64,000 bases of DNA, from NCBI GenBank assembly GCA_004565275.1, contig SDOX01000145.1:480215-544214 (forward strand), read 5' to 3'. Below are positions 1-64,000 of this stretch, in pieces. The stretch comes from Nannochloropsis salina CCMP1776. Its lineage: Eukaryota; Sar; Eustigmatophyceae; Eustigmatales; Monodopsidaceae. Under the pieces are notes generated by a model. That model was not told where the DNA came from. It did no database searches and saw only the letters and a list, made by a program, of their open reading frames with translations. The position numbers and the translations under genes are program-made. The first letter of the stretch is position 1. Each line of letters starts with the position of its first letter.

Positions 1-2
1 TG

Positions 3-830
3 GGGGACCAAGTCTCCCAGATACTTGGGATTATGAACGGTACGACGAACTTTATGCTGACGAAGATGGAGAGTGGCGCGGATTACGGCCAGGTCCTTGC
101 CGAGGCACAAGCCTTGGGTTACGCGGAGGCCGACCCCACAGCCGACGTGGAAGGGCATGACGTGCAGGCTAAAATTGCCCTGCTTGCCAAGCTCGCTTTC
201 GGAGTGCACGTTCCTTCGGACCAGATTCCCACAAAAGGAATTTCGTCTGTGGCCTCTGTGGATTTCGAGTACGCGCGCCTTTTGAACGCCACCATTAAAT
301 TGTTGGGGATGGCTCAACTTTCGCCGGACGGTAAAAAGCTTTCGGTGGCAGTCTCGCCTTTCATTGTTCCTCGAGAACATCCCATCGCTGGGACAAACGG
401 ATCCACGAATATTGTCAACATTTCTTCGCGAAATTTGGTGTCTTCCTCTTACATCGGCCCCGGGGCAGGACGCTATCCCACGGCGAACAGTATCGTCAGT
501 GACCTCGTGCGCCTTGCCCGTGGCTTGGTTGGCCCGCCCTTCCCCGTGGATCGCGCCATGCCCCTCGAACCGGACTACACATCGCGCTTTTACATCCGAC
601 TTCGAATCAGGGATCAGCTGGGCGTGATTCGTGTGGTGGGCGAAATAGCAGAGAGGCATGGCGTCTCTATCTATGCCATCCTACAGAACCCCATCTCTGA
701 CCCGAACGACATTCATTTCGTCGTTACGACAGAGCCCGCTCGCCATTCGCAGGTACAGGCTTTTGCGGATGACATCGAAAAACAGGACTTCACCAAGGGC
801 CCACCTCTCTTCTTCGCATTCTTGCTTTGA
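3..830 (+). CDS. Homoserine dehydrogenase, C-terminal part (5' end outside window)
   Basis: This enzyme reduces aspartate-semialdehyde to homoserine with NAD(P)H, the branch to threonine, methionine and isoleucine; in algae it is expected in the plastid. The frame is open from the window edge (GDQVSQILGIMNGTTNF...). The first ATG (33) lies inside the conserved core, so it is not the start. Family motifs in order are ILGIMNGTTNFML, then GYAEADPTADVEGHDVQAK, whose D and K match the catalytic Asp and Lys of the family, then GPGAGRYPTANSIVSDL. The last 80 residues look like an ACT regulatory domain (LRIRDQLGVIRVVGEIAERH), as in monofunctional bacterial/algal enzymes with threonine feedback. The NAD-binding Rossmann half is missing only because the window starts here. 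There is no sign of an aspartokinase fusion in the visible part, though the upstream half is unseen. Confidence 0.93.
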   Translation, partial: GDQVSQILGIMNGTTNFMLTKMESGADYGQVLAEAQALGYAEADPTADVEGHDVQAKIALLAKLAFGVHVPSDQIPTKGISSVASVDFEYARLLNATIKLLGMAQLSPDGKKLSVAVSPFIVPREHPIAGTNGSTNIVNISSRNLVSSSYIGPGAGRYPTANSIVSDLVRLARGLVGPPFPVDRAMPLEPDYTSRFYIRLRIRDQLGVIRVVGEIAERHGVSIYAILQNPISDPNDIHFVVTTEPARHSQVQAFADDIEKQDFTKGPPLFFAFLL

Positions 831-1519
831 AGAGTAAGTGCATGGGGATGATGGGGCAAGAAGCTTGCGGAGTAATGAAAATGGAGAAACAATTTAAAGC
901 TGAAATTATTGAACGCAGGAGATCAAGTTGAAAGAAACTAAAGTGCAAATGGAGATCTTTGAACGTGGTTCCTATTTTTTTTCGTCTTGCATTCCTTCAA
1001 AATTGTTTTGGAAGAGTTGGTCACATCAGCGGTCCCTCAGGCCCCGGGCGAGCCTCGCTTCCGGCAGTTTTCGTGCATTTCGAAGGTAGTACAATGGTCG
1101 TGAAGTTTCCACAGACGGTGGGCCAGCCTCCACGGCAAGATAGAGAAATAGGACAGACGCGAGATGTGTCATCAACTCACAGGCCACGACCGCGGGCGTG
1201 CGGGCGACTGCGTGTGCTCAGAGATGCCAGGACCTGGTGGCATTCCATCCGATCTCATCAGTCGCGAGGGACGAGGACGGTCGTAACGGCACCCATCCCC
1301 TCCGCCCCCGAGCCCACGCTCTCACTACTTACTCAGTGTCATCCCGTCCTTCTCCCCACAGCGTGCACGGTTGCCCCTATCTCAGGCAACCTTAGCTGGC
1401 AAGGAAGACGCGCCCATCTTTGTTGCCGATACGTGCCCCCCTCGCTCCTCGCTTCCATCATCGTAGTCCTCCTCGATCCTCCTCGCTCCTCCTTCTGGGT
1501 TTCATTCCGCAGTCTCGAC
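831..1519. other. Spacer, homoserine dehydrogenase to coronin
   Basis: I see no gene here. An open frame runs through it into coronin exon 1, but the upstream peptide shows no conservation or domain pattern. It probably holds the 3' UTR of the first gene and the promoter and 5' UTR of coronin. Confidence 0.6.
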
Positions 1520-3361
1520 ATGTCTCATTTCGTCCGCGCATCCAAATATCGGCATGTATATGTTCAGCCCCCGAAAACCGGAGAGGCTTACTCGAACATC
1601 CGTCTATCGACCGCTGTGGGGGAGCAGAATTACATCAAAGCCAACCCCAAGTACTTTGCAGTGGCCCTCTCGGTGAGTGCAAATTTTTCCCACAAGTGAA
1701 CATTTATCAGTCTTTCTAGTCGGACACTGTTTTCGATTCAAGGCCTAGAGAAGGCTCAAAGAGATTGTTGAAAAGCTGGGCACTGTACTGCTCTTGATCC
1801 ACAGCAATTCGTGCTTATGACCGTCCTCGCGGGCTCATCCCCTGATCGCCCCCTCGATTCATAATTTTTTCGTACCAGGGCGGTGGAGGACCATTCACGT
1901 GCATCCCCTTCGAAGCAATTGGTGCTCTCCCCGCCGCCCCGCCAGTTTTCAGCGGCCATACTTCGAATGTCCTCGACTTCGATTTCTCTCCCTTTCATGA
2001 CCATCTGATCGCATCAGGTGCTGAGGACACTACCGTGAAGGTCTGGGGCATACCTGAAGGAGGGTTGAAAGAAAGCATCGCCGAGCCCTTGGTCGACTTG
2101 CGTGCCCACGAAAGGAAGGTTACTTTGTTGCGCTTCCATCCCACCGCGGCCAACGTGCTGGCCAGCGTCAGCGCAGACGGAATGATCAAGCTGTGGGACG
2201 TGGAGGGAGGGCAGGAGGGAGGGCAGTGCCACGTGCACCAGCAGCTGGTCCAAGACGTACAGTGGGACTACCGGGGGAACACGTTTGCGACCACATGCAA
2301 GGACAAGGTCCTGCGGGTCCTGGATGGGCGGACGGGGCGGTTGGGGTTGGAGAGGAAGGATGCACACGAAGGGTCTAAGAGCAGCAAGTGCGTCTTTCTC
2401 GGGGACCGAGAGATGCTGCTGACCGTCGGCTTCACCAAGCAAAGTCGCCGTCAGGTACGGGGTGCGAATGGGGGCTGGAATCATGAGCGGGCTCGTTCAG
2501 GGTTCTCAGTTCCTTTTTTGGAAACGCGTTTTCTCGCTGAATTTTTTTATCCTCATTTTTCCTCCTTGTGTGCCAGCTCAAGATATGGGACCTAAAGAAT
2601 CTGAAGCAGGAGGTAAAAACCCTGGACATCGACCAGGCGGCGGGCGCCATCATGCCTTTCTTCGACTCCGACACCAACCTTCTCTACCTCGCTGGCAAGG
2701 TGCGCTTCCTCCGTCCTTCCCTCTTTTCCCCTTCTCAATATTGTCGTATGCCATCGCGGCTGTCCACAAAATGGCTTTATGCTAGACAGTCACCCCTTCA
2801 CTCATATTTATTCTTTCCACTCATCAGGGCGACGGCAATATCCGCTACTACGAGATTGTCTCGGAAGCCCCCTTTGTCTTTCCCATCTCCGAGTATCGCT
2901 CTACTACCCCCTCCAAAGGCTGTTGCTTGGTGCCCAAGCGCGGGTTGGACGTGCTCCGCTGCGAGACCGCTCGTGTCCTCAAGCTCACCACTAGCAGCGT
3001 GGAGCCCCTCTCCTTCATCGTCCCCCGCAAGGGCGGCTTTTTCCAGGACGACCTTTTCCCCCCCTCAATGGCGGGCCTTCCCTCGCATTCGGCACCGGAA
3101 TGGTGGGCAGGCTCTGATAAGGCGCCCTTGCTCATGTCTTTGGACCCCGCGGTCAGGGAGGGCGGGAAGGAGGGTGGGAAGGATATGGGGTGGAGAGGGG
3201 TAGGCTCGCCGTTAGGGTCATCAGGAGGCAGCCTTGGGAACCGTCCGCCATCGGGGGGAGGGAGGACCACGGGACAGCTGCAAAAGGAGCTGGACGTGGC
3301 TTTGGCGAGGATCTCGTTGTTGGAAAGCCGACTGAAAGCTGCAGGACTGGAGTGTTCTTGA
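1520..3361 (+). CDS. Coronin, actin-binding WD40 protein
   Basis: Exons 1520-1672, 1879-2454, 2577-2699 and 2828-3361 (461 aa). All introns are GT-AG and phase 0. Coronins bind F-actin and Arp2/3 and shape cortical actin and endocytosis. The start ATG gives the diagnostic N-terminus SHFVRASKYRHVYVQPPKTG. WD repeats follow (for example SGAEDTTVKVWGIPEGGL and LRFHPTAANVLASVSADG). Next come the family signatures KRGLDVLRCETARVLKL and PRKGGFFQDDLFPP. The last 25 residues form a short heptad-like coiled coil (LDVALARISLLESRLKAAG), where coronins trimerise. The length matches class I coronins. A low-complexity GGKEGGKDMG insert precedes the coiled coil. The splice sites were read by eye but restore a continuous family alignment. 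Confidence 0.93.
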
Positions 3362-3812
3362 GCGAGGGATGAAGGGGCGGGGAGGGTGTGATATAGATAG
3401 GGCGTGCCAGACCACGCCCTGGCCGCGTGCGCGAAGAAAGGCCGGCAAAAAGGAATGGAAAATTGCATAAATGTAACGCTGACAGGATTAATAGACAGCA
3501 GTTGAAGTCGAGCATCAAAGTGAAGATGAGAAAGGAGGGAGGAAGTGCGAGGGTAAGAAGAGTCTAGTCACTTCAGCCCCAGACAAAGGGGGTCACCGTT
3601 GTATCAATATAATTGACATGCGTTGTTGCATCATACCACTCGACAAGGTAAGCCGCAGAAAGAAAGGCGGTGGTTACAACGAATTATAGGCGAAAGCACA
3701 GGGTTTTGACGACGGAGAGTGAGAGATGTCCGAATGTGGAACTTGAGATATACAGTAGCGCCGCGCCATTGTGTCCGTCGTCTTGGCCGACATGCTATAG
3801 CTCCAATTCCTT
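3362..3812. other. Spacer between convergent genes
   Basis: Short 3'-to-3' spacer between coronin and the alpha/beta hydrolase. I see no gene or RNA in it. Confidence 0.6.
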
Positions 3813-5741
3813 TCAGGCGTTGCCTCGCCCATTGACGCCTTTTGCTCCTCCCTCCTGCCCCTCCTCTTCTTCCTTCCTCAAGTAGTCCATGACTGCCTGC
3901 ACAAACCTCTCCGGAACCTCCTCATGCGGCACGTGTCCCACGCCCTCCAATTCCACCACCTCCACCCCTCCCTCTCTCCCTCCGTCCTTCCCGACCTGAC
4001 CTCTTAATGCCGCCGCCAACCTCCGGGTATTCGAGAGGGGGACCACGCGGTCCCTGTCACCATGCACTAGCAACACGCGCAGCCTTCCTTCCTTCACCCC
4101 GCTCGCCAGTGCCTTGAGCACATCTCCCTTCTCCCCATTCCCCCCCTCTCCCACTGCGGGTTCCTCTTTCTTCCTTCTACCCGCGAACAGCGGGGCGAGG
4201 ACGAACCTGCTCAACCCTCCCTCCCACCCGGCCTTCAAGCTCGGAAGCCTGTAGTGCGCTACCGTCGAAGGAGGGGGAGGGCCGCCGTCACCCCAGGCGA
4301 GGCTCAGACCGTCCATCCAGAATTTGTCGGAATAACACAAAGCCCGGAGAAACGACGCGGTCAAGAAGAGGAGAGAGGCCCGGAGTGGAGGACCGGTTTT
4401 TCGAAAAATGTAACGGGCGACGCGTTCGGGGAATAAGCGTCCCAAAAAGAAACGGCCAGCCGGAGGCAGCCGTGAAGGCGATTGCCGCATAGGCATGATG
4501 GCGGGGGCGATCATGACAAGCGTGACAGGAGCAGTGACGCCGCTTTCTGTCTCTCTCCCGCCATTCCCGCCTCCCTCCTGCTGCACGTGGCGTAAGGCCA
4601 TGTACGCCGATGTCAAGGCCCCCATCGAGTGACCGAGGAACACACGACGCTCCCCTCCCTCGTCCGCTTCCTCCGCCACCCCTCTCCCGCCGTCCCTCTC
4701 ACCCTCTCGTCCTAACTCCTCCATCAGCCTCCCCCCCAACCGGGCATTGTGCTCGAAAGTGAACAGCTCACCTTCCCCTCCTCCCGCCCCGTTTACCCTC
4801 CCTCCTTCCTTGGGCACCTCGGTAAGCCCGAAGCCCGGCGCATCGTGCGCAACGGCCAGGGCTGGATGCGTCCGACCGAGAAGGCGGGCCAGGGGGGCGA
4901 GGACGGGCTCGAAAGAGAAGGCGTTCGCGCCAAATCCATGGTTGCAGTGGACGAGGTACCTGGCCCCTCGGTTCCTGGACCGGGACGTCGAAGAGGGAGC
5001 ACCAGGGCCGGGCCCTTCCCGGTGTACGAGCGCGTGGAGCTTAAGGATGGGGGATGAGGGAGGAGGGGAGGAGGGCAGCCGGGGGGAGGAAGACGGAAGG
5101 TCCTCCGCAGATAGAGTTCGAAACTGAGAGGTAGGGAATCGAAGCATCTCCGGAGGGACCAGGGAGGGGGCGTAGAAAAGTTGCAATTGGAGCTGTCGTA
5201 GTGGGACGAGGTAGACATAGGCCTCCAAGAGCACGAATGCAAGTGAGATGAGGGGGCTTATGAGGTGGGAGTACGGCAGTCCAGTGATATGCCACCTCCA
5301 TTTCTTAAAGGGTACGAGCATGCGACGTGCGATTGCCAGGAGAACGGCGGTGCTTTGGAGAGCGGCGCGGCTGATCCTGGGTCGGGGCTTAAATCCGAAA
5401 GAGAGAACTTGGCCATCGGGAAAGACGATCCCCCTCCCGGACCCCTGGAGCGTCGGGGAGGAGGACACTGCCAGGGGCACGGCGTTGGTGCTGCTGCTGA
5501 ACAGCCGCGTGGAAAATGAGAACGGCGCCTGATCACTAGCAATGTAGTGAAGTCGTAACCTGGGTGATAAGATAGGCGCTCGAAGCTTGGCAGAGAGGAC
5601 CTCAAAAGAGACAGGTCGTGACCAAGCCAACGCGCATTGCACTCTTGACAAAAGTGAGCACGCCACTAGACCCAAAAGGGCAACGCCGAGGAAAGAGCGC
5701 CGCATTAGAGCCAAAAATGAGGAAACTGCCTTTTCAGACAT
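3813..5741 (-). CDS. Alpha/beta hydrolase with N-terminal signal, probably plastid
   Basis: Single-exon serine hydrolase of 642 aa. The substrate cannot be inferred. The fold signatures are in order: an HGFG oxyanion motif near residue 264, the nucleophile elbow GHSMG near 369, an Asp in HGDRDRVVP near 557 and the catalytic His in GVGHVPHE near 600. I chose the ATG at 5741 because it is followed by a basic-hydrophobic signal peptide (MRRSFLGVALLGLVACSLL) ending ALA before Trp, which resembles a heterokont bipartite plastid signal. The longer open frame to 5975 adds 78 residues of unlike composition; an ATG at 5705 is also possible. A hydrophobic segment near residue 170 could be a membrane anchor. 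Loops are expanded by Gly/Glu/Arg-rich repeats. Confidence 0.85.
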   Translation of the reverse strand: MSEKAVSSFLALMRRSFLGVALLGLVACSLLSRVQCALAWSRPVSFEVLSAKLRAPILSPRLRLHYIASDQAPFSFSTRLFSSSTNAVPLAVSSSPTLQGSGRGIVFPDGQVLSFGFKPRPRISRAALQSTAVLLAIARRMLVPFKKWRWHITGLPYSHLISPLISLAFVLLEAYVYLVPLRQLQLQLFYAPSLVPPEMLRFPTSQFRTLSAEDLPSSSPRLPSSPPPSSPILKLHALVHREGPGPGAPSSTSRSRNRGARYLVHCNHGFGANAFSFEPVLAPLARLLGRTHPALAVAHDAPGFGLTEVPKEGGRVNGAGGGEGELFTFEHNARLGGRLMEELGREGERDGGRGVAEEADEGGERRVFLGHSMGALTSAYMALRHVQQEGGGNGGRETESGVTAPVTLVMIAPAIMPMRQSPSRLPPAGRFFLGRLFPERVARYIFRKTGPPLRASLLFLTASFLRALCYSDKFWMDGLSLAWGDGGPPPPSTVAHYRLPSLKAGWEGGLSRFVLAPLFAGRRKKEEPAVGEGGNGEKGDVLKALASGVKEGRLRVLLVHGDRDRVVPLSNTRRLAAALRGQVGKDGGREGGVEVVELEGVGHVPHEEVPERFVQAVMDYLRKEEEEGQEGGAKGVNGRGNA

Positions 5742-6324
5742 CTTGTCATTATATTGCTGTCTTGGCTTGTGCAATACATAATGGAAAGGCTGAGCGTTGT
5801 GGACGTGGAGGCAGGAAGAACACGACCCGCGGGGGAGGTCGGACTCAGGGGAGTTCCCCCGAAACCAACAATAATTTCCATCGCACGACACCATACACTC
5901 TGGCCATGTCAATATGAGCCTCTTGCGTATCGTATTTGTCGATCCTCGACTGCTTTCTACGGCACGGTGTGCCAACCTGTGGGGGTGTAACTGATGCGCC
6001 GCAAGATCAGCGTTGAAGTTTGTTGTCGACCTTTCAGTGTCTCACTTGCCCTCTCCCCGAGGACCGCTCATGCCCCTTTTGGTCATTTTTACATGGCCCC
6101 CGCTTGCCTTCAGACAGCCATGGACATGTGTGCTACACATTTTCTTAGACTCTGACGCGAGCTTGACCATGTTGTCCCCGAAATCCTTCCTGACTTTCCT
6201 GTGCCGCGAGGACCCTACTCGCATATCTTGACCGTACGTGTTGGTCGGAGCATTACCGCAACATCTCACGCCCACGACCAATGCCTTTGTCGTACCATTA
6301 CCACAGGCACTCCGAAGAGAGAAA
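5742..6324. other. Divergent spacer, hydrolase / SAP-S1-RRM gene
   Basis: Head-to-head promoter region of two probable plastid-protein genes. Open frames continue into it from both sides but show no conservation. I found no clear motif. Confidence 0.5.
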
Positions 6325-8220
6325 ATGCCCGTGCACAGGATGTTCGTCCTCACGCTTTCCTCTTTATGCCTATGGCGTGGTCTACCCTCGGCTTCTGCTT
6401 TCTTGGCCGCACGCTTCCCTTCCTTTGCCCCACTCAGTGCCGTGTCCGCCCCTTCGATTGCCCGTCATATTTCTGTCTTCCTTCCACCAACCCGCGCCAG
6501 CATTCGCATGCTCTCATCGTCGTCCGAGTATTTTGCGGTCATTGACGAGATGAAAGTGACGGAATTGAAGGAGCATCTCCGGCGCCTGAAGAAACCCGTC
6601 TCGGGCACTAAGGGGGTGCTGCAAGAGCGCTTGAAGGAGGCTCTGACGGACACCCCCGTGCAGCTCAGCAGCATCACAGCCCCCACGTCACCAGAAGCGT
6701 TAGTGACGTCCGAAGGGAGTGACCAGGGCATGGACGTGGAGGAGGAAGAGCAACTTCTGCCCCCAGCCGACCTAGGAGATATTGAGGACGGGCCCCTCGG
6801 CAATGGCGGCGGGACAAGGGCGAGTCCCCGGGGCCGCGCCGCCCAGACTTCACGTGCGTACACCGAGCATGAAGACGCGTACGACCAGACTGGTCGAGGC
6901 GAGGGCTCCAGAAGGGGGCCAGGCGGGAGAGCCCCATGGAGGGCGGACGAGGAGGCGTGGGCGCATGCCTCGGAGGAGGTGGTGGAGATCGGGCAAGAGA
7001 TGGAGGCAGAAGTGATGAGTTTCTCGGATCTGGGCATCACGGTGCGGTTGGACGGGCGCTACCGGGGCTTGATCTACGAGGACGAGCTCGACTACCAGCG
7101 GGACCGGCAAGGACTGCGGGTAGGGGACCGGTGCGTCGTGTACGTGCAAAAAGTCCGGCGGGACGGAAAAGTGGACGCGTCGTTTCGGAAGTTCGGAACT
7201 TTCCCCAAGCTGCAGGACGGTCGGCAGGTGGTGTGGGACGCGCTTCTGGCCTCTGCGGACGGGTCGTTGCCTCTTGGGGACCGGAGCGACAGCGAGGAGG
7301 TGGTGGCGGCCCTTGGGATCAGCAAGAGCCAGTTCAAAGCCGCGGTGGGCATGCTCTACAAGGCGCGGCAGGTGCAAGCCCCCGAGCCCTATCGGATAAC
7401 CCTGGTGCCGGAAGAAGAGAGGGGTGGGGAGGGAGAAGAAGGAGGAGAGGAGGGCGGGCGGGTGGGGGAGAGAGCGGCCTCGATGCCCGCGTTTCAGGTG
7501 CGGCCTGACGGGGAGGAGGGGGGCTGGGGCACCCGCACGGAAGGAAACTGGGACCAGAAGCGGGAGGAGGCGAAGTGGGCGCCGACCAAGGTCTTCATCC
7601 GGGGCCTGCCGTTCTCTCTGACGGAGGAGGACGTGCACAAGATGATGAGCAAGATCGGCGCGGTGGTGGGGATCCGAGGGATGACCCGGAGGGACGACGG
7701 TCGGCCGAGCGGCGTGGCGTGGGTGGAGTACGAGGAGGAGGCGGACGCGGTCACCGCCAAGGGCGTCTTCAATGGGAAGACCTTCCGGGGGCGGTACCTG
7801 GAGGTCTTCAGCATGGAGGAGATGCGGAGCGATCAGCACAGAAGAGGCGGTGGCGGCGGGTACGAGAAGAAAGGGAGTGGGGGTGGGTACGATCAGAGAG
7901 GGGGAGGCGGCCGGCCAGGGGGGTACGACAGGCGCGGGGCGAGTCTTGGAGGAGGGGATTGGAAGGTAGGAGGTGGGCAACGTCGAGAATTTTCTCCTCG
8001 GGGGGGTATGGGCGGCAGTCGAAGCTACGACGCGGATGGCGAAGGGGAGGATAGCTGGGGGGACGTGGGGATGGCTTGGAAGAACCAGGGGGGGGGGAGC
8101 GAGGGGAGGAGGACGGGAGGAGACCGAGGGGGGTATTTCACACCGCGAAAGGGTGCGGGAGGTATGGAGGATGGATTAAATTTCGATGCGGACTTAGATT
8201 TTGGAGAGGACGACGAGTAG
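6325..8220 (+). CDS. Plastid SAP-S1-CvfB-like-RRM nucleic-acid-binding protein
   Basis: Single exon, 631 aa. The ATG at 6325 starts a signal peptide ending SASAF, the textbook ochrophyte plastid motif. An upstream in-frame codon at 6238 would bury it. The mature protein shows four modules. A SAP-like helix-extended-helix lies at about 76-110 (KVTELKEHLRRL...LQERLKEAL). An S1-like beta barrel lies at about 222-290 (GITVRLDGRYRGLIYEDEL...VGDRCVVYVQKV). A segment at about 300-358 (WDALL, GSLPLGDRSDSEEV, ISKSQFKAAVGMLYK) resembles the winged-helix end of bacterial CvfB proteins. An RRM lies at about 420-500 (KVFIRGLPFSLTEEDV as RNP2; SGVAWVEYEE as RNP1). The tail is Gly/Arg/Tyr-rich (RGG-like). 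A plastid RNA or nucleoid role is inference; I know no named orthologue. Confidence 0.85.
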   Translation: MPVHRMFVLTLSSLCLWRGLPSASAFLAARFPSFAPLSAVSAPSIARHISVFLPPTRASIRMLSSSSEYFAVIDEMKVTELKEHLRRLKKPVSGTKGVLQERLKEALTDTPVQLSSITAPTSPEALVTSEGSDQGMDVEEEEQLLPPADLGDIEDGPLGNGGGTRASPRGRAAQTSRAYTEHEDAYDQTGRGEGSRRGPGGRAPWRADEEAWAHASEEVVEIGQEMEAEVMSFSDLGITVRLDGRYRGLIYEDELDYQRDRQGLRVGDRCVVYVQKVRRDGKVDASFRKFGTFPKLQDGRQVVWDALLASADGSLPLGDRSDSEEVVAALGISKSQFKAAVGMLYKARQVQAPEPYRITLVPEEERGGEGEEGGEEGGRVGERAASMPAFQVRPDGEEGGWGTRTEGNWDQKREEAKWAPTKVFIRGLPFSLTEEDVHKMMSKIGAVVGIRGMTRRDDGRPSGVAWVEYEEEADAVTAKGVFNGKTFRGRYLEVFSMEEMRSDQHRRGGGGGYEKKGSGGGYDQRGGGGRPGGYDRRGASLGGGDWKVGGGQRREFSPRGGMGGSRSYDADGEGEDSWGDVGMAWKNQGGGSEGRRTGGDRGGYFTPRKGAGGMEDGLNFDADLDFGEDDE

Positions 8221-8855
8221 GATGATGGAGTGTGAAAGTTGAATAAGGAAGTAGAGGGTAAGCTGTGCGGCCCTCTGCTGAAAGGACTGCACTTAAACGT
8301 GTCGAATCACGACACAAATCACAACCAAATGAAGCGCAAAGCACGGGGTAAATGTCATGGTCTTGAATTTCGGACCGACATTTTCATTACTGTTGTTGAG
8401 AGTGATCCTTATTGCGCGAAATTTACTTTTCGAAGTGAGAGCAACGTGCAAGGCAAGGGAAGAGGCTGACAAGAAAGCTCTCCATCTCGATTGCACCATG
8501 ACCAGCAAAGCCTCTCCATACATGATAGCCAGTGGCATGTGCTCACACACTCGTACAATCGACACTAGCAATTCTTTGCAATTCATTTTTCCGGGCAGAC
8601 GGGCCAGCTAGCAGCAGAGAGGGAGGAGGTTGGCAGTGCGTCCTTCAAGTATATAGTCTGAGCTTGAAGTGGGCAATTGTTCCATCCAAGACTAGAGATG
8701 GTGACTTTCGATGCGGTGCGATAACATACACACATTACCACGGCTTCGACAGGAACAAGTACATACCTCCGCTGCTTGTTTGGATCCCCTTGCGAGTACA
8801 AATCTGTCAGTGAGTTATTCGCACGCATCCTAAGTGGCCCCGCCCGGATTACCAG
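8221..8855. other. Spacer
   Basis: Lower-GC sequence between two genes on the same strand. I see no gene; open frames are short and unconserved. Confidence 0.6.
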
Positions 8856-10017
8856 ATGGCACCCTGTCGGAATGCCCTCACCGTAGCCCTGCTCACGAGC
8901 GGCGCATTTACACAAGCTTTTTGGGTCGCGCCTGCCACACCATGGCTCCATGGCTCCCGTCACTTCTCAAAAGTCGTAACCGCGCCGCTGATGGCAACAT
9001 CGGAGACTACCAACTCAAACGTCCCCCCTCCCTTGACACTAGAAGAAATATCGAACAAAATAAAATTTGAAATCACCGATCTGGATGCAGGCGCCTACGG
9101 CTTAGAGAGCAAGGATGTAGCATATGCAGGTGAGCTACAACCATTGAACTTATAAGTGTAGACCTGACGGGATGAGCATTTTCTAGCTGCCCCTAGTCGC
9201 CTTCCCCCTGTAAGGCCGTCCTACGTCCTTCTGGCCGCATCTTTCCCCCTCTCCCCCCTTATTCTCTCACGCGACGCACATGCTTCCCCAAAAAACAGTG
9301 GAAATTGCAAAGGTTGACATTCCCCTGGGAGAGGGCGGCATTGGGCTGGGGCTGGAGGAATTACGACGGGGGCAGGACGGGCGCGGGTGCGTGCTCGTCT
9401 CCTCCCTACCCCCGGAAGGAAACGCCGCCCAAGCGGCCGGAGACGACGGGAAGATCCGAGTGGGGGACATGATTTGCTACCTGGGCCAAGAGCCTCGGGG
9501 CATGGTGCGGACGGAGGGGTTGGACTTCGAGCAAACCATGGGGGCGCTCCGCCGCTTCCTGGAGACGGGCGCCCCCGCCATCACCCTGGTGCTGAAACGC
9601 CTGGTCTTTCGCGCCTCCTTGGACGTTTCGCTCTCCTACACACCCGGCCCCGACGAGGAGAGCCAGGGCCGCAAGGCTTGGACCCAAACGCTGCCCATGT
9701 TGGCAGGCTCCCAGCTTCGGAAAGAGCTCCTTCGCGCGGGTTTGCCCGTGTACAGCCAGGACACGCTCCGGTTCGACCAGCCTTACGTGACAGGAAACTG
9801 CGGGGGGGAAGGGATCTGTGGGACCTGCCTGGTCCAGGTCTTGGAGGGAAAGGAGCTCTTGAACGAGAAGGACGAGGTGGAGGCGATGGTGACCCGGAAA
9901 TGGGGAGCAGCCAACTGGCGCTTGTCCTGCCGAGTCATCGTGGGCGCCACCAACACGCCGGGTACCGTCCGTTTTAAATTGATGCCCCAGGCGCCCTTCA
10001 CCAAGAAGAAGCCGTGA
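8856..10017 (+). CDS. Plastid PDZ domain plus 2Fe-2S ferredoxin-like protein
   Basis: Exons 8856-9129 and 9299-10017 (330 aa). The intron is GT-AG and a Val codon spans the junction. The N-terminus (NALTVALLTSGAFTQAFW) is hydrophobic and ends in a QAF-type plastid cleavage context. Residues about 93-195 look like a PDZ fold (GEGGIGLGLEEL; DGKIRVGDMICYLG; a hydrophobic AITLVLKR strand). The C-terminal third is a 2Fe-2S domain with Cys in the order CGGEGICGTC and a fourth Cys in NWRLSCRVIVG (about residues 260-302). That pattern resembles the plant NDH-associated ferredoxin-like proteins (PnsB3 type) more than photosynthetic ferredoxin, whose first spacing is four residues; here it is five. Electron transfer or a structural Fe-S role at the thylakoid is inference. 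Confidence 0.85.
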
Positions 10018-10416
10018 GTGCGGCCGGCGGGAAGGGAGGGAGGGGGGGAGGGGCCTGTACAGCGGTTGGTTGGGGGGAGTGGATTCCGGGTCAAGGCGCG
10101 GATGGAGAGGAGGGTGGTGAGGTCAATCAGTGCGAGGACGGTGGTAGGTCAATCAGTGCGAGGACGGTTCTGCTTTCTGTATGTGGGGAACAACGTCCTG
10201 GGAAGGCGCGAAGCTATGCATTTCCAAGGAATTAGCCGTGGCCGACGTGCCAGGGGGGCGACTTGACCGAGTGGTGTCTTTGCTTTCTCGGTCCAGGGCT
10301 GGGCTCTTTCTTACGTCGCCAGTCGTCTACTTTGAAGCGCGCAAATCTTGCAGGGCCCGTGTTCCCAACGCAGCTGTACAGTCCCTTGTACCTCCCTCCA
10401 CTTTCCCACCCACCTT
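10018..10416. other. Convergent spacer with a short direct repeat
   Basis: 3'-to-3' spacer. A 23-bp sequence (start aggtcaatcagtgcgagg) occurs at 10120 and again at 10146, a two-copy tandem duplication with 26-bp period. No gene is seen. Confidence 0.7.
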
Positions 10417-13400
10417 CTACCTCTCCATCTCCTCCCTCCGGGCGTTCCGAGGACACCGTGTGATGTAATGCGCCCGCACCCCCTCCTCTGATGCCGGCTC
10501 GATCGCATAAAAACATAAAGGGCATACCACCTTTGTCCCCGCTCCCTTTCCCCCCTCCTCCGCAAAGTAGGCCCCCGGTCCCGTCCTCCAGGCTTCCCAC
10601 TGGTCCCTCCGGACCGCCAGTCCACTCGCTCGGCAGGCCTCGTACTCCCCTCGCGCCTCCTCACACTCCTCCAACAGGTGCTCCGGCAGCCCGAAAATCT
10701 CGATCACCTGCCCGCACTCCCGACACCGCATCAACAAAGGGCAGCTCGTGAAGTAGTGGCGGTCCAGCGCCTCCTCTGTGAAGCCGGGGTCGTGCAATCC
10801 GCAAAATTGACAGGTTTTCTCCTCCTCTTCCCCCTCCTCCTCCTCCTCTTCTCCCTCCTCCCCTACCTCCTCCTCGCCTTTGTCTCCCTCGCCGAAAAAT
10901 GGACCCTCCTTCTCGCTTCTTACGCCCACCTCCCCTCCTTCATTTTCCCCAAAACGCTGTACGTGATGATGAGGAGGGAAGGGGCCTGCCAGCTGTCCAC
11001 TCCCCTCTGAGGTGGCACCCGCCCCCGCCTCTCCTTCCCCTTCCACCGATACATGCGGCGAACGCTGGCGTTGCAGCTGTCGTCCCTGCGGACGGATGGC
11101 CTCCTCCTCCTCCTCCTCCTCCTCCTCCTCCTCCTCCTCCTCCTCCTCCTCCTCCTCCCCCTCCCCCTCCCCCTCCCCCTTCTCCGCATGATGAGCAGAT
11201 GGGCCGGGAGGACTCCTGGCCACTGGCGGGGACAAACGACTCGCCACCCCATTCTTTCTACCTCCCCCTCCTTCCCCCCGCCCTTCCCCCGCCCTCCGTA
11301 GAGCCGCCCCCCCCTGCTGCTCCCGCTCACTGCCTGGCCCTCCTCCACCTCCCTCCCCCCCTCCCTCCCTCCCTCCCTCCCGCCCCACCGGTAGCACCCC
11401 TTCCGCCAGCACTTGGCGAAAGGCCTCCTCGTACTCGTCCCGCTGCTTCCGCCGCAGCAAGGGCTCGACGAGGGCGTAGACGCTCCCTCCCACCTGCCTG
11501 TACAAGGCCACCGTCACCTCCCTCGCCGCGTCCCGAACCTCCCCCGAAGAATGGGAGAAGGCCCTCGCCGCTCGCATGAACCCCACCGCCTCCTCCACGG
11601 GCATCCCAGCCCCCCCGCCCCCCCTCCCTCCCTTCTTCGCCCCTTCCACCACCAATTTCTTCAAGAGCAGCAACCGGCAGAGCACCGTCTTTCCCGCCGA
11701 GGCTTGCTTGGGTTGAAGCTTCCTTAACGCGTAGGGCCCCACCCCGCCCACCCCGACACAGGCGCTCCCGGCCATGTCAGAGAGGCCCGCCAAGGCCGCG
11801 TCCCGGATCCGCTGCTGCCCGTCCCCGAGCTTGAGAACCAGGCTGGCGATCACCGGTTCGACCAGCGGCCCCACCAGGGAGCGTTTGAAACGGCGGGTTT
11901 GAACGGCGGTTAAGAGCGAGTGGAGGAGGAGGAGGGAGGACATGAAGACCTGCACGATCTTGTCCTCCACCGCCACGGCCAGCACGTCCGCCACGGCTGG
12001 CAGCGCCTCCGCCAAGTCCAGCCCTCCCTCCCCCCCTCCCTCCCCCCCTCCCTCCACCAACACCTTAACCTTCAGCACTGCGGCGTCTCGCAGCACCCAG
12101 AGCTTGGAGAGAAAGCAGCGTGTCCAGTACTCGCCGAAAACGCAGACCAGGGTCGGTACCTCCCCCGCCCCCGCGTCCTGCCCCCCCAACACTTCCGGGT
12201 ATGGTAAATCGTGCACGTCGTAGGTTGGGATCCCCGCCAACGGGTGTGGTCCCGGGCCTGGCCACGCCCCCTCCCTCTCTCCCCCCTCTCCGTCCCCCTT
12301 CCCTTCCCTCGCGCCCGAGCCCGCGGCCCCCGCCCCTCCCTCCCGCCCTCCCTCCCGCCCTCCCTCCCTCCTCGCCCCGCGCCCACTCAAGGGTCGGTCA
12401 TCGTCGAAGACGGGGGGCACGCGGGAGGAGCGGGGAGGCGAGGGAGGGAACGCCGGCGGCAGCGAGCTGGAAGCCGCCTTTTCCTCCCCCTTCAACGGCG
12501 CGATCGGATCCGAGTCCTGGTGCAAAGGGTGTGGGAAGCCATTGGCCTCCTCCCCCGCCCCCGCACTCCCTCCGCCCCCGCCCTGCCCCTCCGCCCATCC
12601 CCCCGCCTCCAAAGCCTCCCCTCCCCGCGCCCCGCTCCCGACCGGCATCTCGTCGTACTCCCGCATCGTCAAGACCGCTCCCTCCCTTGCACCTGCCGAA
12701 GCCCGGGGGGGGCTGACCTGCCCACGGCCACCCTCGCCTACCGCACGCACCGGCTCTAAAGGCGGGTGATGGACATGCTGGGGCTGGAAAAGCGACCCGG
12801 AGGTAGAGACGCCCGCCCCGCCGAACGTGCCTTCCGCCCACAGGGGGCCGATCCGGCCTTCGACCTCGGCGCGGACCCCCTCGATCTCCTCCTTCAAGGC
12901 CTTGGCGCGGTCGTACTCCTCCTCCCGCACCGCCTGCCGCTTCTCTTCCTCCAGGGTACTGATGCGTTGTCCTCCTTCACGCAAGGCCGCCTCGGCCGCC
13001 TTGAGTCGCTTGGCTTCGTCGTAGTTTTCCGCCCGCACCGCCCCCTCCTTGGCCGCTAGCAAGGCACGGAGCCGCCGCGTCGTGTCCGGGTCGAAGGGGG
13101 AGAGCTCGTATGCCAAGTCGTGCACCCCTTCCTCGTCCGCTCCCCCCGCGTGGTGAGGCGGGAGGGAAGGCTGCGGGCTGGGGTCTGGCCCCCCTTCCCC
13201 GAGGAGGTTGATGGCGACGAAGCCCACCTGATTGAAGAGGTTGAATTTGTTGACGTGGCATCGGTGGATGACCAGCTTCAAAAACCTGCCCGAGCAGGAC
13301 ACGAACACGCTCTTAAGCTCGCGGGCTCGAAAGTTGGACCGTTGGTTGCTGTTCAGGGATAGGTATCCCAGGCGTGCGAAGGCCGCCTCCGCGTAGCTTC

Positions 13401-13971
13401 CACCGTCCCCGACGAAGAGCTCTACTTTGGTGGCGATTTTGGACTGATGCGACAAGATCTGGACACGTGACAAGTGACAGGGTGTGTCATGTAGGAGGAG
13501 GCCAAGCTCTTGAGGGTAGTCACAGAAGCGCGGAGATTGCCAGCCTTCCGTGGCGGGGCTGTGGACGTTCAACTCTTCCGCCGGATGTTCAGGGTCCTGC
13601 CCCGAGGCATAGACCACCTGGTTAGCGGAAAACGTTGTAAATTGTGGAAAAGGACATGTTGAGCATCACGGCTGATGAAAATGTGACGCTCAACTGAAAG
13701 ATGGACGCATTGGATGCGCTGGAAGCTTGTTTAAAATGTCCATGCCTCTTTTTTCTGTCCTGGTACCCGCAGAGACCACGGCAATAATACACAAACCAAT
13801 GGAATCCTCCACAAAAATACAACATGCTCTTCTTTTCATTAGCCGACAGTCTAGACAAAAGGCGATGTCCATGTTTTCCCAGAAAAATTTGCCCTCACGT
13901 CTCTTTTCGCCTCATTTTTCTTCTATTTCGCGCGCTCTTGACCAACATACCTGGAAACAAATTTTGCTCAT
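10417..13971 (-). CDS. CEP104: CEP104-like centrosomal/ciliary tip protein
   Basis: Exon 1 is 13951-13971 (seven codons, MSKICFQ) and exon 2 is 10417-13617; 1073 aa. The long frame has no ATG at its start. It begins at an acceptor (CTAACCAG) with VVYASGQDP, aligning with the human CEP104 start once the upstream ATG exon with donor CAG|GTATGT is joined. Modules in order: an N-terminal jelly-roll domain (GWQSPRFCDYPQELGL, FRARELKSVFV, HVNKFNLFNQVGFVAINLLG), paired coiled coils (about 170-260), a TOG-like helical array (about 500-750) and a C-terminal zinc-binding region (CQFCGLHDPGFTEEALDRHY..., CRECGQVIEI, CPLC). CEP104 sits at microtubule plus ends and cilium tips, binding tubulin, EB1 and CP110. 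A poly-Glu insert from a GAG microsatellite and Gly/Glu linkers lengthen it. Confidence 0.9.
11101..11158. repeat. CTC trinucleotide microsatellite inside CEP104
   Basis: About 19 CTC units. They are read on the minus strand as poly-Glu in the CEP104 linker, in frame with conserved sequence on both sides. Confidence 0.95.
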
Positions 13972-14841
13972 CGCCGCAGAGCGCAACAATCACGGTCCTG
14001 TTCCAGCGTTGAAATGATTAAAACGTAAAGTTTGTCCGCCGATAATGGCAGCAAGGCGCTGCTGGCCTGAGGGAGAAGTGTCACGAGGGTTGGGTGAGGC
14101 AAAAAGCCAGGGCTTGATGAGGGCCAAAATCCGGCGCGCGAGGGATACTACGAAACCCAGGCCCACGTCCCTGGATAGACTCAGACATGGTCACGGGACT
14201 CCACGGACACATTCTGCCCATGCCCCCCCGGCACGACCACCACCACAAGCAGACCATGCCCACGTCGCCCTCGGGGGACAGTCCGCGTGTCTCCCGCCTG
14301 AGTCCTGGGAGCCAGGACCTAAATCCGGAGGGGCCCAATGCGGCGTCAGGGCCCAACCGTTACGAATATTTGAGGGCGTGCTTGAACCGCGATGGCCTTG
14401 CGCACAATTTCGCCCCGGATATGGCATCGGGGGAGGGACGGACAGGGGAAAGATTTAGGAAGAAATTGTGGTACCATGGACCAGGCACCGTGGAGATTCG
14501 CTCGCTTTTGGGTTTCGTGGTACATTTGTGGCGTCGCGGCCGACGACTGCGGCGTAAACCTGACGTTCTCCTGTCCTGTCCGTGCACGCGTGAATCTGCC
14601 TCGATTCTTCCTCAAAGCGCGACAACCCAGATGGGTCGCATAATATTACAACATCGCAGGAGTAATCTTTTGACATGATGCACGTGCACGATGCCTTCCG
14701 CACATGTTTGTGACAAGTATGTTTGTTGTCCTTTTCCGCATTATTGTTTACGATGGTGCGTCGTGTTTATGTTCAAGACGCGCACCCGCGTCATTTCTGA
14801 GCTTTCGCCACGCCATTCATGAACCAAACCGACAGATATCA
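13972..14841. other. Divergent spacer, CEP104 / dioxygenase
   Basis: No supported gene. A plus-strand open frame at 14187-14678 lacks any recognisable domain. In-frame codons upstream of the dioxygenase start reach back to 14704 and might extend that protein. Confidence 0.5.
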
Positions 14842-16618
14842 ATGCCTTCGGACAACATTCACGCCGTTGCTGCTACTCCTCGTGCTTCCGCACCACGCCC
14901 CTCTCCTAAGAAGGGACGTACACTTGCGGCACCGGAATCTAGGTTGCAAAGCATGCGCACACTCACACAGGTAAGGTACCAGACGGGGTGAAGCTCAGGA
15001 AAATGCAAATTTGCATGCAACTTCCAACTTGTTGTCCGTATGTACCAGCATTAGCGGTGCCGTGTGTCAACTCGAGATGCATGTCTGTATGTAGAGCACA
15101 CTTTCACGCGAGCTAGTTGCACTCCATGCTCCCTCGGAGACCCCTAAAGGATCACCCCGGACCCATCTTCCAACACCTTGTGCGACGGACCGTCTATGTG
15201 TGCGTGGTATGCTGCATCGTTGCCTCCTGGTAAACACTCACTCTAAGGCGATGCATCCGCGTCTTGGTCTTCGCATTCGCTCCCTGTTTTAGGTCCTATT
15301 GCACGAGCAAAAAGGCATCGTTGAGGTGTCCTGGCAAGACGGCACCCGCGGCCTCTTCCACGGCGCCTGGCTCCGCGACAACTGTCCGGTCTACTTCGAC
15401 AATTCGACCGGACAACGCACCAAGAACACCTTACAATTAGGTCCCGAGGCCTACGTGCTCTCCGCGTGTGCCGCCGGCCCCGCCAAAGGTCAACTCTCGT
15501 CCGGCGTCTCCGCCGAATTCCTCCAAGTCACCTGGAAGGACGGGTTCTCGCATGCCTTCCCCTCAGCCTGGCTTCGGCAGCATTGCTATGAGACACGGCA
15601 GCACCATCAGGTGAACCCGCGCATGTGGGGCCGCGACTTGGTCTCCTACTTCCCGGGCTACGTCCTTCCCACCCTTCCTTACTCGGACGTGGTCAAGGTC
15701 GCAGCTGGCAGTGACGCGGGCTGGCAGACCTCCGCACAGGGCTTTGTCCAATGGATGGTGCACCTGCGTGACTACGGCGTGGCCCTGATCGAGGACGTGC
15801 CCACGACCCCCGGGACTGTCATGAAAATGGCCGACCTGATCGCCTACCACCGGAAGACGCACTACGGCAACTCCTTCCAAGTGGTGTCGGCCCGCAAACC
15901 CGAACATCTCGCCTACACCCCCGTGGAGCTGGAGGTACACACGGATCTGAACTACCGGGAGAGCAGCCCGGGCATTCAGCTCTTGCACTGTCTGGCTGCT
16001 GACGCGGCGGGGGGCGAGAGCACCTTCGTGGACGGCTTCTGGGTGGCGGAGACGCTGCGTCGGGAGAGTGCCGAGGACTACCGGACCTTGTGCGAGGTGC
16101 CCATTCCCTTCCTGGTCAAGGACGGAGAGGGCTTCCACTACCACAAGATCCCTACCATCTGCCTGGACGACGCGGGTCGCCTGGTCGAGATCCATTTCAA
16201 CGAGCGCACCCGCGGGCCCTTGGAGCTGCCGGCGGCCGTCATGGGCCGCGTCTACCGAGCCCTGGCGCATTTCCAGGCGATCGCCTGCCGACCTGAGCTG
16301 TGCGTGGAGGTGAAAATGAAGGCGGGGGACATGGTCGCGTTCAACAACCGGCGCATCTTGCACGGGCGGAAGGCCTTTGACCCTCGGACGGGCATGCGGC
16401 ACCTGGAGGGGACCTACGTGGACATGGACGAGTTCCTGACCTGCCTGCGCAAGCATGGCGTCACGCCCCTGAGCATTGTGCGGGCACAGGAAGGGAGCTG
16501 GGCCCGGGTGGTGGAAGGGACGGACGGCTTGGAGGAGAAGGGGAAGCGGCGGGAGCCCCTTGGCATGGTGGGGATGGGCGGGAAGGGGAAAGGGTCTGCG
16601 CCGCGGTCGTCTCTCTGA
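14842..16618 (+). CDS. Gamma-butyrobetaine dioxygenase-like Fe(II)/2-oxoglutarate oxygenase
   Basis: Exons 14842-14970 and 15293-16618 (484 aa), joined in phase 0 by a GT-AG intron. The second exon begins VLLHEQKGIVEVSWQDG and has no ATG of its own near the start. The N-terminal part (WQDGTRGLFHGAWLRDNCP) is the small domain shared by gamma-butyrobetaine and trimethyllysine dioxygenases. The catalytic double-stranded beta helix has the iron ligands His and Asp in VHTDLNYRESSPGIQLLHC (about residue 259) and a distal His in NNRRILHGRKAFDP (about 400). The 2-oxoglutarate Arg is probably in DPRTGMRHLEGTYVDMDEF. The sequence around HTDL and RHLEGTY is closer to the carnitine-forming butyrobetaine enzyme than to trimethyllysine dioxygenase, but substrate is not proven. 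An upstream ATG at 14704 would add a 46-residue N-terminus with possible mitochondrial character. Confidence 0.88.
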
Positions 16619-17436
16619 GGTGCCCACGGGAGCGAAATTTAGACGTGAGAAAGAAAGTGCGTTAGGAAGAGAGTGACTTGTGGGCGATCGCATCGAAGAA
16701 GGGGGAAAATTTATTGAAATGTGAGTCTGACGATTAGTCACTATTTCGAAGTACTGAATACGTACGTAGTAATGACACAGACGTTTTGGCGAAGGCTTAT
16801 AAGAAATTTGCTGCTGTGGACATCATTGTCTGTAGTGCCCGGCGCTTCTCATCAAGCAATGAGGACCATGCAGCCCAAAAAAATAATAAGAAACGGGTTT
16901 GGTGTTCAGTAAAGTGTGAGCTAGCGAGGAAGCAAGATAGGCGCGAAGCCGGTCGGTTAGGTCGGAAGGGGTGCTGGGCTGAGTGACAATTTTAGAAGGG
17001 AGAGCGGAGTGATGCAGGTGCGTGGACGGCCGTCGGAAGGAGACTCAGACGTGCGTCAGGCCCAGCACGATAGGGGCGGCGCTAGCGACATCGGGGATCG
17101 GGAGACTGCGATGCGATGCGGCAATGGGGAGATGTAGGCGAATGACACGAGAGGCTAGGTAAATGAAGGAAATGTGAGGAAGCCCTCTGATTGCGTGAGA
17201 TGGGGACGAGTGGTCAGAGTGAACGTGCGTCTCCTGCGTGCGATCGAGGCGAAATTTTACAACATATCCCAAAAGAGATGAAATTTGGCGGCGAAATTTT
17301 ACAACATTCCTCAAAAAGAAAAAGAAATTAAGGCAACTACCGCGGGCCCTTGCACGTGAATTTGATTTGAGGGATGGCTTTCGAAAAAGCATCCGTACAT
17401 ATGCTCTTTCACCATATAAACAGCCCCTTAGGATCT
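16619..17436. other. Convergent spacer with duplicated 18-mer
   Basis: No gene is seen. The sequence ggcgaaattttacaacat occurs at 17248 and 17290, inside an imperfect tandem duplication with a 42-bp period. Confidence 0.65.
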
Positions 17437-19170
17437 TCAGACCGGCGGCCTCTCTCTCCTGGCCTCCGCTACCCGATCACGCGCTTCTCTCCCCGCTGCC
17501 TCGAGATCCTCGTCCCCCGAGGTCTCCTGCCTCTCCTGCGCGGCCAGGGACTCGAAGAGCTTCCGATAGATGGTCGCCTCGCTCGTCTCGTCGCTGTACT
17601 TCTGTTGTTGCCGGAATTGGTCGGCCGAGGCCCCAAGGACGTCCATCAAGACGTCGACCTCCTCCCACGACACCTCGTAGTTCCGGTGCGCGCTCAGCAT
17701 CTTCCGAAAGTAGGCACGGGACTCCTTCGTCTTCCCCATAGCCACCTCTTTCGGGTCTAGAGATGTCTGGTAGATGGCTTGACTCACGGAGCGGATGTGC
17801 TTGAAAATGGATTGGAAGGCCGCCACGGACTGGAGGTCTCGACGGACCCGATCCTTCCCGTGCCCCCTGGCAAAGGCGACGGCAAAAGCGAAGAGACCTG
17901 CCCCCAGGCAGATGGAGCCGACCGTGATCCAGGCAAAGGCCTCCGGATGGGTTTCGAGGGACTCGGGCAGCCGGACGTTCATGCCAAAAAAGGCGCCAAT
18001 GGTGGCAGCGGAGGCGAGGCTGGTGCTGAGGATGGTCAGGAGCAGCGTGATACGAAGCACACGGTTCCGCATCAGATCCACGTTGATGGAAAACACCTCC
18101 TGCGCGCTCTGAACCCGTGCCTGCAGCATCTTGATCTGCTGCCCCGTGAGAATCAACTCCCGAAGGTAGTTTTCCAACAGGAGCTCCACGTCCGAGTGCA
18201 GATTGAGATCCAGTCGGGCCGCTTGGCTGGAGACGCGTGCCTTCTCCTTCTGCAACGCGCCTTTTTCAGTGAGGAGCATGGCGAGCATGTCCTCGTCGCA
18301 GTCCACGAGCTGCTGCAAGACCCCCACGGCCTCCTGCATGTTGTGCTGCGCCACCGCCAAGCCGTCCTTGAGGGGCACGAGCCTGTACAGCTGCTCTTCC
18401 TGGTCGGATCCTTGTGAGTCGACCAGGGCTTTCAATGAGGTTTCGACGATCAAGCCCAGGAGCTCCTTGATGCGGGAGAACTGGTTGCAGAAGCTGCGTA
18501 AGGCCTGCTCCAGCACCACCAGCTCGTAGGAAATGGCGTACGGCTCTAGGACCGACCCATTCCCCGACTTGGCCAGGTGAGCCCTCTCCAACTGCTGGAT
18601 CTTGATGGCGGAAGAAATGTCGGCGATGACAGACTGAACGGTGGGGTCCCCGGGATCGAAGGCCAGACAACTGTTCTTGGAAATCACGAGGCGCAAGGGA
18701 TGCATCACGAAGACGATCACGTCTTTCCGGGGGAGGATACAGGGAGTCAGGCGACCGCCCCGCTTACGAAGGGCCTCGGGAGAGAGCGCGATCAGGTCTC
18801 TGACGTGCATTTGGGTGTCCAGCAAGAGCTCTTTGATGGAAGTCGTGCATGTGCTCACCTCCCCCTCGGCGTCTACCTGCAACGCCTGCAATTGTCGGTC
18901 AAAGCGCCCGAGTTTTGTGGCAACAATCTCGTAGGGAGACAGGGAGGTGCGTTGCGGTGCCCTCTTGGTCTCGTCCTTTTGCGTTGAAAAATGAGGGCCA
19001 TCTTCCCCTTTCCGGCCGATCCTGATGAATCGAAGACCCAGAGAGACAGGAAGAAGCGGAGGTCGGCTAAAAGTGGGAGGAAGTCTCAAGGCATGAAAAG
19101 GATGTGAGTGACTGAAGATGTTGAAGGTCCCCCGGGTATGTCTGCGCCCTTCTTGCAAAATTCTTCGCAT
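17437..19170 (-). CDS. MRS2/CorA-type magnesium channel
   Basis: 577 aa from the ATG at 19170. Residues before it are open to 19260, but only from a GTG codon. The protein has a long soluble N-terminal domain rich in charged helices, then a first membrane helix (about 370-393), the invariant pore motif GMN (about 396, in GAFFGMNVRLPE) and a second membrane helix (about 407-430). This is the pentameric CorA/MRS2/ALR architecture for Mg2+ entry. The early residues MRRILQEGRRHTRGTFNIF are basic and could be a mitochondrial presequence, fitting MRS2 of the inner mitochondrial membrane, but a plastid location as in plant MGT10 is not excluded. The C-terminal tail contains acidic and Arg-rich stretches. 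A first exon upstream is possible, since TTTGTTAG just before 19260 resembles an acceptor. Confidence 0.88.
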   Translation of the reverse strand: MRRILQEGRRHTRGTFNIFSHSHPFHALRLPPTFSRPPLLPVSLGLRFIRIGRKGEDGPHFSTQKDETKRAPQRTSLSPYEIVATKLGRFDRQLQALQVDAEGEVSTCTTSIKELLLDTQMHVRDLIALSPEALRKRGGRLTPCILPRKDVIVFVMHPLRLVISKNSCLAFDPGDPTVQSVIADISSAIKIQQLERAHLAKSGNGSVLEPYAISYELVVLEQALRSFCNQFSRIKELLGLIVETSLKALVDSQGSDQEEQLYRLVPLKDGLAVAQHNMQEAVGVLQQLVDCDEDMLAMLLTEKGALQKEKARVSSQAARLDLNLHSDVELLLENYLRELILTGQQIKMLQARVQSAQEVFSINVDLMRNRVLRITLLLTILSTSLASAATIGAFFGMNVRLPESLETHPEAFAWITVGSICLGAGLFAFAVAFARGHGKDRVRRDLQSVAAFQSIFKHIRSVSQAIYQTSLDPKEVAMGKTKESRAYFRKMLSAHRNYEVSWEEVDVLMDVLGASADQFRQQQKYSDETSEATIYRKLFESLAAQERQETSGDEDLEAAGREARDRVAEARRERPPV

Positions 19171-19714
19171 TTGGGTGCGCCGTGCTTGCTTCCTGTTAGG
19201 GTAGATGCGGATCAAGAGCCCCTCCGGGCTGATTTTCGTCAGATAAGAGGAAAGCGACACGATCTAACAAAACTAGAAGCTCAATTTTGATTGGTCATCA
19301 ACTGCCTCGGCTACAAATTAAGGACCTTAAGTCGATCGTCTCATAAAAACACCTTTCTAAGAGTGGGAATGCCTTTTGCATCTGGTAGCCAGAAGCAAGC
19401 AAGCCGCCGAACACACCCTCAAAAACAGCGACGTCACGACATTAGTTTATAAACGTTCCCCGTGCCCAAGACATGCTCTCACAGGCGATGTGAGGTAAAG
19501 GGGACAATGCTGCCGTGTCGTACATGTGGACGGCGCAATATATCTTTAGGGAGGGGGCAGTGGAGCATGCGCGTCTTCTTGACGTACGAAGTCTCTGAAC
19601 AGGCTCCCGTGCAACGCGTGAACCAGAACAATGGTAGCCATGGTAGCACCAAAATGTTTCACTGATCACACCCATACTTTGTACCGCACTAGGTCCTTGC
19701 ACAGACTCGTAAAG
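19171..19714. other. Divergent spacer, MRS2 / C2-U-box gene
   Basis: Promoter region for both neighbours. No gene is seen; the antisense open frame here has no conserved content. Confidence 0.5.
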
Positions 19715-22334
19715 ATGAGCAACAGCAGCGGCAAAGCTACGGGACGGGCTACAGGCGGCGTCGAGACGGGCGGGCGGGGAACTACGGGGGCTGCGAAGGC
19801 CGGTGGTCATGTCAAAAGCAACGCCTCCTACCACAAAGTACCCGCTTACGAGGGAGATGAAAACTTGGAGGACGGCGAATTCTATAGTTTGACGAGTGTG
19901 GGCACCTTGATTGTACGCATCGTCGCGGCCAGGAATTTGCCGGCGGCAGTGGGGGGAGGTTTTTTCTCGAACGGCCATTCCAACCCGTACGCCATACTCG
20001 AGTTTGAAGGAAGCGTGCAGGGTACGTCCGTAGTGCCCCATACGCTGGATCCGGTGTGGCCCCGAGAGCAGTACTTTTTCCAGGTGAAAATGCCCGTCTT
20101 ACACGCCGACGAAGACAGGGAGGGGGAGGGAGGGGGAGGGGGATCGTACAGTGGGCGGCTCTCAGCCGTCTTTAAGGAGGAGATTAAAGGGGGCCAGAGG
20201 GAGTACGATCCGTTGATGAAAAAATCGAAGGGCAAGGAAGAGCAGACGGCCATGTTTAGCAGTGCGGAGCCGCATCTGAACGTGAAGTTGGTGCATCGCC
20301 ACGACGGCACTCTCTCGGCCTCCCCCAGCCCCCCGCCCGCCTCCACGGCATCCACGGCCTCGTCCGCCCGAGCACAGGCCTCAAGCTCCGGTCGTAGCCG
20401 CGAGATGGGCGTGGAAGGGGCGGGGGGCGGGACGGAGGACCCGACCGAGTTCACCAAGCCGGGGAGGGCGGGGGGGGGGGAGAGGCCTCCCTCCCTCCCG
20501 ACGACCGGCTCCTAGGGGAGGCGTATATCAACGTGGTGGATGTGGCGACGGCGCGCGTCAAGGCCCTGGACGCCTGGTTCCCTCTGAGCGAGGGGGGCGC
20601 CGTGCGGCTGGTGATCGAGTACGACGTGCTGGAGGCGGCGCCGGGGGTGGGGGAGAGTGTGCGTCTGCTTGGTTTTGGCGAAGCGGGAGACTGGTGGCCC
20701 ATGCCCTTGAAGGAAGCGATGCGGGTGGAGGCACACGTGGACGTGGACGGCGAGCGTCTCTTGGTCTCGTGGCAGACCTCGGAGGGCTGGCGCTGCCAGG
20801 GGGAGGTGCATCGCTTCCACGTGATGAGTTCGGAGCGGCATCAGTCGGGCATGAGCGAGTACGAGGACCGAGCGCTGGCCTTGGCCCTGGCCCTGCAGGA
20901 GATGCCGGCGGCGGTGGCGGTGGGGGAGGTGCTCGACCGTCTCTGCGAGGGGGAGTCGGTGGGGGAGGTTGCGGAGGCCGTGTGGACCGGAGTGGAGAAG
21001 ACGTGGGAGAGGTGGTGGGAGGGCGGGATGGGGCTGGCCGTGAGTGACGTGCGGCGGGCGTTTCGGCTCCCAGAGGGCCTGGTGGGGGGCGGGGAAGGGG
21101 GAGGGGAGGAGGGAGGGATGGGGGCGTCGGTGTCGTTGCATGGGGGTGGGAGGGGGCGGAACCGGAGGAGGAGGCGGAGGAGGAGGAGGAGGAGGAGGAG
21201 GAGGAGGAGGGCGGGTATTCGTACGAGTACCTGCCGCGAGAGATGTTGGCCCGCATCGTGTGCCCAATCACGAGCCTTCCCATGCAAGACCCGGTCTCCG
21301 CGGCGGACGGACACACCTACGAAAGGAAGGCGATCCTGCGGTGGTTCTCCCAGTACTCGCACACCTCGCCCTTGACGGGGGTGGAGCTGAAAACGGTGGA
21401 AGTCTTTGACTGTCGGGCGATGCGGGAGACGATCACCGAGTTCCAGGCCAGGAACGAGGCGCTGAGGCGGGCGGCAGAGGGGCGGGGAAGGAAGGAAGCG
21501 ACGGGCGTGGAGGGCGTGGAGGGCGTGGAGGGCGTGGAGGGCGTGGAGGGCGTGGGGGAGCTACGGGTAGACGGCGAAAGGGACGGGGGAGGAGGGGAGG
21601 AAGAGGGAAAGAAGGAGGGAAGAGGGGGAGCGGGGGTGGTAGTGGAGGTAGAAGAGGAGGAGGGGCGAGGGAACATCGAAAGGACAAGGGTAATATTGGG
21701 CGGAGACGGAGGAGGGGAAGGGCAGGTGGAGGAAAGGCGTAGCGACCTCCCTGGAGGCGGCCAGGGGGTGATGGGGAGGGAGGGAGGTGCAGAGAGGGAG
21801 GAGGCAGCGAGAAGGAGGGCAGACGGGGAGGGATGGGGAGGGGTGGAGGTGGAAGGGGGACTGGAAGAGGAGGCGAGGGGAAGACGGATCGAAGAGGGGA
21901 AAGGAGGGCAAGGAGGAGGGGAGGGCGGCGGGGGAGCAGGCGGGGCCGTGGACGGCGCGAAAAAGGCCCTTTCCTCCCTACCTTCCGCTTCGCCCGCCCT
22001 TCCTTCCTTATCACTCGACGCCATGCCTCCCGCCGCAACCACGCCGGTCCCGGACTCCCCGTCCTCCTCCTCGTCTTCGCTCTCCATGTCTTCCTTCTTG
22101 ACCACCCAAACGCCCGCCGGGGTAGGGCGTGGGAACGAGGAGGAGGAGGAGGCGGAGGGGGAGGGGCAAAGGGGAAGGAATGGGGAGGAGAGAGAGGAGG
22201 TGGAGGAAGGGGAGGAAGAGGAGGAGAGGGAAGAGGAGAGAGGGGGAGAGGAGGAGGGGGAGGAAGAGGAGGAAAGGGAAGAGGAGGGGGAGGAGGGTGT
22301 ACAGGCGTTGTGGGGAGGTTCAACGAATCAGTGA
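19715..22334 (+). CDS. C2 domain plus U-box protein, frame broken twice
   Basis: Three overlapping frames read as one protein. The first (19715-about 20470) has the start of a C2 domain (GTLIVRIVAARNLPA, SNPYAILEFEG, VVPHTLDPVWPREQYFFQV). The second (about 20480-21145) supplies the missing last C2 strands (LLGEAYINVVDVATARVKAL) plus an unrecognised region with WWPMPLKEAMRV and GWRCQGEVHRFHV. The third (to 22334) is a U-box (YLPREMLARIVCPITSLP, PVSAADGHTYERKAILRWF), the E2-binding fold of ubiquitin ligases. The first break falls on an 11-G run (20470-20480) and the second near G runs at 21144-21160. The tail has five VEG repeats and an acidic stretch ending at TGA. The likely function is a membrane- or Ca-linked E3 ligase (inference). 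Total length is one base off a multiple of three. Confidence 0.75.
21500..21555 (+). repeat. Nine-base coding minisatellite
   Basis: About five perfect copies of ggcgtggag, encoding a Gly-Val-Glu run just after the U-box. Confidence 0.9.
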
Positions 22335-22896
22335 GCAGTTTGAGGAGGTGCGAAAGGGCGAGGGGGGCACGCTCAGGACTTGTAGGTGCGCGGCCCGGGC
22401 CTGAGGGTGGGCGAGGCGCCTTAAGGGAAAGCGATGGATGCGCAGGACAATTTTGATTGCAAACGAACGCAAAAAAGACACGAGCCTCTCCTTCTTTTCG
22501 GGGAAGAAATCATTCCTTCGAGAGACGACGCAACGAGTGCTGTTGTTTACTTTTCTCACCCGCAGGGTCCCCCCATGCTCTCTTTCTCTTCCTTTCCCTC
22601 GCCTCAGGCCTTGGGCACGCCCGCGCCCCTCCTTCCCGCCATGGAAGACCGCCCGCCTCCGGGTCGCTTTTTCCACAAATCCACACCCATCAAGGACCTC
22701 AAGCTGTTCCAAACCCCATTTTCACCTCCTGTGAGGCTCCCTAGCACTGACGGGAAATCAGGAACCCCCTGCCTCCCTCCCTCCCNNNNNNNNNNNNNNN
22801 NNNNNNNNNNNNNNNNNNNNNNNNNNNNNNNNNNNNNNNNNNNNNNNNNNNNNNNNNNNNNNNNNNNNNNNNNNNNNNNNNNNNNTGGGCAAAGAG
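22335..22896. other. Spacer containing an assembly gap
   Basis: Spacer between the C2/U-box gene and the end of minC. Bases 22786-22885 are N (exactly 100, a typical scaffold placeholder), so the true distance is unknown and an exon could be hidden. No gene is supported in the visible part. Confidence 0.8.
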
Positions 22897-24162
22897 CTAT
22901 ACCTTGAAGGTACGAAACAAGAGCTGGCCCGTTTTTTCCTCCAGAGAGACACTCGCGGGCCCCCCGACCACCGCCCCGCACCCCTCCCTCCTCCCCCTCC
23001 CCCCTCCCTCCCCCACGTCACAGGTGGTGAAGACCTCTCCGATCGCCACCAGCTCCGCGTTGAACCTCCCCGCAAATATCTTGGCCCGCACGTGCCCCGA
23101 CAAGCCCGCCAGGGCCCTTCCAGTGAGCTTGCCGTAGATGTGGATGTCCCCGTCAGCGGAGACCTCGGCGCCCGAGTGGACGTGGCCCAGCACGACCAAG
23201 GACGTCCCCTCCGCGACCACCTGCTGCCCCGTGCGTACACTGCCTTCCACCACCATGGCGGGGAGGGAGGAGGGCGGAGGAGAAAGGGGCGGGGAGGCGG
23301 TAGGGCTGGCGCGGACGGTGGATGTGGAAGGTGGCGGCCTAGTGGAGGAGGAGGGCGGGGGGGAGGGCGGGGGGGAGGGCGGGGTGGTCGGTGCGGGCCG
23401 CGAGGCAGAAGCCCTGATTCCTTGCTTTTCTGTTCGCCGCTGTGGGGACACAGGGGCGCTGGCCTTGATGGAAGCGAGCGCAGGCGACGGCGTCGAAGGG
23501 GAGGAAGGCGCATGTCGGGCCATGAAGCAGGGCAATCCCAGCTCCAAGGCCGCCGCTCGAACGTCGGTGGCGGTGGCATTCGCGATGCCCACAGGATGGA
23601 GCCCTGCCTCCTTCATCGCCGCCACAAAGGTAGCTAGGAGGCTCCCGTCCAGCACCTCCCCGCCCACGCCCGCGGACGCCGTCCGCACGCCACCGCGGGG
23701 CAAAGGCTGAGAAATCAGCCACTCCCCCAGATCCACGACCATGGGGGCGCTTTGAAAGTATCCGGCGCTCAAACTCGTAGTGGCACGTAGCCCAGCTTTC
23801 AATTCTGAGGGTGACAATCCGCGAGGCAGGCGGAGGGTGGGGACCAGGTAGGACTTCCCCGCCACCGTCATGGCGATGGGAGGAGTATGAGGGGGGGAGA
23901 AAGGCTGCTGTGCGTCTCGACTTGAGGCGGGACTGTCTTGATTCTGGCGTCGAGGCGTGCTGACTGTCCCTGTGCTGCCCATCCACGCGTCTAAATACTG
24001 CCGAAGGTGCACCTGGGGCTTTTCGTCCTCAGATGGCGCGGGTGGAGGACTCGGCGCGGAGACATTGCTGCTATGACTTCGAATAGCGCGCGCATTGACC
24101 TGAGAAAAAGAAAAAGAAGGGCCGCACCCGACCCTTGCCGTCGACAGCAACCTTGCTCGCAT
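22897..24162 (-). CDS. minC: Septum-site protein MinC, nuclear-encoded
   Basis: 421 aa. MinC inhibits FtsZ assembly and is recruited by MinD to place an organelle division site. The C-terminal beta-helix domain is unmistakable: VRTGQQVVAEGTSLVVLGHV, GAEVSADGDIHIYGKLTGRA, LAGLSGHVRAKIFAGRFNAE, LVAIGEV. The N-terminal domain is also present (about 95-225: KSYLVPTLRLPRG, APMVVDLGEW, FVAAMKEAGLHPVGI). A Pro/Ser-rich linker separates the two. The first residues (MRARLLSTARVG) lack acidic groups and look mitochondrial rather than a signal peptide. A TTCTTTTTCTTTTTCTCAG stretch inside codons 16-20 resembles an acceptor, so the true N-terminus may come from another exon. The stop is 12 bases from the scaffold gap. 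Mitochondrial Min systems are known in stramenopiles. Confidence 0.92.
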   Translation of the reverse strand: MRARLLSTARVGCGPSFSFSQVNARAIRSHSSNVSAPSPPPAPSEDEKPQVHLRQYLDAWMGSTGTVSTPRRQNQDSPASSRDAQQPFSPPHTPPIAMTVAGKSYLVPTLRLPRGLSPSELKAGLRATTSLSAGYFQSAPMVVDLGEWLISQPLPRGGVRTASAGVGGEVLDGSLLATFVAAMKEAGLHPVGIANATATDVRAAALELGLPCFMARHAPSSPSTPSPALASIKASAPVSPQRRTEKQGIRASASRPAPTTPPSPPPSPPPSSSTRPPPSTSTVRASPTASPPLSPPPSSLPAMVVEGSVRTGQQVVAEGTSLVVLGHVHSGAEVSADGDIHIYGKLTGRALAGLSGHVRAKIFAGRFNAELVAIGEVFTTCDVGEGGGRGRREGCGAVVGGPASVSLEEKTGQLLFRTFKV

Positions 24163-25134
24163 TCTCTCGTTGCTACGTAGCCCTGTACAACCGCATGTGC
24201 AGGTACGGGAAAAGAATTAGAAAGCTTACCCCGGTCCATATTTTGTCGCCGGCGGGCTCCTTGCCGGTTGCTCAGCGAGCTCCTCCCTTGAGTCCCCTCT
24301 CCTCCCCACATCCAGTCTCGGAGAAAAGCCGTCTCGAAGAGCTCTGTCTTCCGACTCGCTTCGGGTGGCATGCCCATCGAGTCGTTTCGGGGGGCTCCGC
24401 GAGGTGGACGTGGGAAATGAGCCTTCCTGCGGGCTTCGCGTCGTGACATTGGCGGCTCTGTGTTGGAACGAGTCTCGGGGCTCCTCGCTTCGCCTTGTGT
24501 AACACCTTCCATACCAGCGCCGCCTTGTGTGCGGTGAACACACACACGTCCCGTGCCTTAGAGACATATACAGCACCGGGAAGGGATGTAGTTGTGAATG
24601 GAGAGTAGGTGAAGGATTTTGAGTCGCTCTGTGTTGAATGGTTATAGATATTCGAGTGGGCGTTGACCTAGTGGGGGGGCCGGCGTCGGCGTTACAGATC
24701 ATTGGACATTGAAGCTTTTTCTCTAGGTTGTACGGTGCGCACGTGAAGACAACAAAACTACGCATTCCAATTGTGTAACATTGAGTTTGCCAACAGCAAT
24801 GTCGGCGCGGCGTGTAAAAATTCGGATGGTGTCTTATTTGGGGGCTTGTAGGAAGAGCTTTGCTAGCCAACACTGACACAGGTATCTGTCCATTTCACAG
24901 GTCTTCCAAGGCCCGCTAGAGCACTCTACAAGCGGCGCATCCACGCGGCTTATATTTCTAGCCTCCCTCAAGTGGCCTATCGAGGCATCCTGGGATGCTG
25001 GGGAGACAATATCTGAGGGTGTAGGAGCGGTGGCAGCCTCGTACACGCACAGGGCTTCTTGGAATCAGCCGTTGTCGGGCATCAAAATTGAAGATAAAAG
25101 CACAGACACGCCCGCTTGAATCCTATCGCCTACC
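24163..25134. other. Divergent spacer, minC / SPT20-like gene
   Basis: Likely 5' regions of both genes. Antisense open frames of up to 217 codons show no domain. No RNA gene is recognised. Confidence 0.5.
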
Positions 25135-28100
25135 ATGGGAGCCAAAAGATCGTCGAGCGTCGTGCGTGAAACTGGAACCGGCATCCGGGGTGAATCTGCG
25201 CATCGGAAACGCCAGCGGGCGGCGCCCCCCCTGGGGTCGCATGATGCCACTGGGCTCGAGGAGGAAAGAATTCTGATTCCAGGGCTAGGCCGCCCAAGAG
25301 AAGGTCATGGCGAAAAAGAGGAGTGCGCGCCGGACCTGTTCGGCGACGACCTGGAGATTTTCGACATGGACTCCGACTTCGACCACGTGCTGTATGAGAA
25401 CGGAGGGCGGTCGCCGGACCAGAACCGGCAGCCGGCTTCCCGCCCAGTTGAGGCGGGCGACGCGGGCGACGGCCTCTGGGATATGCCCAGCCTGGGTGAT
25501 GGCGGGAACATCGATGCCACGTCTGGCATGGCCCTTTCGGTGCCAACCCCTCCACCATGCACGGCCCTCCCGAGCCCCGCGACGGCGTCGTCCTCCTCCC
25601 CTACACAGGCTCCCCTTCCCTCGCCTGCACACGCATCCGTCCCAACCCCGGCATTGCAATCGATGCAAGCTTCCTCCTCTCTCGTCCCATGCCCGGCGCC
25701 CGAAGCCGGTCCATGGGAGCCTCCTCGCGAGGAGGAGGGACGGGCTCCGCTTCCTCGTGGAGACGGGGAGGGAGAAAGTCGTTTCCCGTGCGGCCCAGGG
25801 CAGGAACAAGGGAGGGCCGTGGGGGGTGGGACTGGTGGCAGTGAGAGCAGCAGCCACACGTGCGCGAGCGGCGGCCAGAGAGGAGACAAGCTTCCTGGAG
25901 GTTGGGGAGGGATCGGTCGGGCGAAGAAACCGAGCAATGGTCGCGTCAGCACCCAGGACGTGAAAGCGCAGCTTCGGGGGGACCCGGGCGTGATCATGGA
26001 GCTTTATCAGGACGGGGTGCGCTTTGGCCTGGGGGGTATGGCCTGGTCCTCCGGGACAAGAGGGACAGCGCCCGGTCCTGGAAGCTCTTCGGCCCCCCCC
26101 CCCCGGGCGCTGGTACGGAGGGCAGGCGGAGAGGTGATGGGGCCCCTCCAGCCTTACTCCGCCCGCGTCCGGGACATGCTCCGATGCCTGGACCAGAGCG
26201 CGGTCTTGTCCCTGGAGATCCTTCGGACGTTGCCCGCGTCGCCACACATGCGTGGGAGAGACCGGGTGGTGATGGAGTGCCGCGACCGACGGCCGCGGTG
26301 TTTTTATCAGGGCCCGACCGAGGACGTTGGGGCCACCCGCACACCGGGCACAGATGTTCACGTGTCGAGGGCCTTGGTTCATCTCCCGGGCCCCGTCCTC
26401 GCCCAAGACCTGGAGCAGGCCCTCCCCTCCCTTGCTGTCCCATCCCTCGGCGCGCCGGTCCACACGACCCTGTCCGGGGGCGGCGGGAAGGGGAGGGGGC
26501 CGAACCCGGGAGGGGGCAAGAAGGGGACAGCAGGAGGCCCCGCACCCACCTTCACGGTGGCGGAGATGATGTCGCATGACCAGAGGGTGCAGGACGAGGC
26601 GATTCGGTTGGAACAAAGCATGCTCCAGGCAGCCTTCCCGTCCTTCCCTGGCACGGAGGCCCCCCCGGCGCCGGCTCCTTCCCTCCCCCTCGATCGACCC
26701 GCCCCACCCGTCCCTTACCGCCGCCAGCACTACCGGTTGCTGGCCCCTCCGACCTCCGTGTTGGATACCCGGATCGCCCAGCCCCCCCCCCGTGTCTTGT
26801 CGACGCGTGACGAAACCTGTGGCGGGTATGACGGAGGCTTTGGAGGAGCTGGACATGGACTGGGCGGACCTGCACGCCCTCTTCTCGGAGGAAGACCCGC
26901 GGCCCCCTTGTCTGCCCCCCCTGGGTGCCGCGTCCTCCCTCTCTTCCTGCGACGCCGATGCCGCCGAGAGGGCCCTCCATTCCTCCCTGTTGTCCCTGCC
27001 TGGGAACGCGTCCTCCCTGACCCTGGCGGGGAGACCGGAGGGGGGGGAGGTGCTGCACCCAGCGCTGCTAAAGCGGGAGATATCGGAGCCCATGAGGGGC
27101 CTGGCCGTGCCCGGGATGAGTCCAGGGGACGCGGTGGACGCACTGGCCTCCCCTGTTTCGTTCGAGAACATTCTCCCGGGTGGGAAGGCCCCAGGTCTAC
27201 CTACAGCCCACCCGTCCGTCAAGGCCCTCCACACGGCAAGCCCCTTGGCTCGGCGGGCGGGCGGGGAGGACGCGAGGCTGGCGGCGACGGCGGGCACGGG
27301 ACGGCTTCCAAGACCCTCTCCAAGGGGCGACAGGCGAGCTCCCTCTGCCCGTCCGCCGTCCATCGCGTTCGCTGCCATGTCGAAAGCGCAGGAGCGGTTC
27401 CGGCATGTCTCGGTCCAAGTCTTGGCGAACGCTCAAGAAACGGGGCAGCAAGCAGCCAGCCGCGCCCAGCACCAACAACGGCAGCCGCCTCAGCGCCGAA
27501 GCCTGGTGCCGACCCTGGCGAAGAAGGCTCTGTCTCTGGGACCGGGTATGAGCGTGGAGGAACTCGTCGGGAGGCAAGGCAGCGGAACGACCAAGGCTGG
27601 GGAGGAACGGGGAGAGATCCGTCCAACACAGGCTGCAGGCTTTGCCCCACCCCCTCCCTCGCATGTCGCACACACCATGCGTCATCGGGCCCACCCGGGC
27701 CATCCACACCTGCCGCCCTCACTCCGTCCCGCCGTAACGGCCGCCCTCCCGCCCGCCCCGACCCCTACGAGGGTGCCGTCGGCCCGCTCTACGCTTTCTT
27801 ACCCCTTGGCTTCGCATGCGCCCACTGCAACAGGGGTACACGCGGCCGGTGGAGAATTCGCCACGCTCTCTTCTGTTCCGGGAGGAAACCGAGCGCCGCA
27901 AGCACCCCCGGAGCACCAGCAGGAGACTGGACGGCAGCCCTTGCAGGCACCGCCAGGGGCTGTGTCCGAGCACGCAGGACTCGCATATGCCCGCAGTAGT
28001 TATGCGCTCCCTTGGAACCCGAATTCTATCACTGCAGGCGGTGGGAGGGCTCCGGAGACGCCGGTCTCCCCCCTCGAGACGCTCCCAGGGCAGATGCGCC

Positions 28101-28649
28101 CAGGGGGGATGCCGCCTGTGCATACGTCGGAGCTACCCAAGCCACAAAAGCAAGACCTCCAGTACCGTCCCGCGCCTCTTGTCAACTCGCACCCACAGCG
28201 GCAGCAGTATTGCTTGCCACAGCACCAGCAGCCGCTGTCGCCAGCCCCTTTCCAACGTCAAGATCATGCCCAGCAAGGCCAGCACCGCGACCCACTACCT
28301 CTCCTACAAGCACCGATCCCGCGATCCAATCGATTGGCCCCGCTCCAGCAGCTTCAGGCGGGGCAAGAGGTGATCCCAACCGAAGCCACACGTGGTCTGT
28401 CGCCATATTACAAGGCAGGATCATCGCGAAGCGCGCTGCCGCCGCATTCCCAGTCGTCTTTCCAGCAACAGCAGTCTCCACAGCATTTGACCGAGCAGTT
28501 CTTGACGGTACAGAGAGCAGCGGAAGGAAAGGGAGCTGTCTCTCCCTATGTCTTGGAGCAACTCAAACTCCAGTGGTTTCGGCAGCAGCAACAACAACAA
28601 CCACGACAACCACAGCCAGCACCACGACCGCTACCACACCAACAACCTC

Positions 28650-28696
<47 letters not shown>

Positions 28697-28956
28697 CCAC
28701 CACGGCCACAACAAAAACCACCACTACCGCCACAACAACAACGACAACAACAACCACCACTACCGCCACAACAACATCGACAACAACAAAACTTGCAATC
28801 ACACCAACAACATCGACAACAACAAAACTTGCAATCACACCAACAACATCGACAACAACAACACTTGCAATCACAAGAGCCACCACCACACCAACAACAA
28901 TATCATCAACCACAACATCAACAACGGCCACCACAACAACCACGACATCACCAAAC

Positions 28957-28998
<42 letters not shown>

Positions 28999-29062
28999 TT
29001 TGCAACCACAAAAAATGCAAAATCCTCCACAGCCGCCACAATTACATTTTCAATATCACTGA
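25135..29062 (+). CDS. SPT20-like SAGA subunit with poly-Gln tail, one clear frame break
   Basis: The ATG at 25135 has a good context (ccATGG). Frame one carries an SPT20-like domain: PGVIMELYQDGVRFG, then LQPYSARVRDMLRCLDQSA, EILRTLP, RVVMECRDRR (matching the EVRDYR signature), then LEQSMLQA and SLPLDRP, which parallel the second half of plant and animal SPT20. SPT20 holds the SAGA acetyltransferase complex together. After a 10-C run (26782-26791) the coherent frame changes by one base and continues with an acidic segment (ALEELDMDWADLHALF) and a long Gln/Pro-rich tail to TGA at 29062. The span is one base more than a multiple of three. A piece between 26040 and 26092 (YGLVLRDKRDS in a third frame) may also belong, bounded by G6 and C12 runs. 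The family call is from motifs only. Confidence 0.7.
28649..28999 (+). repeat. CAA microsatellites and 36-bp coding repeat
   Basis: Uninterrupted CAA tracts lie near 28649-28697 and 28960-28999. Between them, 28769-28876 holds three copies of a 36-bp unit (12 residues, QQHRQQQNLQSH). All are inside the glutamine-rich tail of the SPT20-like gene. Confidence 0.95.
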
Positions 29063-30747
29063 GGGCGCCAAAGAGCCGCCAAAGCACGACCTTGTGGCCA
29101 AGGCAGAGGGAATGGGCCGGCAGGACCTCCACTACCCCTTTCCTGTGACCAACCAAATCACCAGCGGGGGGGCAGCAGGAAGAGAAATAGGATCTTCGAT
29201 GGTGTCAGTCTGTTTTCATCCTTGAATTTGTATTGTTCGATTTCCCGCATCGTAACATATGTTGTTTAACTTAAAAAATACATTGCACAGTATTACGGGG
29301 CACTGCATGCGAAATTCTTATATATTGTACGATCATATTGATGCGGCAGTGTATGTGGGCAAGATTTGAGTGAAGATGTAAATCGTGTATAGACGTGATT
29401 TTTAGGAAAACTGTGTGAGCATGCTACTATAAATTATCATCGGACAAAAGGTGCCGCACCTCTAACTGATGTTCTGGTGTGGATTGTGGAGGTAATAACT
29501 GCTTTCGAACAAGTACGGGAGAAAACCTGCGCATCTGTGTACGTATGCACCTTTGGACTTTGCATTGCTGCCTCTGACGATGACTGTCGGGCAATATCCC
29601 AAGCATGCTGAAAGTAGTGTAATGTTTCGAGTCAATCACGATATCGCGTGCAACGTCTCCCGGACAGTCACGTGACGGTCCTGGGAAGCCTTGAAGTTGG
29701 GAAATGTCCAGGCACAAGCGAATAGCGGCATTATTTACCAAGCGCCTTATTGCCTTGTAAAGCATCTGATCAATAGTACGAAGTCAAGGTGATATCGGAC
29801 ACTTTGCGAGAGATGTACACGGGCGCGAGGAATTCAGAACGTCGACTGCTACCGCTATCTTCAGAGGGTGTACAGCAGAAGCGCTCAAGCAGGCAACATT
29901 GCAACCGCGCAGACGAAAGAGGGAGTCGTTCCTTTCTGCCACTTTGCATGCACTGCGTGGCTTCAGCTTTTTAATGAGGGAAGGGAATGGAAAAGTCCAG
30001 CAAGTAGCTGGCGTGAGAAAAATTACCGGTATTAATTGCAGCCGAGGTGCCTTTTTGGTTCCTGTGCAGACTTCCTCTTGAAAAATATATCACTACTGCG
30101 TCGGTACAAGAAAATATATCACTACTGCGTCGGTACAAGAAAATATATCACTACTGCGTCGGTACAAGAAAATATATCACTACTGCGTCGGTACAAGAAA
30201 ATATATTACTACTGCGTCGGTACAAGAAACTATATCACTACTGCGTCGGTACAAGAAAATATATCACTACTGCGTCGGTACAAGAAAATATATCACTACT
30301 GCGTCGGTACAAGAAAATATATCACTACTGCGTCGGTATATGAGGCTGTTGTCTAGCCAAAAAGAAAATATGAAAGCTCACATCTCCTGCATAAGGGTGT
30401 CTGATTTTCCTGTGGTTTCTATGCTCCTTAGTTTTGCATGTGCATTCTCGTTGTCACACTTCGTTTATGTAGGAATCTGTAAGAAGCGGAACCCGTTCGT
30501 CTCTGCTCCCCCCCACCCCATCAGTCCCGCACATGCACGTAAGTCGACGACGCTAACCAATGCATTCAAAGACTTTGCAGTCACCCCTCCAAGTCTACAC
30601 GCACACAAATTTCTTTTCCGTCTTCCTCGGCACCCCGTACGGCGTTTTTGCTCCTTATTCCTCTCCGCCATTTTTTTGCATATGTCATTCATCATGCCCC
30701 CGTCATCAGTCATCGCACACTCTTCGATCGTACTTTCCGGCGGGAGG
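29063..30747. other. Spacer with minisatellite
   Basis: Longer AT-richer spacer between convergent genes. A minus-strand frame at 29427-29765 (112 codons with ATG) shows no domain and is not called. The 29-bp minisatellite is annotated separately. Confidence 0.6.
30082..30338. repeat. 29-bp minisatellite, nine copies
   Basis: Unit aaaatatatcactactgcgt plus cggtacaag. Copies start at 30082, 30111, 30140, 30169, 30198, 30227, 30256, 30285 and 30314, the last partial. Copies 5 and 6 carry single substitutions; the rest are identical. Because 29 is not a multiple of three, an open reading frame cycles through all three phases across three units. Confidence 0.97.
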
Positions 30748-31344
30748 CTAGCAGCCTGAAGGTACATAGTCAAGCAAAGGATCTTTTATGGCGGGAGTGA
30801 AATCGTAGTACAAGAATATCACCATCATCGCTTCGTCCTTCGCCCTCGTGTGAGCCGTAGGACCTAGTGCTGCTGTCTTGGACGCTGACTGTGCACTGAA
30901 AGATGCAGTCCTTATAGACGCTCTGGTTTTTGCTGGCATCGAGACAGCATTAGCCATGAGTAGCTCACAATTGGCTAGTGTCGTGTTGGAGGCACTATGC
31001 AGGTCAAGCGTGCGAGGAGGATGCCGGGAAACGTATACTGTCAGGTCTTTCATGGGACCATGCCGCATGATTAATGCAGAAGACAGGTTGGCCAATGTGG
31101 CGTCAGCAGGAAGGCAGAGGTCGAAAGAGGGCGATATGCTGGTAGGGACCTGGAGGAGGTTCATCTTGAGTAATAGAATGGGCACATTAAATTCAGGGGA
31201 CATGGTTGGACGAGGGGGGACAATCTGAACTTGCGATGGCGAAATCGGAGCCTTTTTAGAGCTTGATGTGGCTGCTGCTAAATGTTTATTTGATCGTTTA
31301 CGTCTTGTTTTTTCCCCTGCATGTTTTTGGGATTTGGGTGGCAT
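30748..31344 (-). CDS. Hypothetical 198-aa protein, possible ubiquitin-like fold
   Basis: I do not recognise the family with confidence. The ATG at 31344 starts a Lys/Arg-rich leader (MPPKSQKHAGEKTRRKRSNK) that looks like a nuclear or nucleic-acid-binding tail. The core PTSISPSFDLCLPADATLAN, then SALIMRHGPMKDLTVYVSR, has the beta-beta-helix rhythm of a ubiquitin-like domain. The C-terminus IFLYYDFTPAIKDPLLDYVP is hydrophobic and looks conserved in style. Composition is unlike the poly-Gly/Arg shadows common on antisense strands here, which argues for a real gene. It is convergent with the SPT20-like gene across the minisatellite spacer and divergent from the PAH-repeat gene. Confidence 0.6.
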   Translation of the reverse strand: MPPKSQKHAGEKTRRKRSNKHLAAATSSSKKAPISPSQVQIVPPRPTMSPEFNVPILLLKMNLLQVPTSISPSFDLCLPADATLANLSSALIMRHGPMKDLTVYVSRHPPRTLDLHSASNTTLANCELLMANAVSMPAKTRASIRTASFSAQSASKTAALGPTAHTRAKDEAMMVIFLYYDFTPAIKDPLLDYVPSGC

Positions 31345-32072
31345 CTGCTTAGAACCCAATAATGCCTGCGCCCAACAGAACAGAAATTTAGCCCTGACCT
31401 GGAAAATTGCATAAATTAAAAAGATTACTTAATTCTGGGACATGATGGACTCCTTCTATTTGTCACGTTTTTGAAAAAGATTACGCAGGCAAGCTACCAA
31501 GACTGCTTGTCTCCTGGAGATTTACCCCCCAAAAACAAACAATGCCCACAGCAGAATGTTAACACGTGAAATAAAAATGATACCCTCGAAGCCCTGATAC
31601 AAACGTAGCGAAAGAAATTGCAACGGAGGGAAAGGACGGAAACCCCCACAACATGTAACCTTCGCGTGAAATTTTTACCGAGCCCCGCGCGTTGCGTCAC
31701 GTCGGTCTGGGTACGTCTTTTTTTTGGTATTTTGAGTGTTGAGGTTTTGGTTTTCCGTGGGCGCCGCCCTTCGCCGACTCGGGCTCCGGGGGAGGGGGGA
31801 GCATCAAGTGCGCTTGACCTGAGTCGTAGGAAGTATACACGACATGACACCCGCCACGTAGCTGGTCCATACTTCTGCTCACATGTTTCCACCGCGCAAT
31901 GGTTCATAGGTGTCGCCGGCCCTATTGCTGTTGACGTGATTACGAGCTTCGGGTGCGTAGAAGAACCCCGGGTTCATCATAGCCCACACCTGCTTCGGCC
32001 CCCCGTGCCTTCACTCTTTCTGCCTTCCGTCTTCTCCACGCTTGTCGGGCCATTCCCACGGACTTTGGTGCC
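31345..32072. other. Divergent spacer, orphan / PAH-repeat gene
   Basis: Probable shared promoter region. No gene is supported. Confidence 0.5.
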
Positions 32073-35000
32073 ATGGATCGTCAAAATAAAGCAATGGGTG
32101 GCAGCGGCCTCCTCAGTGGGAATATGAGCAGTGGTCCGGGTGCTAGCGGTACCAACAGCCCAAGGCCCTCTCAACAACAGCAGCAGCCTCCCCCTCCTCT
32201 GCACTCGCGCCCGCGGGACATGCCCGTGGGGGCACCCCCTGTGTATCAACGTGAGTATGGAATGTCTGCATCGAGAATGAAAGGATGCACTAGTACGATA
32301 AATCTCGTCGAAGAGCTTTTGGCACGCAGAGAAAATGCATGGCGGAAGAAAGGGAGGGCGTTGCCACGGTCTGCTTCGTCCATCTTGAATGCCGATGCAA
32401 CAAAATTTAAAGCATGCGATGAGCCTTTTAGATCATTTATTCTGAACCTTGCACCAATCCATCCTTATCCCACAGGCCCTTCGCTGACAGGCGCGGGCCT
32501 CTTCACATCCGCAGGGGGCGGGATGGCAAGCCTCTTTGCCAACCCAAACTCCTCTCTCCCCGCCGCGTCCAGCAACTTCCAGGGTTTATACTCTGGGGGC
32601 AACGCTCACCTTATGAACAACAACGCGAGCAAGCCCGGGCAGGATTGGCACCGTGGCCTCCCCCCTCCTTCCTACTCTCTCCCCTACAGTGCTCCGAGCC
32701 CCGCTTTCGCCGGTCGTCCCTCCATGGCCCCGTCCCACGCAGCATTGATGCAGAACGCTCTGGCCTATCTGGAGCTCGTGCAACGCACCTTTGCGCACCA
32801 GCCCGACATATACGCCTCCTTTCTCAGCGTGATGAGGGAGCACAAGGAAGGGCGCCGGGATACCCCCAACCTCTGCGTGCAGGTCTCGCGCTTGTTCCAA
32901 GGGCAGGACTCCCTCCTCCGGGGCTTTCAAGACTTTTTGAGCGGGATCCACGCCGTCGACCCGCCCCTCCCATCCCCAGCCCCATCGGCCCCGTCGTCCT
33001 TCCCGAACTCCATGGGCCACCCCTCAGGGTATCGGGGATGGAACGCACGCCCCTCCGCCCCGCCCTCCCACCCTCCCTTCCTGCCCGGAGGAAACGGGAC
33101 CCGGCCCCCCCTGCAGACCGGCGTGGCGGAAGGCGGAGGGGAGGCGAATAAGGACGTGAGCATGGAGGACGCGGTCCTGTACATGGACCGGGTCAAGTCC
33201 GCCTACGCCGACAAGCCCGAGGTAGGCCCCTCCCTCCCTCCCGCCCTCCCCCCCTGCATCCCTCCCTCCCTTCCGCCCTCCTCTCCTGCCTCCCTCTCTG
33301 CCCCCCCCCGTGCTCCTTGTCGGTCTCTTTGTTTGTCCTTCCAGTCCGACATCTGCCCAGAGTGCGTTCCCTTCTGATGCCTTCCTCCCTCCCTCCCTCC
33401 CTCCCTCCCTCCCTCCCTCCAGACCTACGCCCGCTTTCTGGAGATCATCAAGAGCTTCCAAGACGAGCTCCCCGACACGGCCCGGGTACTGGAGGCCGTG
33501 ACGCAGATCTTTCAGGGACGGGAGGACTTGATCCAAGGCTTCAATTGCTTTCTCCCGGCGGCGCACCGTCTTCCTCCCCCCAAGGGCCTCCCAGGCGCCC
33601 GGGGGGGGGGAGAGGGGGGCAGTTTGCAGGGCGGGAGAGGGGGCGGAGGGGAGGGAGAGGGGGAGGCCGGGCAGGCACAGATGCAGGGGGCGATCGACTT
33701 CACGGACCAGGTGCGTGCGACCTTCCAGAACCAACCTGGCGTCTATTTGGAGTTTTTGCGGGTGATGCGGGCCTTCCAGGGGGGGGAGATGGGCATCGGG
33801 GAGGTGATGGAGCGGGTGGGGAGAATGTTCCAAGACCATCCCTTTCTCCTGGACGGTTTCAACCGCTTCCTCCCCCCGCAATACCGGATGCCCGCGCCGC
33901 AGGGCAAGGCGCCTGCCCGGGCCGAGGGCTGGGAGGGCGGGGAGGAGGACGTGGGGGAGGCGGACGCCCTCGACTATATGGATAGGGTTCGCTCCACCTT
34001 TACCGCCCGGCCCGAGGTGTACGTGGCGTTTCTAGAGGTCATGCGGGGCTTTCAGGCGGGGACCCTCCGCACGGAGGGCGTGATGCAAGAGGTGGGGAGG
34101 TTGTTTGCAGGCGAGGAGGCCCTGCTGCGTGGCTTCAACGCCTTCCTCCCCCATGGCTACCGAATGCCCTCCGTGCCGCCCTCCGCCCCGCCCTTGCAAC
34201 GGCCCTCCCCGCCTGGCGTGCAGGGAAGGGCCGTGTCGGGAGGAGGGGAAGAGAGCGGAGGAGGAGGAGGGGAGGGGGAGCGGGACGTGGAGTTTGCGGC
34301 GAATTTCATCGAGAACGTTCGAAACCGTTTCGCGGCAGATCCCGCCCGGTACCAGACCTTCCTGGAGGTGCTGCAGCGCCACGAGGAGGAAGGGAAGGAG
34401 GGCGGGCTGTCGGAGACGGAGCAGCTGGCCAAGACGGTCTCGGAGCTCTTCCGGGGCCACGAGGATCTCTTGAAAGACTTCGCACATTTTTTGCCGGGCC
34501 CAGTTCGGGCAGCCTTGGGGCTGATGGGGCCGGAGGAGGACGGGAAGGTTACGGAAGGGGAGGGGGGGGACGGCGAGGGGGAGGGCAAGAAGCCGGCGGA
34601 GGAGGAGGAAAAAGGCGGGGAGGAGGAGATGGGGATGGCCGACGCCTTCAAATTCCTCCAGCGGGTGCGTGAGAAGATAGGGGCGGAGAATGAGGAGAAG
34701 TACAACGAGTTCTTGGACGTGCTCCGGGGCTACGAGGAGAAGGAGATCGTCCCGGCGGAGGCGACGCGGCGGGTGGAGGCGTTACTGGGCGGGGACACGG
34801 AGCTGTGGGAGGAATTTAAGGGATTTCTCCCGGACGTGGGGAGGCGCGAGGAGGAGGACGAGGACGAGGACGAGGAGGAGGAGGACGAGGGGGAGGAGGA
34901 GGAGGAGGAGGAGGAGGGAAGGGAGGAGGTGGAGTCGTTGCTGGTGAAGGTGCGTGCTTTCTTCGCAAAACGTCCCACGGAAGGGACGCGGCTGGTGGAA

Positions 35001-36308
35001 GCGATGGAGGGGGTGATGAATATGGAAGGGGGCCGGGGAGGTTCAGGGTCGGACCGAAAGAAGAAATGGGAGGAGACGAAAGAGAGTGTCTGGCAAGTGG
35101 CGAGGGAGGTGCTGAAGGAGGAGGGGGAGGAAGGTGGGTTACGGAAGGAGTTGGAGGAATGGATGGCGGGGAAGGAGGGGGAGAAAAGGAAGGAGGTAGG
35201 GTCGGGGGACCAAGCGGGTGGTGTGGTGGAGGGAGCGGCCCGAGCCGGAGGAGGGGAAAGAGCAGATGCCAGGGGGAAGGAAGGGGGGATGGATGTTGAA
35301 ACAGGAGGGCAGGCGGGAGGGGAAGGAGGGAGGGGGACAGGAAGGGGAGGAAGAGAGGGGAAGGAGGAAGAGGAGGTTGGGAGGGGCGAGGGAGGAGCAG
35401 AGAAAGGGACTGAGAAAGAAAATTCCCCGAGGGGGAAGAAGCGGAAAGCAGGAGAGGGCGAAGAGGGGGAGGGGGAGGGGGAGGGGGAGGAGGAAGAGGA
35501 AGGGGAGGAAGAGGAGCTTGTGATCATGGACGAGGACATGACGGACGACGAGGAAGGGAATGAGGAGGGGGGAGAGAAGAACGCCGGGGAGGGAGCGGAG
35601 AAGGAGCAGGAGGGAAAAGAGGGAGAGGGAGGGGGAGGGAAGGGCGCGGAGGAGGACGGGGGAGAAGGCGATCCGGGAATAGGGCCCAAAGAAAGTCGCA
35701 AGAAAGAGGCTTCGGGAGGCGAGGCATCAGGGGACGAGGTCGATCCGAAGGGGAAAGGGAAAAGGGAGGTAGGAGAAGGGCGGGACGGAGGGCGGGAAGG
35801 AGGGTCAGAGGAGACGGGTGAGGGGGAGACTTCCGGGGCGGTGGGGACAGGGAAAGTACCCGCTCTGGGAAAGGAAGGAGGGAGGGAAGGAGGAGGTGAA
35901 GAGGGCGGCGAGCCCGGTGGGGGCCATGAAGGAAGTAGTCCCGGAGCCGGGAAGCCTTGCCTGTCCACGTCCACTCCACACTCTTCTCCTCCCTCGGTCA
36001 GTTCCTCCTCGGGCCCTCGGAGACGGAGTTTGGCGGAGGTGATGGGGAAGGAAGGGGCGGTGGAGGTGATGGGACAGGAAGGGGCGGTGGAGGTGATGGG
36101 AAAGGAAGAGGCGGGGCCAGCGGACGGGGAGGGCCGAAGCAGCAACCACACGGACCTCCGACAGGACAAGGCCTCGAGTCCCGTGCCAGGCAACCTCCTG
36201 AAGGGAGGAGGGAGCGACGAGGGCGGGAAGGAGGGCGGGAGGGAGGGCGGACAGGAGGGCGGGAAGGAAGGCCTGTCTAGGGCGGACTCAAGCCCATCGG
36301 GCTTGTAG
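32073..36308 (+). CDS. SIN3-like protein with six PAH repeats and acidic tail, no HDAC-interaction domain
   Basis: Exons 32073-32250, 32476-33221 and 33423-36308 (1269 aa). The second intron is filled with CCCT units and splits the second repeat; joining it restores SAYADKPE/TYARFLEIIKSF. Six paired-amphipathic-helix units follow each other, each with the core (F/Y)-x2-V-x3-F...Y-x2-FL-x-(V/I)-(M/I/L)...LF-x-G-x2-x-LL-x-(G/D)-F-x2-FLP. Units 3 and 4 are the most alike (GFNRFLPPQYRMP and GFNAFLPHGYRMP). A degenerate seventh (LVKVRAFFAKRP) follows. PAH domains bind transcription-factor helices in SIN3 co-repressors. The remaining ~500 residues are Glu/Gly/Lys low complexity with a nine-residue VMGKEGAVE repeat. 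The conserved SIN3 domain that docks histone deacetylase is absent. A Gln/Pro N-terminus precedes the first repeat. Confidence 0.88.
33222..33422 (+). repeat. Intron made of CCCT units
   Basis: Intron 2 of the PAH-repeat gene. It has CCCT-rich tracts just after the GTAGG donor and directly before the AG acceptor. The antisense strand is GGGA-repeat and could fold as a G-quadruplex. Confidence 0.85.
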
Positions 36309-36628
36309 GAGTGAGAGATGTGACGGCGCCGGGTGGAAGGCTCGCTCGGTCGGATGGAGGCGCGGGGAGGGGAGGGAGGGAATTCTGCGGGCGGGATCCG
36401 GGCCTTTTCAGGGGGGAATCAGGGCGTGGGTGGGCCAGAGAGCCGCGTGGGGAGGGGTGGACTTTTCCGAGTTGTTGCTGGGGAGAAAGCGACCCGGAGG
36501 CTGGCCGTGCGCGCGTGGCGTTGTTGCATGGGCCACAGAGAAGAAAGCGATCGACAGCCGAAGGCTCCCCCGCCAGCCCTCTTCTGCCTGTGTTGTTGGG
36601 CGTCTTTGTTCATGCCTTTTTTTCACTT
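36309..36628. other. Convergent spacer
   Basis: Short G-rich 3'-to-3' spacer. No gene is seen. Confidence 0.6.
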
Positions 36629-38736
36629 TCATTTCTTTTCCGTACCCCCCCCCTTTTGTGGCCGCCTTTCTTTCCTCCTCTTCGCCTTCTCGACATCCCA
36701 CGCCGTCCGCGTCGAAATCCTTCCCCTCACCCGCCCTCCCTCCCTCCCTCCCTCCCTCCCCTTCTTCTTCCCCCCTTTCTTCAACCCCGCCATCCACGCA
36801 GGGACCTGCCCCCCACTCAGCTTGATCACGTTCGCGATCGCCCGGAGCGATCCTCCCTCCTCCATGTCCCTCTCAGTCCAAAAGGTCACGGCCCTCCCCG
36901 CCCTCCCCGCCCTCCCCGTCCGCCCCACCCGATGGACGTAGGTGACGCAAGAGGGGGGAAGGTCGTAATTGACCACCACGTTCACCGCCCGAAGGTCCAG
37001 GCCCCGTGCACACAGGTCCGTGCACAGCAACACCCACACGGCCCCAGCCCTGACCTTCTCCAGGAGCGCCGCCCGTTGCTCCGAGCTTCTGCCCGCGTGC
37101 ATCACGTCCACGCGGAGGTGATCGTAGCAGAGTTCGTGGTAGAGCTCCCGGGCCCGCTCCTTGCTCTCCAAGAACACCAAGATGGGGGGAAGGACTCCCT
37201 GCTTCAACAGCTGTCGGAGGGCCAAGAGCTTCCCCTCCTCCCGCCCAACAAACACCAATTCTTGCGTCACGGATTCGGGGACGGCGGCCGCGTGCGTGTA
37301 GTTGGAACGGTTGGATGCCAGACCGACCGACACGGAGACGGGATCTCGCAGCACACTGCTCGCCAAGTCATGGATCAGCGGGGGGAGCGTGGCGGAGAAG
37401 AGGGCGCGCTGTACCTCCGGGTATGTACAGGCGGCCAAGATCTCGTCCACCTGCCCGAGGAAACTTTTGTCGGGTTCCAAGGATTCGCCCGCCGTATTTT
37501 TCTTCCCTTCTCGCCCCAATTCAAACAGCTTGTCCGCTTCGTCCAAAATGACAGCCCGGACCCGCCTCAAGTCCACCTTTCCCTCCCGCAGGGCCTGGAG
37601 CAGACGCATCGGCGTCGCGACCAGGAGATCATACCCGGAGAATACCCCTTGACCTGCCCCATCCTTGGTCGCCGCCAGCGCCTTGGACACCACCGCGACT
37701 TTAAAGGCCCTTCCAGCCGCCAACCGTTGCACTTCCCCACAAATTTGCGAGGCGAGTTCCCGGGTGGGGGCCAGGAGGAGGGCTCGTGGGCCGTTTCGCA
37801 GGAGCTTGGCCTCGGACTTTTCGAGACGTAGGAGGGTGGGGAGGACGAAGGCGGCCGTTTTCCCCGACCCCGTGGGGGCGGTGGCCAGGAGGTCGCGGCC
37901 CATGGCCAGGACGGGCAGTGCTTGCATCTGTATGGGCGTGGGCTCTTTCCACTGGGAGGACTCGATGTTCCTCAGCAACGTCCGCTTGAGAGAGGCGTCG
38001 GGGCAAGGGAGGAGGGAGAAGGAAGGAAGGCAGTCCGGCACGTTCTCCCCCCGGGCTTTGATCCGCAACCGTCGACGGAAGGCCCGCATCTCGTCCTCCT
38101 CGTGCTGGCGTCGAGTCCCATTTAAAACCAGGGTCGGGGCGGAACCAGAAATGGTCACGGAGGAAGAGGAGGAGGAGGAGGAGGAGGAGGACGAGGAGGA
38201 GGCATCACTGTCCTCGCCCGTATCCTCCTTCCATTGTACGCCCTTCTTTTTCTTGCGGAAAAGGGAGGGAGTCTGTGACGTGGCGCCCGGGTCGTCTGGA
38301 CAAGGCCTCCCTTCTTGCTTATCCCGCTTCCGCCGCCCAGTCCCCATCCCAGCATCCTTGTCGCGTGCACACCCGTGCCCTCCATCTACATGCCCTTTCT
38401 TTGAACCGTGCAAGCGAAGCTCGTCGTCAGTCGCTTCCTTCTCCTCGCCTCTACCCTCCTCTTTCTCCCTGCCTTTTCCCCCATCCTCCCGCCCCCCCCC
38501 CGTGGTCTTTTTTTCTTTTGTTCGTCCGGCAACGCCGCAGACCGGAAGAAATCCAATGCTGCGGACGGAGACGATGTTATCGTGTTCGTGGGTGGACCGC
38601 AGGTTGACAGGAATGGTGATGACAGGGAAAGGCTTGTACGTGTCCCATGATGCTTGTTGGCGGCAGCACTAGCACCGGATTCAGACGTCGTCTTAAACTT
38701 TGTCCCCGCCCGAAGGGCTCTAAATAAATCCTCCAT
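36629..38736 (-). CDS. DEAD-box RNA helicase DDX52/ROK1, frame broken at a C10 run
   Basis: ROK1/DDX52 helicases act in 40S ribosome assembly in the nucleolus. The ATG at 38736 gives MEDLFRALRAGTKF, the family N-terminus, followed by ALDFFRSAAL. The helicase core is in another frame: Q motif (WKEPTPIQMQALPVL), Walker A (APTGSGKT), Ia (PTRELASQI), DEAD (VILDEADKLFE), SAT (FSATLP), and the C-terminal ILVFLESKERA, CTDLCARGLDL and HRVGRTGRAGRAG. The switch falls at ten C (38492-38501), after which the core frame reads through an acidic linker (EEKEATDDELRLHGSKKG) without a stop. I therefore treat the two open frames as one gene with a one-base assembly error; the span is 2108 bases. A poly-Ser run from a GGA microsatellite precedes the core. 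The tail is basic. Confidence 0.88.
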
Positions 38737-39637
38737 CAAGCAAAGCTCTATGAGAATTGTATCAAATTATTAGGTGAGATTAAGTAAAGGTACCACCATG
38801 CCACATTGATTATCGATCCCGATGGAACACAGCAGCCAGGATACTAAAATATGATCAAGTAAGTCTCTCTGATAAGTGCCACAACGGACACAACAGAGGC
38901 CTCTGGACCTGTGGATAACCAATAAACAAGCGAGACAGCAAGGCACAATGCCGGATGGTGACTTTCTGGATCAGTGAACATTCCAATTGCGTGCAAATCG
39001 GCTTGTCATGACCTTTCCCGGAACATCAGTGGCCTCCACCCACTCCATTTCTGAAGCTTGTCAACATAATTTTCATAGGAAGTTGCGGTATTTCCATCCA
39101 TGGACACGCGCCACGACCAAATAGTGTCAGTTGGACCCTCTTGCCCCTTCAGTCACACCGGGGTGTGGTTTAGGATGGTGTAACCATTATTTTGTCACGA
39201 AAGACACACGTCTCAAGGGGCTGGCGTCGCCGCTTCGCCGTATTTAACAGAGCAGACTTGTACACTCACGCCTTCAAGCACACTGCGAACTTGCAAGGAA
39301 ACAAGCTTTGTCCGGGGCGTCGACCATCTCTGTACTCATCTTTTTCTCCCTACGCTCCCAGTACACTCGTTCACAGGCTTACGAAGTGAGGGAAACGAAA
39401 TCAAAAATTGAGGCTTTAAATTATTCTGCCACACCAGCATCACCCCAAGGGCACCTCTCCCTTGCCCCTCTGGGGACCCTCTGAAAGAACCAATTTAGCT
39501 TCTGCTATTGAATTTGGCGTAAAATATACCATACCGACGCGGCTCTTCAGGCACGCGGACGTTTGACCAGGCCTGGCGGGTGCAACACACGCTCTAGGCA
39601 CACGGTTGCCGCCCGTTGCGCAGCGGCAACAGAGACG
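38737..39637. other. Divergent spacer, DDX52 / kinase
   Basis: No gene is supported. Likely 5' regions of both neighbours. Confidence 0.5.
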
Positions 39638-42600
39638 ATGTTGCAATTTTGCGCAGCGCGGCCTGACTCGGCCAGGACAGTCTCCATGGTCCGAGCGATG
39701 GGGACAAGCACCATACGGTCAAGGCTCGCGACCAGAAGAGGCACCTTTATCTCACGTCTGGCCGCATCAAGCGGCATGAGGAACACCTCAGACCCTGCCC
39801 GCCGTACCCGATTCTTCAGCAACGAGAGCAGAGTCCTTGGACGCCAAGGCCTTTGCAGTGTCCAAGACAAGAAGGGTAGCATCCTGACCCCAGGAAGAAT
39901 AAGACGTCGGGCGTGGCAATCACCTGCAGCTCACGTTACCCCGGCCAGCGCCTCAAGCTCTGCGTGCTTTCTCTTATCCGAAACCCTCCCTCCGTCCATC
40001 CTCGCCACTCTCTCCCCCTCCTCCTCCTCCTCCTCCTCCTCCTCCTCCTCCTCCTCCTCCTCCTCCTCCTCCTTCTGGGCCACACCTTCCTTCTCCAGCC
40101 TGGCGGTCCTCCTCCTGGGGCTAGGCTGGACGGGGTGCCTGCTGCAAGCTCCGCCCGGGGAATGTCGCGCCCTTCGGAACATCCACGAGTTCTACAAGAT
40201 CGTCGAGAAGCCCATTGGCGCCGGCGGCTTTGGGGTCGTGTGCGTGGGCTCGCACCGGGAGACGGGGGAGGTGGTGGCGATCAAACAGCTGCCCAAGAAG
40301 GCGATCCGGGAGCTTAAGGTGATGACGGAGGTGGACATCCTCCGGCTGGCGGGCGAGCACCGGAACATCATCGGCTTCAGAGACCTCTTCCAGGACGAGG
40401 AGAACTGGTACATCGTGATGGAGATGGCGGAGGGGGGCGAGCTTTTCGACCGGCTGGTGGAACGGGGCGCCTACTCGGAGGCCCAGGCAAGTGAGATCAT
40501 GCGGGAGATCGTCGACGCGGTCTCCTACCTGCACCAGCAGGGCATCGTCCACTGCGACTTGAAGCCCGAGAACCTCTTGCTCGCCACCAAGGCCAGCGAC
40601 ACCAGCAACATGCGCCTGGTCGACTTTGGCTCCGCGTTTCGGGCGGATTCGGGGAAACTCGTGTCCAAAAAAGGCACAGGGACCATCGCCTACTCCGCGC
40701 CCGAGGTCATCTCGGGGCGCCCTTGTGGCTACAAAGCGGACGTGTGGGCCCTTGGTGTCTTGATGTACATCCTCCTCTCCGGTACGTCCCCCTCCCTCCC
40801 TCCCTCCCTCCCTTCCTTCCTCTCTCTTCCCTACGCTCCCTTTCCAAGGGCGCGCGGGTGTCCCGCATAAAGCCTCCCCGCCTGCGCGAGGCTCACGTAT
40901 CCACTCCTGCTTTTTGCATCGCTCCACCCCTAACGCGTGGCCCTCCCTCCCTCCCTCCCTCCCGCCCTCCCTCCCCTCCTCCCTTCCTCCCCCCCTCCCT
41001 CCCTTTCTCTTCCTCCCTCAGGCTACCACCCTTTTGACCCCTTGAACGACGCCAACGACGACCAGATCGGGGCGCGCATCGTCAAGGAGAAAGAGAAATA
41101 CGTCTCGTTCGAGCAGCCCGTCTGGGAACGGATCTCCCCCCAGGCCAAAATGCTGGTGAAACGCTTGCTCTCCTCGGACGCGCAGACACGACCCACTGCC
41201 CAGGTAGGTTGAGGGCGAGGGGGAGGAAGGGGTTGGGGGCGAGGGGGAGGAAGGGGTTGGGGGCGGGGGCAGGGGGTAGGAGGGAAAAGTGGGAAAGTCT
41301 GGGAGGCTATCGGGGAAGACGGAACGTGAGGGAGGAAGCGGGATGGCGGTGTGTCGGTCGATAAACCTACGGAGGGTACATCCGGGTATCGTCTTCGGGT
41401 CATGGCCCGCGGATGCCTGTAACCCCAAGGCGTCGGCGGTGGGGGGGAGTCTAGAGGTGGGGTGTTAAGGTAGGGGGGGGCGTATGAGGGAAAGAAGATC
41501 TAGCGCGCGAGAGTCTGGCGTCGCCAAACACGACAAAGACGCAGGGATGGGTCCTGGGGAACCAACCCTCTCTCCCTCCCTCCCTCCCTCCCTCCCTCCC
41601 TCCCTCCCTCCCTCCCTCAGGAACTTCTCCATGACCCCTGGATCGCCGGAGGCACCGAGCTGTCCCGCGAACCGCTAGAGGAGAGTGTGGAGAATCTGCG
41701 GTGCGTCCGTCTTCCTCCCTCTTTCCCGGCCCTTCCCCCTGCCTCTATCCCTTCCTCCTTTCCCTCCGCTTCGTCGCACTCACCCTCCCCTCCCCTCCCT
41801 CCCTCTTTCCCTCCCTCCCTCCTTCCACACCTCAGGAAATTCCACCGCGGCCGCCGTCGCCTCAAGGCTTTGATGCTGGTGGTGATGGCCGGCTTTGCCA
41901 ATGAGCCCGCCAGGGACGCGCCCCTGGTCTCTCAAGAGGAGGGAGGAAGGGAAGGAGGGAGGGAAGGAGGGAGGGAGGGGGGGAAGGAGGAAGGGGGTCA
42001 CAAGCGAGCATGGGCCCAGTCGTGGTCGAGCAAGATGTCCACCACATTGCGGTTGAAAGGGGAAGGGAGGGAGGGGGGGAGGGAGGGGGGGAGGGAGGGC
42101 GGGAGGGAGGGCGAGGAAGGGGGGCGTCGGCCTGCGGACCGAGACATGCCCTTGGAGGCCGGCGTCCTGTCCTCGTCCCCCTCCTCCTCCCCGTCCTCCC
42201 CCCTTCCTCCGCCCCTTCCTCCGCCCCTTCCTCCTCTCGCCTCCCCCGTGGCACAGTCACCGCTGACGCTCTGGGCTCGAGACGGGCGGCGGTCCGGGTA
42301 CTGGATCCAGAGAATAAAGGCTTCGTGACCGAGCAAGACTTGGCTCGCGTCCTGGCTGTCCTGGGGGAGGACCTGAGCGAGAAGGTGGCCTTCCTTTTCC
42401 CTCCCTCCCTCCCTCCCTTTCCCTCCCTCCCTCCCTCCCTCCCTCCCTTTCCCTCCCTCCCTCCCTCCCTTCCTCTTTTCCTCCCCTCCTCCCTCCCTCC
42501 CTATCCTCCCTCCCTCTCGGGGGCTTCCTTCCTCCTTCCTCCTCCTTGTCATTCGCATCGCGCTTGGCATGTTCCCCTTCCTGTCCCCCTCATCTCCCAC

Positions 42601-43823
42601 CCACCCACCCTCCCTCCCTCCCTCCCTCCCTCCCTCCCCCAGGAACTCACCGAGATGGTCCTGGCTGGACACGGAGACCCGCACTCCAAAAACGCCCACG
42701 GCCGTCACCCACCAGCAGCTCCTGAACCTCCTTCCCCCCCTCTGCCCCTCCAAGGTCTTCACTCGCCGGGAACTGATGTATGTGGAGGGAGAGGTGGACA
42801 CCACCTTCTACCTGTTGCAGAAAGGGGAAGTTTTGCTTCGTTTCACCTGCCCCACGGACGGGCGAAGCAGCATTCAGGTCGGCTTGGAGACGTTGAAGGG
42901 GGGGGAGGCCTTCGGGGAGATGGAGATGATGATGGAAACGGACGGGAGCGTCCTCCCCCGAGCCATGTCCTGCGAGTGCTTGAGCCCCCGCTGCGAGGTG
43001 ATTGCCATCGACGACCATCTCTTCTCCCTCCTCACGGATGTGTTCGAGAGCTCCCACGTCGCCTTAAGGCGGCAGGCGGAAAAGCGCGGGAAACGGGTCT
43101 TGGACAAATGGGCCGACAACCTGACCAAGGCCCAACGGAAGAAATTCCGACGGTACGAGCCTTTGTGGACCGCGGGCAAGAAAGAGGCACACCGGCTCTT
43201 CTTGGTCAAGGACGGCTTCTTGGAGGTGGAGAGTGTGGTGTCGCGGGCGGCTTCGGGGACCGGCGGGGCCTTCCTGAGGACATTCGGCCAGGGCCCTCCC
43301 CCGCCCTCCCCCCCGCCCTCCCCCCCGCCCTCCCCCACCGCCTCCTCCTTCCTCGGCTTGCAACCCGGGCAGCAGCACAAGGTGGTCAAGCGCTACGGAC
43401 CGGGGACCTACCTCTACACGAAAGGTAAATGCCCTCCCTCCCCCCCTCCTTCCCCCTCCTACCCCAGACCGTCTCCTCCATGTCCTTCCCCTTGAAATTC
43501 GAATTCAAATTCAATCCCGAGTCACCTCCCTTTCCCCCCTTTGTCGGTGCCCAGAGCTCTACGGAGGGTCGCCGGTCCTTCGCCAGGAACCGGACGTGAA
43601 GGAGGAGTGCAAGCGCGTGAAGACACTGACCGATACGCAGGTGGTGGAGGTCCCCTTTCGCGCCTTCGAGGACTTCTTGAGGGACCCTCGGCGGGAACGC
43701 TTGGTCCGCTTCTTGATGGAGGCCCAGGAGGCGGGTGGGAAGGTGGTGGTGATGCAGGGGGGGGGGGAGGGAGGGAGGGAGGGGCAGGAAGAGGGGCCGG
43801 GGGAGGGATGGGCGCCACATTGA
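39638..43823 (+). CDS. CaM-kinase-like protein kinase with EF-hand-like and cyclic-nucleotide-binding regions
   Basis: Exons read: 39638-40781, 41022-41203, 41621-41700, from 41836 (donor unresolved), 42257-42384, 42643-43424 and 43555-43823. The kinase domain has the Gly loop GAGGFGVVCVG, VAIK, HCDLKPENLL, DFGSAF and APEVISG, ending HDPWIAGG. The catalytic loop is HCD, so it is a non-RD kinase. Next comes an EF-hand-like helix-loop-helix (VRVLDPENKGFVTEQDLARV), then ELTEMVLA and, one base out of frame, a second possible loop (VTHQQLLNLL). Two cyclic-nucleotide-binding-like folds follow (LMYVEGEVDTTFYLLQKGEV with GGEAFGEMEMM; then WTAGKKEAHRLFLVKDGFLE with YGPGTYLY). The order kinase, EF-hand, CNB suggests dual Ca and cyclic-nucleotide input. 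The region between exon 4 and 42257 and the N-terminal start remain uncertain; a poly-Ser microsatellite lies in the leader. Confidence 0.75.
40018..40073 (+). repeat. TCC microsatellite in the kinase leader
   Basis: About 18 CTC/TCC units, read as poly-Ser in the kinase frame just upstream of a CCTTCTCCAG that could instead be a splice acceptor. Confidence 0.9.
41210..41270 (+). repeat. G-rich tandem duplication in a kinase intron
   Basis: The sequence gagggggaggaaggggttgg is repeated with a 28-bp period in the intron after 41203. It is unusual here because its sense strand is G-rich while other introns are C-rich. Confidence 0.8.
41572..41618 (+). repeat. CCCT tract before a kinase exon
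   Basis: Twelve or so CCCT units directly before the CAG acceptor of exon 3. Similar tracts precede the exons starting at 41022 and 42643. Confidence 0.9.
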
Positions 43824-44465
43824 GGGCACAGGGGGGAAGCTTGGCTAGGAGAGAGGGAAGGAAGGAGGGAAAGAGAAAGGAACCAAGGCGAAGCCTGTAG
43901 GGATAGCCGAGGCAAGCGGCGAATCGTATCGCGGAGGGTGGCTGCGCGGACGGGGAGGAGGTAGGGCGGGGGGAGGCAGGGGAGGGAAGACCCCCGCCCC
44001 CCGCAGGCTCCTGCGTGAGACCTCTTGTTGCGTAAAGGTGTTTCTCGTACCACCCGTGGCGGTGGATGGACGAGGACTGCGGGGGCAAGGGTCGGGAGGG
44101 AAGTCCGCAGCACAAGGGGAGGGGGGAGTCAGGAGGTTATTGGAGGGTATGGGGGCAAGAATGGGGAAGAAGTCGAGTCGGCGACGGACAAGACGAACAG
44201 CGGGGCGGCAAGGTGGGAAGGATACGCAGTGAGTGATGGGTGGAGGGATCAAGTGGTGGTCAGAGCCCTTGCGGAAGGGCGAGACTCCAGTAACAGGGCA
44301 CCACCCGGAAAAGGAAGAAAGAAGACAACAAGTACCACCTCGCGCCTGAGCCCCGGGGGGGGGCATGAAAGCAAAATGAGTCTCTTTGTCGCATGGCGGG
44401 GCCATCCCGACCTCAATGCACTGGAAAAACCTATTTTTTTTGGGGGGGGGGGGGTCCGGCGGCCG
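43824..44465. other. Convergent spacer
   Basis: 3'-to-3' spacer between the kinase and syntaxin genes. Contains a homopolymer of 11 G. No gene is seen. Confidence 0.6.
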
Positions 44466-46103
44466 TTAGAAATACCGGACAAAGACGACGATGAAGACGA
44501 GGAGGAGGGCGAAGACCTTGAAGATCACCGCCCGGTTCCCCTTGACGATCCGGAGGTAGTTCACCATCTCCACGTGGCCCTTCTGCACGTCCTCCAGGGC
44601 CGCCTCCATGTCGTCATCGATCCGCACCACCACCTCCCCCTGCGCCGCGACCAGCCCCGCCATCCGACTGAAGGTTTGCCCGAGCTCGACGATGGCTTTC
44701 TCCACGGCCCGCGCCTCCCGCAAACGAGAGGCGGTGTCCCGCTGTGGCTCCTGAGGCCGCAAGAGTTGCTGTTGCTGCTGCGCCTGGGGAAATCCGGGTC
44801 GGAGCGTCGTCCCCCGCCCCCCGCCTCCTCCCCCTGAGGGGTAGGGCGGGGCGTAACGCCGACGCAGACGGCCCTCTGAGGAAGCCTCTGCTCGTCCCCC
44901 AAACGCTCCTGGGTGGGAGGAGGCGGGTGGAGGGGCGTGGAAGGGCGGGTGCGATGAGGAGGGAGGGGGGGGAGGGAGAGGAGTAGTCGAGGAGGGAGGG
45001 AAGGGAGGGGGGGGAGGAGGGAAGGGGAGGGGAGCTGGGGGGGAGGAAAACGGCGGCGGTGGTGGAGGAAGAGAGGAAGAAGACGGCGGTGGAGGAGGAG
45101 GAGGGAGAGGGGGAGGAGGGGGAGGAGGAGGAGGAGGAGGAAGGGGAGGAGAGGCGTGGCCGTTCGTCCGGGTGGTGGGGCGGGGAAACCCCACGCGGTG
45201 GGGGGGGGAGGTAGAGGGCTGGGGGGTTTCGAGGGAGGGGGGGGGAGGGGGGGCGCGGAAGGAGGGGGGAATCGTAGGCCAAGCGGGGTCCGGGGGCGGA
45301 GTGCGTGAAGCGTTTGCGCCTGTCTGCTTGCTCTTGGAGGATGTGTTGACGCGTTTGGAGGGCGGCTTGGAAGGCGCGGGCGTGCTCGCCTGCCCGGGTC
45401 CGGAGGGTGTCTACGACGCAGGTGCAGTGCCGATGCCGTTGTTGGTCGTGGCTGAGGACAAGGGGGGAAGGGAGGGAGGAAGGGAGGGAGGAGGAGGGAG
45501 GGAGGGGAGGGGGTCAGCATCAGCAAGAGCGCTTCATTGCACCTGGCGCCCCGGCCCCTCCCTCACCAACCCCCCTTTTCATGCCCACGGTCCACGTTGT
45601 CTTTTCTTCCTCCATCCACGCCCGCTAACCGGTAATGCCTCCCGGCGTGGCGTAGCAGGCTCTCAATGTCTCCCTGCAGACCCGCCAGGTCCTTCTTGAA
45701 AACGGCCGTCACGTCCTCGATTTCCGCCGTCGGATCGTTGTGCATGCCTTTCCGCGTGACAAGACGCTGTAGACGTTGCACCAAACGCCAGGTGCCCGAA
45801 TATCCTTGAGCAATTCTTGCGGCCGCAAGGCCAAAATCGGAGGTGGAGGGGGGGGGGGCCGTGGACGTTGGGGAGGGAAAGGGCTCGAAGGGGTCGGATT
45901 CGTCCTCCTTTGAAAGACAGAGGGGTGCATGGAGAGGTTGAAAGAAATGGAAAGAATTAGCATCCGTCTTCAGGAGCGTGGCGCGCGCTCCTGCTATTTT
46001 TACGTTTCTTTTCCGTCCCTCTCCTTATGCTTACCTCGGGCGGTAGGTCCGTGATGCCAAAGAGCTTGAGCAGGCCTTGGAATTCGCGGCTCCGGTCCAT
46101 CAT
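44466..46103 (-). CDS. Syntaxin 5 / SED5-type Qa-SNARE, frame shifted in a Pro-rich linker
   Basis: Exons on the minus strand: 46103-46035, 45907-45630 and 45451-44466; total 1333 bases, one more than a multiple of three. Exon 1 (MMDRSREFQGLLKLFGITDL) and exon 2 (FGLAAARIAQGYSGTWRLVQ, DPTAEIEDVTAVFKKDL) give the SED5 N-terminal helices. Exon 3 continues with VVDTLRTRAGEHARAF and EQADRRKRF. The SNARE motif near the C-terminus contains the zero-layer Gln (GLVAAQGEVVVRIDDDME), followed by one membrane anchor (VIFKVFALLLVFIVVFVRYF) and TAA. SED5 drives ER-Golgi and intra-Golgi fusion. The frame changes between RLAYDSP and the Pro-rich linker, around G runs at 45200-45253, and is clean on either side. 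An additional ATG lies three bases inside the first. Confidence 0.85.
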
Positions 46104-46633
46104 TCACGTGTGTAGGGAAATATCTTTCCTGGCTCACCAGCGTCCAAAAGCTCGTACTTCGGAAGCTCTATGAAGTGCGTGGAAGTGATAAGAGGGGCAG
46201 GACCAGGAAGCCGGCGGACTGCCTCCTCAGGCCGAGAAGAGTGGAAATGGGCGTAAAATCAACAGGGCGAGCCAATCCGTGCCAGCGAAAATCGCAACCC
46301 TGTGCGTATAGATGCGTTTTCGTGAGAATGAGGGTGTGGTGGCGGTTTAATGGACATGCCTGCGTCTCCGGAATGGGTCTAGGGCGGACATGGGCATGAC
46401 GCCATCATGCTTCTGCGGACCCGCCGCACTCGACGTGCCCGATTTGTCCCACTTAATTGACGCAATCTGTGGAAAAGTTACGATGCGCGCCTACGTCTCA
46501 CTGTTGAAAAATATTTCGACGGGTATGAATACCTAAAGGAAGGCCGACGGTGTTTGGAAGAGGTGGTCTGGAGACTCGAGACGCCAAAAGCGACGTGCGG
46601 AGAGCTCGTTTTTACACTGTGAAGAGAAACTCC
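46104..46633. other. Divergent spacer, syntaxin / NAT9
   Basis: Probable promoter region for both genes. No gene is seen. Confidence 0.5.
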
Positions 46634-47920
46634 ATGAAAACGAACTGGGAAACTGCGCTGGTAAGTGATGTACATACGTAGAAATCTCATTCATGTCAGG
46701 AAACTGACATATGGCGGATTCGGAAAAAAAACGTGAGATGTTTATTATAAAGTTCTTGCTCGAGCGATCTCGAGATATGAGGCGTGCTGCGAAGGCTCAC
46801 GTTCCAGGCTTTCCTTGCACATTCATCGCCGCAGATAACAGAACATCTGGTCCTGGTCCCGTACCGAAGGAAGTACGTGCATCGGTATCACGAATGGATG
46901 AAAGACCCGTTTTTGCAGGAAGCCACGGCCTCGGAGCCTTTGACGCTGGAGGAGGAATACGCGATGCAAGCGTCCTGGAGGGACGACGAGAAAAGTGAGA
47001 GCCTGCTCAACATGTGAATATGGGGTTGTAATGATGCCAATCTCTTTCCCCGTTTTTCCGTCGAGGCGCTTTGCGTGGGCGCACCTTCCGCAGGGTCAAG
47101 TCTTCCTTCTCACTCCATCTCTTGTTCTTCCACGTCCTCTATATTGCCGTGCAACGGCCATCGCTCTTGCTCGTGGCACTTTCGTTCAACATCCATGAGC
47201 TCATCTCGCTTCTCTTACCTACCTTTCTCCATGCTCCCCCCATAGAGTGTACCTTCATCCTCCTTGACAAGACCCATCCTGCCGCCTCGCCTCCTCTCTT
47301 CGCTCCTTGCACCATGGTCGGCGACGTGAACCTCTTTTTCAATGATCCAGATGGTGATATGGGCGTGGCGGAAATCGAAATTATGATTGCTGAGCCCACA
47401 AGGAGAGGGAGGGGGCTTGGGATGGAGGGGGTGGAAGCGATGATGCAGTACGCGATAGAGGCACTGGGGGTCCGGCGCTTTTATTGCAAAATCTCCGACA
47501 GCAACGTGGCGAGCCTGCGCATGTTCGAAAGGTGGGCCCTAAAGGAAAGGGAAGGGGGCGCGTGGCTGCAGGCACCAGCATGTATTGTCTTTGGTGGCTT
47601 GAGACTCGAGCACAACTATCTTCGGCAAGCGCCTACGTGGGATGGACGCTCTGATCTCATCCTTTTGGCGCACTGAACTTACCTGTTCGAGCGTACTGAT
47701 TTGGTATTCATCTCCCTTCTCGTCGCTTTTTGCCTTCAGAATCGGGTATGTGCGGGTGGCGTACGTAGCAGCTTTCAAGGAGGTGGAGCTCGAGTTTCTG
47801 ATCAGGGAGGACCAGGACTGGCCGCAGAAAATCTGCATTGTGCGGGACAATCTCGGCAAGGGGGGAGGAGTGTCCATGGTACCGTATCGTGATGAGGAGG
47901 GAGGGAAGGAAGGTGACTAG
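46634..47920 (+). CDS. NAT9: N-acetyltransferase 9-like protein (GNAT fold)
   Basis: Exons 46634-46660, 46835-46994, 47246-47531 and 47740-47920; 217 aa, against about 207 in animals. The nine-codon first exon (MKTNWETAL) has a perfect GTAAGT donor and joins to ITEHLVLVPYRRKYV, giving the same spacing as animal NAT9 from Met to LVPY. NAT9 signatures follow: RYHEWMKDPFLQEATASEPL, EEYAMQASW, CTFILLD, MVGDVNLFFND, then the acetyl-CoA loop RRGRGLGMEGVEAMM and SNVASLRMFE. The last exon adds VRVAYVAAFKEVELEF. NAT9 acetyltransferases have been tied to tubulin or microtubule stability in animals; the substrate here is unknown. All exon phases were checked and close. Confidence 0.92.
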
Positions 47921-49240
47921 AGAAGGCCGGCACGGAGTGTCGTGGAGCTCACGCCATAATCCCATGTCATCGAACTGCTGCTGGGCCCAAGGTTCGCGTC
48001 GATACCCTACGGAGGGCTCCGTGCGACCTTCCTGCCTCGCAGCGCCCGTATCGGATCGTTCTGGGCCCTCGAAAGGCGCCCCTGGTCTGCTCGTGCACAC
48101 ACGGGGGGAAAGAGAAGATGCTTATCAGACAGAGAGCTCCGTTAGCGAGGATTTTGAGGATACAGAGATTCAGTCTACAAAATGAAACATCCGACCTGGC
48201 TCCGTGGCATCTCTCGCACGAGGGAATATCGTCTCCTGCGGCATGCTTGACACCACGGCCCAATCGTGCCTGGGAAGGAACGTGGTCATGCCAAGAGCAT
48301 GTTCGTGTGATACTGAATGTTTCGGAGTAGGGGCTTCTCAGCTCGCTGCATTGGAGGGATTTCTTTGGCATTTGCCTGGAACTTTTGTCTCCGAGGTGGC
48401 TGGCGGCCTTCGTGCACGGTAGACGGCTAGTTGTAGATTCCCTGATGTGTTCGCGATCTGGGAATGCAAGCTTGTTTTGAAACGTTGGCTCGATGAATAA
48501 TTGCTTTGTCGGAAGGAACGGCAGGGTCACTGCAGGACTGAATATTAATATCCCAGGACAGATGAAGAAAGAAATGTAAATCCCGATGGGTTGAGAGACT
48601 GAGGGGGACAGACTGGCGCGGAATATATATGGAGGTAGGAAAATGTACAGGAGATGAGGAAATGAAGCGGCACCACACCAACAAGCACTTCAGACGAGTG
48701 GGTTCAGATGAGAACACGTTGTTTTTTTTTCCCCCATGCTCCTTGTTTTGCACAGCAGGAAGAGTGGTTCATAAGGAAGTACGCTCTCAGAGTGAGAAGG
48801 CGCAATAATGGTGCCGGTTTTGTTGATAAAATTCGGTCATGTTAGCTGTCTTAGGGCTCCAAATATATCCTCAGCTCCTTTCTCATACATAAATAGCTTC
48901 CAATTTATCAATTGTTGGCCAAAGCAGAACATTTGCCGTCAAAGCAACAAGGAACGTACGGACTGGCATCTCTGCTGCGATCCCCCCCAGGACGACGTAC
49001 GTTTTTCAATTTAGCCGCATGGGATCAAAAACCACATGGTGCACTGTTCTTAGCCTGTTGCAAAGGAACAGACTGCGTGATTGCGTGTGGGCAGCGCAGA
49101 CGTATGGATTGGAATGGCACCGAATTTGATGAAAGTTTTGCGGTTCAGCGCTAACAAAGCTTTCATCTCGTTCCTGCTCGTCTTCGTCATTCCCACGAGC
49201 CCTCGCTGTGTTCCGGTTCGTAAACCCTGCCTGCTATTAG
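47921..49240. other. Spacer upstream of dolichol kinase
   Basis: No gene is clearly supported. A minus-strand open frame of 187 codons (47967-48530) has no domain. The missing first exon of the dolichol kinase probably lies somewhere here; one candidate ends at a TTT|GTAAGA donor (49283), but I could not match its phase to a good acceptor. Confidence 0.4.
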
Positions 49241-49375
49241 TTCTTAACTCGTCCACGAACGGCTTTTCCTCCTCGTACAATTTGTAAGACAGAACCTGAA
49301 GGTGCTTTAAAGAGCGCCAGCATACCCCCGGGCACCATACTTGCACATCGCGCATGCAAAGCATCTGCCCCCCAG

Positions 49376-51562
49376 GGCCCTCCCTCCTCGTTGCTTCCAC
49401 CTGTCAAGGACCGTATTATCAGCACTGAAGAGCACACACAGGAGGAGGAGGCCCTCTGCGCAGGGCCTCTCGTTGAAGCAGATGGGTCGGTAGCTTTGCC
49501 ATGTTCGACAATCAATGTATTGGCGGCGAAAGAGGACGACAGGAGTTACAGCAGTACCAGCACTTCGCATGAAAAGCATCAGGCTCCAGCACCGATCTTG
49601 CCCGCACCTCACCACCCCACCGACTCTCCAGCCGCAGCCTCACCATCAAGCCCCCCCACTGCATCCCTCAACCTCAACGCTCCCTCCTTTCCTCCCTCCG
49701 CCTTCCACGTCCCGGCTGCCCCCCCGGGCCTGGCCGAGCTCCTCGTCGTTTGTAGCATCCTCACCTGGCTCGCCCTCCTCCTCTGGCAAGAGTCCACGGC
49801 ATCGCATGGCCACGAAGCCTTCGCCCTCCTCCTCCTTGGCGCGTGCACCTACCCGAGCCTGGGGCCTTCCCATTTCCGCCCCGCCCTCGACTCGGGCATG
49901 ACTCTGGGCCTCACCGGGCTCCCCGCCCTCCTGGCCAGCTGCCATCTCCTCCTCCCCCTCGACCCCTTCCTCACTGCCCTCTTCCAAGCCAGCCTCCTTT
50001 GCGCCTTTGGCTTGGCGGTCCGGCACCTGTCTTGGCCCTCCTTTCTCCCTCCCCACGCCCGCCCCCTCCTCGTCCTCCTGCCCGCCCTCCTTCCCGCCTT
50101 CCTTCCCTGCCCCTCCCCCGCTTTCCTCACGCTCGTCTACGTCCTCCACGAGACCCTGTGGGCCATTATTGCTCCCCTCCCTCTCGTCAGGGCCTCCTTC
50201 ACCAAGGGGGAGGCCGCCATCCTCCTCCAGGCGTTGGCATTGGCCTACGCAGACATCCTCTCCCTCACTCTCGCCCGAGCAGAGACGGAGCTATTCCCCT
50301 ACCGTGTCACTGACGGCAGCAGCGGCAACGGCTGGCTGGAGAGGGTGGGAGTGGCCAGACTCTACGCCAGCGCCGAGGTGGAGGCTCGTCAACCCGTCTT
50401 CCTCGTCGTTGAGGCCGGCCTCTTAACGGTCGTAACGGCCGGCGCCGTTGTCGTGCCGTTGTTTTGCCCCGCATTGCTGACGCCGGCGGGCCCAGGGGGC
50501 GGGGGCTTGGAGGACACGGCCAGGACGGAGAAGGGGGGCGAGACGGCGAAGGACGGGAAGGAGGGGAGGGCCGCAGGGAGAAAGGGCTCGCTCAAGGGGT
50601 TGGAGGGCGGTGGGAAGCCCGTCGCAGGCACGGGCACCCCTCAAGGCAGTCAGGGCGTGGCCTCTGTTCCTGCCCTCCCTCCCTCCCCCCCCCTCTCCCT
50701 CTCCACCGCCCTTCCCACCCTCGCCTTCCTCTCCCTCTTCGCTGCCATCCTCCTCCTCCTCCTTTTCCCCTGGCTCACTTTCCTCCTCCCCTCCCACCCG
50801 CACCCCCTCCGCTGGCTTCTCACCTTCCTCCTCTCCAAGCCTACCTACCTCCCTCTCCTCGTCCTCTGGTCTCTTACCCTCCTCGCCTTCACCAGCGCCA
50901 TCGTCCCCGTCTCCCGTGCTTTCTCCCTCCCCCGAATCCTCACTCGCAAGGCCTTCCATGCCTTGGCCACCTCCCTCTTCGCCCTCCCCGCCCTCCGCCA
51001 GCCCCTCTTCCTCTCCCTCGCACACGCCCTCGCCCTTGCCCTCCTCCTCCTTCTTGAATACCTGCGCCTGGGTCGAGCCTCCCTCCTCCTTGGCCGGCCG
51101 GTCCACCGATACTACCAGCACTTCCTCGACGACCGCGATATGGGCCCCTTGGTTGTCACCCACCTCTACCTTCTTCTCGCCTGCGCCTTTCCGCTCTGGC
51201 TCTCCTTTCTCCTTCCCCCAAATCGCCCGCCCTCCCTGCCCTTGGCCGGTATCTTGGTGGTGGGGATGGGCGATGCCGCCGCTGCCACCGTGGGGACGCT
51301 GTGTGGCAAACACCGATGGCCTGGGACCCGCCGAACGCTGGAGGGTTCGGCGGCTTTCTTTATCGCTACCGGGCTGGGTGTCTTCACTCAGCTGGGACAG
51401 GAAGGAGGGAAGGAGGGAGGGGTGTGGGGATGGGGGGGGGCGGTGGTGTTGCTGACACTCTTGGAGGCATTCACCGCCCAGATCGATAACTTGGTCCTTC
51501 CTGTGTACGCAGTGGCTCTCTTCAATATCGCCTGGCGCGTCGCCACAGTATCAAGAAGGTAG
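49376..51562 (+). CDS. Dolichol kinase (SEC59/DOLK), 5' exon not resolved
   Basis: Dolichol kinase makes dolichyl phosphate from CTP at the ER, the carrier for N-glycans. The C-terminal half carries the family core: LTRKAFHALATSLF, LLLLEYLRLG, HRYYQHFLDDRDMGPLVVTH, then the CTP-binding part GMGDAAAATVGTLCGKHRWP followed by RRTLEGSAAFF. About a dozen membrane helices precede and follow. The frame is open from 49241 but contains no ATG before residue ~160 of the open frame. A GCCCCCCAG acceptor at 49375 gives the start used here, so the true N-terminus comes from an unseen upstream exon. A hydrophilic N-terminal region and a Gly/Lys/Glu insert in the middle are lineage additions. The stop is TAG. 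Confidence 0.87.
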   Translation, partial: GPPSSLLPPVKDRIISTEEHTQEEEALCAGPLVEADGSVALPCSTINVLAAKEDDRSYSSTSTSHEKHQAPAPILPAPHHPTDSPAAASPSSPPTASLNLNAPSFPPSAFHVPAAPPGLAELLVVCSILTWLALLLWQESTASHGHEAFALLLLGACTYPSLGPSHFRPALDSGMTLGLTGLPALLASCHLLLPLDPFLTALFQASLLCAFGLAVRHLSWPSFLPPHARPLLVLLPALLPAFLPCPSPAFLTLVYVLHETLWAIIAPLPLVRASFTKGEAAILLQALALAYADILSLTLARAETELFPYRVTDGSSGNGWLERVGVARLYASAEVEARQPVFLVVEAGLLTVVTAGAVVVPLFCPALLTPAGPGGGGLEDTARTEKGGETAKDGKEGRAAGRKGSLKGLEGGGKPVAGTGTPQGSQGVASVPALPPSPPLSLSTALPTLAFLSLFAAILLLLLFPWLTFLLPSHPHPLRWLLTFLLSKPTYLPLLVLWSLTLLAFTSAIVPVSRAFSLPRILTRKAFHALATSLFALPALRQPLFLSLAHALALALLLLLEYLRLGRASLLLGRPVHRYYQHFLDDRDMGPLVVTHLYLLLACAFPLWLSFLLPPNRPPSLPLAGILVVGMGDAAAATVGTLCGKHRWPGTRRTLEGSAAFFIATGLGVFTQLGQEGGKEGGVWGWGGAVVLLTLLEAFTAQIDNLVLPVYAVALFNIAWRVATVSRR

Positions 51563-52867
51563 GGTCAAAGTTAGAGGAATGGAGCGGGGACAGCATAATG
51601 GTGGAGGTCAGCGGTACAGAAGCGAGAAGAAGAGAAGGTTGATACTGAGGAGAGGAGCAAAGGGTGGTATCCGGTGCTGTACATGTCAAAGTACCCATAG
51701 CTTGAGAAATTTGCCGTACAAGTGGCGCATCAGAACCCAAAAGTAACTAATGTACCGATTTCTCGAGAGTTGCTTGTAGCACTAAAGCCTTCTGCGCACA
51801 TGATCTACTCTCCATGATAACAAGAAACCATGGAGGACTCGATGGCACGAAAGCATGGCCGTGAGAGGCAGACTCAAAGCACTTTTTCATAAAATGGCGG
51901 AGATTTTTTTTATTTCCTTCGCAAAAGGACCTCGTCGAAAAGGGATAGCTTTTTTTTAAAAAAATGATGTAAAAATTCTTTATGCGTTTTGCAGAATATT
52001 CGACAATCTGGTTCAGTGAGCAAGCAAGCGCTGAAAGAAGAGTTACATAAACTTAGAAGCCTTGTTTTACATACATTCGTTCATCTTTCATAATGAATGC
52101 GTCCTATCGCAAGGGATCGGCTAGAAAGTATCCTCAAATGTATCCTCAAATTTCTGCTGCATCGGTCAATATTGACGCGCCTGGCGTGTTTTTGGCACTT
52201 TTTCTACTCGCAGCTCCGGCCCACGTCGAACCATGATTCGGGCCCTCTTGCCGGAAATATGAACCTCCGAAACTCCGGGAGGTTTGCAAAATTGCAAAAT
52301 TGAGGGAGGGAACGGACAATCTTTAAATTAAATGGCTACGTGTGCATCGGAAAGCTAGAATTTTGAATGTAGGGTACACATAATGTTTAAAGCGAATTGC
52401 ACCGAGAAATCATGCTTGGCGTTTGAAAGCCGAATAGAAACTGCATCTCCATCAGGAGGACGTCTGCTCGTGATATGAACATTGAACGCTCTGCAAAGGC
52501 AATCATTTCTTCGTCGTTGTTCAGGAAGGTCGATGACTGAAATTCACAAGATTCTTTACTAAACAAAATATTAAGTCCTGAAGAAAAAAATCAGCAAAGG
52601 TACAAAACATCTGCTTTTTCCTTGACATACTACTCCTGAATTTGGGAGGGCGAGGAACAAGGTTGCGCGTCTCCACCAATGAGGCCAACCTTTGAATCCG
52701 TCCAGGCCCACCATAATGAATCGCTTCCTCACACAAAGACTCGCTCTTCTTATGTACAATTTCTTTCGCTGCTGCCAGCCAAATCGTTTAGATCCTTCAC
52801 AAACGCAACCTCTTCTTCTCTTTCCCTTCCCAGCATCAAGCCGGCAACATTTTCAAACTCTTTTTCC
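51563..52867. other. Convergent AT-rich spacer
   Basis: Noticeably AT-richer than the genes, with T-runs. I found no gene or RNA. The plus-strand frame at 52679-53176 is the shadow of the DUF1275 last exon. Confidence 0.6.
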
Positions 52868-55541
52868 TCATCGTTTCCCTTCCTCCTCCTCCTCAACTTC
52901 ATCCCCTCCATCCTCCTCCTCTTCTCCCTCCTCCCCGGCCTGACCCGTCTCCCCATGTCGCAAGAGCGCCGCTTCCACCTCTTCCTCCTCCATCTGCACC
53001 TCTTTCGCCACGTCCCCATCCGCATATCCGCCCAGATCATATTCTCCCCGATCCTCAGGAGCCAACTCCAGCTCATTGTCGTCCTCTTCCGTACCCAGCC
53101 CATCCTCCTTCCCCCATTCCTCTTCCCCTCGGTCCTTCCCTTCTCGAGAGACGACGATTTCCAAATCGGGCGCTGAGACGGGAGAGCTTACCTGCGTGTT
53201 CCCCATGTCCTTCTCCCTCCCCCTCTCTCCGTCCCTCCCACGCCCGCTCAAATCTAGGAGCTCGACGCCTGCTGGACGCCCTTTGTTGGCAGGCCCAAAG
53301 GATATCTGTCGGACGAACCCTCCCTCGCTCGCTCCATCCCTCCCGCCCTCCCTCGGTGAGGTCCGCCAACCGGATGTGGATTGGCCTGGCGGGAAGGAGG
53401 GGGGAAGGGAAGGAGGAAAAGAGGGAGGAAGAGAGGGAGAGAGGTAAAAAAGACATGAGGGCAAGTGGGAGAGAACCATGAGAGAGGGGTAAGTGCGGGG
53501 AGGAGGGTTGGGGCATGTACAGTAGTCCCCATCGGGAGAGATTACGACGGGAGAGGAGGAAGGGAGGAAGCAATGAGGGAGTGGGAAAGAAAGGACATAA
53601 AATGGCAAAGACTGACGAAGGTAAAGATCAAAAGGGGCAAGAGACTAGAATTCGGAGACGAGAAAAAAGCGGGGGAGGGAGGGAGGGGCCACGCACCACT
53701 CCTGTCTAAAGCGTGGAGGGAGCGGTTGGTGGGGGTGTTCCTCCCCCAGTGCCGTCGAGGTCGAGACCGAGGAGTGTTGTGTCGAGGCGAGGGCCCCACC
53801 CGGTGCTTGTGGAGGCGGATGTCCTTGCGAGATTCCAGGATCGAGAGCGGGGACAAGCGCTCGTGGTAGGCAAGGTAGAGGGTATGGATCAGGGCACAGG
53901 TGGTCGTCAGACACACGTTCACCAGGAGGGCCCCGTGCTCCAGCACCTGAAGGAGGGAGGGAGGGAGGGAGGGAGGGGGGGAGGGAGGGGAGGGAAGGCG
54001 TGGCTCAGGTCTCACTGGGTGCTCGAATGCCGTTCCAGCGGCCAGTGGATTGGAGAATGGGAGGGAGGAAGCGAGGGAGGGAGGGAGGGTGGGGAGGAAG
54101 GGCATCTCACAGACCTCGTAGGAAAAATGGCCAATGACCCCGCCAGTGAAGAAGCCAAAGACGGCGATCCCGTGCAGCTTCACCTTCCACCACTCCTCGC
54201 TCCGCCCCTTCATGATGTGCCCGATGGCGATACCCAGATCGGTGCTCGCGCCTGTCAGGTGGGTGGTGCGGACAACGGAGCCGCTGGGGGAGCGAGCGAG
54301 CGAGGGAGGGAGGGAGGGAGGGAGGTGAGGAAAGTTGAAAGTAGAGAAATTAACCGGCCGCAAGGGAGAGGACAGTAGAAAGAGAAAGGAATCAAGGGAG
54401 GGGGGGGGACGGGGAGGGCGTACCTGTATTTGCTCGTGAGGGAGTTCTGCAGACCCATGGCCAGGCAGCAGGCGTAAATAAAGTAGACAGAGTGATCCCA
54501 GTGGCTTTCAATCACGAGGGCGACGCCTTGAATGGCCGCGGTCAGGAAGAGGGCTCGCGCGTAGTTCCGTCCCTAGGAGGGAGGGAGGGAGGGAGGGAGG
54601 GAGGGAGGGAGGGAGGAGGAAGGGGGGAGAACAAGTCTTATGCGCGGTTTCGAAGGGAAACTTCCAGGGTTAAAAGGAACAGGCAGGCAGGCACTCGCTT
54701 ATAGGAGACGAAAGTGTACGAGATGAAGAGAGAAAGGGGGCAGGCTTCCTACCATGTAGAAGGTTTCGTGCGAGATGAGCAGGCCCCCCATGCAAGCCCC
54801 AGAGACAAAGCAACAGTACGCCACCACGTAAAGCGACATGCGGGACCAATCCGCTTCTGCAAACAAATTGGAGGCCCGGGCAACGATGCCGGTGACGTGC
54901 GCCGAAGGGATTCCATGCAAATTGTGCAAGGTGATGCTATTGATGTACCCGGCGTTGATGGTCAATGTGAGGGAGCCAAACAGGACCCATGGCCAGGAGG
55001 AGGTGAGGTGGGGAGGAGGAGAGGGTTTGTTCCCTGTTGCTGGTTTTTTGCCGTGCGGCGATTTAGGAGGGGGCAGGCTGGGGGGTGCGGATTTGGGGGT
55101 GGGGGAAGGGGAACGATGTCCGTGGGCCACGGTGGTGGTAGGACGGTGTTGGAGAGCCGCAGCCGCTGGATGTTTGGCGCGAAGAATGGTTAATGGAGGC
55201 GAGAGTCCTCTGGAAGGAGGGCGTTCAGAGTGGCTCGAGGACGAAGAGCCGCCGATGTGGGTGTGCTCGAAGGGATCGGACCCTTCCTGTCCCTGCGAGG
55301 GTGGGATTCGTCGCTCCTCGTCCTCGTCTTCGTAATGGAAGTGATAAGGAGTGCGGTGACGGTGCACTAGAGGAACTCGATCAGGCATCAAGCATGTGGA
55401 AATTACGGCCGAGATGTCCTGTGCACTTATGTCGCTGCAAGACAATGTAGCGGTGAAAGGCACGTGTCGTCTGTGAAGCGAATGACGGCAAGCCTGTGAC
55501 GAGGACAAGAGCAGAAAGGTGTCAGCAACAGGCTTCAGCAT
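52868..55541 (-). CDS. DUF1275 (YoaK-like) membrane protein with long soluble ends
   Basis: Exons on the minus strand: 55541-54753, 54572-54424, 54283-54115, 53946-53697 and 53385-52868; 624 aa, all phases consistent. The membrane core is the DUF1275 family: LFGSLTLTINAGYINSITL, HGIPSAHVTGIVARASNLF, GRNYARALFLTAAIQG, MGLQNSLTSKY, GSVVRTTHLTGASTDLGIAI, GVIGHFSYE, LVNVCLTTTCALIHTLYLAY. DUF1275 proteins are bacterial membrane proteins of unknown function, so I infer only a membrane location. The first ~170 residues are Ser/Pro-rich with an acidic EDEDEERR patch; the last ~170 are acidic (Glu-rich). An alternative start at 55388 (MPDRVPLVHRH) looks more cytosolic. Several introns carry CCCT tracts on the sense (minus) strand. 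Confidence 0.83.
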
Positions 55542-57272
55542 AACTGAGATTGCGCACGAAGTGAGATTACGTTTATACTTGTGCTACATTCGCGTGAGGA
55601 TGTTCAAGTGGGTTTCCACTCTGCAAAGTGTACGTGTTGATGTTGATAGTGCATGGGCGAAGCGCCGACCCTACTTCCACAAGAAATATTTCCAGACAGC
55701 CTACATCTCGATTTGCTCAGCTGGTTCGCGACTTCACGTGCTGACATTATACATTCCACAATAGAGCCAATAAGTAATTTACCGAATTTGGCTGGAAAGA
55801 TGCGTCTTTGTATCCACATGCGGCCAAAAATGTTATGGGACGGGGGAGAGGGGGAACAGGCCAGGGCACGCTACTGTCTCGACTTCCCAACACTTGGCGG
55901 CATCTCCCTCCTCATCACTCAGTATAAATAATATCCAGCCATGGAAACCAAGGCACGTCGCACGCTGCTCTGCCAACAGAACAGCAGCATTACAGTGACG
56001 GATAACATCCCACGCGAACGGGAGAAAAGACAATTTTTTTTTCGACATTCTCTGGGTTCAAGTTTCCTGTTCCTATAAAGCTTCACTTTTTTACGGGCTG
56101 AACGGGACAAGATATGGCAGGGCTCTGTCTTTAGTCCATCGAATACATTTCATTGCCAAAAAATGACATGCTGAGTATTGACAACCGTTAAATCGTCCCA
56201 CGGTCATCACTTGTCTTCTTTCACTCTTTTCTGGGTGTTAAAGGCATGGTGGAGCGTGTGCTAAGGAAAACATGGAGTTGGAGGCGATGACAGAAAGACT
56301 GAAAATCTTCGTCCATTCCAAAGGAATGCATCGGTATTATTCCTTTCAGCTTCGTGCAGCGAGTTTTGGTTGCCAGAAAAGAAAATGATGAATGAAAGTC
56401 TATTTGATATGCTTTTAATTTGCTTTCAAGCATCTAGTAGAGCCCACGTCTCATTACCGATGGTGGCGCTTGCCGAGCCTCAGCCCTCGAACCCTGGTTT
56501 TGATACTTTCAACACTTCTACAGGACTCTTTTCTCCACGTCCATACTCCATAAACAAAAATTTAATCTTATGGTCTCATTACTGATTCATCTATCTTCTT
56601 TCTTTCACAGTTATTCGGATGCCTTGGTTCAGGTTGTCTGCCGGTGGTCAAATTTTAGGAAATATTCTCTTTAACACAAGAAAACACCTCTGACTGAAGA
56701 CGCATTCGTGTTTTTTAATTTATACAATATCCACATTTAATTACATGCTAACTGCATCAATAAATTATATAGTTTTTGTTAATGTTAGCGGTTGGCGGGG
56801 TCACCCCCCCCTGTATGGCTTTGGTGGGGCTCACAAAGCTTCCAGAATGTTCTGCAAGCTTGCACTGCCCCGCGCCTTCCCGGCACGCTGTCGTATGCGT
56901 GAATCCGCGAAAGGTGGCGTAGACTTGCTCCGGGGTTACTGGGACAGGGTTGTTTGCGGGCTTAACGTATTCCAAAAGATATTGGACCATTGTACTGGAT
57001 AAGACACGCTGTGACCTCAGGGCTGCATTCTTTCCTCACCCCCGGGTTCTAACCTCCCTCACAATGCTTTTCGCCCCCTGGCAATCGTTATGTCCTTGGA
57101 ACAGGAAGCAAGACGCCGTACACAGCAGGTTTGGGCCATTCACTCCCGAAATTGCCACTCGGTACTGGCGGATAGGCTTTGAAAAAGATTGTCTCCCACT
57201 CGCTGGCTGGTGCGTTTCGACTTTCAAAGATTGGACATACTAGATAAGGGGCTCGCAGTGCCTCCCCCCGGA
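55542..57272. other. Divergent spacer, DUF1275 / HSF
   Basis: A 1.7-kb AT-richer spacer. Small open frames have no domain. No tRNA or other RNA is recognised. Confidence 0.55.
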
Positions 57273-59381
57273 ATGCCTCCAGTGAAATTGGAGGACCGGG
57301 TGACGCGTAGCAGTAGCAACGCCAGCACAAGTATCAATGAAGACGAGTGTGGAGCCAGTACCGAAACTAGTATTGACAATTTTCAAGGGGGAAGACGTCA
57401 GCCTAGTATGCCAGCCCTGCTTCCCACGAGGGTCTCGTCGCGCACGGCTCGCAACGCCCTGACAAGCCAGAGCAGGAACAGTGTGTATCAATACGAACAC
57501 CCAGGGGGACAAGCAGTCTTGAATGCGGTGGTGAAAGTCGATGACGAAAGTTCTGTGGCGACCAATTCCTCCTTCACTTCGACTGGCGCCAGCGCGCGGC
57601 GGGGGGGAGGGGGAGGAGGTGGCGGGGGCGCCAAAAAAGCCACGATTCCGGGATTTTTGACGAAGACCTACGAGATCTTTTCGAGTCCAGAGCACAAGGA
57701 TTTGTGCGGGTGGGGGGCGGGGGGGGGCACAATTGTGATCAAGAAGGTACCAGAGTTCGCCGCGCGGGTCCTGCCAAGGTGAGGGAGGGATCGAGGGAGG
57801 GATCGAGGGAGGGCAGGAAGAGACACAGAAGGGAGAGAGGTCGACGAGCACAGGGGTTGAATTTGAAGAGAGGGCCTGTCTGGTTACCACCGGTTCTTAC
57901 GCGGGAAGACAAATCCGCTGTTCCTCCTTGAACGGAAGGCGGGAAGTGCCTCGACGGCGTTTTCTCACGTCCCGCCCTCCCCTGCCCCACCGTAAATCTT
58001 GCCGGCCGCACCCATCCAGGTATTTCAAACATTCAAATTTCCAGTCCTTTGTCCGCCAGCTCAACATGTACGACTTCCACAAAACGGTCCAAGACCCGTC
58101 CCACGGTGAATTTCGGCACGAGTTCTTCCGACAAGGACGGCGGGATTTGCTCCCGTTGATTAAACGGAAAGTCTCCCAGTCCTTGCCGAGTGGCACCGGG
58201 ACAGACCATCATCACGCCCGCCCGCCTTTCCCCACGGAGCTTTTGCACCAACAACAGGAGTCGGAGCAGGAAATGGAAGAGGCCCGGGGCGGGGCGGGGG
58301 AGACGGGGGGGGAAGGTGGGTCGGGCGAAGACATCTATCCGTCCCATGCGTCGTTGGAACCTTTGCCGAGCAAACGCTGGCAGAAACGGCTGGAAATGCA
58401 GATTCAGGAGGCGCGGGAGCAGGTGCGGCTGCTGGTGCAGGAAAACCAGCTGTTGTGGCGACAGGGACAGGAGCACCGGGCATGCCTGGGAGTTATGCAT
58501 CGGGTCAACGCGGGAATCTTGAAGATTCTCTCGGAGCTTCCCCTTGCCAGGCTCTGCGCGCCAGCACCAGGGCCAGACGCGTCCGACCCTGACGAGACCC
58601 GGCCGTTGGTCCCAGAATTTTCCGCGGTTTCCCCCGCCGGCGGCGGCCGCGTGAAAAAGGCATGCAAGGGAGGGAGTGTCCTGGAAGAGGAAGGAAGGGT
58701 CGAGGCTGGCGATGGGAAGAATTTGCGTGCCGTTTTCCACCGACTGCAGGAAGAGCTGTCGACGCTCGAGTCCTCCCTGTCCTCCCCTGCCTCCCCCTTT
58801 CCTCCCTTACTCCCTCCCTCCCTGTCTCCCTCCCTCGCCCCCCCCTCTGGCGTAAACCTGGAGAGGAGGGATTCGGGCACGGGAGGAGGGGGAGGTGGGG
58901 GAGTGGGAGGAGGAAACCTTCCCTTGAGTCGTACGTTGAGCCTGGCAGATCCGCTCTCCTTCTGGCAGACCTTCTCCCGCTCGCATTCCTTGGGATCCCT
59001 TCCCTCCTTCGGTCCGGGTGCCGTGCACTCTTTCCTAGAGGCAGGCCCTCCCTCCCTCCCTCCCTCCCTCCCTCCCTCCAATCCTTCTCTCCTCCCTCGC
59101 CGACGCAGACCATCCACAAGATCGACTCGCTGGAGCATCAGCTGTCTTCCCTCTTCGACATGCCCGATTTCCCCACCTCCCTGGATTCCAGCCGGATGGA
59201 AAGTGCCGAAAAGGCGGTGATGGATGCGGAGGGAAGGGGGGGGGAAGGGGTGCCCGGGATGGGGGGGGGAATGGCCTGGGAAGGCGCGCCGTTGGTGAAG
59301 CAAAAGGCGTGCATATCCTTGGGGGGAAGCCCGACAGGAAAAGGAGGGAGGGAGGGAGAGAGGGAGGGGCGACCTGTGTAA
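57273..59381 (+). CDS. Heat shock transcription factor
   Basis: Exons 57273-57778, 58020-59022 or 59040, and 59109-59381; about 599 aa. The DNA-binding domain is split by the first intron: IPGFLTKTYEIFSSPEHKDL, GTIVIKKVPEFAARVLPR, then YFKHSNFQSFVRQLNMYDF, HEFFRQGRRDLLPLIKRK. This is the winged helix that binds nGAAn repeats; SFVRQLNMY is the recognition helix. A heptad region (RLEMQIQEAREQVRLLVQEN) is the trimerisation coiled coil. The last exon has an aliphatic C-terminal motif (IDSLEHQLSSLFDM) that could be activating. The end of exon 2 is ambiguous: GTGCAC at 59023 or a non-canonical GC donor (GAG|GCAGGC) at 59041 both keep frame. HSFs respond to heat and oxidative stress; direct targets are not visible. 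Confidence 0.9.
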
Positions 59382-59900
59382 AAAGCGTGTATTTGAAGAA
59401 AAAGTATCTTTTTGAAAATAACATGTGCTGGACGCATAGTGTCACGCCGGTATGCTGCGGGCGTTGCTTTCTCGTTGCTTGTTTTCGCTCCTAGCTTCTC
59501 GTCTCGTGATGATTGTATAAGCCCATCACCGCCCTCGCGCCGAGTGGCGAAGACGCCGCCGGGATATGAGAATGCCTTCGGCACCATGCACCGATTCAGA
59601 CGCGGTCTCTCCTCCTCTTTCCTCAGCGCCCATCAAGCTGTCCGAATAAAGGGAGGTAGAGGCCGTTATCTGCGCGACGGATCAGGAAGGTCGCGATCCA
59701 AAGGCGGGGGAAGCATCCCCACGGGAACAGGTAGACACCGGGAGGGGAACAACGAGGCGTGTAACGAGAGAACGCCAGAGCACAGAAGGTTACGTAACGG
59801 TCACATTACGGTTACAATATTCCTTTGCAAGTGCATACGCCATGAAGGCTTTCCCCCCTTTCTCCTTCTTTTTCTCCTTCTTCTCCACCTCCTCCTCCTC
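59382..59900. other. Convergent spacer
   Basis: 3'-to-3' spacer between the HSF and site-2 protease genes. No gene is seen. Confidence 0.6.
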
Positions 59901-61966
59901 TTATCCAAACATGGCCAACATTGTGAAGAGCCCATTCAATACCACGAGCAAACCTATTCCTCCTATCAACCATCGGTACCTGCCCTCCCCCCCCCCCTCC
60001 TCCTCCCTTTCCCTCTCCCCCGTCCTCCCAGCAAGGCCAATAGCGCCAGCACCCGCGCCCCATCCAAAGGCGGGAAAGGGATCAAGTTAAGGAGAGCGAC
60101 GGAGAAAGACACATCGAGGGCAGCCGCTGTCCATTGGAGGAGGAAGGGAGGGAGAGCACGTGCAAGGGGGGGAGGAAGAAGGGCCCGCAGCCATGGGGAT
60201 GGCTGCCGGTCGGTGAGGAGGGAGGGGGGAAGGACGGGGGGGAGGAAGGGGGAAAGGGGACCTTCATAGACTAGGACCTGGTCGGAGGCCAGGGTGAGTT
60301 TGAGGAGGAGGTTGGGGGGAAGGGTCACTGGCCGGAAGCAGAAGGGAAGATGCGCGGTAGGGGGGGAGAGGAGGAGGAGGAAGGGGGGAAGGAGGAGGAG
60401 GAAGGGGGGGAGGAGGAGGAGAAGGAGGAGGAGGAGGAGGAGGAGGAGGAGGAGGAGGAGAAAAGTGTGGAGTGCAGAATGACGTCCCGGGCAGGAAGGC
60501 AGGCGAGGGTGATGAAGGAGGAAGGATGAGGAAAGAGGGAGGAGGATGAGGGAAGGGAGGAGGTGCCGTCGCTGAGGTCGTAGGCAGCGAAGCATGTAGT
60601 GTCCCACCCTTCCTCCTCCTCCCCCGCACCCCTCTTCCTGTCTCGCCCCTGGCCGGTGAGGGCTTCGAAGGTGCAGCATGAGGGGAGGCGCCCTCTTCCC
60701 TCCTGCTGGAAGTGATGAGGAGCGAAGGGAGGAAGGGAGGTGCAGAAGGTGTCGGCTTGGAGGAGGCCGGTCCGCTCCACAGCCTCGATCTTCGACGAGA
60801 GGGGGGTGGTGGTGGAGGGAGGGGTGGGAGGAGGAAGCGCGTGAAGGAGGAGGGTGACGGTGGCATTGGCCTCGTGAGGAGAAGGGATGGCGCTCCGGAG
60901 GGCACTGGCCTGCTGGGAGATTTTTCCAATTTGAATTTGAACGGCTTCCTCCCAGGCAGGGAGGGAAGGGGTAGAAAGGTCTTGGAGGGAAGCAAGGACA
61001 TGCCCGGGGCGGAATAGGGAGGCGAGGGGCGAGGAGGGAGGGAGGGGGGGAGGGAGGAAGAGGAGTCCGGAGGTGGGGGTGCTCAGGAGGGAGGGGAGGA
61101 GGTTGAAGAAGAGGAGGAGGCCGGTGAAGAGGCAGAGAAGAAGGTTCTGCCAGACACCGGCGGCGAGAATGCGAAGCTGTGCGAGAGGAGGGAGGGCCCG
61201 AAGGAGGAAGGGATCGAAAATGACGTATGCGCCGGGGAAAAGGCCGAAGGCAAAATAAACCCCGATGGCCTGATAGCCGATGCCTTCTTTGACTGCCTGG
61301 CGCGCGTGACCCCATTCATGGATGCAAAGAGAGAGGAACGAAGCCAGCCAGAGGATAAACCAGCTGGGCGCGGAGGAAGGTAAGGTGTTGTGGCCGGTGG
61401 CGGGAGAGAGGAGGGAGAGGGGGCGGAGACGAGTGGCGACGTAAAAGGCGGTGGAGGACGGGGGGGGGGGTACCTGAAGGGGAGGCCGGAAAGGAAGACG
61501 TGGACGAGGAGGCGGTGAATAGACGGCGTGGGCGTGGTTTCTCTGCTGGGAGGTTCGGGCTGTGATGGGATGGGAAGGAGGTGGAAGGGCCGAGTCGGGG
61601 CCACGTGAAGGTCGAGTGGAGGAGGGTATATCCCAGATTCCAGGCCAGAAAAAGGCAGACCAGGACTTGACCAACGCTGAAGACAAGGACGCTAAAATTT
61701 TGGGCCTGGCACCAAGCTTTACGGGATCGTTGAGCTTGATGACGGGGGAGGGGTAGGACGGAGGGGGGAGAGAGTGCAGGAGAGGAGGCAGACCGAGATC
61801 CGGAGGCCTTGATTTCACCAACGATAGCCAACGAGGTGAGGCTGATCGTGCAGCGGCCGTAGCGATATACGCAGGGGGAAGCATTTTGTCGTTGTCGGCG
61901 GCATCGTATGAGGGAGGCAACGGCCCACACAAGTAGGCAGTAGAAAAGTGGCAGAGGGATGGTCAT
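59901..61966 (-). CDS. Site-2 protease (MBTPS2-like), frame broken three times
   Basis: S2P cleaves membrane-bound regulators such as SREBP or ATF6 inside the bilayer. The ATG at 61966 opens with MTIPLPLFYCLLVWAVASLI, a first membrane helix, and then FSVLVFSVGQVLVCLFLAW. After an 11-G run (61460-61470) the next frame gives FILWLASFLSLCIHEWGHAR, the HExxH zinc motif, with FGLFPGAYVIFDPF and LAAGVWQNLLLCLF. After a GGA microsatellite (60368-60461) the third frame gives LLNLIPFPPLDGARVL, the NPxDG-type ligand (here PLDG). After an 11-C run (59987-59997) it ends in a last membrane helix, WLIGGIGLLVVLNGLFTML, and TAA at 59901-59903. Each break sits on a simple repeat while the family order is intact, so this looks like one gene with assembly indels. 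The intervening Ser/Pro-rich region is long and unconserved. Confidence 0.8.
60368..60461. repeat. GGA microsatellite in the site-2 protease gene
   Basis: GGA-type tract read on the minus strand as poly-Ser or poly-Leu depending on frame. The reading frame of the conserved domains changes across it. Confidence 0.9.
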
Positions 61967-62499
61967 GCGCTCCGCAAAGGGAAATAACACCACGTGACAA
62001 AATTTTCACCGTACATGCTCGTGTCTGTAAGACGTGTGGTGGTGTGTTACATTCGGGGTATATCATCGATGAGTGTTTAAAGGAAGAAATAGCTGACAGG
62101 GGGAGGGAGGGCAGCGAGAGGCACTTGTTGTCTTGCACGCTATTTCCGGTCACACAGGTTGGTCAATAATCTCACGCGTGCTAAGACCGGAATCATATCA
62201 TTTTTTAGTCGGCAATGATACACAATGCATGCCCGTCTTAAAACAATTTTGACGGCGTCAAGGTCATGGTAATGTGGTAGGGGCTAAGGCGAGCAGGAGG
62301 AAGTGAGCGAGGGGAAGGGAGATCTTGTCTAGGAACTTCCCGACGCATTAGCCCGTTTGTGCCACAGAAGACGCCGCGCACGCCTTTCATGCTATTTTGG
62401 GAAGAGGTATGCCATGATGATGGCCGTCACATTCATTTCCCCTTCTTACAAACCCGATTTCAATCCACAGACCGGAGATCATACGTCGACCCTAACCTC
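61967..62499. other. Divergent spacer, site-2 protease / DXR
   Basis: Shared 5' region of two genes. A longer in-frame start at 62359 would precede the DXR signal peptide and is less likely. No RNA gene is seen. Confidence 0.5.
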
Positions 62500-64000
62500 A
62501 TGCGGTCAGCCATAGTCCTGGGAGGCTTCATGGCTTTCCTGCTGGAGGTTTCTCACGCCTTCACGAGACCGGCACCCGTTCACATGTCCATAGGACATGC
62601 AGCGCCCTGTACGTGCCATTTTCTTGAGGGGAGGTTTGTGGTCGAGGAAAACGGAGGACGCGTTCTTGGAGTTACGCCCGACCGATCCTTCTGCAAGTTC
62701 CTGCCCATCCCCCTAATCAACGAGAATAAGGCGTGGTGTGCTTTTCTTTGTCTATGAAACGCACCTTCCACAAAGTAAAAGCACATCAACCTGGGTGTGG
62801 GTGACGCTGACTCTCTGTATTTCCACTTTTTGCGTCCTCCTTTCCAGCCAACACCGCGGACTCCCTCCGGCAGACTGTCGACCTCGCCTTGTCTCCCGAT
62901 AGCAAGAAGGTACCTGCCATTTCCTGACCATCCCCGCACGCATTTTGACTATCCCATGCTCTGGTTTTTCACATTCCTCTTCTACCTTTCTTCGCCAGCG
63001 TAAAATCTCCCTCTTGGGTTCCACAGGCTCCATCGGCACGCAGACGTTGGACATTGTGCGCGAACGGGGCGATATCTACGAGGTGACGGCCCTTGCAGCA
63101 GGTGCGCACACGATTGAAATAAGGGGGAAAGCACCGGTTATGGTGGGAGAATCAAAACCAAGTCGATGGGCGCCTTCACTCGCTCGGCCAGGACGGAGGG
63201 CCTATCGAAAGCCACGCCACGTGTGACCCTCCCTCCCTCCCGCCCTCTCCCCCACCCTCCCTCCCTCCCACCCACCCTCAGGAAACAACGTCGACCTCTT
63301 GGCGGAGCAAATCAAAGAGTTCCGGCCCGCCGTGGCCAGCCTCCAGGACCCCAGCCGTCTGCCCGCCCTGGAGGCACGCCTGACCCAGCTGGGGGTGCCC
63401 CGCGCGGAGTGGCCCATGTTGGGGGCAGGACAGGAGGGAGTGATCGCCTGCGCCACGGAGGATGCGGCCAACGTGGTGGTGACGGGCATCGTCGGGTGCG
63501 CGGGGCTCTTGCCCACGGTGGAAGCGATCAAGGTAGGGGGGGGGATCGGCTCGGGGTGGATGGTTTTCGCAGGCTCTTTGTTGTGTTTAGGAGGGTGGGG
63601 GTTTCCTGCCTTGCTTCCACTTCTTCCCTCCCGCCCTCCCTCCCCCCCGCTTATCCCCCTTAACCTGGACGCTCGACGAGCCTGCAATGTCCCTTCACAT
63701 CAGGTGACGCTTCCTCCCGTCCCCCCTCCCTCTTCCCCTCCCTTCCCCCTCCCACCCCCCCCTCCCTCCTCCCCCCCAGGCACGCAAGACCATCGCCCTC
63801 GCGAACAAGGAGACTCTGATCAGCGGCGGCCCGGCCATTGTGCCCCTCCTGAAGGAGTACGGCGTCAACGTCATACCCGCCGACAGTGAGCACAGCGCCA
63901 TTTTTCAGTCCTTGCAAGGCGTGCCCCCCGGGGGCCTCCGCCGCATCATCCTCACCGCATCGGGCGGCGCCTTCCGGGACTGGCCCGTGGAGGATTTGAA
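62500..64000 (+). CDS. dxr: 1-deoxy-D-xylulose 5-phosphate reductoisomerase, N-terminal part (3' end outside window)
   Basis: Exons 62500-62608, 62848-62909, 62999-63101, 63282-63532 and 63780 onward, truncated at the window edge. DXR makes MEP, the committed step of plastid isoprenoid synthesis, using NADPH and Mn/Mg. Exon 1 encodes just a signal peptide and the VSHAF plastid cleavage site. Exon 3 starts the enzyme with the NADPH loop [18 protein letters not shown]. Exon 4 has [16 protein letters not shown] and [20 protein letters not shown]. Exon 5 has [19 protein letters not shown], the metal-binding [15 protein letters not shown] and [12 protein letters not shown]. Introns are GT-AG and those before exons 4 and 5 end in CCCT tracts. 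The catalytic and linker C-terminal domains lie outside the window. Confidence 0.94.

Follow-up and report, generated by a model that had tools for sequence, protein, structure and literature searches.

SIN3 co-repressors, among them yeast SIN3, fission-yeast pst1-3, animal Sin3A and Sin3B and the plant SNLs, carry partner-binding PAH domains and an HDAC dock on one chain, and ZNF598 combines a PAH domain with a RING domain and zinc fingers. The PAH domain is described as a four-helix bundle whose hydrophobic cleft takes one SID helix, with interface residues setting the specificity (PMC6168491). Many transcription factors are reported to be bound by PAH1 and PAH2, and core HDAC-complex components by PAH3 together with the HDAC-interaction domain (HID); the PAH that binds SAP30 in animals is PAH3 (PMC7948954). 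A form without the HID has been described in mouse as a short splice isoform, SIN3B(293), which is reported to carry PAH1 and PAH2 only and not to interact with HDAC, and yet to be capable of repressing basal transcription (PMC5902990, PMC4914931). The nuclear protein GON4L/Udu has two PAH-like repeats and a SANT domain, and mouse GON4L is reported to associate with YY1, Sin3a and Hdac1 (PMC7449961).

Here we describe a predicted gene of Nannochloropsis salina CCMP1776 that shares the PAH fold with the SIN3 proteins and whose array may end, at its C-terminal side, in a class-like PAH1-PAH2-PAH3 series, but that differs from them in having six PAHs, four of which are PAH1-like, and in that no HID or Sin3a_C was found. 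In a Pfam profile search of its exon frames neither the HID (PF08295), nor Sin3a_C (PF16879), nor the SANT family was matched, PAH and PAH_ZNF598 (PF23202) being the sole families above cut-off; the absence of a SIN3 HDAC-docking domain, as claimed in an earlier sequence-only reading of this DNA, is thus borne out for these frames. By its anatomy the gene would resemble SIN3B(293) in offering PAH domains without an HID, but it is a separate gene with six PAHs rather than a splice form described with two. It would likewise resemble GON4L as a PAH-bearing co-regulator distinct from SIN3, but differs from the reported GON4L architecture in PAH number and in the missing SANT match. The component parts, and the idea of an HID-less PAH protein, are already known, whereas a separate six-PAH gene with PAH1-like copies at the front was not met in the open-licence papers searched. 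Such a dock-less gene would offer a natural experiment on how a PAH array acts when HDAC is absent, and on whether repetition of the PAH1 pocket confers avidity for SID helices; studies of PAH specificity would also profit from a protein that combines PAH1-like and PAH2-like units.

The gene lies in a stretch of 64,000 nucleotides (C29:480215-544214; "the window") of a genome that was searched as 26.5 Mb in 103 contigs, and its predicted features are collected in Table 1. The putative start codon opens a first frame that runs into an in-frame stop at 33375-33377, and a second frame continues to the stop at 36306-36308. Excising intron 2 unites both halves of unit 2 and leaves the frame open to the end of the gene, with 961 open codons after this intron. 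Intron 1 is in frame and has a lower GC content, and it is therefore possibly retained, giving two or three exons; with both introns removed the predicted product has 1,269 residues. GC content in the six PAH units is 0.80-1.0 at codon position 3 vs. 0.29-0.42 at position 2, as expected for coding sequence. The open frames are rich in simple repeats of the PPSLPPSL- and REGG-type. A DEAD-box helicase frame (36629-38413) follows downstream on the opposite strand, i.e. in convergent orientation, and a protein kinase frame (39563-40870, plus strand; Pkinase E 1.3e-57), preceded by a Ser homopolymer stretch, lies beyond it. Upstream, a long Gln-rich open frame at 26576-29062 (plus strand) has no Pfam match with an E value of 0.01 or lower. 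The only N run in the window is one of 100 N at 22786-22885, probably an assembly gap.

Table 1 Predicted features of the PAH gene (positions in the window).
Feature	Position	Strand	Basis
Whole modelled gene, ATG to stop (putative start codon and exons)	32073..36308	+	predicted from sequence
Likely intron 1, 225 nt, GTGAGT...CCACAG, in frame, GC 0.46	32251..32475	+	predicted from sequence
PAH unit 1, PAH1-like	32733..32957	+	profile match
PAH unit 2, first part, exon 2	33150..33221	+	profile
Intron 2, 201 nt, GTAGGC...CTCCAG, interrupts unit 2	33222..33422	+	stop in first frame; joined frame open
PAH unit 2, second part, exon 3, PAH1-like	33423..33572	+	profile match
PAH unit 3, PAH1-like by profile, diagnostic columns mixed	33669..33890	+	profile match
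PAH unit 4, PAH1-like	33945..34166	+	profile match and structure model
PAH unit 5, PAH2-like	34275..34511	+	profile match
PAH unit 6, mixed class, sole high PAH3 score, also passes PAH_ZNF598	34623..34847	+	profile match
Claimed seventh unit, predicted helical bundle, unsupported as PAH	34917..35180	+	profile and model
Acidic Gly/Glu-rich tail with Lys/Arg clusters, e.g. KKRK	35181..36305	+	read from predicted protein

A six-frame search of the genome with the Pfam PAH profile (PF02671; cut-off 21.3 bits) gave nine matches, all above cut-off: six in this gene, two on contig C37 and one on C71. The six units that had been proposed from the letters alone therefore all pass, with scores of 38.1-50.4 bits. 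When 590 residues of exon 3 were searched against PDB sequences, 18 of the 21 distinct sequences found at E up to 1 were SIN3, the other three being unrelated to SIN3 and having E values of 0.29 or worse; units 4-5 were collinear with PAH1-PAH2 of human SIN3B, in a single stretch and in the same order. Unit 4, the one unit of the six that was modelled, gave a pLDDT of 84.8 with an alignment of four sibling units, and the best match to the model is SIN3B PAH1 bound to NRSF/REST (2czy; TM 0.85). In this model, unit 4 has the four-helix PAH fold. The match on C71 (L013:4441-4908, minus strand) is half a PAH, scoring 28.6 bits, with the second half of SIN3 PAH1 as its best PDB matches.

Two details of the sequence-only reading did not survive. 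A degenerate seventh unit was absent among the Pfam PAH matches and scored just 0.4 or 0.9 bits with PAH profiles, and out of 1000 shuffled sequences 12 and 13 did as well. Single-sequence AlphaFold predicts four helices here (pLDDT 80.7), for which Foldseek returned nothing better than E 1.8 and VIA-align placed SIN3 PAH2 at rank 43 of 50; a seventh PAH is thus not supported. Units 3 and 4, thought to be recently duplicated, are indeed mutually nearest, but with an identity of only 47-52% they are not the product of a recent duplication.

An important question is which class of SIN3 PAH each unit resembles. Class profiles were made for SIN3 PAH1 (five rows), PAH2 (five) and PAH3 (three) from yeast, fission yeast, human and this genome, and in a leave-one-out control all 13 reference domains were assigned to the right class. 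With the full set, the PAH1/PAH2/PAH3 scores in bits were 64/54/7 for unit 1, 78/70/19 for unit 2, 65/59/16 for unit 3, 82/53/10 for unit 4, 39/62/7 for unit 5 and 38/40/33 for unit 6, the PAH3 profile thus exceeding 20 bits in unit 6 alone (33 vs. 7-19 elsewhere). Two smaller reference sets leave units 1-4 as PAH1 and unit 5 as PAH2; unit 6 scores 28/19/26 with yeast and human rows only, and shows a three-way tie at 33 once fission-yeast pst1 is added to these. In the cleft of Sin3 PAH2, helix 2 carries Leu332, for which PAH1 is reported to have Met, and exchanging this Leu for Met is reported to have cut Mad1 affinity 7-fold (PMC7948954). The helix-2 column that is Met in all five PAH1 and Leu in all five PAH2 references would be this very position, and it reads M, I, M, M, L, L in units 1-6. 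Over eight diagnostic columns, the counts of PAH1-type to PAH2-type residues are 6:1, 4:1, 3:4, 5:2, 1:2 and 1:3 for units 1 to 6. The predicted classes of units 1, 2 and 4 are firm, the PAH2-like assignment of unit 5 rests on the profile, and those of units 3 and 6 are soft. Since the profiles make unit 4 PAH1-like, unit 5 PAH2-like and unit 6 mixed with the sole high PAH3 score, the last three units would stand in SIN3's order, preceded by what appear to be additional PAH1-like copies. In a tree of 18 domains and 74 columns no branch is starred, the six units do not form one clade and units 1, 3 and 4 group with no more than 81/84, so that phylogeny shows neither that the units come from SIN3 nor in which order they were duplicated.

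Does the genome contain a SIN3 besides this gene? A separate SIN3, whose existence elsewhere the sequence-only reading had raised, was found on C37, where exon pieces on the minus strand encode a conventional PAH1 and PAH2 and where the genome's one Sin3a_C match, an exon with no PDB match, lies ~10 kb further along. This gene is interrupted by 1,922 consecutive N (L011:3430-5351), and directly past this N run a near-copy of the Sin3a_C exon surroundings is visible by eye. The PAH3 and HID of the C37 SIN3 are expected in or near the N run, which may cover the HID and so explain why PF08295 was found nowhere in a genome-wide six-frame search, one that had no positive control and that gave no match in control genomes either. 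The same search, and the convergent DEAD-box gene that follows, give no sign of a transcript spliced to a downstream HID. Near-copies of Sin3a_C-type exon surroundings and of other frames, kilobases apart, were also seen by eye at L010:4995-5552 and L011:2890-3195 (C37, minus strand), and local duplication beside the N run may have disturbed assembly. The genome has one SAP30 Sin3-binding match, on C48 (47.3 bits), and 18 HDAC-family matches including exon pieces, 15 of them above cut-off; a search for Sds3, without positive control, gave no match. With a separate SIN3, SAP30 and HDAC genes present, the PAH gene seems to supplement SIN3 rather than to replace it.

Taken together, the gene probably, if by no means securely, encodes a SIN3-derived paralogue that has kept the PAH1-PAH2-PAH3 series and, in its front part, expanded the PAH1-type pocket to a total of four PAH1-like copies, without HID and Sin3a_C. 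Having four clefts of PAH1-like and one of PAH2-like type but no HID, the product should bind SID factors multivalently without direct HDAC docking. The protein would be nuclear, which the Lys/Arg clusters of its tail would suit; each pocket would clasp a single amphipathic helix, the SID of a transcription factor, and several pockets on one chain would make binding multivalent. SID-bearing factors might in this way be held without direct delivery to HDAC, and without gene silencing by the protein itself, tuning the activity of the C37 SIN3 or competing with it. The pair would be somewhat comparable to full SIN3B and its HID-less isoform SIN3B(293), except that the HID-less partner has its own gene here. 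A more specific version is possible, and we put it forward tentatively: the gene would be dedicated to a SIN3 paralogue, PAH1-amplified and HDAC-uncoupled, in which the array has been parted from the enzyme dock, PAH1 has been multiplied for avidity and the PAH3-like end could hand partners to SAP30, the whole serving a eukaryote of small genome as a tunable sink or switch for SID factors.

The sequence-only reading had likewise seen a scaffold or competitor that does not itself recruit HDAC. The scaffold or competitor remains the best reading, and no HID was found in the gene, but the inability to recruit HDAC is not secured, because unit 6 has the sole substantial PAH3 score, PAH3 binds SAP30 and a SAP30-family match is present. 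The product might thus be an adapter with access to HDAC after all: unit 6 would act as a PAH3 and bind SAP30, which would connect the array, together with the factors on it, to the HDAC complex with no need of an HID. The affinity reported for Sin3a PAH3 and SAP30 (Kd 9 nM; PMC7948954) would favour this, as would the SAP30 match on C48, but unit 6 scores at least as well with the PAH1 and PAH2 profiles as with PAH3, and it passes the ZNF598 PAH profile as well, so that we regard such an adapter as unlikely.

A SIN3-derived paralogue also has to be weighed against an independent multi-PAH protein without SIN3 descent, whose units would have been gathered and amplified from some other PAH gene and whose role would be unconnected with SIN3, e.g. 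that of an acidic-tailed co-activator. The tree, which places the units in no one clade with any SIN3 class, is consistent with this, as are the further PAH gene on C71, the acidic tail and the fact that, by eye, no intron positions are common to the PAH gene and the PAHs of the C37 SIN3. Against it, the class-like order of units 4-5-6 parallels PAH1-PAH2-PAH3 and units 4-5 are collinear with SIN3B, which makes an independent origin rather improbable. That the gene is a SIN3 fragment, broken or misassembled, with its HID missing through assembly or decay, could be imagined in an assembly with N runs, one of them within the C37 SIN3; this is very improbable given that 32073-36308 contains no N, that the frame stays open after intron 2 with a coding-type codon bias in the units, and that a conventional SIN3 PAH1 and PAH2 are located elsewhere.

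Least credible of all is a ZNF598-related translation quality-control protein seen via its PAH, for although unit 6 matches PAH_ZNF598 with 35.9 bits (cut-off 25), no other ZNF598 part, nor any other family beyond PAH, is above cut-off in the exon frames, and the single PAH_ZNF598 match (42 bits) of the six-frame genome search is at a different locus. This match lies in a long frame on C35 (C35:166005-166223; L023), which is perhaps the genome's ZNF598 relative.
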